From a virus, in IMG/VR virus record IMGVR_UViG_3300049893_002805, positions 1 to 50,645 of that record: a stretch of DNA of 50,645 bases; one strand, 5' to 3'. Within the stretch, counting starts at the first letter, position 1. The number at the start of each line of letters is the position of its first letter. The position numbers and the translations under genes are program-made. Below the pieces are notes generated by a model, which saw nothing but the letters and a program-made list of their open reading frames with translations, was not told where the DNA came from and did not search any database. This document shows positions 1 through 50,645 of the stretch, piece after piece.

Positions 1-2482
1 CGATGATCTGCAATGTCTTTGTTGTGGCTCCAAGAGTGTAGTCGTAGAGTACAGGCGTAATAAGGTACGCCACCGCACCCTCATAGCTCTCCCTGCGATC
101 GACCTTCTTGCTCTCAAAACAATCAACAAACTGGATCGTCTTAGAATCGGTCATGGCATGTGCTTTGCCAACAACCACGTTCATTCCAAGCTCCTCACGG
201 GTAATTAGGAAATGATCAATTTCTTTGGCATTTCCCTTCAATTCCCATTGAACCAAGACCTTGTTCGACCCCATCGGGATTGCAAGGGCGTTTTGGATCA
301 ACGGAGTGTTGACCGCCAAAGACAATCTCAGGTGGATCACCGAACCAACCGTTGCCGAGGTGAAAGACGAACTGGAATGGTTCCTTTGCAGGCTGGTCGT
401 GGAAACAATGTTCCCCTCCCCCAGGATGATTGGATTTTGCCATTTTGCTGGGGAGTAGCTGTAAGACCTAGCCGGATTGGTGGTGTCCGTGACTGTCAGT
501 TCAAAGGTGCCCAGGAGTGTCTGAGCGCTCCTGAAGTGGGTCGTGATTGCATACTCGTATTCGCACCCAGCTTGGACAGGCTTCACACCTTTGCCAGCCC
601 CTTGAGTGCGGTCAGAGAACTCGGAGCCCATGAAGATGCCCATGTCCTCCACTTCCGAGGTCGTAAGATTGGTGCGCTTCACATGGTAGGCTACCAAGCT
701 TTGGAGGTACTCGCGGTTGTTCACGAGGTCATCCTGGAAGAACCCAAGAATCCCTTGCTGAGCCATTGCCCGTCGAACTTGGTCAATTCTGCCTTCTGCA
801 ACCGAGGTCGTGAGCGTGAACTGGATGTCCTGTTCCAGGCCGACGTTTACGGCTCTCATTGGAGACGCCGTTGTGGTCAAAATGCCATTGGTTACAGGGT
901 TATACTGGATTTGCACTGGTGGAGTTGCCCACAGTTCAGTCCCGTCCCTGTAGATCAGGCGCACGATGTACTCGTAGTCCCGTCGTTCCACGGGGTTCTC
1001 ATCGGTCACGTAGAACCGCATATCCGGCGTTGGAAGCTCAGGCATGAAGATCGTGTTGCCAATCTGCGCTGCCTCTGTAAGCTCCTGGAGCAAAGTAAGG
1101 TCACGACGGTAAACCTTCATTGCCAACACGGATGGAGGGATGTCGTTCAGTTCAAGCTCAATTGACCGATTGACAATTTTGGCATGGAGAGACAAGAAGG
1201 ACTTCTTCTTGCTGCTCTTTGAGCGAACAGAGAGAGCCTTGGAGATGGGCACACAAGTGGCCGAAGTGAACTCACTTGCCTTGAACTCTTGTCGGTTGTA
1301 GGTCACAGCCCGGTAGACCACAGGTTTCATGGAAGGAAAGTGATCCTCGAACCAACGCACCCCATCCTGCTTGCGGATTGGAACCTTCGCAATCTGCACA
1401 AAGCCGTTGTCCATGGTAACGGTCTGTGTGTCCACTGCCTTTCGAAAAATGATGATTCCAGCGCCATTTTCGTCTAGCTGCTTGAATTCCAGCCTATTGT
1501 ACCCAACGCAAGGTGTGGCCATCAACATCGGCGGAACGATTGGGATGGAATACAAGGCCACGTTCCTTGAGTGTTGCACCAGCATGGATACCGCGTCCAT
1601 CTCGATCCCGTTGGAATCATGAAGCTGGAAAAGCAGGTAGAACTGGTCACCAACAGAACTTGCGTTGAGGAACAAGTCTTCCTCGATCACGAGGTTGTTT
1701 GTCTCCTCCAAGGTTGAAACCAAAACCAGCTCATCGTTTGCAAGTCCAAGTTGATCGCTTGAACGGGAGTTGGGTTTGATCACGGCGCTAAGGATGCCAA
1801 ACGCTGCCCTTGTAAGACCCGAGAGGGCTGGTTGAACAGCTTCCCGAGCAATGCCCCCAAGCTTTTGGTGAACGCCCTCCTGGGCCTTCCTGGTGTCAGC
1901 AACCTGGGTGGTTGCTCGTCCAACGATTGCTGGATCGACTCCGTAATTGAGCAAGAGGGAATGAGCGTTCTCCCCTGGAGAGATTCCAAGGGAAACTTGG
2001 CTAGCTTGAGGCTGGTAGAGTGGGATCTGGTTGGTTGGCTGCGAGATGTTTTCCTTTGTCAGGTCCGAAGCCTTTACGAGCTTGTAGCCCTTCGTCTGGA
2101 ACAAGGTGGTTCCTTGTTTCAGGTTCACGAGGTCCTTGATCTTGTCGTTCGGAAAACGGCTGGTAATGTCGCTGGTGATCGTTGTGATCAATCCCTTGGT
2201 GAAAGCACGACCCGCCTCAACCTTGCTGGCCGATTGTCGAAGCAAGCTTTGAACCAGTTCCCGTCCCGAAGTTCCTCCAACGGAAGAAGCCATCTTGGTT
2301 TCAGGAGCGGAGGTGGAAACACCAATCTTCACCAAGTAAGCCTTGCTCTTGATCGCCTTGACGGCATTCACTGAATACTTGATCTTGTAGTGAAACTGAC
2401 CCTGCTGAGTAAACCCCTGAAACGAGGCGAAATCGGCTGGAAGGGTGAGGATTCCACTTTGACGTGTGACTGCGATTTTCAT
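1..2482 (-). CDS. Large virion protein, C-terminus beyond window (partial)
   Basis: An open frame of 827 codons starts at ATG 2482 (MKIAVTRQSG) and is still open at base 1, so the C-terminus lies outside the window. It begins 1 base after the TAA of the upstream virion gene, as expected in a co-translated structural operon. I do not recognise the N-terminal half. The second half has beta-rich stretches of fibronectin-type-III or immunoglobulin-like character, for example FYVTDENPVERRDYEYIVRL and, near the right end of the visible part, VLVQWELKG followed by a Tyr-rich strand. Position next to baseplate and tail-tip genes suggests a baseplate periphery or tail-tip component. That role is inference; the reading frame itself is clear. 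Confidence 0.8.
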   Translation of the reverse strand, partial: MKIAVTRQSGILTLPADFASFQGFTQQGQFHYKIKYSVNAVKAIKSKAYLVKIGVSTSAPETKMASSVGGTSGRELVQSLLRQSASKVEAGRAFTKGLITTITSDITSRFPNDKIKDLVNLKQGTTLFQTKGYKLVKASDLTKENISQPTNQIPLYQPQASQVSLGISPGENAHSLLLNYGVDPAIVGRATTQVADTRKAQEGVHQKLGGIAREAVQPALSGLTRAAFGILSAVIKPNSRSSDQLGLANDELVLVSTLEETNNLVIEEDLFLNASSVGDQFYLLFQLHDSNGIEMDAVSMLVQHSRNVALYSIPIVPPMLMATPCVGYNRLEFKQLDENGAGIIIFRKAVDTQTVTMDNGFVQIAKVPIRKQDGVRWFEDHFPSMKPVVYRAVTYNRQEFKASEFTSATCVPISKALSVRSKSSKKKSFLSLHAKIVNRSIELELNDIPPSVLAMKVYRRDLTLLQELTEAAQIGNTIFMPELPTPDMRFYVTDENPVERRDYEYIVRLIYRDGTELWATPPVQIQYNPVTNGILTTTASPMRAVNVGLEQDIQFTLTTSVAEGRIDQVRRAMAQQGILGFFQDDLVNNREYLQSLVAYHVKRTNLTTSEVEDMGIFMGSEFSDRTQGAGKGVKPVQAGCEYEYAITTHFRSAQTLLGTFELTVTDTTNPARSYSYSPAKWQNPIILGEGNIVSTTSLQRNHSSSSFTSATVGSVIHLRLSLAVNTPLIQNALAIPMGSNKVLVQWELKGNAKEIDHFLITREELGMNVVVGKAHAMTDSKTIQFVDCFESKKVDRRESYEGAVAYLITPVLYDYTLGATTKTLQII

Positions 2483-2483
2483 T

Positions 2484-3509
2484 TTAGCCCTCGAAGATCA
2501 AGGTGAACAAATTGATGAACTTGTGAACCCCAGCGCTATCAGTGAACACCTTGCCTGCAAAGAAGACCCGCTTGCTCCTGATTGGACGGTTCCTTGGGTC
2601 CTTCTCCTGACGGATCTTGTCGGACTCCGAGATGTCCTCGCCTCGAATGTTGAAAAGGCCAAAGTCGATGATGTCCAGCTTCACAATCTCATTTTGCCCA
2701 AGTTCAAACATCTGGCACACGAGGTTGTTTCCACGGGAGGTTTCATCAAAGGAAATGTCCGCTGAATAGCCCTTCTGTGCAGCAGCCTGGATTTCCCTTT
2801 CCACGTCGGCAAAAGTCAATTTTGGACGCTGGTTCAAGATCGGGTAGTTGCCAAGGAGATTGACAGTGGAGTCCCCTGGACGATACTTGTTGATTGGGGG
2901 GAGGTACTGAAAGTTCGGCAGGTGACTCAGCTTTGAGTCAACAAAGAGGCCATCTGTTGTCTCCACGCTAGACTCGGATCTCTCCCCAGGCGCAAAAGGG
3001 GAGGAGTCAGAGATTCGATAGGAGATGGTGTTGCGGTTGAGGAGGAATTGCTCCCTGTTCTCATCCAATGGGTCTGGACTGCCGATAATTCGGTTATTCA
3101 GGAAAGAATCAAGAGAGGAGCTCAGGAGAGTGTTGGCCATCGAGGAGAACACACTGTCCTCTGCTGGCGCGTAAATCCTACCTGTCGTTCCAGAAAGCTC
3201 TGTTGAGGAGGTGACAACGGTCAGGATCTTGCCATTCCTCACCGGGAGAGTGGAGGATCGAAAGTTAACAAGCTTTCCAGCATCATCCGACTCAAAGGTA
3301 ATCCCATCCTGGGGGAGGGACACGGCTTCCAGGTATGGTCTGCGCGTTCCATCCAAGGAGGCACTTGTGGAGAGGTCCTGGGCGTAGAAGGCCCCAGCAT
3401 CAGTGAAGGAGTAGAACTCGGCCTTCATTTTCCCTGTGGCGATCTGGCGACGCCCTTCCAGGGTGATGATGGTGTCCATGATTCTTGATTTTGAGTTGAT
3501 AAAACCCAT
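2484..3509 (-). CDS. Conserved virion structural protein
   Basis: This is a 341-residue protein starting MGFINSKSRIMDTIITLEGR. N-termini with the pattern (K/S)RI-DT--TLEGRRQIA-GK--AEF-SFTD are familiar to me from T4-like myoviruses, where the genes sit among neck, tail or baseplate genes without a defined role. The body is Ser/Thr/Asp-rich with no signal peptide or membrane segment. It lies in the minus-strand structural operon, 1 base ahead of the next gene and 50 bases after the preceding one; a long imperfect hairpin fills that gap. Calling it a virion protein rests on context and composition, and the exact function is unknown. Confidence 0.75.
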   Translation of the reverse strand: MGFINSKSRIMDTIITLEGRRQIATGKMKAEFYSFTDAGAFYAQDLSTSASLDGTRRPYLEAVSLPQDGITFESDDAGKLVNFRSSTLPVRNGKILTVVTSSTELSGTTGRIYAPAEDSVFSSMANTLLSSSLDSFLNNRIIGSPDPLDENREQFLLNRNTISYRISDSSPFAPGERSESSVETTDGLFVDSKLSHLPNFQYLPPINKYRPGDSTVNLLGNYPILNQRPKLTFADVEREIQAAAQKGYSADISFDETSRGNNLVCQMFELGQNEIVKLDIIDFGLFNIRGEDISESDKIRQEKDPRNRPIRSKRVFFAGKVFTDSAGVHKFINLFTLIFEG

Positions 3510-3515
3510 GTCGGT

Positions 3516-3560
3516 AAGTATCCAAGGTTAGCAAGTGCTGGATGCCAACCTCAAATACTT
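3516..3560 (-). promoter_or_regulatory. Intergenic mRNA hairpin
   Basis: Arms 3516-3521 and 3555-3560 (AAGTAT/ATACTT) and 3525-3529 and 3547-3551 (AGGTT/AACCT) pair with a symmetric internal loop between them and a 17-base apical loop. It fills the gap between two structural genes and has no T-run in the minus-strand sense. It is therefore more likely a processing, stability or attenuation structure than an intrinsic terminator. Confidence 0.4.
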
Positions 3561-4852
3561 CAGGTATCCGAAAATGGCTGTCCTGCTCTGTACTCAAAGT
3601 CGTAGATCCCGGAGTCATTTGTGTTGTAGACGGATGGATTACTTGCAGAAGCCGCTGAAGCCGACCCGCTCACAAATCGAACCCCCACGACTGCTCCCAT
3701 GGAACCTCGACGCCCATTGTTCAAGCCGTCAGCAGTCACTCCGTCGGCATTGTAGAACTTCGTGAACTTCCTCTGTTCCAGCATATCACGAAATTGTCCG
3801 TACCGATTGTTACGGTAGATGCAATCGCTGAAGTAAGGGAAACCATTGACGATTCCGTACTTCCATCCACGAATATCCACGGAGGACACGTAATAGCCGT
3901 TAATCACTCCAGCCGTGGAATAGTGCTTGCTGGATGTTACTCCATTGATGATCGGAACGTTCTGGTAGTTGTCACCCACACCGAAGAGCACCTTGGTCAA
4001 CTGCTGTTGGGCAGGGCCAATCGTTCCTCTGGTGATGCCAAAGGCTCCAGTAACGGCTGGCGGGTACAACTCGCTGGTGATGCTGTAGAACAAGTCGTCC
4101 GAGGACGATACAGCCCCAGTAACGTCGAGAAGGGTGTACCGGACAGGTTCCGTTCCACCTTTTCCTCCGACCGTATTAGGACCAAGGACACTAACCCTCG
4201 GCATGATGAACTCAAGGGTCACCAAGGAACTGGAAGGAGTTGAGGTGACGTAGGTTCCGTACCTTGCTCCCTTGCCAGAAGCGAGGGTGTAAGACTCGGA
4301 AACTGGGACGTAGACGTTGTTTTTGCGGAAATTCTGATTGAGCAACCTTTTGATAAGGCTGTACCGATTCTGGAATGGGTATGTGCACGCCCAAACGTTG
4401 TCAGCAACGTTGGTCAGGTCATCAGCGTGAGAAGCGGTTACACCGTAGGTTGTGTAAATGAGCTTCCCAACAGCCCCGCTGATCACCCAGCTATCTCCAT
4501 CGGTGATCAAAATTGGAGCCGGTCCAAACTCGGCCTGGGCAAGCGTCACCAATCCCCCATTCAGGAGATAGCACTCGTATGGATCTGGAAGAATCGTATC
4601 TTCGTATCGCTCTTCTCCAGAAACGAAGTGACGGAACCGGAATCCAATGCCAAGGCTCCTTGTCCTGTTTGAGCCGCTGTAATCGGCAAAGCCAGAATAC
4701 CGCTGGGCAATTCGGAACTCGTTGGACCCACTCGTGTTCAAGGCAATAATGCGCCTTGTCCCGGCCAGAAAACTGCCGGAAAAGATGGCATCGCCGTAGG
4801 AGCCCGAGTAGGCTACGTTGGGCTCAACATCGTATTGATCGAGGACTGTCAT
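3560..4852 (-). CDS. Virion structural protein
   Basis: This 430-residue protein starts MTVLDQYDVEPNVAYSGSYG. It is rich in Ser, Gly, Tyr and Asn, with short SGS, TGS and SGSN repeats of the style seen in many of the neighbouring tail proteins. Its ATG overlaps the TGA of the upstream LamG protein gene (ATGA), so the two are probably translated together. There is no enzymatic motif or membrane segment. The C-terminal residues are aromatic (YDFEYRAGQPFSDT), a pattern common in tail-tip or fibre-associated proteins. The role is inferred only from operon position and composition. Confidence 0.75.
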   Translation of the reverse strand: MTVLDQYDVEPNVAYSGSYGDAIFSGSFLAGTRRIIALNTSGSNEFRIAQRYSGFADYSGSNRTRSLGIGFRFRHFVSGEERYEDTILPDPYECYLLNGGLVTLAQAEFGPAPILITDGDSWVISGAVGKLIYTTYGVTASHADDLTNVADNVWACTYPFQNRYSLIKRLLNQNFRKNNVYVPVSESYTLASGKGARYGTYVTSTPSSSLVTLEFIMPRVSVLGPNTVGGKGGTEPVRYTLLDVTGAVSSSDDLFYSITSELYPPAVTGAFGITRGTIGPAQQQLTKVLFGVGDNYQNVPIINGVTSSKHYSTAGVINGYYVSSVDIRGWKYGIVNGFPYFSDCIYRNNRYGQFRDMLEQRKFTKFYNADGVTADGLNNGRRGSMGAVVGVRFVSGSASAASASNPSVYNTNDSGIYDFEYRAGQPFSDT

Positions 4853-7356
4853 CCAATCACCTCATGCACGCTGACGGAGGTCAGGTGTTGGTTCAGCGTA
4901 TCGTGATGTTCCTTCCCCTCTCGTACCATCGAACCGTAGAGAACGATCTTGGCGGGAGCAGGAGCAAAGGTCAGGGTTGGTCCACGGGCGTTGAAAATGG
5001 CCGCAGTGCCATTGTCATTCAAAGCAATGTACAACGGCAACTGCCATCCCAGAACGAGCTTGTCTCCTGGCATCAAGAGATACGGATTTGGCTTTCCGTA
5101 CCTTTCAAGGGAAATGACTGGAGCGTTGATGAAGTTGAGATCCGCCCTGGACACCAAATCCCCTCTATCCAGAGGACCCAGGAAGTCTCGACCACCTGGA
5201 AGGAATAGGCCATTTCGGCTACCATTCTTGTTGATCAGCATGAACTGGGTGACATCCCCCAGGTTCATCTCCGTGTGACCATCGCTTGACAGTGGACTCT
5301 TGACGGTTCCAGAGAGGGAGTACCTTCCGCTCCAATTGCCATTGGTTCCAGAGAGATTCAGTTCCCTGGACAGCCTTTGAACGGAAGTGGCATCGCCACT
5401 TTGGAAAGCAACGAATTGCGCCCAAGTGACAAGCTCTCTGGAGGTGTCGCAGTAGATCCCATTGATCACTTCAGGGATTGTGGCTCCTGTCACCACAAAC
5501 GAAGCTGTAGGCGTGTTGGTGACACGATATGGAATGGTTTGCATCCCATCGTTCACATACCCAAATGGGCTCCTCTGGTTCAAGAGGAAGAAGGTGTTCA
5601 TCGTTGCCTTTGTGCTTGCAGAGGCAAAGAATGCGCCCTGAGCAAAGGCTCCGCTGAACTCCAGGACCACCTTTTCCACCAGGAATGGCGTCTGGATGTA
5701 GTCAGACATCAAGATTGTATTGGAAGACGTGGCATGGAACTTGCTGTGGTACGGAAAGCCAAAGTTGCTCGAAGGAGCACCTGCGGCCAAGTCTCTTACC
5801 GAGGCTCCACCGTTATCGAGGCCCTGTGCAAAGCCAATGCACTGCTCATCCCAAAGTTGCTGGAGGCCACCAAGCGTGTTTGCGTAGGCACCAAATTCCC
5901 TACCGTTTCCAATTCCCTGCCATTTCTTCAGGTCCTTGTTCCAGTAGCACATTGGGTGGTTGTTGGAACCGCTCGTGAAGTTCTCAATGTAGACCGAGTG
6001 CTCAGCGTTCGGAGTCAGGTCAATCTCAATCTTCGTCTTGCTCCAAAGAGGTTGATCGAATCCTTCTCCAACGTCTGTCACCTTGCTTCCCGTTGCGTAG
6101 AAGGTGCTTTCAAGCGCCTTGCCATCCACGGCTGGGTTCCAATCGTCCCTGAACGGAGTGCTGTCCTGCCCAGGGGTGAACTTGACAAAGGCATCCCCGA
6201 CTCCCTTGCGCACGACGCCGGAAACGATGATATTCGTGTTCATCTCCGCATCGTCAACAAAGGAAAAGTTGGAATCGTAGCGCTTCAAGGCTGGATTGGA
6301 GGCGTGCAATCCAGAAGGGAGAGCAACTCCAACCGATGCCGATGCCACCGTACCGTTGTAGAGGTAGGTTGCCTCATTATCCGTAATGGGACGGTTGGCG
6401 AGGACGAAGTTGTTGAAGTAGCCTGTACCGACCGCATCGTTTCCAACGTATCCAAGAGTGTCAAAGACAGCACCCAGGTGAATTGTGCCAGAAACAGTTG
6501 GAACACCAGAAAAGCCAGTGTCCGCAACAAATTGCATGGCAATCGGAACACCGTCGAAATAAACCGTCGCACCAACGTCAGTGTTGCTGTTTCCAGAAAC
6601 GGCCACGGCAATGTGGTGCCACTCACTACTGGTGAAGAGTCCAGCCGAGGACGAATAGATGAGATATTTGGTTGGACCACTGAAAAACCCAAGAACCACT
6701 TCGCCCGTCGAGGAGCCCATCACCTCCACAATTGGGGTCGTCATGTTTGTTCCGGCCCAAAAAATCGGGTAGAACGGCAGAAGCATGGCAATGTTGAAAT
6801 GTGTAGCAAACGTGAAATGCGGGATCTGATTCTGGAACAGCTCGTTGTTCAAGCCATCAGACGAAGAGAAGGTGGTGTAAATACCAGTTCCACCTCCATC
6901 CAAAAGAACCGAGTGGGTGTTTGGCCAAAGCGTCCCGTTGGTATTGTAGTAGGGTGGGACATCTGTCGTGCTTAGGATGTAATCCAAAGACCCAAGGGAT
7001 GCCGAATACAGCGTTTGGGCGCTGTTTGGAGAGGTGTAGCCAGCCCCGGCCAAAGTTTTGCTCTGAAACCTCCACCAAGCGTAGATGTTTCCTGCCGGGT
7101 AGGCTGGGCCAAGAGAGTAGTCGGAATAGGTGCCATCAGCGGCAACAACGTTGAAGCCCTGATTTTCAGACCCAGAAGCGTAAGACGAGAACGGCACCGT
7201 CTTCATGTCATCAAAGGAGCTAGAAAAGATCCCAGAACGGTTGTCCGAGGCGATCCTGGCCTTTGCCGGATAAGAGCCGGACACAGCGTCTTTTTGCTGC
7301 AACTGAATCTTGGGAGGCAGTCCCTTGATCCTGGTATTTTTCAGAGTTCTTGCCAT
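4849..7356 (-). CDS. Tail-associated protein with LamG-like (ConA-type) domain
   Basis: This is an 835-residue protein. Residues of roughly 70-350 look like a laminin-G/concanavalin-A-like jelly roll: the core SSEWHHIAVAVSG followed by a YFDGVPI strand and a terminal strand ending in ITDNEATYLYNG is the typical LamG_3 signature. Such domains in phage tails bind host glycans or stabilise fibres. The rest is beta-rich, Ser/Asn/Gly-rich and not recognised. It starts with MARTLKNTRIKGLPPKIQLQ at ATG 7356, 9 bases after the stop of the upstream gene, with a GAGAGAG ribosome site. It is probably a tail-tip or baseplate-peripheral adhesin-type protein. Confidence 0.75.
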   Translation of the reverse strand: MARTLKNTRIKGLPPKIQLQQKDAVSGSYPAKARIASDNRSGIFSSSFDDMKTVPFSSYASGSENQGFNVVAADGTYSDYSLGPAYPAGNIYAWWRFQSKTLAGAGYTSPNSAQTLYSASLGSLDYILSTTDVPPYYNTNGTLWPNTHSVLLDGGGTGIYTTFSSSDGLNNELFQNQIPHFTFATHFNIAMLLPFYPIFWAGTNMTTPIVEVMGSSTGEVVLGFFSGPTKYLIYSSSAGLFTSSEWHHIAVAVSGNSNTDVGATVYFDGVPIAMQFVADTGFSGVPTVSGTIHLGAVFDTLGYVGNDAVGTGYFNNFVLANRPITDNEATYLYNGTVASASVGVALPSGLHASNPALKRYDSNFSFVDDAEMNTNIIVSGVVRKGVGDAFVKFTPGQDSTPFRDDWNPAVDGKALESTFYATGSKVTDVGEGFDQPLWSKTKIEIDLTPNAEHSVYIENFTSGSNNHPMCYWNKDLKKWQGIGNGREFGAYANTLGGLQQLWDEQCIGFAQGLDNGGASVRDLAAGAPSSNFGFPYHSKFHATSSNTILMSDYIQTPFLVEKVVLEFSGAFAQGAFFASASTKATMNTFFLLNQRSPFGYVNDGMQTIPYRVTNTPTASFVVTGATIPEVINGIYCDTSRELVTWAQFVAFQSGDATSVQRLSRELNLSGTNGNWSGRYSLSGTVKSPLSSDGHTEMNLGDVTQFMLINKNGSRNGLFLPGGRDFLGPLDRGDLVSRADLNFINAPVISLERYGKPNPYLLMPGDKLVLGWQLPLYIALNDNGTAAIFNARGPTLTFAPAPAKIVLYGSMVREGKEHHDTLNQHLTSVSVHEVIG

Positions 7357-7365
7357 GTTGCTCTC

Positions 7366-8187
7366 TCAAGATCCACGAGCCCAGCCGCAAAACGCAATCG
7401 AGTCAGTTCCGTACTGACCAGCATTCAAACCGTAGCAGATCGTTCCCGCCGCAGAAGACTTTTGAGCATTAGGCAACATGTCTTCCTCCCCTGTCGTAAT
7501 TCCAGCGTGGGCTGTCTGGAGGAGGGTGGAATTCGTGGTTTGAAGCCGTTTGTCAAAGCTCAACGAAAGGGAATCGTCGAAGGGAACGATCTCCCGTGTA
7601 ACAGGAGACACATATGGATCTCTCCTGATTCCTGCAAAGGTATCTCCACCCTCATCAAGGAACGGACGGACTTGTGGAGGTGACCGACGGTCAATAAACT
7701 GTTGAACTCGGCTCGACCCACGGATGATGTACGAGTCGAAGTCATTGCCATCCTCCAGGGCTCCGTGAACACCATGAACGTAGTACGGCCCTTCGTTGGT
7801 TGGCCTACGAAATGGGATCGTCAATGGCTCCAGGACGGCATCAGTTTGCTCTGCCGGACCATTGTTGAGGTCAATGGGACCTGGGTAGGAGTTGCCCATT
7901 GTGATGTAAGCGACGGGGTTGAACTTTGGCAGGTCATCAAACTTACCACCAAGGCCACGGACATCCGAATCAACATAGCCCACGAACTGACCGTACGTTG
8001 TAACGTTTGTTGCTCCATCGAGCTCCCCGGACCAAAGCTTGGGCTGGGTGCCAATGAAGCGAACACGATTGGTTGTGATCTCCACGCCTTGGCGGTAAAA
8101 GTCAATAGCGGAGGTATCGTATCCGTCACCTGTTGGTGCTGGATCTCGTCTTGGAGTCTGGGTGTCATCGAATGGAGTGAACGCCAT
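7366..8187 (-). CDS. Virion structural protein
   Basis: This 273-residue protein begins MAFTPFDDTQTPRRDPAPTG. It is Asp/Pro/Gly-rich with few Cys and no transmembrane or signal segment. Start and stop are shared with the upstream gene in a TAATG overlap, which implies coupled translation. I recognise no family. The position between two very large LamG-type tail proteins suggests a small connector or baseplate-peripheral component. The C-terminal stretch (TICYGLNAGQYGTDSIAFCG) contains the only two cysteines, spaced so they could pair, though that is speculation. Confidence 0.7.
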   Translation of the reverse strand: MAFTPFDDTQTPRRDPAPTGDGYDTSAIDFYRQGVEITTNRVRFIGTQPKLWSGELDGATNVTTYGQFVGYVDSDVRGLGGKFDDLPKFNPVAYITMGNSYPGPIDLNNGPAEQTDAVLEPLTIPFRRPTNEGPYYVHGVHGALEDGNDFDSYIIRGSSRVQQFIDRRSPPQVRPFLDEGGDTFAGIRRDPYVSPVTREIVPFDDSLSLSFDKRLQTTNSTLLQTAHAGITTGEEDMLPNAQKSSAAGTICYGLNAGQYGTDSIAFCGWARGS

Positions 8188-11100
8188 TAGTACCTCGCCA
8201 CATTACCAACAATTTGAAGAAAAAGAATGGTGTCCTTCAAGGCATGCCGGTAGGCATCCCCAAGGTAGATATCGACTTGCTGATATTCCAATTTTGGCCG
8301 TTCCAGCATGTGCGACTCGATCACAAAGTTCGTGCCGAGGAACTTTGTCTTCCTTGGCACCAATTGAGCGATAAACACGCCAATGTTCGTGTCGAACCAC
8401 TTGTAGAACTCAAAGAGCCCCTTGAGATTCACCATGTCCGTGAGGCGGTTGAAGTAGACATTCCGTAGGTTCTCAAGGTCTGGATAGTCTGGGGAGAACA
8501 TCAATTCCGGGTTGCCGATGATGTTGTCCAGCGAATCCAGCGTCGAGAAGAGGTTGATGATATCCTGGTCCAGGGCGTCCACCACGGAGTAATCCACGGT
8601 AAACCGTGTGTTGTCGTGTGGGATGTCAGAAGGATTCATGGAGTACAGTGGAGCTACCTGGGCATAGGAGGAACTCAACACGTTGTCATAGTTCTGGAAG
8701 GAGCGAACCCGCACCTTGTCGGTTGTTGCTCCCACGTCGAATTTGGGGGAAATGAGGCTGTACTGGAACCTTTGTGGAACGATCACGCTGCTTGTCAAAG
8801 CAAAGCTGCCTGTCCAGTGAAGGCTATTTTGTGAGAAATCGGTGAGGTACAAGGCTCCCGTGCCATCGGAAGAGGTCGTTGGCTGGTCGGTGCTCACATC
8901 CATTCGAACCCTGCCAAAAGAGCCGGATTCAGTGGTCACGAAGTTGAAGTTCGTCAAAGGATCGGCCACACCCAGGGACTTGAAGTTCCTTGCGTGCTCA
9001 CGCCACTCTGCATCCTCCAAAGCCTTGGACCAAAACCTGAAGTGACCAGCCCGTCCATCGAAGGTGGTGGCACGGTAGAAGGAAGAGAAGCTGCCACTGT
9101 TCAGACCAGCACCGCCCGTGGTGATGCTGCCTGTTCCAATGGCGATCCAAGCTCCAGAGGCGTTGTATACCGCTTCTTTGTTGCTCCAGAAGATGTTTGA
9201 ATCCTCAAAGCAATAGGAAGAGGTCGTGTGGGCATCGACAATTTCCCCAAAGTTCTGCTTCGCCACCCTCAAGAAGTACGAGGAGGAGACATTCGAGGAA
9301 ATCTGATCTGCCCTGTATCGTCCAAAGGAGATGTACCAAGGGTTGCCATCGAAGATTGCACCAGTCACAGTCAAGACCACGCTGGAGCTTGGGCTTGGCG
9401 TTGCTGCAAACGTGATGACACCATCGGTCGTGGCAAGCAGGTTTGCAAACACGAACCCGCCGCTTGGAGCAGAGGACCCCGTAGCGTGGAGCCTTGCCAA
9501 GGACTGTGTGAGGCTTGTCAGGGAGCTTGTCGTGGGGAAACGATAGATTCCCTCAAAGGTCCAAGAGCCTGACGTAAAGAGCCCTGTGCTTTGATTGGTG
9601 GCAATGCCGTTGGTATATGTGGTTCCTGGGGGAACGTATGGGTATCCCGTCTCCGTCTCCAGCCTGGAACCTGAGAGATAAGGCGAACGAACAGAAGCAC
9701 TACCTGAGAAGTCAACAAGGGTGCTAACTTCACTCCTTGTTTCCCTGGCATTGGTCAAGGTTCTGATGGTTGGACCGCCGAATTCACGGATGCGGAAGTT
9801 GTTGTCCGGCTCAATTCCAATGGAACGGATGTAGGTCTTGACCGAGTGGATAGTACCCTTGGACTTCAGGACATCCTGGATATTCAGGAGGGATCGTCGC
9901 CAAATTTGGTTTTGGATATACTGAAGGGAGTAATTGTTGGTGCTGATCTGGTTGTCGATGTTCTCGGCATTGATGAACTGGTTCATTGAAGCCCCGGAGA
10001 ACAATGGCGGCAAGGTAATGCCGTATTGCTGGGCCATGAACTCCAGGAAGGCGTCAGGGATCGTATCCGTGCTGTCATAGTCGATGTGAAGCAAGTCTCC
10101 AAAAGCTTGGATATAGAGCTTCATCTCATCAAAGAACTTCGCCCAGGTGTACAGGAGCATCAAGATGACCTGGGTATCTCCAAGCTTTGCTGTGTCAGGG
10201 GTTGTTCCCGAAGCGCTCAGGGCATCAATGATTGGACCCTGTTCGGTGTCCAAGCCATCCTTGTCCTGGCCCTGAAGGAGGTAGTGTTGTGGAATCAATC
10301 GGTCGATGCGGTTTGGGTTGACACGATCAAATTCGTTGGCATTATCCAGGAAGGTTTGGTTCAGGTCTTCAACGTCTGGGTGGAGCGGAAAGAGGATTGG
10401 GTTCAACTCTGCTCGTTCATAGGTCATTGGGCTCGCACCAGCAATGGAACCCGTGGCAATGTTTCGAATTGCCCTTGTGTCTGCCCAGGAGCATAGTGTT
10501 CCGTGGAGAGCATTCCCGGAATGATCCAAGACAACAGGAGATTGAGAGCCCGAAGCCTCGTTGAACTTGTAGTACAGCTTCAACCCGGTCTGAGCACCAA
10601 CGCTCTTTCTCTGGTATTCATCCCTCTCGGCTTGCGAACGAATGGTGTGCCAAATCCTGAGTTCATCCAAAGCCCCGGAAAAACTTACGCTTCCGGTGAA
10701 GAATGGCACAGCCGAACCAGAACCAATGATCAGGTCGGCGGAATCCATGTTCATGGTGCCAATTTCAACCTGAGAGGAAGAGGTGTAGAGCACTCCGTTG
10801 ACGTAGGAGAGAATCTTGTTCTGAGCGGTTCTCCTGTCCCAAACAAAGGCAACGTGGTTCCATTGCCCCTTGTTGAACACGGCGTCCGCAGAGAGGGTGT
10901 AGCTTCCCGAGCCAACCTCAAAGGTCAACTTGCCTTGACTCGTTGAGCCGGTAGGTGCTGTGAGGACACCAAAACCATGCGTCCCGCTGACAGCCGAATA
11001 CGCATACTTGTTGAGGAGGAACGAGCCTGAGTTAGCCAGGGCTGGCATGTACACCTGGAACTCCACGGTCATTGAGGAGACGCCGGGGTTCAGGATGGCT

Positions 11101-11606
11101 TGACCAGAGAGATCCCTGGAGATCCCAGGATAGCTTGCGCCTGCCACGTCCTTGGTTGTGACGTAGGTTCCGCTGGTTCCGGTTTCCGATGGAAGGGTGC
11201 CAGAGAAGAAGAGGTAGCCCTTGTTCTTCGGGAATTGGTCGTAGACGTATTTCTCGAAGCCGGTCAGGCTGTCAAGGAAGTTCTCAAGTTCCCCCTGCGT
11301 TCCATCGAACGGGAATTGGTCGAAAATCTTCCTGAAGGCCACGTTGGTCTTGACGTAAGCGGAGTTGAAAAAGGTGTGATTCTCGAAAGCAGACCAGTCA
11401 ATGTTGAGCTGTTGAGTCGAGCGGATACCTTCCCTCTGCAAGGTGTAGCGAAACGACCCGGAGCTTTCCAAGGCCGTCCCGGACATAGCTGTCAGGGTTG
11501 CTTCGTAAAACCCTCCACCCGTCGTGTTCTCATCACCAACCATGCGATTGACAACGGGAGAAAACAACGGTGGTCTGTTGAGACGCAAATTGCGTGGACT
11601 TGGCAT
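8187..11606 (-). CDS. Very large tail protein: two LamG-like domains around a P2 gpI-like region
   Basis: At 1139 residues this is the largest complete protein in the window. A first LamG-like domain lies near residues 190-350 (core GQWNHVAFVWDRR, then SYVNGVLY and ALDELRIWHTIRS). A helical middle part near 490-620 includes IPDAFLEFMAQQYGITLPPL and RRSLLNIQDVLKSKGTIHSV, resembling the tail-protein-I (P2 gpI) pattern in which a basic helix precedes a KGT turn. A second LamG-like domain follows (FRFWSKALEDAEWREHARNF). In P2-like and T4-like baseplates gpI-type domains attach tail fibres to the wedge, so this may be the fibre-attachment or tail-tip platform protein. It shares a TAATG overlap with its upstream gene. 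The gpI relationship is inference from pattern. Confidence 0.75.
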   Translation of the reverse strand: MPSPRNLRLNRPPLFSPVVNRMVGDENTTGGGFYEATLTAMSGTALESSGSFRYTLQREGIRSTQQLNIDWSAFENHTFFNSAYVKTNVAFRKIFDQFPFDGTQGELENFLDSLTGFEKYVYDQFPKNKGYLFFSGTLPSETGTSGTYVTTKDVAGASYPGISRDLSGQAILNPGVSSMTVEFQVYMPALANSGSFLLNKYAYSAVSGTHGFGVLTAPTGSTSQGKLTFEVGSGSYTLSADAVFNKGQWNHVAFVWDRRTAQNKILSYVNGVLYTSSSQVEIGTMNMDSADLIIGSGSAVPFFTGSVSFSGALDELRIWHTIRSQAERDEYQRKSVGAQTGLKLYYKFNEASGSQSPVVLDHSGNALHGTLCSWADTRAIRNIATGSIAGASPMTYERAELNPILFPLHPDVEDLNQTFLDNANEFDRVNPNRIDRLIPQHYLLQGQDKDGLDTEQGPIIDALSASGTTPDTAKLGDTQVILMLLYTWAKFFDEMKLYIQAFGDLLHIDYDSTDTIPDAFLEFMAQQYGITLPPLFSGASMNQFINAENIDNQISTNNYSLQYIQNQIWRRSLLNIQDVLKSKGTIHSVKTYIRSIGIEPDNNFRIREFGGPTIRTLTNARETRSEVSTLVDFSGSASVRSPYLSGSRLETETGYPYVPPGTTYTNGIATNQSTGLFTSGSWTFEGIYRFPTTSSLTSLTQSLARLHATGSSAPSGGFVFANLLATTDGVITFAATPSPSSSVVLTVTGAIFDGNPWYISFGRYRADQISSNVSSSYFLRVAKQNFGEIVDAHTTSSYCFEDSNIFWSNKEAVYNASGAWIAIGTGSITTGGAGLNSGSFSSFYRATTFDGRAGHFRFWSKALEDAEWREHARNFKSLGVADPLTNFNFVTTESGSFGRVRMDVSTDQPTTSSDGTGALYLTDFSQNSLHWTGSFALTSSVIVPQRFQYSLISPKFDVGATTDKVRVRSFQNYDNVLSSSYAQVAPLYSMNPSDIPHDNTRFTVDYSVVDALDQDIINLFSTLDSLDNIIGNPELMFSPDYPDLENLRNVYFNRLTDMVNLKGLFEFYKWFDTNIGVFIAQLVPRKTKFLGTNFVIESHMLERPKLEYQQVDIYLGDAYRHALKDTILFLQIVGNVARY

Positions 11607-13138
11607 TATGGTACAACCTTGAAGCGGAATCCTTGGTTGGAAATGAAGTAATCTCTACCCGCTTCGGTAATCTGGAATTCAAGCTCGTAGACCACTTGAG
11701 GGTCAAGGTCCGACATATACATGTCGAAGTACCTACCGAATCCATCAGAAGACATCTTAGTCCCTGTGGCGTGAAATGGGATAACCTCTTCACGAGTAAA
11801 GGCATTTAGCAGCCTCCAGTACATTGCCCCAAAAAGGAAAGACCTAGCTGGGGTTGGCAACCTCAAGGCAGGCTGCTCTGTGTTCCTGTCTTGCACGAAA
11901 ACACGGAAACGTACGGTTTGGCTCTGAACGTATTCGTCTTTGAGGTTCGTGACGTTGACCACGAAGTTCCTCTCCGAGCTTACCGTTTCTCCTGATTGTG
12001 GGAGGGTGAAGGTCAGCCAAGATCCAGAACTGTAGAGCACGGTTCCATCCAAGCTCTTCCAGTAGGTCTGGAAAATCGCTGACTTGTCTGATCCCAGGTA
12101 GGTTGCCAGGGACGAAGTGAGTTGTGGATTCATCCCAACTGCCGCCTCGTAGTAACCCACCAGTGGAAGATTACCAATAGAAGAAAGGGAAGCGGAGAAG
12201 GAAGCAGAGAAGTAGGAGTAGCTGCTGGTCGTGTAGGTAATCGAAGCCGAGAAGTTCGTCTGATACGACGAGGTGCTCACGTTCACGCTCTTCGACGCAA
12301 CCATGACCAACATGAGGGAATTGGAACCAGTTACAGCCTGGGAGCCTGAGTAGAAGTAGCTGTACGCCCCATTGATCCTGTTGTAGGTGCGGATCTTGTT
12401 GGTCTGCCCGAAGACGGCTTGACTGCCGCTGTCTTCTTGGCTGTCCCCATAGGTTACAATCAGCTTTGGATGAAGCTGAAGGTCGGAGGTGTGTCTCGAT
12501 CCAAACCTCTTGACAAAGTAGGTGCTCTCATCGCTCTCGTAGGAGGAGCTATAGGCAATTCTCCAGCCGTAATCGGGAATAACCCCCGCGAGGGTTGCCG
12601 ACACGATCGAGGTCACATCCATCAGGAGGTCTTCATCTCCCCTGGTGAATGCCTGCGAGGCAGTGAACGTCGTCAGGTAGTCCGTGCCAGAGCTATTAGC
12701 GCCCGTAACAGCCCATGTAGAGGGCGTTCCATTGTCAACTGAGGCAGTGACCCAGTTGGCGGCGTCCAGGTCCCTGTAGAACCTCACATCGCGTCCACGG
12801 CCCTCTGTCCAGGACTTGGAGAGTGGGTTGAGGACGAGAACGAAGTTCGAGGGCGTGGTTTGTCCACCGTAAACGTCCTTCAAAGACAGGTAGCACTTGA
12901 AGGAAGAGTCGGTGATGCTTAGCAAAGAGCCAGTCAACGCACGGAGTGGGTCAAGGTCGGGCTGGACCAGGAGTCGGGAGATTTCGACTGTTGGAGTGCT
13001 GCCGGATGTTACCAGCGTCCAAATCTTGTAAAGGTCCAAGGTGCCAGCCTGCCCAACGTTCGAAGACGTTGAGCCCGAGCCAGCGATGAGCTTGTTGGTC
13101 AGGTAGGTGTCCTTGGAGATTGGCAGGATGCGGTACAT
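11606..13138 (-). CDS. Virion protein with DNRLRE-like N-terminal domain
   Basis: This 510-residue protein begins MYRILPISKDTYLTNKLIAG. An opening DTYL strand, an arginine-led strand (ISRLLVQPDL) and a closing KLIVTYGDS strand near residue 230 match the layout of DNRLRE-type beta-sandwich domains found in extracellular and phage tail proteins. The second half is Ser/Thr/Tyr-rich. It sits between gp6 and the gpI-like tail protein, so a baseplate-peripheral role is likely. The ATG directly abuts a perfect 8-bp stem hairpin with no ribosome-binding sequence between stem and start, unlike neighbouring genes, which suggests structure-dependent initiation. Confidence 0.75.
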   Translation of the reverse strand: MYRILPISKDTYLTNKLIAGSGSTSSNVGQAGTLDLYKIWTLVTSGSTPTVEISRLLVQPDLDPLRALTGSLLSITDSSFKCYLSLKDVYGGQTTPSNFVLVLNPLSKSWTEGRGRDVRFYRDLDAANWVTASVDNGTPSTWAVTGANSSGTDYLTTFTASQAFTRGDEDLLMDVTSIVSATLAGVIPDYGWRIAYSSSYESDESTYFVKRFGSRHTSDLQLHPKLIVTYGDSQEDSGSQAVFGQTNKIRTYNRINGAYSYFYSGSQAVTGSNSLMLVMVASKSVNVSTSSYQTNFSASITYTTSSYSYFSASFSASLSSIGNLPLVGYYEAAVGMNPQLTSSLATYLGSDKSAIFQTYWKSLDGTVLYSSGSWLTFTLPQSGETVSSERNFVVNVTNLKDEYVQSQTVRFRVFVQDRNTEQPALRLPTPARSFLFGAMYWRLLNAFTREEVIPFHATGTKMSSDGFGRYFDMYMSDLDPQVVYELEFQITEAGRDYFISNQGFRFKVVP

Positions 13139-13160
13139 GGCTGGATGTAATTATCCAGCC
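13139..13160 (-). promoter_or_regulatory. Perfect hairpin abutting a start codon
   Basis: In the minus-strand sense GGCTGGAT, loop AATTAC, ATCCAGCC is followed immediately by ATG 13138. The only purine-rich ribosome-site candidate (GATTGAGGG) lies on the far side of the stem. Folding the 22-base element would bring it next to the ATG, as described for some T4 genes whose ribosome site is brought close by a hairpin. Confidence 0.5.
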
Positions 13161-13175
13161 CTCAATCTTTGAGGG
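13159..13175 (-). promoter_or_regulatory. Second, mutually exclusive hairpin
   Basis: CCCTCAA and TTGAGGG (7-bp stem, 3-base loop) lie between the TAA of the gp6-like gene and the start-codon hairpin. The two stems share bases 13159-13160, so only one can form completely. This stem would bury the GAGGG ribosome-site candidate. Together they could act as a translational switch or as an intercistronic stability element. Confidence 0.4.
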
Positions 13176-13177
13176 GG

Positions 13178-15022
13178 TTATACCACTGTTCCAATCAGGT
13201 CGTCGTCCTTGTAGCGGACTTCGAAGATGGAGCCGGGTGGACCCATGATGAAACCGCGGTTTGTGTTGCCATTTACATCGAATTGTACGTCGCTGTACGT
13301 TCTGGTCCCGCTTGTTCCAGTGATATTTCGCACATTCAGGCTTTGCAAGGACAAGACGCCTGGGTTGTTGTAGATGATGTTCCTGATGTCGTCCAGAACG
13401 ATGGACTGGTCAATTTCGTAGAATTTGATGTTGAAATACTGCTTCAGTTTGACCAAAACGTTGTTGAGGACCTGGGCACGATTGTAGGTTGGATCGGCTA
13501 CGATCGTGAACTCAACCTGGAGGTTGATGACCTGGGCATCGAGAATGTCGATGGCGTCGGAAATCATTCGGTATTCATTGAGGTATTTCGCCAAGTTCTT
13601 CTTCAGGGAGTCTGGCGAGACAATCAACTGCCCATTGGCGTCTCTGGAAATGATGTACAGGAGAGACGAAAGGGGGTTGTTTGGGTTGGACCGGATGGAT
13701 GCCCTGAAGACCCTCCCAAAGTTGGCTGGCATGGTGTAGACCCTAGCCAAGAGGTCTTCCTTTGTCACAATTCGGGATTGAGCAGCAATAGCCCCTCCCA
13801 CCCGAAGCTTGAGTTCATCCAGGTTTGGAGCATCATCTCCACCAGAAGCCCGAGAGTCATTCCTGACAAACAAGCTCTGACGAACCTTGGAAGCCACATC
13901 TGCACTTGGTGAACGAGGAAAGGCAATTACCAAGTTGACGGTGGAGTTGATGGCTCCAGCATCAACGTTGTGACTCAACCCTCCCCCATAGCGGTATTCA
14001 ACGGTTACCGTTGTGTTCGTTCCAATGACGCCCAGGGTGGTGGTTTGGAGGAGGTTCGATGGATTCAGCGTGTACCGAGAAAAGGTGCTCTTTCCATACA
14101 AAGGAAGGGCAAATTCCGATGGGTCTGGAATCGCGTCATCATCCAGGGAATCAGCGTCACCACCACCAAAGGTAAGGGTGGTCAACCTTGTGTCAATTGC
14201 CATCTCCCGGAGAAAGCGGTATGGGCAAGGAATGATTTGAAGGTTATCGGGAACCAAATCCCCGTCTTCGTTCTGATTGACCAATGCCTTGTAAATGACG
14301 TTCTGCGCCAGATACCCTACCTCATAGTAGTCGTTACCAAGAGAATCCTGGACCGAAACAACCTGTGTGACGTTCTCCTGAGCCAGGGTGTACTTCTTGA
14401 ACGCTTCAAAGCTTCCAACCGAAAAGGATTCAGTAGCCCTGAAACCAGAGATGGAAACACCAGTTCGTTCCATGATGAAGTAGGTTGGTACGTTATTTGC
14501 ATCTCGAATGGAGATGCGCACCGTTGCCTTGTAGCTTCCATCGCTGTTGGTGTCAGCAAAGTCCAGGTTCTCGGTCAGTTCAAACTGAACGCCATTCTGC
14601 GCCTGAACCCTGGTCCCAGCATAGATTAGAGGCATGGCACTACGAAGAGGCACAGGCGGGCTCACAGAGGTATCAGCGGGCACTTCCACGGCAAAGGTAA
14701 CCCCAACCACAGCAGGCGAGGCTCCAACGATCTCGACGCCTGCCTTTCGAAGGTGGGCCTCAATGTTCCTGGCTTCCACTGCTGTCTCTGGGCTGAGTTC
14801 GTGAAATTGGTGATCCAGGTAGAACGACTGTACGTCACCCACGTAAGCTGCCAACTCCAGGAGCATACCACCAAGGCTTGCCTCCGAGAAGTCCCTGATT
14901 CTATCAGGGAAGTGAATCCTGGCATACTCGTATAGGTCGGCCCGAAAACCGTCGAAATCCTTGTTCAGGTATTTACGCTGCTTAACGGCTTTGACGATTG
15001 GGTTGCGGCTATCAACAGGCAT
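13178..15022 (-). CDS. gp6: Baseplate wedge protein, T4 gp6-like (baseplate J family)
   Basis: This 614-residue protein resembles the T4 gp6/baseplate-J family, the ring-forming wedge component of contractile tail baseplates. The N-terminal helical part (YARIHFPDRIRDFSEASLGG followed by LELAAYVGDVQSFYLDHQ) and the region NLDELKLRVGGAIAAQSR then VTKEDLLARVYTMP are the recognisable signatures. The C-terminal third carries the conserved alpha/beta region ending in a beta-rich tip. It is encoded 8 bases after the gp25-like gene, the same gene pair as in other T4-like baseplate operons. The length is close to T4 gp6 (about 660). I see no defects. In the virion gp6 dimers link adjacent wedges. Confidence 0.88.
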   Translation of the reverse strand: MPVDSRNPIVKAVKQRKYLNKDFDGFRADLYEYARIHFPDRIRDFSEASLGGMLLELAAYVGDVQSFYLDHQFHELSPETAVEARNIEAHLRKAGVEIVGASPAVVGVTFAVEVPADTSVSPPVPLRSAMPLIYAGTRVQAQNGVQFELTENLDFADTNSDGSYKATVRISIRDANNVPTYFIMERTGVSISGFRATESFSVGSFEAFKKYTLAQENVTQVVSVQDSLGNDYYEVGYLAQNVIYKALVNQNEDGDLVPDNLQIIPCPYRFLREMAIDTRLTTLTFGGGDADSLDDDAIPDPSEFALPLYGKSTFSRYTLNPSNLLQTTTLGVIGTNTTVTVEYRYGGGLSHNVDAGAINSTVNLVIAFPRSPSADVASKVRQSLFVRNDSRASGGDDAPNLDELKLRVGGAIAAQSRIVTKEDLLARVYTMPANFGRVFRASIRSNPNNPLSSLLYIISRDANGQLIVSPDSLKKNLAKYLNEYRMISDAIDILDAQVINLQVEFTIVADPTYNRAQVLNNVLVKLKQYFNIKFYEIDQSIVLDDIRNIIYNNPGVLSLQSLNVRNITGTSGTRTYSDVQFDVNGNTNRGFIMGPPGSIFEVRYKDDDLIGTVV

Positions 15023-15030
15023 TGTTCACC

Positions 15031-15504
15031 TTAAATAACGTAGAGAAGCACTTCCAGCGCTTTTTCCAAGACGCCGAGTTGCGGAACACTGTACACGACC
15101 AAAAGAGCAATTTTGCCCGTGTATCGGTTATCAATGAACTCGGGGTGAGAATCGAACCCAATCAAGGAGACGAATGGCATCCACTTGGAGACAGCGGTAT
15201 TAATGCGGATCTTTGCCTCATCGTCGAAGTTGTCTTTCGATGAGAACTCAGCGACCAGGGGGCGAAGATTGGCCCCGAAGTCGTAGTGCACCAACCGATC
15301 TCCAAAGTTGGTTAGAAGGAGGTTTCTGAGGTTGTCGTGCACTGCGTCCTGAACGTTCGTGTGCATGGCAAAGAGTCCCTCCCCGTTGCCGCCAAACTCA
15401 ACCGGCGTCTTGATGCCAATGGGCAACACGCTCTGGGTGGTGGTTCGGATATTTTGGGTTTGGAATTCCCTGATACCAACGTTCTTGAAGCTCTGGAGAG
15501 GCAT
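15031..15504 (-). CDS. gp25: Baseplate wedge protein, gp25-like
   Basis: This 157-residue protein has the GPW/gp25 fold signature: NLRNLLLTNFGDRLVHYDFG followed by NLRPLVAEF and, later, a NRYTGKIALLVVYSVP strand region. gp25 nucleates sheath polymerisation at the top of the baseplate wedge and shares its fold with the lysozyme-like component of type VI secretion. The length is close to T4 gp25 (132) with a short N-terminal extension. The gene lies directly upstream of the gp6-like gene, the standard arrangement. The ribosome site before ATG 15504 is weak. Assignment is by motif recognition and context. Confidence 0.88.
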   Translation of the reverse strand: MPLQSFKNVGIREFQTQNIRTTTQSVLPIGIKTPVEFGGNGEGLFAMHTNVQDAVHDNLRNLLLTNFGDRLVHYDFGANLRPLVAEFSSKDNFDDEAKIRINTAVSKWMPFVSLIGFDSHPEFIDNRYTGKIALLVVYSVPQLGVLEKALEVLLYVI

Positions 15505-15516
15505 GTGCTTAACTAC

Positions 15517-15831
15517 TCAGGTGAGTCGGTTTCTGGTAAGGATCGCCCTGATGCTGGTTAGCTCTGTTTGGATGGTGTTGAGCCGCTGAACGATCTGCTG
15601 GGTGTCAATTTCCTTTTTTGCTCCGTCTTGGATCATTTTCACGAAGATGTCAAAGACAGCATTCGTAAGTTCCTGAGCAGCCTTCGCAGCAAACTCTTCT
15701 TTCACGGCATTCATGTCGATAGTTCCCGAGGCTGTCCCGCTGGGATCTGGCATGGATGGCGAGGTGTAATTGGCAATACGAAGCTCTGCGGCCTTCAATG
15801 CAGATTCAAGTTCCTTCTTTGGGTCAGCCAT
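15517..15831 (-). CDS. Small helical baseplate-region protein
   Basis: I place the start at ATG 15831 (MADPKKELES), giving 104 residues, because AAGGAGAA precedes it at good spacing and its ATG overlaps the TAA of the hub gene (TAATG). An upstream in-frame ATG at 15873 lies inside the hub gene and lacks a ribosome site. The protein is largely helical with heptad-like spacing in the C-terminal half (IDTQQIVQRLNTIQTELTSI), suggesting a coiled coil. I recognise no family. The position between the hub and gp25-like genes suggests a baseplate assembly or chaperone-like component. Confidence 0.7.
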   Translation of the reverse strand: MADPKKELESALKAAELRIANYTSPSMPDPSGTASGTIDMNAVKEEFAAKAAQELTNAVFDIFVKMIQDGAKKEIDTQQIVQRLNTIQTELTSIRAILTRNRLT

Positions 15832-17492
15832 TATTGATTCTCCTTGTTCACAAAGACCCACTTGGAGCGGCATGGGTTGATCTTTGGTTTGAAGTCCAGG
15901 TTCAACCTCGTCAACTGCGTCTGGGCTGTCAGCAAGGTTCCCTTCATGGCAATCAATCCTGGGATTGGACTGAATGGACCTGCGGCATTAACCACTGCCA
16001 AACCCGTGTTTGCGACATTGGCAAATTGCTGGGCTGTTTCTCGGCGCAGTTCATCGAGCTTGTTGTAGATTTCCTCGACGCATTCCTTGAACTTAGAAAA
16101 GAGGACTACGGGGTCAGAATCCGCTGGTTCAGAGGTCTTGCACTTCAAAAGGACCTTGCCGTCCTCGTGAGTTTGGATTTGAACGTCCTTGCCCATGAGG
16201 ACGATTTTCCCGTCCTTGGACATGACGAAGATTGACAAATCCTTGTCCCCAACAGTTCCTTCTTTGACAAGTCGGATCTCGCCGCTCTCTGATGGACCGT
16301 TGTTTGTGTCCTTACCCTTTGCAACAATCCGAACCTGCTCAGACTTCAAAACAGCAAAAGGTTGCCCATCTTGATCCCTGGATGGCAAATCCGCAATCGC
16401 CGTCCCGAAGTAGTTCTGGGAGTTTGGTAGAATTCCACCATTACCCCCAAACTGAATGCCGAAGTTGGCATCCCCCTTCGTCTTCATCGCAAGATAAAGA
16501 CGTGACAAATCACGCATGAAGTCCGGGTCGCCTTCTTTCGGGTTGTCGATTTTCTGACTCTTGTAGGGTGTCTTGTAGACTTCCTTCTTGCCCCGTGCGT
16601 TTTCGATAACCCTTGGAGCCGTAGGGCTGTATTGGTTTGGATCAGCCCGATGGTCGGTTGGGAGCTTGCGAATGGACCCAACTCCTGCCACAATGTCAAC
16701 GACACCAGCCTGCTGCACAACGTCCTTGCCATCCGAGCCTGAAACCCTCGTAGAGGGCCCCGTACGGTCAGTACCAAGCAGAATCAAGGAGTTGTTCGAT
16801 CCCTGCAAGAGGAGGTCCCCAGGACGCTTCCTGAGCCGAGGAACGGGCTCAAAAGCAAATTGCTTGACCGCCTTGGAGTTGGCCACAATGGCGTCATAGG
16901 GATTAACAGACCCAGAAGGCTTCAGAGAGAAGGACTCTGGTGTCCCAGCACCATTTGGGAAGGTTGGTGCCGAAGCTGTGAGGGTGCTTGCAATAGCCCT
17001 GGGAATGGAACGGGGATGGTTGTACGGGTCGTAGATTCGGTCAGCGTGGGTGTAGTTCACGTCCTCAACTTGCCGAGCGGCCATTGGACGAGCCACCCAA
17101 TACCCAACCGATCCACCTGTTCGAGAATAGTCCTCGAACAGGATGAACACTTGCTCCCCTGGTTTTGCTGGCAATTGAAAGTGAGAGGAAAAAAGGGGGT
17201 AGAAGATGAACAGGCTTGGAGAGCCAAGATCCTGACCACTCGTGATAACCCTTGCCAGGATGGAGTTAACTGGCATTCCTTCGACCAACTCAGGGTTGGC
17301 AACGGAATCCTCCAGCTTCTCCAGTTCATCGTCCGTCAAGGCCGCTGGGTCGTAGAAAACCTCAACAATGACAGCCCTTTGAAGAAGAGGTGCAGAACCG
17401 CCCTGCAACCATTCTCTTCGTTGCTGTGTGATGTCGTTGGGGTTTACACCACCCGTTAGGCGGCGACCAATATTTTCTCCTCGTGAGCCCAT
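15831..17492 (-). CDS. Baseplate hub/spike protein, gp5-type OB fold
   Basis: This 553-residue protein has, at about residues 60-135, an OB-fold region like the N-terminus of T4 gp5 and of VgrG-type hubs: strands around ILARVITSGQ, then LPAKPGEQVFILFED and a GYWVARPM strand. The PGE-V-ILFE core is typical of T4-like hub proteins. A later part (NSLILLGTDR, EQVRIVAKGK, IFVMSKDGKIVLMG) has the repeating short strands expected for a spike beta-helix. I find no lysozyme domain, unlike T4 gp5. It is the first baseplate gene after the sigma-factor group. ATG 17492 lacks a clear ribosome site. Confidence 0.75.
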   Translation of the reverse strand: MGSRGENIGRRLTGGVNPNDITQQRREWLQGGSAPLLQRAVIVEVFYDPAALTDDELEKLEDSVANPELVEGMPVNSILARVITSGQDLGSPSLFIFYPLFSSHFQLPAKPGEQVFILFEDYSRTGGSVGYWVARPMAARQVEDVNYTHADRIYDPYNHPRSIPRAIASTLTASAPTFPNGAGTPESFSLKPSGSVNPYDAIVANSKAVKQFAFEPVPRLRKRPGDLLLQGSNNSLILLGTDRTGPSTRVSGSDGKDVVQQAGVVDIVAGVGSIRKLPTDHRADPNQYSPTAPRVIENARGKKEVYKTPYKSQKIDNPKEGDPDFMRDLSRLYLAMKTKGDANFGIQFGGNGGILPNSQNYFGTAIADLPSRDQDGQPFAVLKSEQVRIVAKGKDTNNGPSESGEIRLVKEGTVGDKDLSIFVMSKDGKIVLMGKDVQIQTHEDGKVLLKCKTSEPADSDPVVLFSKFKECVEEIYNKLDELRRETAQQFANVANTGLAVVNAAGPFSPIPGLIAMKGTLLTAQTQLTRLNLDFKPKINPCRSKWVFVNKENQ

Positions 17493-17543
17493 GCGAATAG
17501 GTAGAGGATGACCCGTTTTTCAGTAAGTGTGCTGCGTAACCCG

Positions 17544-17984
17544 TCAATTGTTGGATTTGCGGGAAGCAATCGCGCCGTACACCTTGTCCTCATCCTCGAT
17601 GGAAGCTTCCACGTCTTCCATTTCCGGCGCTTCCTTTTCCTCAGCCGCCGCAACCAGTTCTGCAAGCTTCAGGAGTTGGTCGGTTGACTTGCTCATGCGC
17701 TCCAGGTACCTGGAGATGTTTTGGCCATGAATTGCATGCTTCTCATGGCTGGAGTGAACCTGAGTGTACAGGTCCACGAAGGCAACGTAGGCATTCTTCC
17801 TATCCTGGAGCGCGTTCTCAAAGATAAGCTGCCAGAGCCGCTTCTTCTTGTCCTTTAGCTTGCTCAAGCTATCAAGGAGGGAAGAGAAGTCGTTCAGTTG
17901 GGAATTGATCTTGGTCTCAAGCTCACTTGGGGTTGGCCCCTTGAAGATGACCCCACCATTCTCGTCCAAGTCAATCTCTTTCAT
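17544..17984 (-). CDS. Helical protein of unknown function
   Basis: This 146-residue protein begins MKEIDLDENGGVIFKGPTPS. It is strongly helical, with a probable coiled coil around SLSKLKDKKKRLWQLIFENA and a second helix ending in an acidic Glu-rich tail (EEKEAPEMEDVEASIEDEDK). Its ATG overlaps the TGA of the sigma-factor gene (ATGA), so the two are translated together. I do not recognise the family. The acidic C-terminus and coupling to a late sigma factor make a role in transcription or in scaffold-like assembly possible, but nothing in the sequence decides this. Confidence 0.7.
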   Translation of the reverse strand: MKEIDLDENGGVIFKGPTPSELETKINSQLNDFSSLLDSLSKLKDKKKRLWQLIFENALQDRKNAYVAFVDLYTQVHSSHEKHAIHGQNISRYLERMSKSTDQLLKLAELVAAAEEKEAPEMEDVEASIEDEDKVYGAIASRKSNN

Positions 17985-18745
17985 TTCAACACCTCTTCTT
18001 TCACAATCTTGTACTGCTTCTTGAGCGATGACAGGACCATCGAGAGTTGCTTGCCTGTAAGCCCGGTGATCTCTCTGATGTAGAGCATCACGGCTCGTTT
18101 GCTCAAAAGCTCGATCTCGTCAATGTTTTCGGCAATTGTTTGAATCGCTTTGAGGCACAACTTCTCGTTGTCTGTCTTCACCTTGTCCTGGAGGGCAATG
18201 AGAAGAAGCTTCATGTTTTTCGCCAAGTCCTGATTGGTCAGAACGTCTTCTGGGGACGGGAGGACGTTGTAATCCTCGATGGCTTGAACATCTTGCCTGG
18301 AGAGAGCATCTCGATTGTCGATCGACACGTAGTTTTGGACTACCTTTGCGGCCTGCTTGCTCTTGATTGTCAGCCAGTGTTTGGCTACGATGTTGAAGTA
18401 GGCAAAGGCTTTCGAACCGCGGTCTTTCTTCCACTTGTCAATTACACCGTAGAGGAACTCCAGGCATTCGTTCTTGAGGTCATCTCTGCTCTCAAAAATG
18501 GCATGGTATCCGTAGACGTTGATCAGGTTCTCAATCAACGTTGAAAAAGCAGGGAGAATCTCAACAGCGTAAATCTCAGCCCTGGCATCGTAATCCGGCT
18601 TTGTCGAGCCATCTGGCAGAATGATTACGGCTTCTTGAAACCTGATGATAGCGTCTTGGGTCTTGTCGTCGAAGTAGTATTTCGAGCTCTTTTCCCCAGG
18701 CTTTCTCCGTGTGATCTTCTTTCTCTGTGGAGGTTGAGTAGTCAT
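17981..18745 (-). CDS. gp55: RNA polymerase sigma factor for late genes, T4 gp55-like
   Basis: This 254-residue protein has a sigma region-2-like core at about residues 60-130: ILPAFSTLIENLINVYGYHA, then DDLKNECLEFLYGVIDKW and SKAFAYFNIVAKHWL. The AFAYF-x-W pattern is typical of gp55-type phage sigma factors, which direct host core polymerase to short late promoters. A basic N-terminus (KKITRRKPGEKSSKYYFDDK) precedes it and a helical basic C-terminus follows. Its length is larger than T4 gp55 (185). It is encoded by overlapping start/stop junctions with a membrane protein upstream and a helical protein downstream. Virion genes that it would transcribe follow immediately. Confidence 0.75.
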   Translation of the reverse strand: MTTQPPQRKKITRRKPGEKSSKYYFDDKTQDAIIRFQEAVIILPDGSTKPDYDARAEIYAVEILPAFSTLIENLINVYGYHAIFESRDDLKNECLEFLYGVIDKWKKDRGSKAFAYFNIVAKHWLTIKSKQAAKVVQNYVSIDNRDALSRQDVQAIEDYNVLPSPEDVLTNQDLAKNMKLLLIALQDKVKTDNEKLCLKAIQTIAENIDEIELLSKRAVMLYIREITGLTGKQLSMVLSSLKKQYKIVKEEVLK

Positions 18746-19092
18746 TCGTCCTGATTGTCCTTCCGGTCGCTCTCCACAACATCCACAAACTTCTGCTTGC
18801 TTCTGAGGGTGAACTTGTGAATCAGCTTGCCCAGGGCGACCTTGGAAGCCCTAACTCCAAGCAGAGCTTCCATGGTCGCCATCTGCACTTGGGGGGAATC
18901 AAAAAACATTGGCTGGGACAAGCATCCTTCCAAGCTCTCCTCTGCATTCTGGAAAGTCAAAACGGCTTCCGAGAAGTCGTTTTCCAGCAAAAGGATGATA
19001 TTGGCGAATCGCCACAGGTAAAATAGTGCAATACCCAGAGCGATCCCCAAAAGCAGGCAGAGAAAGAGCAGAAAGATGATGAACCCAACCAT
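18742..19092 (-). CDS. Small single-pass membrane protein
   Basis: This 116-residue protein starts with a long hydrophobic helix (FIIFLLFLCLLLGIALGIAL) at residues 4-28. It is followed by a soluble helical part ending in a charged tail (RSKQKFVDVVESDRKDNQDE). It has the look of small inner-membrane proteins often found just upstream of the late sigma factor in T4-like phages. The start at 19092 has AAGGA six bases ahead, and its stop overlaps the ATG of the sigma gene. Function is unknown. A lysis or membrane-remodelling role is possible, but a holin would usually be shorter. Confidence 0.7.
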   Translation of the reverse strand: MVGFIIFLLFLCLLLGIALGIALFYLWRFANIILLLENDFSEAVLTFQNAEESLEGCLSQPMFFDSPQVQMATMEALLGVRASKVALGKLIHKFTLRSKQKFVDVVESDRKDNQDE

Positions 19093-19094
19093 CG

Positions 19095-20276
19095 TTATTC
19101 CTTCAAAACGTCCAACAGCGTCTTGTCGTAAAGAGCAGAGATCGCCTCAAAGTTGTACATTGGAAGGAGCTTTTCCCTCAGTTCCATTGCCCACTTCTTC
19201 GGAACGTCTGGACTCTCCACGAATTTCGCAAGACGCTGCTTGACATCTGCCTCGATTGGGCACGCCCACTTCGCTTCCTTGCAGAAAATGTTGTTGTCCA
19301 CACGGGTTTGATCAATCTGCTTCAACTCATGGGCAACCTGGATGAACCTCCCATGCTTCATGAACTCCATGTGACCGGACCAAGCTGGTGCGATCACAGG
19401 AAGACCCGAAGCTGCTGCTTCCAGGATCGGAAGGCCAAAACCCTCACCGTGAGTCAAAGTCAGAAGCGCCTTGACCTTTGGATGGGTGTAGAGGCCAGCC
19501 ACTTCCTCGTTGCTCACATCGCCATGGAGAAGATAGAACCGAGGACCAGAGCCCTTCACGATCGACATGAGAAGCTGAGTGAAGATCCCAATGGAGGCAT
19601 GACGATCCAGCTTGGTGTTCCTCATCATGTTCGTCTTCAGGATCACACCCACGTCTGGACGATTCGCAAAGGTTTCGGCCAACCACTTCAGGGTGTAAGG
19701 AATGTTCTTTCGGTCATTTTCTGGGCTGCTGCCCGTAACCTGCCCGAAAACCAGGAAGTTGAACTCGGTAGGAACGTCCAGGTCGATCTTTCCCTCCCCG
19801 GTGGCCACCTCGTCAATGAACGACTCGGGAATGACCACAATTGGAGTGCTCACCGGACCAGAGCGCATGAACGTCTCCTTGGTAAACTCCGAGGGAACAA
19901 TCACCAAGTTCATGTTGTTGACTGCATCCACCCATGCTGGATAGCAAAGATCCGTTTCAACACCGGCTGTAATGCCAATATTGTAGCCGCCCAGCATTGG
20001 GTTCCACTCGTTTGGAAGCTGGAGTTGGATCGTAACGTCGTAGAAGCTCTTTGGGTCGTTGGTGGCCTGAAGAACACGACCAACCAAACCATCCTCTGCT
20101 TCAACGTCGGTAATCCAGCCCGTACCACCCCAGTTCAAGGCTTCCACGGTAATGTCCAGGTCAAGTTCCTCTTCTTTTGCGAAGAGCCACTTGGCAATCT
20201 GACGCGCATGGACGCCATAGCCAGACTTGGAGAGTACAGGAGCGCGAAACAACACAGTCTTGGACATCTGACTCAC
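19095..20276 (-). CDS. Glycosyltransferase, GT4-type (GT-B fold)
   Basis: This 393-residue protein matches family-4 glycosyltransferases. The C-terminal donor-binding domain has the E-x7-E signature HGEGFGLPILEAAASGLPVI, which contacts a nucleotide-sugar, and the N-terminal domain opens with VLFRAPVLSKSGYGVHARQI. It likely transfers a sugar from an NDP-sugar to a glycan, protein or other acceptor in the cytoplasm. GTG 20276 overlaps the TGA of the upstream GT gene and has AGGA five bases ahead; an in-frame ATG at 20267 is an alternative start. It is the last gene of the glycan block before the sigma/baseplate operon. Sugar and acceptor cannot be told. Confidence 0.85.
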   Translation of the reverse strand: MSQMSKTVLFRAPVLSKSGYGVHARQIAKWLFAKEEELDLDITVEALNWGGTGWITDVEAEDGLVGRVLQATNDPKSFYDVTIQLQLPNEWNPMLGGYNIGITAGVETDLCYPAWVDAVNNMNLVIVPSEFTKETFMRSGPVSTPIVVIPESFIDEVATGEGKIDLDVPTEFNFLVFGQVTGSSPENDRKNIPYTLKWLAETFANRPDVGVILKTNMMRNTKLDRHASIGIFTQLLMSIVKGSGPRFYLLHGDVSNEEVAGLYTHPKVKALLTLTHGEGFGLPILEAAASGLPVIAPAWSGHMEFMKHGRFIQVAHELKQIDQTRVDNNIFCKEAKWACPIEADVKQRLAKFVESPDVPKKWAMELREKLLPMYNFEAISALYDKTLLDVLKE

Positions 20277-21712
20277 TTCTTTCCTTTGACATTGCTCAGG
20301 CGAGCAAGAATTGCGGGGTCCATCTTCTGCAACGGTCTGACCACTGTCTTGACCGTAGGCGCACGTGGTGGTGGTGCCTTTTCAACAGCCGCCGGGATCG
20401 ACGAAACAACCGGATTCAGAGGCGCAAGCACCCACTTCTTCTCGAACTTCTTCTTCGTCTCCCACTCGTGAATGGTTTCCGAAAGAGTGCGATCCCATTC
20501 CGAGATCATCTTCTCGTAGCTGAACTCTTCCTTCACGTAAGAAAGAGCCCTCTCCTTGAAGTTGGCCTTCTCCTCTGGTGTCATCCGGTAGAGCTTCATC
20601 AGACCGTTTGCCACATCTTCCTGGGAAGCAAAGTCCTCGTAGATGTACGGAACCATCTGAGAACCAACCAGCTTGCGAGTAACTGGCTCAATTGCCACTC
20701 CAAGTTCGGTTCCATCTCGGTGATCAACAACCTGACGGGTCATACCGCCAGTCTTCAAAGCCACAATAGGCTTGCCGCACTGCAAGGAAATCAGGGTGGA
20801 AAGACCAAATCCCTCATTCTTGGCAATGTTGATGGTGCAGTCAGCCATGTTGTGCAATAGATTCATTTGCTGGAATTCGACCTTGTTCGTCGAGAAGAGA
20901 ATGTTGTTTTGGAGTCCCAGGAGTTCCTGAACCATGTGGAGGTTTGGACCTTCCTGATCCTCTGGGTCCGTGTGCATGACAAGCAAAGCCTTGCGATGAC
21001 CTTCTTCCTTCTCCAGCTTGTCGAGGAAGAGCTTCCAAGCTTCCATCACGTCCGATGGCAACTTGCGGCCCGCGTTGCGGTTAACCCACAACCCAACAAA
21101 CCAATCAGCCCGCTGACCAAAATGTCCACGTCGAAGTTCTTCTCGGTCCTTCTCTGGAAGTGGGAAGTACATCTCCTTGGGGAAAGCGTGAGGGATGTAG
21201 TTGACCTTTCCCTCTGGCTCCGAGAAGTGTGGCTTCACCATCTCGTAGGTCTTGTAGGAAAGGCAGTTCACCAACTCCGTGGACTCATACCAAACCCGAT
21301 TGAAAACAGGGTATGGATCGTTGTCCCAGACGTGCCAGTAGGCAATTGGGCAAATCTGGTGAATCTCGTCCTCAGCCTCCCAGAGCCAAATGAACTGACG
21401 TGGGTCCGTGAAGATCACCACAGCGTCAGGACGCTCTGTCATCAGAACCTTCCGAACAGCCTCCCTGTCACCAAAACCATCAACCGGCTTGATCACGAAG
21501 TCAGGCGTAACCTGACCAACACCATAGTGGTGGTGCCTCAAAGCACCACCGAAGCAGAGGAAACGATACTTCCCCGTCTTCAGCAAGCCTTCAATCAACA
21601 TTCTGGCCTGAACACCAACTCCAGACGGAGCAAGGGGGTGGTCGGACAGAAAAAGGATCGTCTTCTTCTCAAGTGGTTCTGTGATGGGTTCAACCTTTTT
21701 GACGAGTGGCAT
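20273..21712 (-). CDS. Glycosyltransferase, GT4-type (GT-B fold)
   Basis: This 479-residue protein has an N-terminal acceptor domain with ILFLSDHPLAPSGVGVQAR and a donor domain with KNEGFGLSTLISLQCGKPIV, the E-x7 signature region of GT4 enzymes. The second Glu of the usual E-x7-E is replaced here (Ser/Leu-Gln context), which could affect donor binding. A Pro/Lys-rich C-terminal extension (EKAPPPRAPTVKTVVRPLQK) is unlike ordinary GT4 enzymes and may bind a partner. AAGGA lies seven bases before ATG 21712. It is coupled to the downstream GT by a GTGA overlap, so the two may form a sequential pair. Confidence 0.82.
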   Translation of the reverse strand: MPLVKKVEPITEPLEKKTILFLSDHPLAPSGVGVQARMLIEGLLKTGKYRFLCFGGALRHHHYGVGQVTPDFVIKPVDGFGDREAVRKVLMTERPDAVVIFTDPRQFIWLWEAEDEIHQICPIAYWHVWDNDPYPVFNRVWYESTELVNCLSYKTYEMVKPHFSEPEGKVNYIPHAFPKEMYFPLPEKDREELRRGHFGQRADWFVGLWVNRNAGRKLPSDVMEAWKLFLDKLEKEEGHRKALLVMHTDPEDQEGPNLHMVQELLGLQNNILFSTNKVEFQQMNLLHNMADCTINIAKNEGFGLSTLISLQCGKPIVALKTGGMTRQVVDHRDGTELGVAIEPVTRKLVGSQMVPYIYEDFASQEDVANGLMKLYRMTPEEKANFKERALSYVKEEFSYEKMISEWDRTLSETIHEWETKKKFEKKWVLAPLNPVVSSIPAAVEKAPPPRAPTVKTVVRPLQKMDPAILARLSNVKGKK

Positions 21713-21772
21713 TCTTTAATCCTTTTCGGCCAAGTCTCATGGTCGAAGCCGGGATTGTATGACTGCCATTGC

Positions 21773-22582
21773 CTAAAAGCCGTATCGCTTCCGAATACTT
21801 TCCGGGAGCTTGGAGGTGTCATAGGGATCAGCACGTGGAATCATCCACTCGTAGCCAAGGGAGATTTCCAGGTTTTGGTTGTTGGTCTTGAAGTCCCAGT
21901 TCAACCACTTCGACTCGTACCAATCCTCATTTGGCGGGCTATCCCCAACAATCCTGGAGAATGCCAAGGCTGTGAGGTGTTTCCAGTACATCGTCTTCTC
22001 GGAGATGCAGAACCCAAGGTTATGTACCACCGATGGCAACCTCGGGATGTGCTCAGCAGCCCCATTGAAGCCCGTCTCCCCCATCCTCCGTCCAAAGATC
22101 CGGTGGAAGACAACGGACGTTCTCCTGGGCCTCTCAGGGACAGCAAAGGCTGGTGTGCGCCACAGCTCAACCTGCTGAGTTGAGGCTTGCGTAAAGGTGG
22201 AACCGGCCCACGAGGTAAATGCCTTCTCGGCTTCCTCCTTGGTGAAGACGTGATCCGGTTCGATGAAGACCACAGACTCGGGCGTGCACCTTGGGAGAAT
22301 CAGGTCGTTCACGATGTGGGTGAGTTGATTCCGTGGAGTTGGCCAGTAATCGTCGATGACCGTAACCTTGGGACTGTTCAGTTCCGCAATCTTTTCCCGT
22401 GTATTGTCGAACTGCTCGGGCCAATCCACCCACTGACCCTTGTAGGTCACGCCAAGGGTGTGCCCCCATGGCTTCTCTGCCTTGACAACGTACACATGGT
22501 CCACGTGCGGGAGGATGGACTCAATGGATTCCTTGATGAAGTCCTCCCCGTAGAGGACCCGGTAAACTGCGACAATGCTCAT
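21773..22582 (-). CDS. Glycosyltransferase-like protein (GT-A, GT2-type)
   Basis: This 269-residue protein begins MSIVAVYRVLYGEDFIKESI, the opening of a nucleotide-sugar-binding GT-A fold: a short strand, then a helix that starts after the conserved acidic residues. An EPDHVF segment near residue 110 is in the place of the metal-binding DxD. No ribosome site precedes ATG 22582, so initiation may depend on coupling to the upstream methyltransferase gene 18 bases away. It lies inside the glycan block. Substrate is unknown. The alternative, a non-catalytic GT relative, cannot be excluded. Confidence 0.68.
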   Translation of the reverse strand: MSIVAVYRVLYGEDFIKESIESILPHVDHVYVVKAEKPWGHTLGVTYKGQWVDWPEQFDNTREKIAELNSPKVTVIDDYWPTPRNQLTHIVNDLILPRCTPESVVFIEPDHVFTKEEAEKAFTSWAGSTFTQASTQQVELWRTPAFAVPERPRRTSVVFHRIFGRRMGETGFNGAAEHIPRLPSVVHNLGFCISEKTMYWKHLTALAFSRIVGDSPPNEDWYESKWLNWDFKTNNQNLEISLGYEWMIPRADPYDTSKLPESIRKRYGF

Positions 22583-22600
22583 GGAGCAATGATGGGCAGA

Positions 22601-23176
22601 TTACTTCTCTTTTGTTGCAACGATTAGGATGCAATCACGGGATAGGAACTCCTTGTGCGTGATTTTGAAGTGTTTCTCGAACGCTTCAACAACCTTTTCT
22701 GGTGGATGAGGACTGGTCATCTTCCCGTCACCACCAAGCTCCTGTGCTTGCATGTGTTCCAGGCTCAAGGTATTGAACAGGACATGCCCGCCAACCTTGA
22801 CGTGGTTGCTGACAAACCTAACGAACTGCTCAAGTTCACTTGGCTTGACATGGTGAATCACATACCAAAAGTGAACAACGTCGAACTTGCCCTTGGGGAG
22901 CTTTGCCTCATAGGAGGTGATCAGGTAGCGTGGCACCTCATCGTAAATCTCCTTGTCCAAAACCTCCCTGGAGATGTCAGCCACGGAATACCGAGCGGCC
23001 AACTCCGAGAGCTTCTTGAACTGTCTCCCCTCCCCAGGCCCAATCTCCAGGACGTTTTTTCCCTCAAAAAGGTTCTCGTGTCCAGAAAAAGGGAAAGCCA
23101 GAGAAGCTCCACTGAAGTTCTCTGGCTTCATTCCACCCCAAAATCTAGCTCTGGCTTCCAGGTCGTCAATGGGCAT
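22601..23176 (-). CDS. SAM-dependent class I methyltransferase
   Basis: This 191-residue protein has motif I VLEIGPGEGRQF near residue 41, a following acidic position (VADIS), and motif IV-like FDVVHFWYVIHHV, all typical of small Rossmann-fold methyltransferases of the type that modify sugars or small molecules. The HHV run is common in glycan and lipid O-methyltransferases. It is flanked by a nucleotide-sugar dehydrogenase upstream and a GT downstream, so methylation of a glycan is the most natural guess. GGGGAT lies just before ATG 23176, a short spacing. Confidence 0.8.
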   Translation of the reverse strand: MPIDDLEARARFWGGMKPENFSGASLAFPFSGHENLFEGKNVLEIGPGEGRQFKKLSELAARYSVADISREVLDKEIYDEVPRYLITSYEAKLPKGKFDVVHFWYVIHHVKPSELEQFVRFVSNHVKVGGHVLFNTLSLEHMQAQELGGDGKMTSPHPPEKVVEAFEKHFKITHKEFLSRDCILIVATKEK

Positions 23177-23197
23177 ATCCCCATTAACTATGGGAAC

Positions 23198-24508
23198 TCA
23201 AAAAGCAGGACCCCTGCCAATGTGAATGACGCGGCAACCTGGGTGAGCGGCCTTGTCGATCAAGGCCCATGGGTCAAGGATCGTGGAACCAACAGGGAAC
23301 TTGTAGTCCTTGAACACAGCATGGCGCGTGCCAATGAAGAAGCACTTAGGCTCCCCCTTCCCGTAAGGATTCACCGTCTTGTCCTCACATGGATCAATCC
23401 ATGGATCGTACATCTCGGCTTCGATCCCACGCTCCGCAAGAATGTTCTTCAGGAGGATCGCAGGGGAACCGACCTCAAGGTTGGTCTGCTCCTTGAATGC
23501 CTTGCCAAGGATCACAACTGGGAGGGTATCGTATCTTGCAATGGAGAAGTCCTCGGGCTTGTAGATCGCCAGCTTCCGGTACTTCTCCACCAAGTTCGCC
23601 AGAAAGTCCGTCTGCTTCTCACGAGCCATCATAATGGCCTCATGGAAGTCGAAGGTCATTCCAAGCTTCCTGGAGAGCCAGGAAAGGGCAATGTTGTCAC
23701 GGGGGTGACATCCACCGCCGTCGCCCATTCCAGCCGAAAGGTACTTCGGGGAAATGAGTCGCTCGTTTGCCAGCTTCAGGGCATCGGTTACCTGATCAAC
23801 GTCTGCACCCGTGTGGTAACAGATTTCCATGAGGTTGTTGACAAAGGCAATCTTCGTGCTAATGAAGGTGTTGTAGGCCACCTTGATCAACTCAGCAGAC
23901 TTGATCGAGCAACGGTAGAACGGAGCATTGTGAATCGTCTTGTAGAAGCTCTCTGCAAGGTCAGCCGTCTTCTCGTCACTCATTCCGAAGAGAACGAACT
24001 CGGGGTGGGTGAAGTCGTATCTCGTCGTACCCATTGCAATGAAGAATGGGTTGTAGCAGAGCTTGAAGTGAGGGCCGAGGTGGGGGATCACCTGGGAATC
24101 CATCGTTCCTGGGAGAACGGTGGAGATGACCACAACAGGGGTATCCTTGCCCTTCTTCTCGATGGCTGCGTTCAGTTCCTTGCAGGCTCCAATGAGGTAG
24201 GAGTAGTCGAAGTCCACTCGCTCCTCTGGAATCCTTGTGGTGCCCTCGAAACGTGGGTTGTGTGGCGTCTGAACAGCCACAAAGATCAGGTCGGCAAAGT
24301 CAACCATCTCTTGAACGGAAACAACCCGAATCTTGGTGGTCTGAAGTAGCTCTGGCGTACCTTCCTCACGGTAGGGGATCTTCTTCTCCCGAATGTAGTC
24401 CTTGACCGCAGGGTTTGGGTCGTAACCCACAACCTCGTGACCTGCATGCTCCGATGCCAGTGCGCATGGCAGACCGAGCTTTCCGAGTCCCATGAAACCG
24501 ATCTTCAT
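23198..24508 (-). CDS. UDP-glucose/GDP-mannose dehydrogenase family enzyme
   Basis: This 436-residue protein has a Rossmann motif GLGKLGLP at 7-14, the central E206-xx-K209 helix (SAELIKVAYNTF) and the catalytic cysteine C267 in GMGDGGGCHPRDN. These residues carry out the two-step, NAD-dependent oxidation of an NDP-sugar to the uronic acid. The C-terminal domain includes the usual GKAFKEQTNL segment where family members have G-(A/L)-(A/S)-FK. All key residues are present, so it should be active. A good ribosome site precedes ATG 24508. It would supply NDP-uronic acid (or a related donor) to the neighbouring glycosyltransferases. Confidence 0.9.
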   Translation of the reverse strand: MKIGFMGLGKLGLPCALASEHAGHEVVGYDPNPAVKDYIREKKIPYREEGTPELLQTTKIRVVSVQEMVDFADLIFVAVQTPHNPRFEGTTRIPEERVDFDYSYLIGACKELNAAIEKKGKDTPVVVISTVLPGTMDSQVIPHLGPHFKLCYNPFFIAMGTTRYDFTHPEFVLFGMSDEKTADLAESFYKTIHNAPFYRCSIKSAELIKVAYNTFISTKIAFVNNLMEICYHTGADVDQVTDALKLANERLISPKYLSAGMGDGGGCHPRDNIALSWLSRKLGMTFDFHEAIMMAREKQTDFLANLVEKYRKLAIYKPEDFSIARYDTLPVVILGKAFKEQTNLEVGSPAILLKNILAERGIEAEMYDPWIDPCEDKTVNPYGKGEPKCFFIGTRHAVFKDYKFPVGSTILDPWALIDKAAHPGCRVIHIGRGPAF

Positions 24509-24520
24509 TCTCTTGTCTCC

Positions 24521-24850
24521 TCACTCCTTGAAGGTGAAATCGTACTTTGGCTTGGAACCAGGGCCAAGCTGGTTGCAATCCTCGTCCATTGGTCCACAGC
24601 CGCACGAGCAGGTAATCACGCAAGTGAAGACGGCTTTGTTGTAGTCCGCCTCTGGCTCCCGCCAATCGCTGGAAAGCATTCCGGTGCGTTCATTGGGGAA
24701 GCAAATCTTGTGAACCTGGAAGAACTCCACGGCTTGCTTGCTTGTGACCGAACCATCCTTGAGTTTCTCCCCCAACTCAATGATAAGTTGACCAACCGAC
24801 TTGCCCTCGGTGTTCTCGATAGGGCTGTATGGATTGCCTCTAAAGTGCAT
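24521..24850 (-). CDS. Small Cys-cluster protein of unknown function
   Basis: The preferred start is ATG 24850 (MHFRGNPYSP), with AAGGA six bases ahead, giving 109 residues; an upstream in-frame ATG at 24868 has no ribosome site. The middle is helical (LIIELGEKLKDGSVTSKQAV). The C-terminal part has a dense cysteine run (CVITCSCGCGPMDEDC) that looks like a metal-binding site, for zinc or an Fe-S cluster, or a set of disulfides. I know no family for it. It lies 12 bases ahead of the dehydrogenase gene in the glycan operon. Confidence 0.65.
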   Translation of the reverse strand: MHFRGNPYSPIENTEGKSVGQLIIELGEKLKDGSVTSKQAVEFFQVHKICFPNERTGMLSSDWREPEADYNKAVFTCVITCSCGCGPMDEDCNQLGPGSKPKYDFTFKE

Positions 24851-24913
24851 CTGTTTTCCTTGTCCCATCTTCTGAGAGCAGAAAGCAGATATTGTGTATC
24901 AAATTCAACGAGG

Positions 24914-25528
24914 CTAAGAAGGCAAGCAAAGAAGACAGGTTACCCCAGGCGTGTCGTAGATCGTGTAGAGGTTCAGCTTGAGGCAGGTTTCATAGCCCAA
25001 TTTCTGCAAAAACTGAATCCACTGGTCCTTCGTCTTGCAGTTGATGTGGGTTGGGTCCTGGCGAGAAACTTCCAGTGCGAAAGTTTTGCCGCCATCCACG
25101 GAGGTGGGAATCCTGAGAATCAGACAGCTTGGCGTCAAAACCTTGAGCACCCTCGCGATCTCCGCATCCTCCATGTGCTCGAATACGTCAAGAGCCGTGA
25201 GAACGTCAGCAGACTGCGCCCAGTTCACGCTGTCATCCCACTTGGTGATGTCATTCCCACGATGGGTCCCCTCGGCAATTGCCCAGTCAGACACCTCATA
25301 GCCAGCAACATCACGGTATCCAAGCTCGTAGAAGCCCTCCAGGAGAAAACCAACAGCACAGCCGTAATCAACGATCCGGCTTTCTCTGTTAATCAGGTTC
25401 AGCTTGCGAAGAAGGTCAACCAACTCGTAGGCTGTCTTCTTGTAGCGATCAGCCCGTTCCAGGTAGTCAGCGTAGTTGCTGGACTTGTAGTAGTCAGCGT
25501 TGTAGTGTGTATGACTTGGGGGAGGCAT
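24914..25528 (-). CDS. SAM-dependent class I methyltransferase
   Basis: This 204-residue protein has motif I RIVDYGCAVGFLLEGF near 52, an acidic motif-II region (YEVSDW) and a motif-IV-like LTALDVFEHMED. These features match the Methyltransf_23/UbiG-like group often found in polysaccharide and lipid loci. AGGTGA precedes ATG 25528. The start lies inside a tiny upstream ORF (25494-25625). Possible substrates are sugars or small acceptors made by the adjacent glycan genes; nothing fixes the target. Confidence 0.8.
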   Translation of the reverse strand: MPPPSHTHYNADYYKSSNYADYLERADRYKKTAYELVDLLRKLNLINRESRIVDYGCAVGFLLEGFYELGYRDVAGYEVSDWAIAEGTHRGNDITKWDDSVNWAQSADVLTALDVFEHMEDAEIARVLKVLTPSCLILRIPTSVDGGKTFALEVSRQDPTHINCKTKDQWIQFLQKLGYETCLKLNLYTIYDTPGVTCLLCLPS

Positions 25529-25625
25529 TGATTTTCACCTTAATCCGCCTAAAGCGTTCCGGTTGAGGCATCGCAATGAACGATACCGAGATAGCCGTAA
25601 CACACTCCATTTTGAACGTTGTCAC
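25494..25625 (-). CDS. Tiny ORF with gp23 C-terminus-like motif (mini-MCP candidate d)
   Basis: This 43-residue ORF starts at GTG 25625, which overlaps the TGA of the preceding mini-gene (GTGA); an in-frame ATG lies at 25610. The centre is QPERFRRIKVKINA, resembling the FRRVYVKGI that ends T4 gp23 more closely than any other member here. The start of the methyltransferase gene lies inside it, in another frame. It is too short to be certain, but the tight coupling and the shared motif support it as the fourth member of the cluster. It has no other recognisable domain. Confidence 0.4.
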   Translation of the reverse strand: MTTFKMECVTAISVSFIAMPQPERFRRIKVKINASPKSYTLQR

Positions 25626-25861
25626 CAAATTGTTTTCGGGGTCGTTCGGATGATCTTCAGACATGTCCACCTGAAAGGGTTTTTGCGCTTGGCAGGGATC
25701 TTGCCATTGATAGGGGCTTTGCCATAGGTAATCGGAGACAACACCATCGGTACATATGGAGCGTAAATGTACCCTGCGTCCAAGAACGTTCTTCCGCGCA
25801 AGGGCAGCGGTGTTCCTCCTGTTGGCAAACTGGGGTTTTCGTAGATGGTGTATTTTGACAT
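25622..25861 (-). CDS. Capsid-fragment mini-protein (gp23 DAGYIYAPYV segment)
   Basis: This 79-residue protein starts at ATG 25861. The first part contains KYTIYENPSL and FLDAGYIYAPYVPMVLSP. These align with KYRVYID and MDAGIYYAPYVAL of T4 gp23, in the C-terminal half of the capsid protein, including the conserved DAG-YAPYV core. It then passes directly to a basic tail, AKRKNPFRWTCLKIIR, which resembles the GKNAYFRRVYVKGI C-terminus of gp23; the roughly 60 residues that separate these two segments in gp23 are mostly missing. It lies between two related mini-genes and shares a GTGA junction with the next. No enzymatic motif. Its function is unknown; see findings. Confidence 0.65.
   Translation of the reverse strand: MSKYTIYENPSLPTGGTPLPLRGRTFLDAGYIYAPYVPMVLSPITYGKAPINGKIPAKRKNPFRWTCLKIIRTTPKTIW
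25655..25684 (-). repeat. Tail-coding repeat, copy 1
   Basis: The plus-strand sequence around ACATGTCCACCTGAAAGGG encodes NPFRWTCLK on the minus strand. Copies 2-4 at 25923, 26144 and 30247 share most bases and are read in the same frame, so the repeat is conserved at both DNA and protein level. Confidence 0.55.
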
Positions 25862-25865
25862 GACA

Positions 25866-26129
25866 CTAGAACAGAGCCTCGTAGTGGAGGTTCATTTCTT
25901 CAATCTGAACCGCAGGCTTCAGCTTCAAGCACGTCCACCTGAAAGACTTTGGGACCCGAGGTGGAGAAGGCACAAATGAAGGCGGGCCGCACATCAACCG
26001 TAGCCAATCCCAATGATTGGCACCGGCCCCATTAATGACAGTCGGGTTCCAATCTTTCGCACCCTTCATTGTACTGACACTGGACACATCAACGATAGTT
26101 GGAAGCCAATCGTTCTTGTTCTTCGTCAT
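25866..26129 (-). CDS. Mini-protein with FRWTCLK tail (cluster 1, member b)
   Basis: The start is ATG 26129 (MTKNKNDWLP), 87 residues; it overlaps the TGA of the preceding mini-gene (ATGA). A GTG ten codons upstream lies inside that gene and is not needed. The N-terminal part (NDWLPTIVDVSSVSTMKG) is only weakly like the gp23 segment NFIIASRNVVNVLAS, so I do not rely on that match. It carries the family tail PKSFRWTCLKLKP, followed by a short acidic end (QIEEMNLHYEALF) not seen in the other members. Confidence 0.6.
   Translation of the reverse strand: MTKNKNDWLPTIVDVSSVSTMKGAKDWNPTVINGAGANHWDWLRLMCGPPSFVPSPPRVPKSFRWTCLKLKPAVQIEEMNLHYEALF
25923..25952 (-). repeat. Tail-coding repeat, copy 2
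   Basis: CAAGCACGTCCACCTGAAAG encodes SFRWTCLK on the minus strand. It is nearly identical to copy 3 for its first 17 bases and diverges after the conserved core. Confidence 0.55.
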
Positions 26130-26290
26130 TTCGCCCTTTTCAGCTTCAAGCACGTCCACCGGAAGGGGTTTCGACGCCGACTGAATCCATTTGGAAATAT
26201 GCGCCTCCAGTCGGAAATGATCTCAGAGTCGATTCCCTTGACTATTTCAGCGACCAAAAGATCCGCGAATTCTCTCTCTGCGTCGGTCAT
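26126..26290 (-). CDS. Capsid-fragment mini-protein (gp23 helix DAE-E-LL-AEI segment)
   Basis: This 54-residue protein starts at ATG 26290, which overlaps the TGA of the radical-SAM gene (ATGA). MTDAEREFADLLVAEIVKG continuing with IDSEIISDW matches T4 gp23 DADAELSGILATEIMLEINR and EVVDWI nearly position for position. After a short linker it ends in the tail SRRRNPFRWTCLKLKRAK. It continues the capsid sequence where another mini-gene (30670-30825) leaves off at HKISMTD. The protein is below 60 residues, so length-filtered gene calling would miss it. Coupling to the radical-SAM gene means both are translated from one message. Confidence 0.65.
   Translation of the reverse strand: MTDAEREFADLLVAEIVKGIDSEIISDWRRIFPNGFSRRRNPFRWTCLKLKRAK
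26144..26173 (-). repeat. Tail-coding repeat, copy 3
   Basis: CAAGCACGTCCACCGGAAGG encodes NPFRWTCLK at the C-terminus of the 54-residue mini-protein. It shares the CTTCAAGCACGTCCACC stretch with copy 2. Confidence 0.55.
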
Positions 26291-27354
26291 GCAAAATTCC
26301 TATCTGGGAGCTCCGTGATCACGTCGGCAAGGAGCCGGTTGTTGTTGTAGTAATAGCAGTGCCAGCACTCCTTCTGGATGTCGATGTCGTAAGGGTTCTG
26401 ACCGGCCTGGAAACGCTGGTTCATCTTGTCCCAGGCTTCCTTGATCTCTTCACCCTTACAGAGCTTCCAGGTGTCATGGTAGCCCCTGTGCTTGAGAACG
26501 TGAGAGGTACACATGTACACCCCATCCCAGACCCAATACGGCCTTACCATGCCCACCCAGCAGCCACCCTCATAGGGATGGAAGGTTTCACCAATCTCCT
26601 TGATGAAGAACTTCTTGTGGGTGTCCATTGCCTGCACGATATCGCCCCAATCCCCCTTGATCGTCAGGGATTGCTCGGTAAGGCAGTCCGAGGCAATGCG
26701 GACGAACTTGATCTCGGGATTCAACTCCACAAGCTTCGCGATGCTCTCAATCGACTCCTTGGTCGTTCCGTCGTAGATGATGTAGGAGAAACCCATCTTT
26801 TCCACTGGGAAGCCCGTAAAGTCGTAATCCTCTGGCTTCTTTCCCTCGTCGAGCTTGATCAGGGAAATTCTCACCCAAGAGAGCTTATCGGCGTTCTCAG
26901 GCTTGATATGCCGGGAAAGCTTCTCCGAGTTGGTGATGACCCCGATCTCGTACCCAAGGGAATGAGCCAGTTCGATCACGTCGTTGATGTTCCTGGACCC
27001 GTCCTTGTAGAGAAGGGGGTTTCCACCGCCTGTGATCTCCACGGACTTAGCCCCAAGCTCCCTGAACTCCCTCAGACCCTTCTCAAGGGTGTCCCAGGGA
27101 ATCTTCTTGTCCACCGGCCTCCAGGCAACCGAGCAGAATGGGCAGTTGGAGTCGCAGGCTTCCGTTGGAGCAAGCTGGATGGTGATTGGCTTGAACTCCT
27201 TCTTTGCCTGAATGGAGTGGAGCACGTCTGTGTGTTGCAGGAGCTTGCCTCCCCAGGTGGAGTAGGCTTGCGTCTGCTTCTCATAGCTCACAGAGGGCTT
27301 TGCAGGAGAAGGGGGAGCCGGATCGTTGTTTTGAAGGACTTTCAAGCGTTTCAT
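26287..27354 (-). CDS. Radical SAM enzyme with SPASM-like Cys-rich C-terminus
   Basis: The start is ATG 27354 (MKRLKVLQNN), which overlaps the TGA of the upstream gene (ATGA) and has GGAG five bases ahead; the GTG two codons earlier is not preferred. It has 355 residues. The [4Fe-4S]-binding motif is C67-xxx-C71-xx-C74 (ACDSNCPFCS), followed by GGGNP at 109-113, the usual SAM-contact motif. The C-terminal third has further Cys (GGCWVG, MCTSHV, ECWHCYYY), as in SPASM/twitch domains that bind auxiliary clusters and act on peptides or carbohydrates. It would cleave SAM to a 5'-deoxyadenosyl radical. It is coupled downstream to capsid-fragment mini-genes, which may be coincidental or may be its substrates. 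Confidence 0.85.
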   Translation of the reverse strand: MKRLKVLQNNDPAPPSPAKPSVSYEKQTQAYSTWGGKLLQHTDVLHSIQAKKEFKPITIQLAPTEACDSNCPFCSVAWRPVDKKIPWDTLEKGLREFRELGAKSVEITGGGNPLLYKDGSRNINDVIELAHSLGYEIGVITNSEKLSRHIKPENADKLSWVRISLIKLDEGKKPEDYDFTGFPVEKMGFSYIIYDGTTKESIESIAKLVELNPEIKFVRIASDCLTEQSLTIKGDWGDIVQAMDTHKKFFIKEIGETFHPYEGGCWVGMVRPYWVWDGVYMCTSHVLKHRGYHDTWKLCKGEEIKEAWDKMNQRFQAGQNPYDIDIQKECWHCYYYNNNRLLADVITELPDRNFA

Positions 27355-27674
27355 GCGCACTCCGAGAGATAGGTCACACCATGAGCGTGACCGTTGATCT
27401 GAATGTTTGGGCCAAGCTGGTTCATCAAAAAGTCGAAAATCTCTTGGCTTGACCGCGGCGGGTTGATGTACAGCTTGATCTTCAAGCCCTTCCGAATGTA
27501 CTTCCGAAAGGAATAAAACTCCTTCGCTGTAGCGTGGTCGTCGTTATCGACCCACACATGGAACTCCGTGTCGGTCTCGAAAATTGAGCCCTTGCGCTTG
27601 AGTGAATCCTCAAAGTGCTTCAGGGGAACTTCTGGCTCCCCACGGGCGTAGATCAGGGTGTAGTGTTTCAACAT
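27351..27674 (-). CDS. Hypothetical protein in glycan island
   Basis: I place the start at ATG 27674 (MLKHYTLIYARGEPE), with GGTG five bases ahead, giving 107 residues; an upstream GTG start lacks a ribosome site. The sequence is alpha/beta-like with a Cys only at the end (LSECA). It has no motif I recognise. The phrase EFHVWVDNDDHATAKEFYSF and the following basic segment resemble small glycosyltransferase or nucleotidyltransferase pieces only in composition. Its stop overlaps the start of the radical-SAM gene, so the two are translationally coupled and may act together. Confidence 0.65.
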   Translation of the reverse strand: MLKHYTLIYARGEPEVPLKHFEDSLKRKGSIFETDTEFHVWVDNDDHATAKEFYSFRKYIRKGLKIKLYINPPRSSQEIFDFLMNQLGPNIQINGHAHGVTYLSECA

Positions 27675-27759
27675 CACATCACCAATGGGATGTACGGGCA
27701 CAAGATACCGCACTTCATTGCGTTCTGAGGGTGATTGAGGCGATAGAGTTCAAGCCAAG

Positions 27760-28461
27760 TCACTTGGATGCCTCGTGGTTCTTGATGAACTCCTGGAGCT
27801 TCCTGGCGTCTTCCTGACGCTTGGGGAGCATGGACTCATACATAGCCGTCACACCGTCTCTCTGACCCCTGGCAATGGTCTCAGTGTAGGTTTGATCCCT
27901 TGGCTGCTTGCCGACTGCCCAGTGCATGTGCTCGGTGAAGATGCGAGGCTCGTAGATCCTACGTCCAATCATCGAGCTAACGTCCGTCAGCCACGTATCG
28001 TTGTAGTCGCAGGAGAAGTATGGAGGGACGAAGTAGCCAAGGGTTTCCACCCAATTCCTGTGAAGGAAGCCATGGGTGCCAAGGCGTTCGTTCTGAATGC
28101 CATCCATCCCGTGAACAAAGACGATCCTGTCGGAATAGCGGTTCATGTGCTCCCTGACAAGGGAGTCCCAGCCCTGGGAGCGGAAGATGATGTCGTCCCC
28201 GCAGTGCATGAAGACCTCGCCGGAAGCTACCTTCTGGCACTCATTCCACATCTCAGAGAGGACAATCCGCTCCCCGATGATTCCAAGGTGCTGAGGGGAG
28301 TCCATCCTCTCAAACTGCCGATGGGAATGGAAGTCGTCCTTGTCCATGTAGAAGACGATCTCCAGGTTCTTCTTGTCGTCGGCTGTATTCCAAGCAGACT
28401 CCCAGAGACGCTGCATGGCATGGGGACGACCACGGGTTGGTGTGAGCAGGCTAATCTTCAT
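27760..28461 (-). CDS. Glycosyltransferase-like protein (GT-A/GT2-type)
   Basis: The start is ATG 28461 (MKISLLTPTRGRPHAM), with GAGGT well spaced ahead, giving 233 residues. The opening ISLLTPTRGRP and FYMDKDD plus MHCGDDIIF resemble the N-terminal nucleotide-binding half of GT2-type enzymes, where the acidic DD pair binds the metal and NDP-sugar. The remainder (HMHWAVGKQPRDQTYTETIA) fits a C-terminal helical part found in related phage and bacterial proteins. It lies in the same strand and block as the other sugar-transfer genes. Donor and acceptor are unknown. Confidence 0.75.
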   Translation of the reverse strand: MKISLLTPTRGRPHAMQRLWESAWNTADDKKNLEIVFYMDKDDFHSHRQFERMDSPQHLGIIGERIVLSEMWNECQKVASGEVFMHCGDDIIFRSQGWDSLVREHMNRYSDRIVFVHGMDGIQNERLGTHGFLHRNWVETLGYFVPPYFSCDYNDTWLTDVSSMIGRRIYEPRIFTEHMHWAVGKQPRDQTYTETIARGQRDGVTAMYESMLPKRQEDARKLQEFIKNHEASK

Positions 28462-28517
28462 TTCGTTTACCTCAATCCACGAAAGGATAGTGAGCAAACG
28501 AAACAAAGGAAACCAGA

Positions 28518-28532
28518 AAGCCCCCCAGGCTT
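28518..28532 (-). terminator. Weak hairpin after the DUF1653-like gene
   Basis: AAGCC and GGCTT (5-bp stem, 5-base loop) are followed on the minus strand by TCTGGTTTCC. It lies just after the stop of the gene at 28538. The T-tract is poor, so it may be only a weak terminator. Confidence 0.3.
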
Positions 28533-28537
28533 ACTTT

Positions 28538-28768
28538 TCACAACTGAAGGAAACGAGGGTTGGCACCGGCATTCGCAGCCATAGACAGAAAGTTCGATCT
28601 CTCTCGAACCCAAACATGACCGTCGTCATCCTTGTAGACCACGAGTATCAGAGTGGGTTCCCCGCAATCCCGAGCAAGAGCCACGATCTCGTACTCAGTT
28701 CCCTTGAAATGACGCCAGCGTGTTCCTGGCGCTGGATGGTTTGGAATGGGAGGAAGATGTTCCATCAT
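28538..28768 (-). CDS. DUF1653-like small protein
   Basis: This 76-residue protein contains GTRWRHFKGTEYEIVALARD followed by ILVVYKDDDGHVWVRERSNF, the pattern of the DUF1653 family (a short beta-barrel-like domain with conserved HYKG-type and WVR motifs), whose function is not known. ATG 28768 overlaps the TGA of the upstream gene (ATGA). A hairpin follows its stop. It is unrelated to the glycan genes around it as far as the sequence shows. Confidence 0.75.
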   Translation of the reverse strand: MMEHLPPIPNHPAPGTRWRHFKGTEYEIVALARDCGEPTLILVVYKDDDGHVWVRERSNFLSMAANAGANPRFLQL

Positions 28769-29025
28769 TTCTTCTTCTCTTGAATCCGGCGCTCGACCTC
28801 CTCATGGAACTTGGCTTCCATCTCAGCAGCCAATCGAGCGACAATTTCAATCAACTCATCCACGGAAAGGTTCTGCTGGGAGTCAATTACGTGCTCAACT
28901 CTCCTAACCGGCCCATGACCATGTTGGTACACTCGCCAACCTTCTGGCGTTGGAACGCTATCATACCCAGAACTGCACCAATGCACGTAATAGCCCGCAG
29001 CAAGTGGAAGTGAACTATTTTCCAT
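28765..29025 (-). CDS. Hypothetical protein with helical C-terminus
   Basis: This 86-residue protein has an N-terminal aromatic stretch (AGYYVHWCSSGYDSVPTPEG) and a helical, strongly charged C-terminus (ELIEIVARLAAEMEAKFHEE), likely a coiled coil. I know no family. Its ATG at 29025 lies inside the end of the upstream gene (11-base overlap), and its stop overlaps the start of the DUF1653-like gene, so it is part of a tight operon. Confidence 0.65.
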   Translation of the reverse strand: MENSSLPLAAGYYVHWCSSGYDSVPTPEGWRVYQHGHGPVRRVEHVIDSQQNLSVDELIEIVARLAAEMEAKFHEEVERRIQEKKK

Positions 29026-29302
29026 GTGTCGAGTCCTTTCGCTTCACCATCAGAACCAATGATTTGGAACCGGGTGGATGCCAGAAGTCCAACTCAGGCT
29101 GACCACCATCCATGCACGGATGGTTGACCTTTCGCAGATATTCGTAAGTTGCCTTCACCGCCATGCGAATGGTTGGCTGGTTTATTGGCTCATACCGAAA
29201 AGCAACAAGCTCCCAAGCTAGGCCAGGAACATACCCGTACACCTGTTCAAATGAGTTCCAGCCCCACAAGGCAAGTGTTTGCTCGTCTTCGTGTTCAAGC
29301 AT
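29015..29302 (-). CDS. Hypothetical protein
   Basis: This 95-residue protein begins MLEHEDEQTLALWGWNSFEQ. It has many aromatic residues (WGWNSFEQVYGYVPGLAWEL) and a basic C-terminus (LVLMVKRKDSTHGK). No family is recognised. AGGTGATCC precedes ATG 29302, and the gene starts 3 bases after the upstream GT2 stop. It overlaps its downstream neighbour. Its compact, aromatic-rich character resembles phage accessory proteins of unknown role. Confidence 0.65.
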   Translation of the reverse strand: MLEHEDEQTLALWGWNSFEQVYGYVPGLAWELVAFRYEPINQPTIRMAVKATYEYLRKVNHPCMDGGQPELDFWHPPGSKSLVLMVKRKDSTHGK

Positions 29303-29305
29303 GGA

Positions 29306-30097
29306 TCACCTGCGCTCGTTGTTCGTGCCGGTCCACCTTCTGTAGAGGTAGAGTTGCTCAGCAAGGACGCTGGTATTCCTCAAAGCCAGAGTCACCCGGA
29401 TGTTGAAGTCCGAATCCTCGGAATTCGTGACACGAAGGCCCATTCCAGGCGGATTGAACCGGAACCCAATGTTCCAGACAGCCTTCAGGAACATAGCAGA
29501 GGTTCCAGCCGTCTCGAAGTCAGCCGTGAAGTAGTGGTTGATCCCAGGCGTTCCGAACCCATGCTCGACCATCTTGACCACCATATCTGGTTCGATGCCA
29601 GAAAGCTCCGTGGTGATAGTCATGCTCTTCTTGGCCGCAATATCTGCCTCGGAACGGCAGTGGTGGAACCCACAGAGGTTGTGGACGCTACCAGTTACCT
29701 GCATTGCCATGAATTGACGCTCAATCCTCTGGGGAAGAGCCACATCATCAGCATCCTGGCAGGTGACGATCAAACCCGTGCACTGCTCGATGGCCGTGTT
29801 CAGGCAATGCCACTTGCCCTTGTTCTCCGGGAAGTTGATGAACTTCACCCGAGGATCTGCCTTTACCATCTCCTGAGCCACCTCAACGGTATTGTCCGTC
29901 GAGCCGTCATTGACGATGATGACCTCAAGCTGCTTGTAGGTTTGAGCCAGGATGCTCTCCACGCTCTCCTTGAGGTACTTGCCGTGGTTGTAGCAAGGAA
30001 TGACGACGGTAATCCGTGGCGGCTCCGTCAGGCTGGTGTCTTCGACTTCTTCTTGTGTGGGGGTGGTGTTTTCAGACATGGAAGGAAACCTACTCAT
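29306..30097 (-). CDS. Family 2 glycosyltransferase
   Basis: This 263-residue protein has a classical GT2 core from residue 27: ITVVIPCYNHGKYLKESVES, EVIIVNDGSTDNTVEVAQEM and a DADD segment in place of the DxD metal site. The C-terminal half has a helical region ending in YLYRRWTGTNNERR. It would transfer a sugar from an NDP-sugar donor in the cytoplasm. ATG 30097 overlaps the TGA of an upstream small gene (ATGA); an in-frame ATG at 30079 is an alternative start closer to the fold. It belongs to the glycan block and is preceded by the second mini-gene cluster. Confidence 0.88.
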   Translation of the reverse strand: MSRFPSMSENTTPTQEEVEDTSLTEPPRITVVIPCYNHGKYLKESVESILAQTYKQLEVIIVNDGSTDNTVEVAQEMVKADPRVKFINFPENKGKWHCLNTAIEQCTGLIVTCQDADDVALPQRIERQFMAMQVTGSVHNLCGFHHCRSEADIAAKKSMTITTELSGIEPDMVVKMVEHGFGTPGINHYFTADFETAGTSAMFLKAVWNIGFRFNPPGMGLRVTNSEDSDFNIRVTLALRNTSVLAEQLYLYRRWTGTNNERR

Positions 30098-30363
30098 CTC
30101 TTCTTGCTTTGTTTACTGCGAGCCCTACGTTCCTTGCGGGAACCTGAAACAGCTATCGAGGTTGCGAGAGCAGCGATGGAGGAAGACATTCCGACGCTCC
30201 GAGACTTCAGGAGTAGGGTCTCCGTCCTGCTGATCCGTCGAACCACTCTCAGACACGTCCAACGAAATGGGTTTTTCCTTGGTCGGGCTGTCACTATGTC
30301 TACCAGTGACGGAAAAACACGTCGAATTATCGGGAATGTCACACTTGAGAAACGGTTTAGCAC
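30094..30363 (-). CDS. Capsid-fragment mini-protein (gp23 RRVFP-L segment)
   Basis: The start is GTG 30363, preceded by GGAG at eight bases; 89 residues. VTFPIIRRVFPSLVDIVTAR resembles T4 gp23 VMGMVRRAIPNLIAFDICGV, the N-terminal region that includes the Gol peptide. It passes to the family tail RPRKNPFRWTCLRVVRR. A Ser/Arg-rich stretch of about 45 residues follows, which no other member has. Its stop overlaps the ATG of the GT2 gene. It overlaps a longer ORF in a different frame (30125-30523); the two cannot both be fully functional by usual rules, but the capsid-like portions do not overlap. Confidence 0.55.
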   Translation of the reverse strand: MLNRFSSVTFPIIRRVFPSLVDIVTARPRKNPFRWTCLRVVRRISRTETLLLKSRSVGMSSSIAALATSIAVSGSRKERRARSKQSKKR

Positions 30364-30523
30364 AGCGTCGTCTCCAATTCGTCAATTTGTCATATACCAC
30401 TTTGAGCACTGTGAATCGAAAAGCTTTCACATAGACCGGATACTGCTCGTTCGGACCCCAGAATGCTCGCAATTTATGGCCCCGGCACCGCACTTCACTT
30501 GGAAGGATCTGGCATGTAGACAT
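30125..30523 (-). CDS. Possible mini-protein with FRFTVLK motif; 3' end doubtful
   Basis: This is an open frame of 132 residues from ATG 30523. Its first half contains HKLRAFW and VKAFRFTVLKVVYDKLTNWR, which resemble the gp23 (R)QLKAAYS and tail motifs as in the neighbouring mini-genes. The second half overlaps the better supported gene at 30094-30363 in another frame and looks like antisense-quality sequence (many Ser/Asp/Gln). A frameshift or a shorter real product (to about 30360) is possible. The ATG is inside the preceding gene, with no clear ribosome site. Confidence 0.35.
   Translation of the reverse strand: MSTCQILPSEVRCRGHKLRAFWGPNEQYPVYVKAFRFTVLKVVYDKLTNWRRRCAKPFLKCDIPDNSTCFSVTGRHSDSPTKEKPISLDVSESGSTDQQDGDPTPEVSERRNVFLHRCSRNLDSCFRFPQGT
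30247..30276 (-). repeat. Tail-coding repeat, copy 4
   Basis: AGACACGTCCAACGAAATGG encodes NPFRWTCLR on the minus strand. It is more diverged than copies 1-3 but keeps the same frame and the core ACGTCCA-CGAAA-GGGTTT pattern. Confidence 0.45.
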
Positions 30524-30677
30524 AGGCGCGTCTTACCCTCAAACAGGTGAAACGGAAAGCTCTTGGTTGAGTCGGGGCTGTTGACCACTTGGCCCGCAAC
30601 TTACTGGGAGCTTTGACTGGAGTCGATTCAAAGACAATCCCCACCTCGGGAATCTCAAAGGGCAGTTCATCACTCAT
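30495..30677 (-). CDS. Capsid-fragment mini-protein (gp23 F-I-K----AKS-(K)L segment)
   Basis: This 60-residue protein starts at ATG 30677, inside the end of the upstream 51-residue gene. ELPFEIPEVGIVFESTPV then KAPSKLRAKWS resembles T4 gp23 EMGFRIDKQVIEAKSRQL and KAAYS, but with an insertion. It then goes directly to the tail QPRAFRFTCLRVRR and a short Tyr/Pro end. The gp23 segment that follows in the capsid protein is provided by the upstream mini-gene (30670-30825), so the two tile the same region. Confidence 0.6.
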   Translation of the reverse strand: MSDELPFEIPEVGIVFESTPVKAPSKLRAKWSTAPTQPRAFRFTCLRVRRAYVYMPDPSK

Positions 30678-30825
30678 GTGCCTTCACCTTCACCCTGATC
30701 CCGGCCCTTCGGAGACGCTTTGCAGCCGGAGAATCAGTCATGCTGATCTTGTGGAAAGCTTTAAGGTCTGCTGACATCTCAACACTCCACCTAACTTTGA
30801 GCTTCCGAGTGGTACCGTTATCCAT
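30670..30825 (-). CDS. Capsid-fragment mini-protein (gp23 RKLK--WS-E---DLKA-H segment)
   Basis: This 51-residue protein starts at ATG 30825, overlapping the end of the upstream glycosyltransferase gene by 8 bases. RKLKVRWSVEMSADLKAFHK corresponds closely to T4 gp23 RQLKAAYSIELAQDLRAVHG. It continues ISMTD, where another mini-gene (26126-26290) starts MTDAEREF. The tail is of the d type: KRLRRAGIRVKVKAHE, with RR--I-VKVK. It is below the usual length cut-off for gene calling. The close identity of 20 contiguous positions makes this the strongest capsid match of the set. Confidence 0.65.
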   Translation of the reverse strand: MDNGTTRKLKVRWSVEMSADLKAFHKISMTDSPAAKRLRRAGIRVKVKAHE

Positions 30826-31834
30826 GGGTCTTCACCCACTCCTTGATCAAAGCAGGGTGATCTCGGTTGATCTTGACATGCGGAGTGACCTGTCCTGTCC
30901 ACCTTGTGTGGAAGATGTGTCCTCCCGTCTTGGTCTCCAGTTCCTCGGCCTTGGACTTGATCATTTCCTCGGTGACCTGGGACCAGGGAACCTCAAAGAA
31001 TGGATTCCAGTTGGGGTCCTTGTTCTGAACCGAATCTGGGCCGTACATGGCCTTCCAGAAATCAGTCCAGAACAGCTTGTATTGCCGAATCTTGCGCTCG
31101 ATGTTGAACCAGGAATAGTGAAAGACTCCTGGGAGCGTGTTGATCACGGTATTGTACCACCGAGCGTAGGTGTCCGTCAGCTTGGGGTTCTTGAGGCAAC
31201 CCTGCCTCAATTGCTCGACTTGATCGGGAACAAAGCCCACAACAGGCATTGGCATCCCAGTTGCCTTGGAGATGTAGTCGCAGGTATCTGTCCCAGGAGA
31301 GGCGTAATCCAGCCCGTTGAAAGTTCTCCGAAGCGGCTTTGGAATCCCGTGGGTGATGTCAGGAAGGTTCCTAGAGAGGCGTGGTTTCCATGGGTTGATG
31401 TCTGCCCTCACCTTGCCGTGACGGCCCCAATACTCGACCACAGGGAGCGCTAGGATGGGAGCTCCCTGAAGGTACTTGCTGTTCTCAATCAGCTTTCGAA
31501 TCTTTGGAGCGTCAACCTCGTGAACAAGCTCATCCACATCAAACTGCCAAAGGAATTGACCAGTGCAAGCAGCACGAGCCATGGCCTTGGTTTGTCCGTC
31601 GAAGATTCCATGATTGGGAGCAGTCCAGTCAAAAAGCTTGTTCCCATGGAGGACCTTCACTCTGGAATCCTCCTTTGCTAGGGATTCCAACCGTGCTGGC
31701 GTTTCATCCTCCCCGTTGCTGGTGTCAAGAACAACAACCTCATCGGCAAACTGCAACATGGAGCGAATGGACTCCACAAAGGGGTAATCCATCTCGACGC
31801 AATTCCGGGTGGTTGTGTAGGCTGAAATCTTCAT
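30818..31834 (-). CDS. Glycosyltransferase-like protein (GT2-type)
   Basis: The start is ATG 31834 (MKISAYTTTRNCVEMDYPFV), 338 residues, sharing a TGATG junction with the upstream gene and preceded by GAGGAAG. The opening strand, EVVVLDTSNGEDETPARLES and FLWQFDVDELVHEVDAPK are typical of GT2 family members, the last carrying the D-D metal site. The C-terminal half has conserved aromatic residues as in related bacterial proteins. The end of this gene overlaps the first capsid-fragment mini-gene of cluster 2 by 8 bases. Confidence 0.82.
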   Translation of the reverse strand: MKISAYTTTRNCVEMDYPFVESIRSMLQFADEVVVLDTSNGEDETPARLESLAKEDSRVKVLHGNKLFDWTAPNHGIFDGQTKAMARAACTGQFLWQFDVDELVHEVDAPKIRKLIENSKYLQGAPILALPVVEYWGRHGKVRADINPWKPRLSRNLPDITHGIPKPLRRTFNGLDYASPGTDTCDYISKATGMPMPVVGFVPDQVEQLRQGCLKNPKLTDTYARWYNTVINTLPGVFHYSWFNIERKIRQYKLFWTDFWKAMYGPDSVQNKDPNWNPFFEVPWSQVTEEMIKSKAEELETKTGGHIFHTRWTGQVTPHVKINRDHPALIKEWVKTHG

Positions 31835-32292
31835 CACTCTTCCTCGTTCTTGCATTCGTCTTCGTCGTCGGCAGGCTGGTACAAAGGAAAGGACATGTGG
31901 TCGCTCAATGGCTGGAACATGTCCTTCTTGGGAATCTGGGCATCCAAACGCTCTTGAACGTATTCGATCTGCTCGACAATGAGGTCAAACTGCCGGTTGA
32001 TATCAGTGATCTCCTGGTGTGACAAGGACTTCTTCTTGACATCCATCAGTTTCTCAGTCAACAACTGCAACTCAACAGCAAGTCCGGCCAGAAGGAGGCT
32101 TTGCTCGGTCATGTTGACAGGAACACTCTTGCAATTAGCGCCACAGGCAGACCTGTGTTTCTTGAACTCCAAGAGACGAGCAAGCTGCGCCTTCCTTTCG
32201 TGCATCTCGTGCTCCAGGATACGGGCCCGAATACGCTTGATTGGAACTGGCGTGGCCTTTTTTTTGACTTTGAGCTTCATTTCGGAATTCAT
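31834..32292 (-). CDS. Helical protein with basic N-terminus
   Basis: This 152-residue protein begins MNSEMKLKVKKKATPVPIKR. A basic N-terminus is followed by long helices (LAVELQLLTEKLMDVKKKSL and QFDLIVEQIEYVQERL) with coiled-coil periodicity and an acidic end (EDECKNEEE). Two Cys lie in SACGANCKSV, too few for a clear metal site. No family is recognised. A good ribosome site (GGAG) precedes ATG 32292. Its stop shares TGATG with the next GT gene. Possibly a structural, scaffold or nucleic-acid binding accessory protein. Confidence 0.65.
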   Translation of the reverse strand: MNSEMKLKVKKKATPVPIKRIRARILEHEMHERKAQLARLLEFKKHRSACGANCKSVPVNMTEQSLLLAGLAVELQLLTEKLMDVKKKSLSHQEITDINRQFDLIVEQIEYVQERLDAQIPKKDMFQPLSDHMSFPLYQPADDEDECKNEEE

Positions 32293-32315
32293 GTGTCTTA
32301 CGCTCCAAATGACGA

Positions 32316-32335
32316 AAGGCGACTTTCGTCGCCTT
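32316..32335 (-). terminator. Hairpin with GAAA loop
   Basis: On the minus strand AAGGCGAC, loop GAAA, GTCGCCTT forms a perfect 8-bp stem followed by TCGTCATTT. It lies between two genes and is more stable than neighbouring structures. The T-tract is short, so it may act as a weak terminator or a stability element. Confidence 0.45.
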
Positions 32336-32363
32336 CCATACTACCTTCCCTTTTGAGCGTTTG

Positions 32364-33422
32364 TTACCAAATTCCGTCGGAAATCTTGTTCTTTGGCTTC
32401 GGGGAAAGATCCACAACCTTGGGCTTCTCATTCAGGGGAGAGTCATCTTGCTGACCCGTGAAGCCGTGATCCTTGTCCTTCTCGGACACTGGCTTGACGT
32501 TGGCAAGGGTTCCTGAGCCCTGGACAGCGGGCCCTCCATTGTCGTAGTCAAACCATGGACCGCTGTACTCCGAAGCCGAGATTGGGCTTGGCGGGCACTT
32601 CTCTCCCGTGATCTTCTCCCACAACTCCGCATTCACGATGTGAATGAAGATGCGCTCGGCCTTCGTCTGATCCCAGGTGTCAATGCCGTGTGGGTCAGCG
32701 TAGACCTCCTGCTTCATCCTTCCACCTTGAGCAAGACCCATCTCAGCAGCCTTGGGAAGAGCCGACCTCGTAGCCGATGCGGACTTCACAGGAATGTAAT
32801 AATCCTCGCTCGACATGCTAGCGGCTCCCTCGTGGTAGTCAGCGCTCACTACACCGGAATAAGATTCCAGAATGCGAGTGGCGTTCGAGGCAGGAATCTT
32901 CCCAGGCTTCGCAGGAACGACAAGAACCTGGATTCCTCCAACGTCTTCCTTGCCGGTGACCTGTCCTTCGACGGTGTAACCCTGGCCCATCTGCATGGCC
33001 ACGAATTGACGAATCTGTCCACCGCCGATGTTGAATCCATCCAACCAAGGCTGGGGGCTGGGAGCAACCATGTAGTCTTGCTCAGGGTCCTTGCCATCGA
33101 CTCCAGTAGGCGGCTGAAGCTCCTGGGTCCACTTGCCACCAGAGACAGCGTTGACCTTGCCGGTTGCCACCTTGACAGCCGAGGTTGGGCCTTGGAATCC
33201 AAGCCACATGGCCTCGCGGGCATACATGGGGATGAATACACCCCCATGGTCACGCCATGCCTCGGGAACCTTGTCCTTGTAATCCTCGATCCGCTTCATG
33301 GGGAAAGCACCACGGGAGGGAGGAAGAGCATGCGGCTTGCCATCCTCGGGCAAGCGAATGGTGCGGTGCAGGGTGATGTGGAATCCGTTCTCGAATGCGA
33401 TGGAGTTGTTGATGATCTTCAT
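32364..33422 (-). CDS. Conserved protein of bacterial type, unknown function
   Basis: This 352-residue protein starts MKIINNSIAFENGFHITLHR. The signature ENGFHITLHRTIRLPEDGK, then GGVFIPMYAREAMWLGF and WLDGFNIGGGQIRQFVAM, resembles a conserved family I know from bacteria (including Actinobacteria); it has no defined activity that I can name. The C-terminal part is Lys/Pro/Asp-rich and likely disordered. It is not typical of core phage genes, which suggests acquisition from a host or shared use by other phages. The gene follows the nuclease gene by 9 bases. Confidence 0.7.
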   Translation of the reverse strand: MKIINNSIAFENGFHITLHRTIRLPEDGKPHALPPSRGAFPMKRIEDYKDKVPEAWRDHGGVFIPMYAREAMWLGFQGPTSAVKVATGKVNAVSGGKWTQELQPPTGVDGKDPEQDYMVAPSPQPWLDGFNIGGGQIRQFVAMQMGQGYTVEGQVTGKEDVGGIQVLVVPAKPGKIPASNATRILESYSGVVSADYHEGAASMSSEDYYIPVKSASATRSALPKAAEMGLAQGGRMKQEVYADPHGIDTWDQTKAERIFIHIVNAELWEKITGEKCPPSPISASEYSGPWFDYDNGGPAVQGSGTLANVKPVSEKDKDHGFTGQQDDSPLNEKPKVVDLSPKPKNKISDGIW

Positions 33423-33431
33423 TTGTTTCCT

Positions 33432-34307
33432 TCAGTAGGGGCAGTGTTCCGTCTTGAAGAATGTGCAGTACCGGCAGGCTTCCCCACGCTCCTTGAGCCA
33501 CATTTTCCTCTTGATCATGTTGATCGTTTGAGAGACGGTCCTTACCGTCTCCAACCGAGTTTTGTCTCCCACAGAGACTTCCAGGAGTTCACAGTGATCG
33601 GAATTCTTGGAGATCCTCTTGAGCAAAACGAAGCCGCATTTAATGTCTCCAACAGGGATGTCAAGCTTCTGCGCAACGAAGTGCTTGTAGAGGGCAAGCT
33701 GCATCTTCTTGACCTTATCCTTCTTCTTCTTCTGGTCCCAACCCCAGGAGGTTGTCTTCCAGTCGAGAATCCAGTAGGTGTACTTGGAAGTTGACTTGCT
33801 GCCCTTCCGCGTCTTCTTCGGGACACGGATCACACAGTCAACGAAGCCCTTGAACCACTTGTTCTCATGCCTCTCCATTGGTTCAAAGAGCTCAAGCTCC
33901 GCTGCAACAACCTGCCATCCTGGAAAGTGCACGTCCATCCACCCTGGGACAAGGTTCAAGATCCCAGCCGCGGGTTCAAACCACTCCTTTTCCAGCTTCT
34001 CTGGCTTGCCATCGGCATCGAAACCAATTGCTTCAAAAGCTGCCTTGACGTTCGCAAGACACTTGTTGACGTTCTCTTCTTGATCGAACCAAACACTGGT
34101 TCCATTCAGAAGCCAGTTCTCCAAAGCATCGTGTACGGCAGACCCATACACCGTGTGCTCACTCCCAGGATCTTCATGACCATCGACGTACTTCAGCTTA
34201 TGCCGCCACCCGCACTCAAGAGCAGTGGAAACCTCAGAGAAGGAAACGTGATTTTTTCCCGTGGGAAGTCGCGTTGAATCATTGAAAAGTGGGAGATGAA
34301 CTGCCAT
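33432..34307 (-). CDS. PD-(D/E)XK nuclease, RecB/Cas4-like
   Basis: This 291-residue protein has the RecB/Cas4 layout. GSAVHDALENWLL is the first helix with the conserved His, FKGFVDCVIRVPK has the first acidic residue, and YWILDWKTTSWGW has the D-xK. The C-terminus is CRYCTFFKTEHC, and an early Cys lies at ALECGWRHKL. The four cysteines are placed as in Cas4/AddB-type nucleases that hold an Fe-S cluster. It likely cuts or processes single-stranded DNA. Start ATG 34307 lies in a CCATGG shared with a divergent gene's possible start. Confidence 0.82.
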   Translation of the reverse strand: MAVHLPLFNDSTRLPTGKNHVSFSEVSTALECGWRHKLKYVDGHEDPGSEHTVYGSAVHDALENWLLNGTSVWFDQEENVNKCLANVKAAFEAIGFDADGKPEKLEKEWFEPAAGILNLVPGWMDVHFPGWQVVAAELELFEPMERHENKWFKGFVDCVIRVPKKTRKGSKSTSKYTYWILDWKTTSWGWDQKKKKDKVKKMQLALYKHFVAQKLDIPVGDIKCGFVLLKRISKNSDHCELLEVSVGDKTRLETVRTVSQTINMIKRKMWLKERGEACRYCTFFKTEHCPY

Positions 34308-34359
34308 GGGTCATAGATTGAACCTGGAGATCCCTGTTGTGTGCTATTTACTCCTAGCG

Positions 34360-34725
34360 ATGGAAAAAACGGCATCCAACCTAGCTCTGTTGAAGGAGTT
34401 CACCGCTTACGTGGTGAAGTCTTTGAAGATTCGGCAAAATGCTGAAATCGTCTTCCTGTTTGGACACGATCCGAGCTACCCAAGCGCAGGCGGTTACATG
34501 CCAGGGTCGGGAAAGGTGATCGTCACAGCCAAGAACAGAGCGATTGCCGATATCATGCGCACCCTGGCTCACGAGCTTACCCATCACAGGCAATACGAGC
34601 TAGGGATGATTGGACCGGAGGACACCGACAACCAGCAGCTTGAGGATCAAGCGAACATCTTCGCTGGCAGGCTTGTCAGGTGGTTTGGACGCGAGCACAA
34701 GGAAATCTACGCCGACTTGGCTTGA
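34360..34725 (+). CDS. Putative zinc metallopeptidase (HExxH)
   Basis: This is the only plus-strand gene between 1 and 43 kb. The preferred start is ATG 34360 (MEKTASNLALL), 121 residues; an in-frame ATG at 34306 inside the divergent gene's start would add 18 residues and has a possible GGAG ten bases ahead. It contains RTLAHELTHHRQYELG, the HExxH zinc signature, with Glu/Asp-rich residues after. Small soluble proteins of this type may be phage peptidases or ImmA/IrrE-like anti-repressor proteins. It overlaps the convergent GT gene tail-to-tail by 19 bases. Confidence 0.7.
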   Translation: MEKTASNLALLKEFTAYVVKSLKIRQNAEIVFLFGHDPSYPSAGGYMPGSGKVIVTAKNRAIADIMRTLAHELTHHRQYELGMIGPEDTDNQQLEDQANIFAGRLVRWFGREHKEIYADLA

Positions 34726-35639
34726 TTGATCTGGTCCCAGAAGTACGACGCCCTGGAACGGAGATAGGCTTCGCAGTCCTCCGCAGAGGAAGCGTACCAC
34801 TCGTCTCTCTTCTGGAGGACGTTGGCATTGGTCATGACGTTCAGACCCATCACTCTGGCTTCCAGAGTTACTCTTGGGCAAGTGTCCTTGTCGAGCGGAA
34901 GGAAGATGAAGCCCTCGTACTCGCTGAGCTTGTCCAGGAACTCCTTGTAAGGGAGATTCGGGATAGGTTCGTGCTGGATCTTCTTGAGGTTGCACCACTT
35001 GTGGGTTTCCTCGACACCCTTGATCCAGGAGCCAGAGCCAAGGATAGCCCAGGGCTTCTTTCCTTCCTTTGGCTTCTGTCGGTAAGAGGATAGAAGGTCG
35101 AGAGTCTCATCATCGAAGACCGAAGACAGGACAACATGCCCTGGGTGTGTCTTCAGGTCTGGAACATGAGCCAACCATCTATCGCGCTGCCCAGAGGACA
35201 TCCAAAAGATGCGATCAGCCTTCTCAAAGAAGTGAGCAATGAGCAATCCGTGGTGATCCTTGGCGCAATTACAAGGATTGCCGCTGACTTGGATATGTCG
35301 GTTGGTGGAGCGGTAGGAACAGAACTTGAAGTCGTACTCAATGATGGAATACTTTGCTCCGCTCCTGGGGAGGTATTGGAGCATGTACTCGCTGAGGGTT
35401 GTGAAATTCCCGAAGATCCAATACTTGTCCTTGTTGGCGTCCAACATCTTCTTCGTGAGAGACTTGGCATGAAGCTTGAAAAGCTTCTCTGGAGCCTTCT
35501 TGATCAGGGCTTCCGAGGTGAGTTCGGCTCCTCCTGCTACGTCCTTGACAAAGAAGTCGTTGACGAAGACGATCTTGGTGGACTTTGGAATCACATACTC
35601 GATAGGGATTCCATCGAATGGGCTTTTAGCTTGTGTCAT
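34707..35639 (-). CDS. Glycosyltransferase-like protein (GT-B type)
   Basis: This 310-residue protein opens with IVFVNDFFVKDVAGGAELTS and, near the C-terminus, has EGFIFLPLDKDTCPRVTLEA, a GT-B donor-site-like loop in which a Glu follows at the end. A cluster NPCNCAKDHHG lies in the middle. It looks like a compact relative of family-4 glycosyltransferases of phage and capsule loci. Its 3' end overlaps the 3' end of the plus-strand metallopeptidase gene. It follows the primase gene by 1 base, separate from the rest of the glycan genes. Confidence 0.7.
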   Translation of the reverse strand: MTQAKSPFDGIPIEYVIPKSTKIVFVNDFFVKDVAGGAELTSEALIKKAPEKLFKLHAKSLTKKMLDANKDKYWIFGNFTTLSEYMLQYLPRSGAKYSIIEYDFKFCSYRSTNRHIQVSGNPCNCAKDHHGLLIAHFFEKADRIFWMSSGQRDRWLAHVPDLKTHPGHVVLSSVFDDETLDLLSSYRQKPKEGKKPWAILGSGSWIKGVEETHKWCNLKKIQHEPIPNLPYKEFLDKLSEYEGFIFLPLDKDTCPRVTLEARVMGLNVMTNANVLQKRDEWYASSAEDCEAYLRSRASYFWDQINQAKSA

Positions 35640-35640
35640 C

Positions 35641-37443
35641 CTATTTTCTTTCCTGTTCGTTCACAGGATGGAAGAAAATGAGGTTGATGTTTTTCGTCGA
35701 TTCCTCGCCATATGGCTTCCCGTCACGCCAAAGGATTTGGAAGAAACCCATGGAGAGAAACTTGTCAATCTCGTGCTCTGTTGGAACCACCTCAGTTCCA
35801 ATATCCTCGAACTGCCCCACCTTGTCCTTGACCCGTACCTTCTGCACAGACATCAAAAGGAGGCCATTCTCCTTTGACACCACTCGGTAGGTGTCGAACT
35901 TGAAACCGACAATATCCCCTGGGAGGAGGGAGTCAACAAACGCCGCAGACGCAGCAGGATCAAGCACCAAGGTGCCCTCAGCATCGGCGTCTACTTGCTC
36001 ATCGGTTAGAGTCGAAATACGACGGATGTTGGCCATGTTGTACTCCAAACCACTCCGTCCTTGAAAGAGGTGCTCCTTGGAATGTGTCTCCACGGGAACA
36101 GTACGTGGTGCCACCTCGACGCGGAGCTTCTGCCCGTTCCGCTCAATGATGTCCCCATCCTTCACCTTGCTGTCCTTCTTTGCTTCTTCGCCCATAAGCT
36201 TTTCCTCCAGGTTAGGATACGATGGCGGGGTTCCGTCTTCAACCCCTAAAATGCGTTTGCTGACTTCCCATAGGTTGTTTTTGGCCGAGCGCCGTCGGAT
36301 AGCTCCGCATTCCATCAACTTTTTCGCCAGGAGTTGCGACTTGTAGACGGAAAACTTTGCAAATCCCTTGGAAAGGAAGAATAGCGCACGGCGATCCCCA
36401 ATTTCTTTCAGGGAAAGAAGCACGGTTTCTCCCCCTTTGGGATCAATGGAGTCAAAGAACTCCTGGTCAATTTGGTTCAGCGACTCAAGAGGACATTCAC
36501 CCTCAATCCCTCGCTTCTTGAGCCATTTAGTGTAAATCTCATTCACCCGCTCATGGGAGTTGTTGTACGGCTGGTACCTCAACACTGAGTCGATGATCCC
36601 AACCACCTCATCCAGGAACAGATTGGCTTCCTGGAAATTGGAGAGGTAGTTCAGTGCACTGGATTCAAGCTGGTACTTCGTCGCCCCCTTCGCTCTGTCC
36701 GAGGACAACAGGCGGTGCATGGTAACGTTTCGAATCCCATTGGGAACCACATTGGTCTCATCCAACAGCCATTCCCGGATTTCAGGTACCGAGCGAGATT
36801 GCCATTCTTGAGCAAGTGCTTGGCGATCTGCTTTTCCAACCCTAGCGGAAGCGGCTTTCTTCGATACCCTCTTTGTTGCCTGAGACGTTGCTTGAAGCTT
36901 CTCTTCCAGGAAAACAGGACATGACTGAATCTCGGCTGTCTGTAGATCGCAAAGGAACTCGTACTTCTGCCCGCTCTTGTGCGTGCTCGGAGCAATGACT
37001 AGAATTCCTCCTAGTCCTCGCACATCCAGCTTTTCATCGAGAAGCTGGCAGGAGTTCTTCACTGGGACTTTTGACCAATAGAGGGCATGCGATCCTCCAG
37101 AACCGCTTCGCTGCATCACCGTCTCCCCGTATGACTTGAGGGATTCAATGAATGGATGAGCTACAACGTCACCATCCAGAGCGATTAGATGCCTCCCATC
37201 TCTCCCCTTCCTGCCAGTTGCAATGGCAAGATTCACAGGCTTGGAGGAAGTAAACCACGACTTTACCTTCGTGGAGTCAAAGGTCGCTGCCGCCTGCCAG
37301 TTAGACATCAAGGGATGCTTCCCAGGACTTGGGCATCGTTCTCCTCGGTGACAGGTGCAAACTCCATTTCTCAATCCATGGCATGGGATCATTGGAATCT
37401 GTTGGCGGGCGAAGAACTCGATTACGCGGTTAAGATCGTTCAT
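35641..37443 (-). CDS. Primase-polymerase (AEP/prim-pol) domain protein
   Basis: This 600-residue protein has an N-terminal prim-pol domain (bifunctional DNA primase/polymerase family). The N-terminus CHGLRNGVCTCHRGERCPSP holds the zinc-like Cys/His set. D90 and D92 (LIALDGDV) are the metal-binding acids, H119 lies in GSGGSHALYW, and DVRGLGGILVIAPSTHKSG is the third motif. No helicase domain follows; the C-terminal half is helical and basic (GATKYQLESSALNYL, LRVEVAPRTVPVE), with no motif I know. A possible promoter lies about 50 bases upstream. The gene would make primers or act in repair. Partner helicase is not in the window. Confidence 0.85.
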   Translation of the reverse strand: MNDLNRVIEFFARQQIPMIPCHGLRNGVCTCHRGERCPSPGKHPLMSNWQAAATFDSTKVKSWFTSSKPVNLAIATGRKGRDGRHLIALDGDVVAHPFIESLKSYGETVMQRSGSGGSHALYWSKVPVKNSCQLLDEKLDVRGLGGILVIAPSTHKSGQKYEFLCDLQTAEIQSCPVFLEEKLQATSQATKRVSKKAASARVGKADRQALAQEWQSRSVPEIREWLLDETNVVPNGIRNVTMHRLLSSDRAKGATKYQLESSALNYLSNFQEANLFLDEVVGIIDSVLRYQPYNNSHERVNEIYTKWLKKRGIEGECPLESLNQIDQEFFDSIDPKGGETVLLSLKEIGDRRALFFLSKGFAKFSVYKSQLLAKKLMECGAIRRRSAKNNLWEVSKRILGVEDGTPPSYPNLEEKLMGEEAKKDSKVKDGDIIERNGQKLRVEVAPRTVPVETHSKEHLFQGRSGLEYNMANIRRISTLTDEQVDADAEGTLVLDPAASAAFVDSLLPGDIVGFKFDTYRVVSKENGLLLMSVQKVRVKDKVGQFEDIGTEVVPTEHEIDKFLSMGFFQILWRDGKPYGEESTKNINLIFFHPVNEQERK

Positions 37444-37489
37444 CTTCTCTACGGCTTCTACTTCTTCTCTCTACCACAGAAGAATACCA

Positions 37490-37495
37490 ATTATA
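37490..37495 (-). promoter_or_regulatory. Possible -10 element (GGTATAAT) before primase gene
   Basis: TATAAT on the minus strand with an upstream GG lies about 47 bases before ATG 37443. I see no convincing -35. The 134-base gap between the primase gene and the next gene upstream is otherwise without a gene; purine-rich runs fill the leader. Confidence 0.4.
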
Positions 37496-37577
37496 CCTAC
37501 TTCCCCTTCTCTTTCCCTCTCTATGGTTATCTTCCACAACCAGAGTTTCAGGAAAAGAGGGCCAGAAAAAGGTGTAA

Positions 37578-37811
37578 TTAGCCAGCAATCCTGGCAATGA
37601 TCACCACGTCCGTGGCTCCAACAGGAGGTGTGTTCACAGAGTACACATAGTTCCCACCAGACCTACCACGGTAAAAGATGGTGGCCGAAGAAGCTCCACC
37701 ACCACCACCAGAGACCGTTGTGGTTGAGTTTATTACAACCCCGGATGCAGCTTGTGATCCGGTGACCACGGTGGCTGCTGCTGAGAAGTATTCGCCGTTG
37801 TAGTCTGCCAT
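37578..37811 (-). CDS. Small virion-type protein
   Basis: This 77-residue protein (MADYNGEYFSAAATVVTGSQ) is rich in Ser, Gly, Val and Thr, with a poly-Gly turn (TTTVSGGGGGASSATI). It resembles the small structural proteins that precede fibre or head-decoration genes in many phages. The ribosome site GAGGT lies ahead of ATG 37811, 8 bases after the stop of the upstream virion gene. No family recognised. Confidence 0.65.
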   Translation of the reverse strand: MADYNGEYFSAAATVVTGSQAASGVVINSTTTVSGGGGGASSATIFYRGRSGGNYVYSVNTPPVGATDVVIIARIAG

Positions 37812-37819
37812 GGTTTACC

Positions 37820-38791
37820 TCAGACAGAAGGAGCGACCCCGTTCCAAGGAAGCAGAATGTGGTTAATTGCGATCCAATCCAAGGCTCCCGAGGTTGTCGA
37901 GATTGTCGAGCCCGTGCTACGGTTGTTGGTGTTCAGTCGCACCAAGGTAGAGACGCCCTTGAAGCCATGGTTGGCTGGTGCTGCCCAGAAGCCTGGGAGG
38001 AGGGTGTCATAGTTTGTGACCGCCGAGGTTCCAATTTGGTACGAGTACCATGGGGTGTTCGTGTTCACCCAGGCGTAGTAACCAAGGCCAACTGGTGCCC
38101 ATGCTTCTCCAGCAAGTCCTTTGCCAAACCAGCACTTTGGTGCATAGAAGTAGTACGAACTGGATGCGGCTTGAGCCATGGAGTAGTAGTTGCCGTCCAG
38201 GATTCCAACCTGTCCACCGCCACCTTGACCTGTGTGGAGCACGTATGGGTCGTTGTCTTGGGCGCTGAAGGTGCCGGAAACCATTGGGTCAAAGATGAAC
38301 AATGAAGTCGAGTTACCGCCACCAGCCGGATATGCAGCAGCCCAGAAGGCGTATGGAGCCGTGTTCTCGGCCCTGAAGTGAGCTCGATTACTTGCGTTTG
38401 TTGCCCACTGGATGGTGCTCGTCCTATCCGCTGCAAACCACTTGAACTCCTCATTGGAACCAGAAGGCATTGCCGTGGCAGTGCCTCCAAGGTCACCAGC
38501 ACCAGAGGTGTGGATGTAGATTCCTCTGCCTTGGATGCCCGTGGAGCCTGCGCTCTGGAAGCCCAGGATTCTCTGGACGTTTCCGTACGAACCTGTTGGC
38601 TGTTGGACGAGGAAGTAGGAGTTGTCAGTTTCCAGAACGCTTGCGCTGGTGATGATGTCACCAGCCGAGAGGACGCTTCCATTGGACGATGAGATCACGG
38701 TCCAGCTTGCGCTTACGAGCGTGTCCTTCAAAAGGAAGAGGAATTCCGAGCCTTTTGTGATGGTGTTGTTGACGTTAGAGATCCAGGCCAT
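37820..38791 (-). CDS. Virion structural protein
   Basis: This 323-residue protein (MAWISNVNNTITKGSEFLFL) is Ser/Gly/Thr/aromatic-rich. It has a central tract (FSAQDNDPYVLHTGQGGGGQ) and no enzymatic or membrane features. The composition and the adjacent genes of similar style suggest a tail fibre or head-associated protein. AAAGGA precedes ATG 38791. No family recognised. Confidence 0.68.
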   Translation of the reverse strand: MAWISNVNNTITKGSEFLFLLKDTLVSASWTVISSSNGSVLSAGDIITSASVLETDNSYFLVQQPTGSYGNVQRILGFQSAGSTGIQGRGIYIHTSGAGDLGGTATAMPSGSNEEFKWFAADRTSTIQWATNASNRAHFRAENTAPYAFWAAAYPAGGGNSTSLFIFDPMVSGTFSAQDNDPYVLHTGQGGGGQVGILDGNYYSMAQAASSSYYFYAPKCWFGKGLAGEAWAPVGLGYYAWVNTNTPWYSYQIGTSAVTNYDTLLPGFWAAPANHGFKGVSTLVRLNTNNRSTGSTISTTSGALDWIAINHILLPWNGVAPSV

Positions 38792-38802
38792 GGGTGTATC
38801 CT

Positions 38803-39615
38803 TTAGTTAGGAATCATCAAGAGTTCCGCCGAACCAAGGACGGCGGGAGTGCTTCCAGTGGAGGTGTACAACTGGAGCTCGTAAATTTGCTCTGCGTTGG
38901 TGGAAAAGTTCGTGGCAGATGCCAAGTCGCTCGAAAGGAACTTGGTTGGGGTGGTATCCGAAGAGGAAATCGCTGAAACACCTGGACCGCCAATTTCCAC
39001 GTATTTTGCCGTGCTGATGTTGTACAGCTTGATGTATGCAAACTGTGCGCCATCGTAGATGGACAGAATGGTCTTCAGGTAGATCCCCATTCCCCCAGAC
39101 ACATAGGCCCACTCAGTAGGGGACCAAGCGTTCTGTCCAGCCACCTGGGGGTTGCTCGATGTGTTTGTGGTAGACACATACCCGGCAAGAGGCAGTCGCC
39201 CGTAGATGCCGGTGGACCCGCTAATGGCCACAGATCCATTGGACTGAGAAGTGATCCTGATTCCAGCGGCTCCGTACATGAACGGGGTGCCGTCATACAG
39301 GGTTCTAACCGAAGCCGAGAGGGGTCCGCTGAACGCCCCGGATTGCAGCACGTGGAAGGAGCCAGAAACCTTGGCATCTCCCCCAAAGACCGTGGCTCCT
39401 CTGGTTGAGGTTCCCAGAGTTGAGATTGCTCCCGAGATGAACAGGAACACATCTTGGCCAATGGAACCCGTGCCAAAGAGCGCCGTGTTGATTGACCCGC
39501 TTTGATTCAAAGCACTGGAAAACGGGTAAATAAGGAACGAAGCGTTCGTTCCGGTTGACCCGGAAGCGATCAGCTTGTTTGTCCTTACTTGGCTTGCACG
39601 AAAGTCGTAGGTCAT
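38803..39615 (-). CDS. Virion structural protein (fibre-like)
   Basis: This 270-residue protein begins MTYDFRASQVRTNKLIASGS. It has repeated SGS/TGS/NGS segments and alternating hydrophobic positions as in beta-helical tail fibres (GDAKVSGSFHVLQSGAFSGP), and a C-terminal more globular part (IGGPGVSAISSSDTTPTKFL). AAGG precedes ATG 39615. It lies between two other virion-type genes of the same style. No specific family recognised. Confidence 0.68.
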   Translation of the reverse strand: MTYDFRASQVRTNKLIASGSTGTNASFLIYPFSSALNQSGSINTALFGTGSIGQDVFLFISGAISTLGTSTRGATVFGGDAKVSGSFHVLQSGAFSGPLSASVRTLYDGTPFMYGAAGIRITSQSNGSVAISGSTGIYGRLPLAGYVSTTNTSSNPQVAGQNAWSPTEWAYVSGGMGIYLKTILSIYDGAQFAYIKLYNISTAKYVEIGGPGVSAISSSDTTPTKFLSSDLASATNFSTNAEQIYELQLYTSTGSTPAVLGSAELLMIPN

Positions 39616-39640
39616 TGGCTTACCTTGCTAAGTATTGAAA

Positions 39641-40432
39641 TCACGGAACCCCAAGGTCTGGATCAGCCTGGAATGGACTTACATCCGAACCAGTTGTGTC
39701 CATTGCCAGGAAGTGAATGATTCCCGTGTATGGAACGGAGAGCTCATTCACAGCGTAGCTATTAGAAACGGCCACGATCGTCTGCCCGATATTTAGCTCG
39801 TCCGAAGAGCTGCCAACTGGGTTGTAATTGAGGTATTCTGGGAAGCTTGGGAGAGCTCCGAAGGACATGCTCAGGCTCGATTGGTTGCTCAGAGAGCTAG
39901 ACCCAGCCGATACCCAGGCATAGGACCCAGAGAGATCGGTGCTCCTGTTGACGTAAATTGGGAAAGAACCCGTCGTGTAAACTCCACGATAGGTAATCTT
40001 CCCAGTGAAAGGGGCTGAGAAGTTGGCTGTGAACCCACTGCTTGTCAGCCCGGTTACCCACCAAGCAACGTTTGGCGTTTCCTGCCCGTCAGTGCCCGAG
40101 AACTGGCTTTGAGACGGCTCGAATGCAAGATAGGGAGTCCCAGCGAAAGGAGTGGAAAAGACGACCGCGTAGGACGTTTGGTTGGTAAACGTCTCGGTTG
40201 CCTCCAAGAAGGTAGCGTATGAAACAGCCCCCGAAACTGCCCACGATGTGCTCAGGTATGTTGGTGCGCTGTAGAACGACCTATCACGCAACACCTTTTG
40301 GAAGTCAAGCGACTTCGTGGTGTTGGTGATCGCATCAACAAATGACCGTACATCCGGTCGGCGGGTATTGCCGTACGGATAGACCTTTCGGTATTTGGCT
40401 CTATTTCTGCCAATTCTCTCGTCGATGCTCAC
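39641..40432 (-). CDS. Virion structural protein
   Basis: This 263-residue protein starts at GTG 40432 (SIDERIGRNRAKYRKVYPYG). After a basic N-terminus it is Ser/Thr/aromatic-rich and beta-like. A 7-bp inverted repeat lies just before the GTG and no ribosome site is visible between it and the start, which resembles the situation at 13138. No family recognised. It is the first gene of the short structural group downstream of PhoH. Confidence 0.65.
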   Translation of the reverse strand: MSIDERIGRNRAKYRKVYPYGNTRRPDVRSFVDAITNTTKSLDFQKVLRDRSFYSAPTYLSTSWAVSGAVSYATFLEATETFTNQTSYAVVFSTPFAGTPYLAFEPSQSQFSGTDGQETPNVAWWVTGLTSSGFTANFSAPFTGKITYRGVYTTGSFPIYVNRSTDLSGSYAWVSAGSSSLSNQSSLSMSFGALPSFPEYLNYNPVGSSSDELNIGQTIVAVSNSYAVNELSVPYTGIIHFLAMDTTGSDVSPFQADPDLGVP

Positions 40433-40460
40433 GAACTGTAAATAGCCCCGCCCACAGTTC
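40433..40460 (-). promoter_or_regulatory. Inverted repeat abutting GTG start
   Basis: GAACTGT at 40433-40439 and ACAGTTC at 40454-40460 form a perfect 7-bp stem with a 14-base G-rich loop. The stem ends directly before GTG 40432, and no ribosome site is visible, suggesting structure-controlled initiation. Confidence 0.4.
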
Positions 40461-40477
40461 AGCGGCTCAAACGAATG

Positions 40478-41815
40478 TCAGAGAATCTGAGCCGCAAGCG
40501 TGGCAAGTGCGCTTCTCTCACCCTTGGTCAAGGTGACGTGACCAGAGATGGGGTAGCTCTTGAACTTTTCGATTGCGATGGTCAAACCGTTGGACACGGA
40601 ATCCACGTACATGTTGTCGATTTGCTCAATATCGCCCGTAAGGACGATCTTGGTACCCTCTCCAACACGGGTGATGATTGTCTTCAGTTCGTGGGCATTC
40701 AAGTTCTGGGCCTCATCAATGATGATGTAGGCGTTAGCGATTGAACGACCACGGATGAAGGTCATGGCCTCAACCTCAATGGTTCCGTTCTCAAAAAGCA
40801 TCTGGAGAGTCTCCTCTCCTCTTTTGCTCTTCTTCCCGTCAGCGGAAAGAAGGTACCGAAGGTTGTCCTTGATAGGAGCAACCCATGGCTCCATCTTCTC
40901 CTCCATCGTTCCTGGGAGGAATCCGATGTCCTTGCCAAGCGGCTGAATAGGGCGGCACACGATCAAGCTCTTGTACTGCTTGCGCTCCAAGACTTGGTGA
41001 AGCCCAGAGGCAATTGCCAAGAGAGTCTTGCCCGTTCCAGCGGACCCAACCACGGTGACAAGCGGGATGTTGGGATCAAGCAAGGCATCAATGGCGCAGC
41101 GTTGGCCGCTGTTCTTTCCATTGATCTTGCAAGGAGCAAACTCCGTGATCCTATACCCAACGCACCCCTTCAATCTCATCAGGGCATGCTGATTGGTCGT
41201 TGGGTTGGTTACGTTGAGATACTGGTTCTCATGGAACTCCTTGACAACCTCTTCAGGGAATTCCAGCTTTCCTTCCTCGAAGAAAGCATCAAGATCGAAG
41301 TCCCCGACCAACTCAGCCGAACCGCTGTAAAGACCCGCCGCAGACTTGGCCACATGAAGCTTCTTGTAGTCGTCCGAAGTGATCCCAAGGGCGTTGGCCT
41401 TCAAGCGAAGCAGGATATCCCTGGAGATGAGCACCGTCTCCTGCTTCGACTTCTTCTTCAGAGCCAAGCAGAGAGCAAGGATTTGATTGTCTCCCGACTT
41501 CCCTTCCAGTTCAGAAGGAAGAAGTTCCTTCACGTCATTGAACCCAAGGGAACTGATCGACATGATGAAAAGCCGACCAAGCCCCGCTCCAAGAGGAACA
41601 GGGTCCTTGAAGGCTTTGTGCTCCTTGGTGATTTCCGTCAGCTTACGCGATGTCTCACGAGCATTGCGTCCGACTTCATCTTGACGATCCTTGTGCCTGT
41701 CAAGCTCCTCAAGTACGATCATTGGAATAACCAAGTCGTGTTCCTTGAATGAGAAGAGCGCCGAAGGGTCAGAGAGGAGAACGTTGGTGTCCAGAATGTA
41801 GGCTTTTGTTTCCAT
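40478..41815 (-). CDS. phoH: PhoH-like ATPase with N-terminal PIN domain
   Basis: This 445-residue protein has an N-terminal PIN domain with D9 and E37 (YILDTNVLLSD, VLEELDRHKD) and D109 in GDNQILALCL. It is followed by a PhoH P-loop NTPase with Walker A GSAGTGKT at 257-264 and Walker B IIIDEAQN near 364. This is the PIN-PhoH architecture found widely in bacteria and common in phages, linked to RNA unwinding and cleavage. Residues look intact. An intergenic promoter-like TATAAT lies upstream. It is first in a short run toward the small structural genes. Confidence 0.92.
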   Translation of the reverse strand: METKAYILDTNVLLSDPSALFSFKEHDLVIPMIVLEELDRHKDRQDEVGRNARETSRKLTEITKEHKAFKDPVPLGAGLGRLFIMSISSLGFNDVKELLPSELEGKSGDNQILALCLALKKKSKQETVLISRDILLRLKANALGITSDDYKKLHVAKSAAGLYSGSAELVGDFDLDAFFEEGKLEFPEEVVKEFHENQYLNVTNPTTNQHALMRLKGCVGYRITEFAPCKINGKNSGQRCAIDALLDPNIPLVTVVGSAGTGKTLLAIASGLHQVLERKQYKSLIVCRPIQPLGKDIGFLPGTMEEKMEPWVAPIKDNLRYLLSADGKKSKRGEETLQMLFENGTIEVEAMTFIRGRSIANAYIIIDEAQNLNAHELKTIITRVGEGTKIVLTGDIEQIDNMYVDSVSNGLTIAIEKFKSYPISGHVTLTKGERSALATLAAQIL

Positions 41816-41838
41816 AGCTCAAAATTACAGTGGATTGT

Positions 41839-41858
41839 CCAAGCGCACTTGGATTATA
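41839..41858 (-). promoter_or_regulatory. TATAAT-like promoter with inverted repeat before phoH
   Basis: In minus-strand sense CGTATAAT (41853-41858) is directly followed by CCAAGTGCGCTTGG, an inverted repeat of CCAAG/CTTGG with a 4-base loop (41839-41852). The symmetric site at the transcription start could be an operator. A -35 is weak (TTCTTG, 17 bases away). Confidence 0.45.
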
Positions 41859-41885
41859 CGTGAATGCCTTTTCGACAAGAATTGA

Positions 41886-42281
41886 TCAAACAGTCTTCTT
41901 GGAAGATGAGCCCTTTGGCCTACCCCTTGGACGAATCAATTCTGGCAACTGCGCTTCGTCGAGTTTGATCGAAACATTCACGTTCACCGCGTAGTCCTTC
42001 GTCGAATCACCACCGATTTCAAGAACCGTTGGCTCAGAGGAAGGTTCGACGCTTGGCGCAGTTTCCACTGTGGAATTCACTTCTAGGTGAGAAGGCTCCA
42101 CCATCACACTCTGCTCCACCATCTCTTTTTGAATCGAGGGTGTTGGCAGAAATGGAAAAACGGCAGATGGCTCTTCCTTCTTTGGAGGAGCAGCCAATCT
42201 GCCGTATGGATCGAGGGTTCTGTATGGTTTGGTTGGGTCCAATCCGTTCAGAAGTACCTCAGCAGCCATTATGATCTTCAT
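41886..42281 (-). CDS. AT-hook-containing protein
   Basis: This 131-residue protein begins MKIIMAAEVLLNGLDPTKPY; ATG at codon 5 is an alternative start. It is Pro/Glu/Ser-rich in the middle, likely disordered, and ends in LIRPRGRPKGSSSKKTV, an AT-hook (PRGRPKG) that would bind the minor groove of A/T-rich DNA. A preceding segment (VNVNVSIKLDEAQLPEL) is a short beta-type element. Adjacent to a histone-H1-like gene, it may bind phage or host DNA. Confidence 0.65.
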   Translation of the reverse strand: MKIIMAAEVLLNGLDPTKPYRTLDPYGRLAAPPKKEEPSAVFPFLPTPSIQKEMVEQSVMVEPSHLEVNSTVETAPSVEPSSEPTVLEIGGDSTKDYAVNVNVSIKLDEAQLPELIRPRGRPKGSSSKKTV

Positions 42282-42308
42282 ACCCTTAGATAGGGCATGA
42301 ATTCATTT

Positions 42309-42572
42309 TCACCCCTCAGCAGCCTCGCCCTCAGCAGCCTTGCTTGCCTTGCGAGCAGCACGCGCCTCGGTCACAGCCTTGTCCGCAGCCAGAGTCTCCT
42401 TGATGATCTCGGAAACCTGCTTGCGAAGGTCACGGAGTCCTGCACGCAAACGCACACCTGCGCTAACGTTGCGCTTCACCGTGTTCTTCGTCAGGTCCTT
42501 CTGAAGATCAGCAAGGCTCTTCTCCATCTTCGCCCAAAGCTCAGCCACCTTCGATACACTCTCGTCACTCAT
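42309..42572 (-). CDS. Histone H1/Hc1-like small protein
   Basis: This 87-residue protein has the segment KNTVKRNVSAGVRLRAGLRD, then LRKQVSEIIKETLAADKAV, which resembles the compact helical N-terminal part of bacterial histone-H1/Hc1-like proteins; the C-terminus is Ala/Lys/Glu-rich (ARAARKASKAAEGEAAEG). A hairpin near the ribosome site may control it. It likely binds DNA or RNA; I put the family assignment at moderate. Confidence 0.6.
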   Translation of the reverse strand: MSDESVSKVAELWAKMEKSLADLQKDLTKNTVKRNVSAGVRLRAGLRDLRKQVSEIIKETLAADKAVTEARAARKASKAAEGEAAEG

Positions 42573-42577
42573 TTGAT

Positions 42578-42602
42578 GATACTCCTTTATGCAAGAAGTA
42601 TC
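42578..42602 (-). promoter_or_regulatory. Hairpin occluding a ribosome site
   Basis: GATACT and AGTATC (6-bp stem, 13-base loop) enclose the AAAGGAG ribosome site of the histone-like gene. Folding would bury part of the site, which could slow translation. Confidence 0.35.
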
Positions 42603-42642
42603 CTTGCCTAGTTTTCATGGGTTGTATCGGCAAATGTGACGG

Positions 42643-43164
42643 TCACTTGTGGTTTGCAACGTCCCAAAGGGCTTTTCCTGCACCGCCCAGAACTGCAAGG
42701 ATAAGTGCCCAAACAACCTTGGAAAACCATTCCCCGGCTGTGCTTTTGACCTTGATCACAGATTCGAGCTTCTCCAGGTCATCACCAGCGATCTTCTTGA
42801 GCTTGACGGTGGGCTCAACCTTCTTTTCCAAGTCCTTGTCCTTGTCAACGAGCTTGTCCAGGGATACACGGATTCCAGCCATGTTCTTTTCGTCGGTATC
42901 CGCGTGGAACTTGAATTCTTCGGCCATGTGTTGAATTCCGCTTTCAACCGACTTCACCCTGGCGTACAATCCGCTATCAGGCTCGTAGAGTCCGCGGTGA
43001 ATTTCATCTACCTTCTTGGAAGTCTCAGCCTGCTTCTCCTTGATGTTCTCGACGATGACGAGCATCTTGTCGAAGCCGCCGTTCAGGACTGCGGAGGAAT
43101 TGATCTTGGCCGAAATGCTCTCCAGGAGCATTTGAAGTTCTTTATCGGATTTCGTGTCAGACAT
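42643..43164 (-). CDS. Coiled-coil protein with C-terminal membrane helix
   Basis: This 173-residue protein has long coiled-coil stretches (KMLVIVENIKEKQAETSKKV and ARVKSVESGIQHMAEEFKFH) and a C-terminal hydrophobic segment (KVVWALILAVLGGAGKALWD) as expected for a single-pass tail anchor. It is similar in layout to the small membrane-anchored proteins near lysis or receptor-binding genes. GGGGAG precedes ATG 43164. The divergent chaperonin gene starts 74 bases away. Function unknown. Confidence 0.65.
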   Translation of the reverse strand: MSDTKSDKELQMLLESISAKINSSAVLNGGFDKMLVIVENIKEKQAETSKKVDEIHRGLYEPDSGLYARVKSVESGIQHMAEEFKFHADTDEKNMAGIRVSLDKLVDKDKDLEKKVEPTVKLKKIAGDDLEKLESVIKVKSTAGEWFSKVVWALILAVLGGAGKALWDVANHK

Positions 43165-43192
43165 GCTCTGCTCCCCGCGTGAAAATCAGGCT

Positions 43193-43224
43193 GTTGACTC
43201 AACAACCAACTTTCATTAAGTAGG
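43193..43224 (+). promoter_or_regulatory. Promoter-like region with palindrome for chaperonin gene
   Basis: TTGACT (43194-43199) resembles a -35 hexamer and overlaps the palindrome GTTGACTCAAC. A weak -10 (TAAGTA or TTAAGT) lies 16-17 bases on. The palindrome could bind a regulator. It lies between divergent genes. Confidence 0.4.
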
Positions 43225-43238
43225 AAACCAAGGATAAA

Positions 43239-44654
43239 ATGACGACGACATCCTTCATTGATAACTCGATATTGCTGCCCAGCCTTCAACAGGCCAATGA
43301 AAAAATGAAGAATACCCTGGGTCGCATCAACGTCGCGTTGAACTCCCAGGGATATCCCTTGAACAAGGAGACATATCACTTCCTTACAAAGGTGTTGGAG
43401 CCAAATAACCGTGTGGAGAGGACTCTCTACATGCTTCTCTTCCAGGCTGCTTACCAAAGTGAGCTTCTTTCTGCGGGAAGTGCTTACGTGGCGATCAGGT
43501 TTGCCAACGAGTTCATCTGCGAATTGATGAAGGTGCCGGATCTCTCCCGTCGAAACGAGGTGGAGCTAATGGCTATCTTCGAGAGCGTGGCAGGCAAACT
43601 GAACGAAGCCGTGTGCAAATACTCAAAAAACATCACGGAAGAAGCCCTCCTAGAGGAGATTCGAAGGATCACTGATGACAAGGAGCTCTGCGAGGCGATC
43701 CTCCAGGCGATCACCGTTTGTGGACTTGAAGGGAAGATCCACATTGAGGACAGCATCTCGAACTCCTATGTCGTGGAGCAGAAGTCGGGTTACTTCTTCA
43801 GCGCCGTGAAGCCGTTCAAGTTCTTCATCCCGCAGTCTGGCTTGTGGGAGGCTCACAACCCAAAGGTGATGCTCGTGGACGGAATCATTGAACAGGTCAG
43901 CGAAATCGACAAGATCCTGAACGGAGCAATGGAAACCAAGATCCCGGTCCTCCTTCTGGCTCATGGATTCAGCGAGGAGGTCATTTCCACGCTCAAAGTC
44001 AATGTGGATCACGGGAAGTTCAATATCATGCCCGTACGCTTGACCACCGACCTCGATTCCTTGAACGTCCTGAACGACATCGCCGTAGTTTGTGGATGCG
44101 ACGTTGTTTCCACCCTCAAGGGCGACTTGGTTTGCCTTGTCTCCTTTGACAGCCTGCCTGTCGTGGAGAAGGTCAAGCTCACTGCCCATGAGTTGAACGT
44201 CGAAAACGCCAAAACCAGACGAGGGGTATCTAACCAGATCAGGATGCTCCTGGAGAAGCGCCGGGACAATCAAGAGTTCTCCGACATCTCCACCATCATC
44301 GACAAGCGTATCCAGGGGCTCCTTGCAGCTTCGGTTGCCCTGAGACTCCCAAACATGCCCCCTTCAAGAAGGGAAAACACCAAGGTCCGCATTGACGTGG
44401 CACTTCGACAAGCCAAAACCCTCCTTGTCCATGGCAGGGTGAATTTCCAGGAATTGCTTGCTTTTGGCTTTGAAGGCCCCTTTGTTGGTGATCCAGTGGA
44501 AACAGCCTTCTTTCAGGCGCTTCGGAACATGGAAGAGGAATTCAACTTGCTTCCTTCCCTGAGCGTCTGGGCAAGTATCTACTTGGCGGGGAAAGCCGTG
44601 ATCAACCTGATGACCACAGGTGGCCTCGTCGTGATCACTGACCAAGAGCCTTGA
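43239..44654 (+). CDS. Divergent GroEL-like chaperonin
   Basis: This 471-residue protein follows chaperonin order: an equatorial start (LGRINVALNSQGYPLNKETY), an intermediate and an apical domain (HIEDSISNSYVVEQKSGYFF, PKVMLVDGIIEQVSEIDKIL and IMPVRLTTDLDSLNVLNDIA), and an equatorial return (KVRIDVALRQAKTLLVHGRV). Apical strands fit Cpn60. The ATP-binding GDGTTT of GroEL is replaced by SAGSAY at 78-83, and the Asp of GroEL V-E-D-A-L is not present at the corresponding place (RIDVAL). It may thus bind but not hydrolyse ATP normally, or use other residues. Phage chaperonins (e.g. of phages EL and OBP) help fold phage proteins. Confidence 0.75.
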   Translation: MTTTSFIDNSILLPSLQQANEKMKNTLGRINVALNSQGYPLNKETYHFLTKVLEPNNRVERTLYMLLFQAAYQSELLSAGSAYVAIRFANEFICELMKVPDLSRRNEVELMAIFESVAGKLNEAVCKYSKNITEEALLEEIRRITDDKELCEAILQAITVCGLEGKIHIEDSISNSYVVEQKSGYFFSAVKPFKFFIPQSGLWEAHNPKVMLVDGIIEQVSEIDKILNGAMETKIPVLLLAHGFSEEVISTLKVNVDHGKFNIMPVRLTTDLDSLNVLNDIAVVCGCDVVSTLKGDLVCLVSFDSLPVVEKVKLTAHELNVENAKTRRGVSNQIRMLLEKRRDNQEFSDISTIIDKRIQGLLAASVALRLPNMPPSRRENTKVRIDVALRQAKTLLVHGRVNFQELLAFGFEGPFVGDPVETAFFQALRNMEEEFNLLPSLSVWASIYLAGKAVINLMTTGGLVVITDQEP

Positions 44655-45426
44655 GGACAGCGGAGACGGCTTCAGGATCGGTGATCCAAGGGGAAAGAGC
44701 CTTCTGCACCTTTACTCGAACGTCAGCCTTTCCTGGGGCTTCTGGAGCGCTTCCCGAGCCTGCTGGGGAAGTTGACTGACCAGCAGCCTGAGCGGCCATC
44801 TTCTCAATCTCCCTCTGAGGAAGAACCGTTGGAGTCTTTCCAACTTGGGAGAGCTTCATAAGCTCCTCATAGGTCAGGGTTGCCAACTCGGTTGCCAGGG
44901 CATCGTTGTCGATGTACGGAATGTTGGAGCTAGAGAAGAGCCTCTTCAGGAAGCCACCTGTCTTCTCCTGAGCCAAAGCTTGCTTGAACACCGGAACCAG
45001 CTTTTGCCCAACAGGTTGGGTTGGGTTGTTCCTGGCTTGAGCCACCAACCTGGAACGAAGGAGGACGGGAAGATCCTGACGAAGGAACGAAGAGAGATGC
45101 TGGTAGAAGCCAAGGGCCTTGCCGAGCATCGGGGAGAGCTTCCTTGGATCGGCTCCACTCTTGCCTGAGATAAGCGAGGTCAACTCGGCCTCAGCCATGT
45201 CCAAACCTTGCCTGACGCTTGGGAGCTTGTCCAAGAAAGGGGAAAGGGCTTCCTCGACACCTACCATGGAATCCACGATTTGAGAGATGGTCCCGGTATC
45301 AAGCCTCTCAAAAACGAGGTAGTAGCTCTCCAGGAGTTGCTTCGCCTCTGCAAATGCGGTAGCGGCTTCTGCTGCCTTCTTGCGGGCATATTCTTCTTTC
45401 AAAGACAGTGTTGCGTCGGTGCTCAT
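44635..45426 (-). CDS. Helical hypothetical protein
   Basis: This 263-residue protein is almost wholly helical, with coiled-coil-like segments (ARKKAAEAATAFAEAKQLLE, VRQGLDMAEAELTSLISG) and a Pro/Ala/Ser-rich linker (AGQSTSPAGSGSAPEAPGK) before a last helical part. No family recognised. The end overlaps the end of the chaperonin gene by 20 bases in the opposite direction. Possibly a scaffold, adaptor or nucleoid-type protein. Confidence 0.65.
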   Translation of the reverse strand: MSTDATLSLKEEYARKKAAEAATAFAEAKQLLESYYLVFERLDTGTISQIVDSMVGVEEALSPFLDKLPSVRQGLDMAEAELTSLISGKSGADPRKLSPMLGKALGFYQHLSSFLRQDLPVLLRSRLVAQARNNPTQPVGQKLVPVFKQALAQEKTGGFLKRLFSSSNIPYIDNDALATELATLTYEELMKLSQVGKTPTVLPQREIEKMAAQAAGQSTSPAGSGSAPEAPGKADVRVKVQKALSPWITDPEAVSAVLKALGQ

Positions 45427-45477
45427 TTGTGCTCCAATGGTGGTACCCTGGTAAATAGAACGGGTTTGAGGCAGTGT

Positions 45478-46149
45478 ATGGAAATCAAGACAAAAACCTT
45501 ATCGTGGGAGGAATGGGAGAAAATCCAGGGAGGTAAAGAGAAGGTCGAAAAGAAGCAACGCCTGAACGTTGCCGCCGGGAACCTTGCAAAGAACCGTCCC
45601 CCAAAGAAAGACCGCTTCTACCTACCCGTGCTTCACTTGAACGACCCCACCCAATGGCCCGAGGGTCCGACCAAGCCTCGGTTTACCAATGAGGTCGCCC
45701 ACAATGTGTGCCTTGGGAACTGTTGCGGTGTCCCAGGGGTCTATTCAGCGTGTTGCCAAATGGACACAGAAGACCTAGAGCATGTGCTGGGTCCTGTGGA
45801 TGAGAAGTGGATCACGGAAACCATCGCTTGGTTTACCAAGAAGGGCATCCCCACCACCAGGGCGGATCTCGTGATTGACATGGAAGAGGGTAGGTTGATC
45901 GGAGAAAAGTTCTTTGAGGGAGCCAGAAAGCAAGTTTTTCTCTCAAAAGAGACATACCCCATCTTGCGCTTCCAGATCAACGGACCTAGATTCGCTTGCA
46001 AGTTCCTAAACACTGCCAACGGGAAGTGCCAAATTTATGAACAGCGACCGGGAATGTGCCGTGGCTATTTGTGTCAATACGTCAAGGCAAACTTCCTAGT
46101 TAGGACTGATCCCGAAAATCACCCAAATACTTACAGTAAAGTCCGATGA
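45478..46149 (+). CDS. YkgJ-type Cys-cluster protein
   Basis: The start is ATG 45478 (MEIKTKTLSWEEWEKIQGG), 223 residues; upstream sequence in frame is antisense to the divergent gene. The Cys set CLGNCCGVPGVYSACCQMD and, later, ACKFLNTANGKCQIYEQRPG followed by MCRGYLC resembles the YkgJ/flagellin N-methylase-type cluster family, which binds a metal or Fe-S cluster. Most of the family signature cysteines are present. Function in phage is unknown. Confidence 0.75.
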   Translation: MEIKTKTLSWEEWEKIQGGKEKVEKKQRLNVAAGNLAKNRPPKKDRFYLPVLHLNDPTQWPEGPTKPRFTNEVAHNVCLGNCCGVPGVYSACCQMDTEDLEHVLGPVDEKWITETIAWFTKKGIPTTRADLVIDMEEGRLIGEKFFEGARKQVFLSKETYPILRFQINGPRFACKFLNTANGKCQIYEQRPGMCRGYLCQYVKANFLVRTDPENHPNTYSKVR

Positions 46150-46177
46150 AGAGCTTACGATAAACCAAAAGAGGTAC

Positions 46178-46735
46178 ATGAACATGGAAGCAGCAGAGAC
46201 AGAAGCAACAATGACAGATGAATCCTCGGTCATCGAGGGCGTGTGGAAAAACGCAGACAGCAAGAGGACAACCGCCGCAGAAATGCTGGAGTGGATCACC
46301 AAGGCGCAAGCCGACAAGGACCACCAGTATGAGCTGATCGTCGGGTCCGACTCGCAGATGCGTGGACGCCAGTTTTGCTTCATCACCGTCGTCTGCCTCC
46401 GAAAGGTCGGTAAGGGCGGCAACTATCGGTACAACGAGCACTTCGTCCCAAGGACGAACTTCGTCCAGGCCGGTAAGGGCAAGCGAGTGAAGGGCAACCA
46501 GAAGCTCAGGATGTTCTCCGAGGTGGAGCGTTCCATTGCCGTGGCCACGGACATCTTCGAGAAGACCGGCTTCCTGCCAGTCGTCCACATCGACGCAAGC
46601 ACCAAGGACAAGAAGGAGTTCACCTCCGAGTTCTCCGACGAGCTTGCAGGTATGGTCAGGGCCAGCGGCTTCGACTGTGTGCTCAAGCCAGAATCGTTCG
46701 TGGCAAATGCGGTAGCTGACCGTCACACCAAGTGA
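46178..46735 (+). CDS. DUF458/YkuK-like RNase H-fold protein
   Basis: This 185-residue protein has ELIVGSDSQMRGRQFCFITV, later VVHIDASTKDKKEFTSEFSD and MVRASGFDCVLKPESFVANA followed by VADRHTK, the signatures of the YkuK/DUF458 family with an RNase-H-like fold. The conserved acidic positions (D of GSDSQ, D of HIDAS, D of VADRH) are present, so nuclease or nucleotide-processing activity is plausible. AGAGG precedes ATG 46178; an ATG two codons on is an alternative start. Confidence 0.78.
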   Translation: MNMEAAETEATMTDESSVIEGVWKNADSKRTTAAEMLEWITKAQADKDHQYELIVGSDSQMRGRQFCFITVVCLRKVGKGGNYRYNEHFVPRTNFVQAGKGKRVKGNQKLRMFSEVERSIAVATDIFEKTGFLPVVHIDASTKDKKEFTSEFSDELAGMVRASGFDCVLKPESFVANAVADRHTK

Positions 46736-46747
46736 TAAACTTGGGTG

Positions 46748-46984
46748 ATGAGCTATCACAGCCATAACGTGCAAATGGGACGGTGGCATGAAGCAGAGTC
46801 CCCTCTCTTCCTTTGGACGAATTCGGGAGCCTTCCTGGAGGGAGCAGGGACAGTCCCAGCAGGAACTCTTGTTTTCCCGATAGAGTTCTATCGGGGATAT
46901 CTGCGTCTCCTGATAGGAGAGAAGTTCTTCCTCCTACTGGAAAGCTCCTCCCGTTCCTTGATTCCAGTTGAAGAGGACCGATGA
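46748..46984 (+). CDS. Small hypothetical protein (paralogue 1)
   Basis: ATG 46748 (MSYHSHNVQMG), 78 residues; a GTG one codon earlier is possible. The core VQMGRWHEAESPLFLWTNSG, an AGT element and the beta-like FYRGYLRLLIGEKFFLLLES resemble the next gene (GRWYCSPNPVKPWKCLGDND, AGTPLF, AGWLYFLVDERVVCLYTLEE). The two are likely paralogues, coupled by ATGA. No known family. Confidence 0.62.
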   Translation: MSYHSHNVQMGRWHEAESPLFLWTNSGAFLEGAGTVPAGTLVFPIEFYRGYLRLLIGEKFFLLLESSSRSLIPVEEDR

Positions 46985-47250
46985 GCATTACCGATTCACT
47001 CATCCCAGGTCGCTGGTATTGTTCGCCAAACCCAGTTAAACCATGGAAATGTCTGGGGGATAATGATGTAGAAGCAGTCGCTCTTCCTTCGTTGAAAGCA
47101 GGAACGCCACTTTTCTACCTGAAGCACTGCGCCGGGTGGCTATACTTTCTCGTTGACGAACGAGTTGTTTGCCTCTACACCTTGGAAGAGATGATACATC
47201 TTGTGCCGTACGACGGTTATCAGTATTCTTCCATCCATTTGACGAGGTAA
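46981..47250 (+). CDS. Small hypothetical protein (paralogue 2)
   Basis: This 89-residue protein starts at ATG 46981, overlapping the TGA of the preceding paralogue. GRWYCSPNPVKPWKCLGDND and FYLKHCAGWLYFLVDERVVC repeat the layout of its neighbour (aromatic GRW, AGT turn, paired beta strands), consistent with tandem duplication and divergence. Small SH3-like or beta-barrel folds could fit; not assigned. Confidence 0.62.
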   Translation: MSITDSLIPGRWYCSPNPVKPWKCLGDNDVEAVALPSLKAGTPLFYLKHCAGWLYFLVDERVVCLYTLEEMIHLVPYDGYQYSSIHLTR

Positions 47251-47288
47251 GTTCATACACTTGGGAATCCGAAAGGAATTCAGAGAAA

Positions 47289-47579
47289 ATGGACGAAATG
47301 GATCGTAAGAAGCTTGAGACCGTCATTGAGAGCAAGGTCTACAAGCTGGTGGAGCTCCTTGGGGAGCAAATGTCGGACGGAACGATGATCTATCTTGGGC
47401 GCAACCAGATTGACATTGACAGGATGGTAGCGGACAGGCTCCTGAGCATTGCCAAGGGAGCCATGATGGACGCTTTGCTGGCCCACCTGGACATGTTCAT
47501 GAAGGACCTGGACAAGGCTCTGGTTGAGGCAACGGGCAAAGAAAACCCTTTGCCCCATGGAAAGTCGTCGAAAAAGTAA
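47289..47579 (+). CDS. Small helical protein, possible -1 frameshift extension
   Basis: ATG 47289 (MDEMDRKKLETVIES), 96 residues, mostly helical and ending GKENPLPHGKSSKK. It has an AAAGGA about ten bases ahead. The last codons AAA AAG before TAA form GAAAAAG (47570-47576). In the -1 frame the reading stays open through the 100-base intergenic gap to TAG 47681-47683, adding a basic stretch and a hydrophobic helix (AFLDVSLTLFLLGGFIALTN). A hairpin lies 27 bases past the slip. Whether the extension is made is uncertain; see findings. Confidence 0.68.
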   Translation: MDEMDRKKLETVIESKVYKLVELLGEQMSDGTMIYLGRNQIDIDRMVADRLLSIAKGAMMDALLAHLDMFMKDLDKALVEATGKENPLPHGKSSKK

Positions 47580-47603
47580 AGAAGGCAGAGCGGAGACGGA
47601 AGT

Positions 47604-47622
47604 TCAAGGAAGCTTTCCTTGA
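47604..47622 (+). promoter_or_regulatory. Perfect hairpin in possible frameshift region
   Basis: TCAAGGAA, loop GCT, TTCCTTGA is an 8-bp perfect stem. A T7 run follows about 14 bases later (TTGACGCTTTTTTTGC). It could be a frameshift stimulator or part of a terminator. Confidence 0.45.
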
Positions 47623-47686
47623 TGTCTCCTTGACGCTTTTTTTGCTTGGCGGCTTTATAGCACTAACGAACTTCTTGAGGTAGGAA

Positions 47687-48154
47687 ATGCCAGCCGTTGA
47701 GTACATCAAACACCTCGTCGAGTGTAATTGCTTACTTCCGCAATTCAAACACAGCGACCCTCCCATGTGGCATCACTTTGTGGTATTCTCCGAAATTGAT
47801 GAGACGGGGGCTGTCATCCCATCCTTTGCTCAGTGCAACAACTGTGGAATGGTCCACAAGGTCACAGAGGTGGGCGTCTCCTCAACGATGAAGAGAGATA
47901 CCTTCCCAGCCATCCCGTCGATTGCTGAGGTTCGTGGTAGCTTCCCGGAGCGATTGCAGAAGGAACTCTCTGGCTATGAGTTGGACCTCCCAACCTGTCA
48001 GGAGATCGCCTTCATCTTTCAGCATCAACTCTGGGGGAGAATCGTGATCCTCCAAAAAGAGCAGGTCGAGGAGTACCTCGTGGGAAAGATCCTTCAGATC
48101 ATTGGCAACTCCATTTGGAGAATTCAACCCTTCCAAGAGGAGATCGAAACATGA
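47687..48154 (+). CDS. Hypothetical protein with zinc-ribbon-like Cys
   Basis: This 155-residue protein begins MPAVEYIKHLVECNCLLPQF. Early C-N-C and a later QCNNCGMVHK segment look like the two knuckles of a small zinc ribbon; HHFVVFSEIDETG lies between. The C-terminal half is helical (FPERLQKELSGYELDLPTCQ). AGGTAGGA precedes ATG 47687. It is followed by a coupled gene (ATGA). No family assigned. Confidence 0.65.
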   Translation: MPAVEYIKHLVECNCLLPQFKHSDPPMWHHFVVFSEIDETGAVIPSFAQCNNCGMVHKVTEVGVSSTMKRDTFPAIPSIAEVRGSFPERLQKELSGYELDLPTCQEIAFIFQHQLWGRIVILQKEQVEEYLVGKILQIIGNSIWRIQPFQEEIET

Positions 48155-48459
48155 ACAAAGACGACGACAAGGACGCAACCTACATCCAACCAAACATCGA
48201 ACACGAACTCTCCAAGGAGAAACGACAGGAATGTCGCAACATCCTCCTGGAGATCAGGAATTTTGGCGTCAATCAACGTCAAATCCTGTTTCTGATTCAA
48301 CTCCTAGCCATGGAGCTCGAAAACACCGATGTGATGAGGGAAATCACCAGAGCAATCGGTGAGAACCGCTCCAAGGTGCGCCTCAATCCAAAAATCACCC
48401 TCCCCGAGGGCATGGAAGTTGCAGGCAAGACCATCAAGAAGAAGCTTGACCGGGGCTGA
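48151..48459 (+). CDS. Small helical hypothetical protein
   Basis: The start is ATG 48151 (MNKDDDKDATYIQPN), with AGGAG at eight bases, overlapping the stop of the previous gene; 102 residues. Helical centre (RNILLEIRNFGVNQRQILFL, LAMELENTDVMREITRAIGE) and a basic end (GKTIKKKLDRG). No family recognised. The upstream gene's zinc ribbon suggests a common role of unknown kind. Confidence 0.62.
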   Translation: MNKDDDKDATYIQPNIEHELSKEKRQECRNILLEIRNFGVNQRQILFLIQLLAMELENTDVMREITRAIGENRSKVRLNPKITLPEGMEVAGKTIKKKLDRG

Positions 48460-48465
48460 GCTTCT

Positions 48466-48735
48466 TTACCCCCTCTTGACGCAAATCAAACGACGGGGCT
48501 TGCTATCCCCAGGGAACACAAAGGTGGTCTCACCCTCCCTGGAGTGCTCCGTGTCCGATTGACGCCAGATCCCACGAAGCTCTTCCTTTTCGAGCTTCAT
48601 GTTCTTGGTGGTGCCATCTTCATTCATGAACTTGATGAAGTGCATGTAGACCTCCTGGAACAATCCATTCCCAATTGGTCGAAACACACGATCAATGCAA
48701 GTCGTCATCCTGCCCAGCGTTCTTGGTAGAGCCAT
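48466..48735 (-). CDS. Small hypothetical protein
   Basis: This 89-residue protein begins MALPRTLGRMTTCIDRVFRP. It is alpha/beta-like with VYMHFIKFMNEDGTTKNMKL and a C-terminal DSKPRRLICVKRG. GAGGT precedes ATG 48735. It converges with the plus-strand gene ending at 48459, with a 6-base gap. No family recognised. Confidence 0.62.
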   Translation of the reverse strand: MALPRTLGRMTTCIDRVFRPIGNGLFQEVYMHFIKFMNEDGTTKNMKLEKEELRGIWRQSDTEHSREGETTFVFPGDSKPRRLICVKRG

Positions 48736-48746
48736 CTTCTTTTACC

Positions 48747-49091
48747 TCATTTTGCTTGATTGTTGTCCTGTTGGATCGACGCTTCCTCCACGTCCGTGCA
48801 CCGAAACCAAAACTGGTTCTCCCCAACACGGATTCTGTAGGAAATGAGCCGCTCATTCCCCCGGTACGCCAAGGGAACCTCCCGGAGATGCCTCCGTGCA
48901 TCCACCACCTCCAAGACCTCCCCCGTCTTGAAATGGTCAAGAAACCTCATCTCAACCGCTTGGGTGGGATCAAGCCAGGGTGAAATTGGGTCTCGATACC
49001 CAATGGCGAAGTCTTCAGGCGTGGTTACATTCTTGTTCAGCTTGGCTTGAACAATGCAGCCCGGTGGATATACTGGAGTGTACACAGACAT
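48747..49091 (-). CDS. Small hypothetical protein
   Basis: This 114-residue protein begins MSVYTPVYPPGCIVQAKLNK. It has a beta-like N-terminus and a charged middle (LDHFKTGEVLEVVDARRHLR), ending in Gln/Asn-rich residues (VEEASIQQDNNQAK). It precedes the 89-residue gene by 11 bases and is divergent to the next plus-strand gene. No family recognised; possibly a small regulator or nucleic-acid-binding protein. Confidence 0.62.
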   Translation of the reverse strand: MSVYTPVYPPGCIVQAKLNKNVTTPEDFAIGYRDPISPWLDPTQAVEMRFLDHFKTGEVLEVVDARRHLREVPLAYRGNERLISYRIRVGENQFWFRCTDVEEASIQQDNNQAK

Positions 49092-49140
49092 TACCTGTAA
49101 TCATGTGCGCCGAATCAGGAAAAGCCAAGCCGGAAAACAA

Positions 49141-49443
49141 ATGCCAACCACCTGCCACACAGAAGAAAAAGAAGTAAATGACGCCACGGCCATCCATCCC
49201 ACCCCCGGACAGTGCCTCATCGTCCAAGAAGGATTCGTTTATTGGTCAAGTCCACCAAGTAGCCTCGAAAAGGCAACCCAATACTCAACCCTCCCAAGGA
49301 AAGACTGCATCCTCCTACTTGACTTCTTCCAGGGTAAGTCTTTCAATTACTGGAAGGCAATCACCCTGAACGACAACAAGATCGTCTACACCACCACAAC
49401 CAACCTCAAACTCTCCTTGGTCCTCGAACCAGAAGCAGCTTGA
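49141..49443 (+). CDS. Small hypothetical protein (possible paralogue 3)
   Basis: The start is ATG 49141 (MPTTCHTEEKEVNDATAIHP), with GGA six bases ahead, 100 residues. PGQCLIVQEGFVYWSSPPSS and DCILLLDFFQGKSFNYWKAI share the aromatic-turn-strand layout of the two small proteins at 46748-47250, though only loosely. It is followed by a gene 24 bases on. No family recognised. Confidence 0.6.
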   Translation: MPTTCHTEEKEVNDATAIHPTPGQCLIVQEGFVYWSSPPSSLEKATQYSTLPRKDCILLLDFFQGKSFNYWKAITLNDNKIVYTTTTNLKLSLVLEPEAA

Positions 49444-49467
49444 TCAAACAAAGGAAAAGAAGTTACC

Positions 49468-49983
49468 ATGACCCGCAAAAAGATTCAACCCCCATCCAGC
49501 CTGTCATCCCAGACGGAAACCATCCTCGAAAAGCTCGGAATCAACCGGGAAGATGTCCTTGCCGAGAGCACCGAGGAAGTCCTCTCCGCAAAGATGGTCG
49601 TCGCAGGCTTCATCGACCAAACCATGTTCTTCCTCGAAAACCTCAAGAAAACCATCCTCACCTCCCCAGGTGGCCTCGACCTGCAAACCACAGGAGTCAT
49701 CCTCACCTCCTGTATCCAAATGCTCGAACACACCGAACGAGCCCTCACCAAGTACGCCTTCATCCGTACGGCAAGCCGCCAAATCACCAAGCTCAAACTC
49801 GCCAAGGCCAGTAACGCCGACAACGATCCCCACGGCGACTTCTATTCCCACGAGGACAGTAGCGAGGAATCGCCAAACCCAGAGAACGACAGGCAAGAGG
49901 GGGAAGAAGAAGAAGAAGAGGACATCGACCTCGTTGAGGAACAATCTTCACTTCCCGCTGACGCTAAGAAGAAACTGAACTGA
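49468..49983 (+). CDS. Helical protein with acidic C-terminus
   Basis: This 171-residue protein begins MTRKKIQPPSSLSSQTETIL. It is helical through residue 110 (FIDQTMFFLENLKKTILTSP, LTSCIQMLEHTERALTKYAF), then has an acidic low-complexity tail (ENDRQEGEEEEEEDIDLVEE). Such proteins are common near small phage regulators. No family recognised. Ribosome site AAAGGAAAAG lies ahead of ATG 49468. Confidence 0.65.
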   Translation: MTRKKIQPPSSLSSQTETILEKLGINREDVLAESTEEVLSAKMVVAGFIDQTMFFLENLKKTILTSPGGLDLQTTGVILTSCIQMLEHTERALTKYAFIRTASRQITKLKLAKASNADNDPHGDFYSHEDSSEESPNPENDRQEGEEEEEEDIDLVEEQSSLPADAKKKLN

Positions 49984-50006
49984 GAAAACAGCATACTCAC
50001 CAAAGT

Positions 50007-50591
50007 ATGCCCCCACGTAACAGTAAGCCATTTTCTTGCAAGCTCTGCGGAGAGTCCTCCCCAAGCTCCTTCTACGGCTCCGACAAATCTACCTGCAAGA
50101 AATGCAGGAAAGAACAACTGAACAACAAACGCCTGGAAGCCAAACTCAACCCCCCAATGATCGGGGAGAGACGCACCTGTGTCCGCTGTAACACAGAGAA
50201 GGACGCCTACTACGACTTTTACGAAAGCAATAAAAGTGCATGTAAAGTCTGCGTCTCTCAACGTTCCAGAGAATGGTGTGTTGCAAACTATGTGCGTTTC
50301 CTCTGGGCACAAGCCAAAACAAGAGCGAAGCGAGATTCAAGGGAGTTTACCATTCGCGAGGAAGACATTCTAATACCGAGGTTTTGCCCTGTTCTTGGCA
50401 TGGAACTTGTTATCGGTGGCCCACAAAGCCAAAAAGACAACAGCCCCTCAATTGATCGCGTTGATTCAACAAGGGGTTATACCCCAGACAACATTAAAGT
50501 GATATCCTGCCGAGCAAACACTCTTAAAAGCAATGCAACGATCGAAGAGCTGGAAGCTGTACTTTCATACATGAAAGATTGCTCCCGCTAA
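50007..50591 (+). CDS. HNH-type endonuclease
   Basis: This 194-residue protein has two N-terminal Cys-pair knuckles (CKLCGESSPSSFYGSDKSTC then KKCRK, and CVRCNTEKDAYYDFYESNKS) and a C-terminal catalytic part CPVLGMELV, DNSPSIDRVDSTRGYTPDNI and ISCRANTLKSNATIEELE. The SIDR-D-xxGY-xxN pattern is typical of small HNH/endonuclease-VII-like enzymes in phages. It may be a free-standing homing endonuclease. A terminator follows 18 bases after its stop. Confidence 0.8.
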   Translation: MPPRNSKPFSCKLCGESSPSSFYGSDKSTCKKCRKEQLNNKRLEAKLNPPMIGERRTCVRCNTEKDAYYDFYESNKSACKVCVSQRSREWCVANYVRFLWAQAKTRAKRDSREFTIREEDILIPRFCPVLGMELVIGGPQSQKDNSPSIDRVDSTRGYTPDNIKVISCRANTLKSNATIEELEAVLSYMKDCSR

Positions 50592-50608
50592 AGCAGTCAC
50601 CTCGCTGG

Positions 50609-50628
50609 ATTTCCCCCGGAAATTTTTT
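50609..50628 (+). terminator. Intrinsic terminator after the endonuclease gene
   Basis: ATTTCC, loop CCC, GGAAAT (6-bp stem) is directly followed by a run of six T (50623-50628, sharing its first T with the stem). Position right after the last gene fits a Rho-independent terminator. Confidence 0.65.
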
Positions 50629-50645
50629 GACGCCCTTTTCTCTTC

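Follow-up and report, generated by a model that had tools for sequence, protein, structure and literature searches.

A phage-borne GroEL homologue lacking the nucleotide site of GroEL

Described chaperonins and the pseudo-Cpn60 of the window

ATP is held to drive chaperonins, and GroEL needs its three nucleotide-holding elements together with a hydrolysing Asp. Inactive paralogues are known in Group II, where the vertebrate chaperonin-like proteins BBS6/MKKS, BBS10 and BBS12 work beside the active chaperonin CCT, and are suspected in Chlamydia. MKKS and BBS12 have a diverged Gly-Asp-Gly-Thr motif, while the BBS proteins are described as keeping the Gly-Pro ATP-binding dipeptide (PMC2846930). 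GroEL2 and GroEL3 of Chlamydia are diverged GroEL paralogues beside a working GroEL1 (PMC1892554). Among phages, the chaperonins of EL (gp146), OBP (gp246) and AR9 (gp228) are reported to function as rings of seven subunits, double or single, that need no co-chaperonin (PMC7185714, PMC5934643, PMC9598537). Soil viruses, too, are reported to express chaperonins that form a group of their own (PMC8390657).

The window analysed here, 50,645 bases long, is the entire record of an uncultivated virus. An open frame of 471 codons with an ATG start, at 43239..44654 on the plus strand, encodes a GroEL homologue of 471 aa without the nucleotide site, which we call a pseudo-chaperonin or pseudo-Cpn60. 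It resembles GroEL/Cpn60 (E. coli groL) in homologous sequence and, by prediction, in a three-domain fold over the whole length, but it is without the P-loop, D87, D398 and segment 478-481; the family further differs from GroEL in an apical groove that is polar at positions 234 and 263, and the inter-ring region 434-470 is missing from its short forms. Like the proteins of EL, OBP and AR9, pseudo-Cpn60 is phage-borne and very divergent from GroEL; unlike it, the EL chaperonin is an active ATPase whose Asp412 is equivalent to D398 (PMC7185714). The chaperonins of the giant phages HHBS47, Miami, Aphrodite1 and 2 TSL-2019 also differ from pseudo-Cpn60 in keeping D52, D87 and D398. We take these four to be EL-like, and in our tree they fall among the canonical set (100/100), a placement limited by long branches in a tree that does not include EL, OBP and AR9.

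Diverged paralogues offer a closer comparison. Chlamydia GroEL2 and GroEL3 are, like pseudo-Cpn60, kept beside a functional GroEL, but the available text reports no deletion of their nucleotide site (PMC1892554). The window protein hits the Chlamydia-type model NF038369 at 6.4e-9, and the GroEL2 and GroEL3 models score 35 and 17.5 bits against a cut-off of 600. The BBS proteins are of Group II ancestry, whereas the ancestry here is Group I, and the Gly-Pro dipeptide that they keep is deleted in pseudo-Cpn60. The nearest known kind is that of the diverged paralogues, Chlamydia GroEL2/3 and the vertebrate BBS proteins, rather than the EL-type phage chaperonins. No description of the pseudo-Cpn60 family was found in the open-licence literature, a scope outside which the ISME J 2017 survey of virioplankton chaperonins lies.

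By descent and by predicted fold the window protein is a Group I chaperonin, because its database matches and its structural model both lead to GroEL. It matches phrog_5725 'chaperonin groEL' in PHROGs (E 3.9e-18), the NCBIfam GroEL models (best E 2.5e-18; TIGR02348 E 7.7e-17), every score being below the curated cut-off, and, by phmmer among solved GroEL structures, Thermus Cpn60 (E 7.1e-11). Of 33 family members, 28 match phrog_5725 and all 33 match an NCBIfam GroEL model at E<=0.01, and a comparison of the family profile with that of canonical GroEL gives E 8.8e-33. The Pfam model Cpn60_TCP1 (PF00118) matches neither the window protein nor any of the 33 members, so that annotators will miss these genes or just call them GroEL. 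An AlphaFold2 model of the window protein, computed from the 33 family members (mean pLDDT 87.7, pTM 0.73), aligns to GroEL over 454 residues with an rmsd of 4.3 (Z 26.5; Foldseek 8.9e-26). Both predicted models of the family (pLDDT 87.7 and 88.6; Z to GroEL 26.5 and 25.6) show the GroEL fold with its equatorial, intermediate and apical domains. A search of BFVD with the fold of a short form gave ten matches at E<=0.001; those that carry a name are called chaperonin, thermosome or heat shock protein 60. The sequence homology runs over the apical and intermediate domains, whose strands the original prediction had fitted to Cpn60, and the protein is a true GroEL homologue.

Loss of the nucleotide site and change of the apical groove

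The alignment was made with MAFFT in four modes, which all agree on the residues at 87 and 398. The canonical set (n=27) comprises E. coli GroEL, 15 copies from isolate phages, some of them very divergent, and 11 from viral contigs. The family set (n=33) is non-redundant; L043 and L058 were left out because they duplicate L044 and L057, as were L074-L077, which are canonical. The original prediction had read SAGSAY (residues 78-83; 43470..43487, plus strand) as standing in place of GroEL GDGTTT. The substitution holds, but the pairing was one residue off: G86-D87-G88-T89-T90-T91 of GroEL aligns to A79-G80-S81-A82-Y83-V84, and D87 falls on G80. RIDVAL (residues 384-389 in helix M; 44388..44405, plus strand) does replace VEDAL as had been claimed. 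Aligned to RVEDAL, it carries V387 at the catalytic D398 and D386 one position earlier, at E397, and is followed by R390. None of the four modes placed the conserved Asp residues elsewhere, the outcome that the original prediction had named as speaking against it.

These changes belong to the whole family. D52, D87 and D398 occur throughout the canonical set (27 of 27); D87 and D398 are found in none of the 33 family members, and the substitutions are therefore not chance. D52 persists in 3 of the 33. The losses exceed those noted before, as the P-loop T30-L31-G32-P33 and the segment 478-481 are deleted in 33/33 members, and D495 is kept in 0/33; against E. coli GroEL the window protein shows both deletions and keeps neither G415 nor D495. 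In a wider set of 80 non-redundant rows from uncultivated phage contigs, obtained after 31 redundant rows of the p155 set (see below) were dropped and including five rows gapped at 87, being short or cut, G32/P33 and N479/A480 are absent from all 80, D398 occurs in none and D87 in two. The two holders of D87 (L209 and L212) have GADST at the GDGTT place and may be intermediates in the loss of the nucleotide site. The earlier suggestion that this chaperonin may not hydrolyse ATP as chaperonins normally do thus gains strong in silico support, nucleotide segments and catalytic Asp being lost family-wide, and from its sequence pseudo-Cpn60 is very probably devoid of ATPase activity.

Other positions are held firmly. 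Asp 397, Arg 401, Gly 225, Glu 228 and Asn 287 are constant in 33/33 members and occur in 72, 73, 78, 74 and 80 of the 80 rows, respectively. Conservation is highest in the apical domain and helix M, above the equatorial parts, and the block D214-G-x-x-E-x-x-S-E222 (GroEL 224-232; 43878..43904, plus strand) belongs to the region that the family conserves most. Asp 397 is also lost in the very divergent members L202, L203, L206, L208, L210, L213, L215 and L218. The gene is under purifying selection: dN/dS between the window and its nearest relative (L069) is 0.075, at a dS of 1.93 that is near saturation.

The hydrophobic apical groove of GroEL we take to be formed by Y199, Y203, F204, L234, L237, L259, V263 and V264. 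In the family, position 234 carries D, H or N in 33/33 and is hydrophobic in none, and position 263 is K or R in 30/33 and hydrophobic in 1/33. Hydrophobic residues are found at 204 in seven and at 199 in four of the 33, are kept at 237 (33/33) and 264 (31/33), and N265 is kept as well. Polar residues at 234 and 263 speak against binding of GroES or of unfolded chains in general and favour a specific partner; to judge from the groove, pseudo-Cpn60 probably has one such partner. As to assembly, segments 37-50 and 512-522 of GroEL contribute to a single ring, and 434-470 joins two rings. The columns of the stem-loop 37-50 and the C-terminal strand 512-522 are filled to 0.93 and 1.00 in long forms and to 0.80 and 0.99 in short forms, whereas residues 434-470 are nearly empty in the short forms (0.00-0.02). 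With the intra-ring columns mostly filled and the inter-ring region of short forms nearly empty, assembly as single rings may be possible.

Distribution, neighbours and co-carried GroEL

A near relative 80% identical to the window protein shows the same losses. When the neighbouring PIN-PhoH protein of the same locus (40478..41815, minus strand) was used as an anchor, 24 loci were found, and a relative was present in 8 of 17 whole records searched. Besides the window, two profile scans found a family member in 34 records, along with four canonical GroELs; 29 of the 34 carry short forms, mostly near 400 aa, and five carry long forms of 463-480 aa. A scan with p155, a neighbouring zinc-ribbon-like protein (CxC...CxxC by eye; 47687..48154, plus strand) that lies within the fetched loci in 32/33 cases, gave 80 loci, 78 of them with the pseudo-chaperonin. 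The two others are L214, which has no upstream DNA, and L205. At L205 the upstream flank of p155 is complete, yet no pseudo-chaperonin was detected. In the tree the family occupies one side of a branch with support 100/100 and a long stem; since this stem limits placement among GroELs, no parent GroEL of the family is named. A tblastn search of isolate phages returned no family member, only GroELs at 23-28% identity, and the aligned matches, the GroELs of immuto, MaF61, D506 and pv27, all keep D87 and D398. Likewise, p155 had no match in isolate phages, the final 12.6 kb of the window had no similar DNA among 50,697 isolate phage records, a tRNA scan of the window gave none, and a search of prokaryote genomes for a host matched patterns with no relative confirmed. 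The gene for pseudo-Cpn60 belongs to the core of a single lineage of large T4-type phages.

The immediate neighbour in 29 of 33 loci is p173 (42643..43164, minus strand), judged by eye to be coiled-coil-like with a hydrophobic C-terminal stretch. It matches phrog_937 'hemolysin' weakly (0.0031), and its relative in L062 weakly matches a holin family (0.002); p173 may be a membrane-anchored partner. Small conserved neighbours are the p88 family (47289..47579, plus strand) and the p82 family (48115..48459, plus strand). An RNaseH_like protein (PF04308, 2.4e-25; 46178-46735, plus strand) is kept in long-form loci.

An intact GroEL beside the pseudo-chaperonin occurs in 4 of the 34 records and in 5 of 17 further ones, G075 among the 17 being without a pseudo copy. 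By size, an intact GroEL is present in 7/7 pseudo-bearing records of at least 278 kb, 2/4 of 200-213 kb and 0/39 smaller ones, which is consistent with a GroEL gene located far from this locus in genomes of some 300 kb and upwards. No canonical GroEL was seen in G040 (213 kb) and G062 (200 kb), contigs that may be incomplete, or in the window, itself a 50.6-kb fragment. G053 (211 kb), a contig that lacks the p155 locus too, has a canonical GroEL and no pseudo copy. In the nine co-carried GroELs the nucleotide residues are intact, apart from one copy with S for T90, and the apical groove resembles that of GroEL. Across these nine genomes the pairwise identities of the two chaperonins co-vary (Mantel r 0.758, p 0.0027), a correlation that would also be expected if both genes follow the phage phylogeny without interacting. 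In a tree of canonical copies with five added, the nine do not form one clean clade: four other viral contigs fall among them, and a long-branched TM7-phage row lies near the base. Co-carriage is no proof of physical contact, but it suggests, tentatively and at somewhat under even odds, that pseudo-Cpn60 partners the phage's own GroEL; host GroEL/GroES could also be the partner.

A gene for the lid was looked for as well. Cpn10/GroES was found in none of the 34 records, nor in the 17 further ones even at E 10, most contigs being fragments. T4 gp31 and three further co-chaperonins from phages, used as positive controls, were picked up by this Cpn10 model. T4 gp31 stands in for GroES with GroEL in assembly of the gp23 head, as noted in a database record. 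The largest genomes of the lineage, with GroEL and pseudo-Cpn60 and no detectable lid, suggest an unusual two-part folding system.

Possible roles of pseudo-Cpn60

The best explanation, to which we give a probability of roughly 0.55, is that pseudo-Cpn60 serves as an ATP-independent accessory subunit with a specific partner, beside the phage's own GroEL and with no detectable co-chaperonin. This GroEL paralogue would retain the three-domain fold and have no GroEL-type ATP binding or hydrolysis; its conserved polar apical groove would hold one specific partner or client; and it would act beside the phage's intact GroEL as a passive ring, a subunit of mixed rings or a cap. Our confidence falls step by step, from the lack of a nucleotide site to a specific partner, then to the phage GroEL and last to the capsid. 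A bolder version, which we consider speculative and rather unlikely, is a two-chaperonin machine: the Cpn10/gp31 lid would have been lost in this T4-type lineage of ~300 kb, and its role taken by an ATPase-dead GroEL paralogue that joins or caps the phage's active GroEL and reserves it for an oversized client, the gp23-type capsid protein for instance. We know of no Group I pseudo-chaperonin that is an obligate partner of an active chaperonin, and such a machine, if true, would be the first. The question raised is whether a chaperonin fold can work without ATP, or as the regulatory half of an ATP-driven partner, and for this the phages offer a small, expressible system.

Alternatively, pseudo-Cpn60 may act alone, with no GroEL, as a holdase or assembly scaffold that needs no ATP and serves one phage protein, for instance the gp23-type capsid protein to which the original prediction had linked it. 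A gp23-type (T4-type) capsid gene accompanies it in 7/7 pseudo-bearing records of at least 278 kb, the apical domain is the best-conserved part, and isolated apical fragments of GroEL are reported to be active on client proteins (PMC4973282). A general holdase action is made unlikely by the polar residues at 234 and 263, classic hydrophobic peptide-binding positions, and no direct link to a client was found, so that we regard this alternative as possible with perhaps a minority chance. Less probable still is a decoy or poison subunit that enters the host GroEL, or titrates a host factor, and redirects folding during infection. The intra-ring sheet pieces 37-50 and 512-522, which stay filled, would permit such entry, but the same phages encode their own intact GroEL, and a gene near-universal at its locus is unusual for host takeover.

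Three further readings conflict with the comparative data. If pseudo-Cpn60 were still an ATP-using chaperonin, Asp 397 (D386 of the window protein) might have taken over catalysis, and both its frequency with that of Arg 401 and the Asp at 87 within GADST of L209 and L212 speak in that direction. Position 397 is, however, acidic in 27/27 canonical GroELs alongside D398 and is not Asp in 8 of the 80 rows, and with G32-P33 of the P-loop and 479-480 gone from every row the substitute catalyst is rejected as highly improbable. GroEL and ClpP both form seven-membered rings, and pseudo-Cpn60 might be an adaptor ring for a nearby ClpP-like peptidase (PF00574), which occurs in 27 of 29 short-form records and, in 25 of 33 loci, is encoded downstream of pseudo-Cpn60 with both genes on one strand. 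The peptidase is present in none of the six long-form records, the window among them, so that the adaptor role is not a common function; in PHROG the peptidase scored best as a head maturation protease, and as a general function this role is rejected with scarcely any likelihood left to it. The short-form ClpP-like genes lie about 0.7-3.3 kb downstream (for example L041 7473-8066 and L062 6147-6749), and a second ClpP was seen in G031 and G036. A decaying pseudogene or an assembly artefact would explain the loss of all catalytic residues, but it is refuted by the low dN/dS, by intact frames in dozens of independent contigs and by a confidently predicted fold, and its probability is practically nil.

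The capsid protein as client of pseudo-Cpn60 is an unlikely guess at present. Among larger relatives, a gp23-type capsid gene was seen in 9 of 15 pseudo-bearing records in one scan and 12 of 17 in another, which is co-occurrence only. Of 30 window proteins scanned with PHROG, none was identified as a capsid protein. The gp23 model PF07068 gave three short matches in the window, all on the minus strand and below the cut-off (25730-25867, 26210-26284 and 30742-30810; E 1.7e-4 to 0.0025); these gp23-like stretches are possibly the capsid mini-genes of the original prediction. In four large relatives, gp23-like fragments above the Pfam cut-off were also observed away from the full capsid gene, at 317511-317657 and 120934-121053 in G028, 16752-17807 in G060, 185435-185548 in G064 and 235394-235525 in G065.
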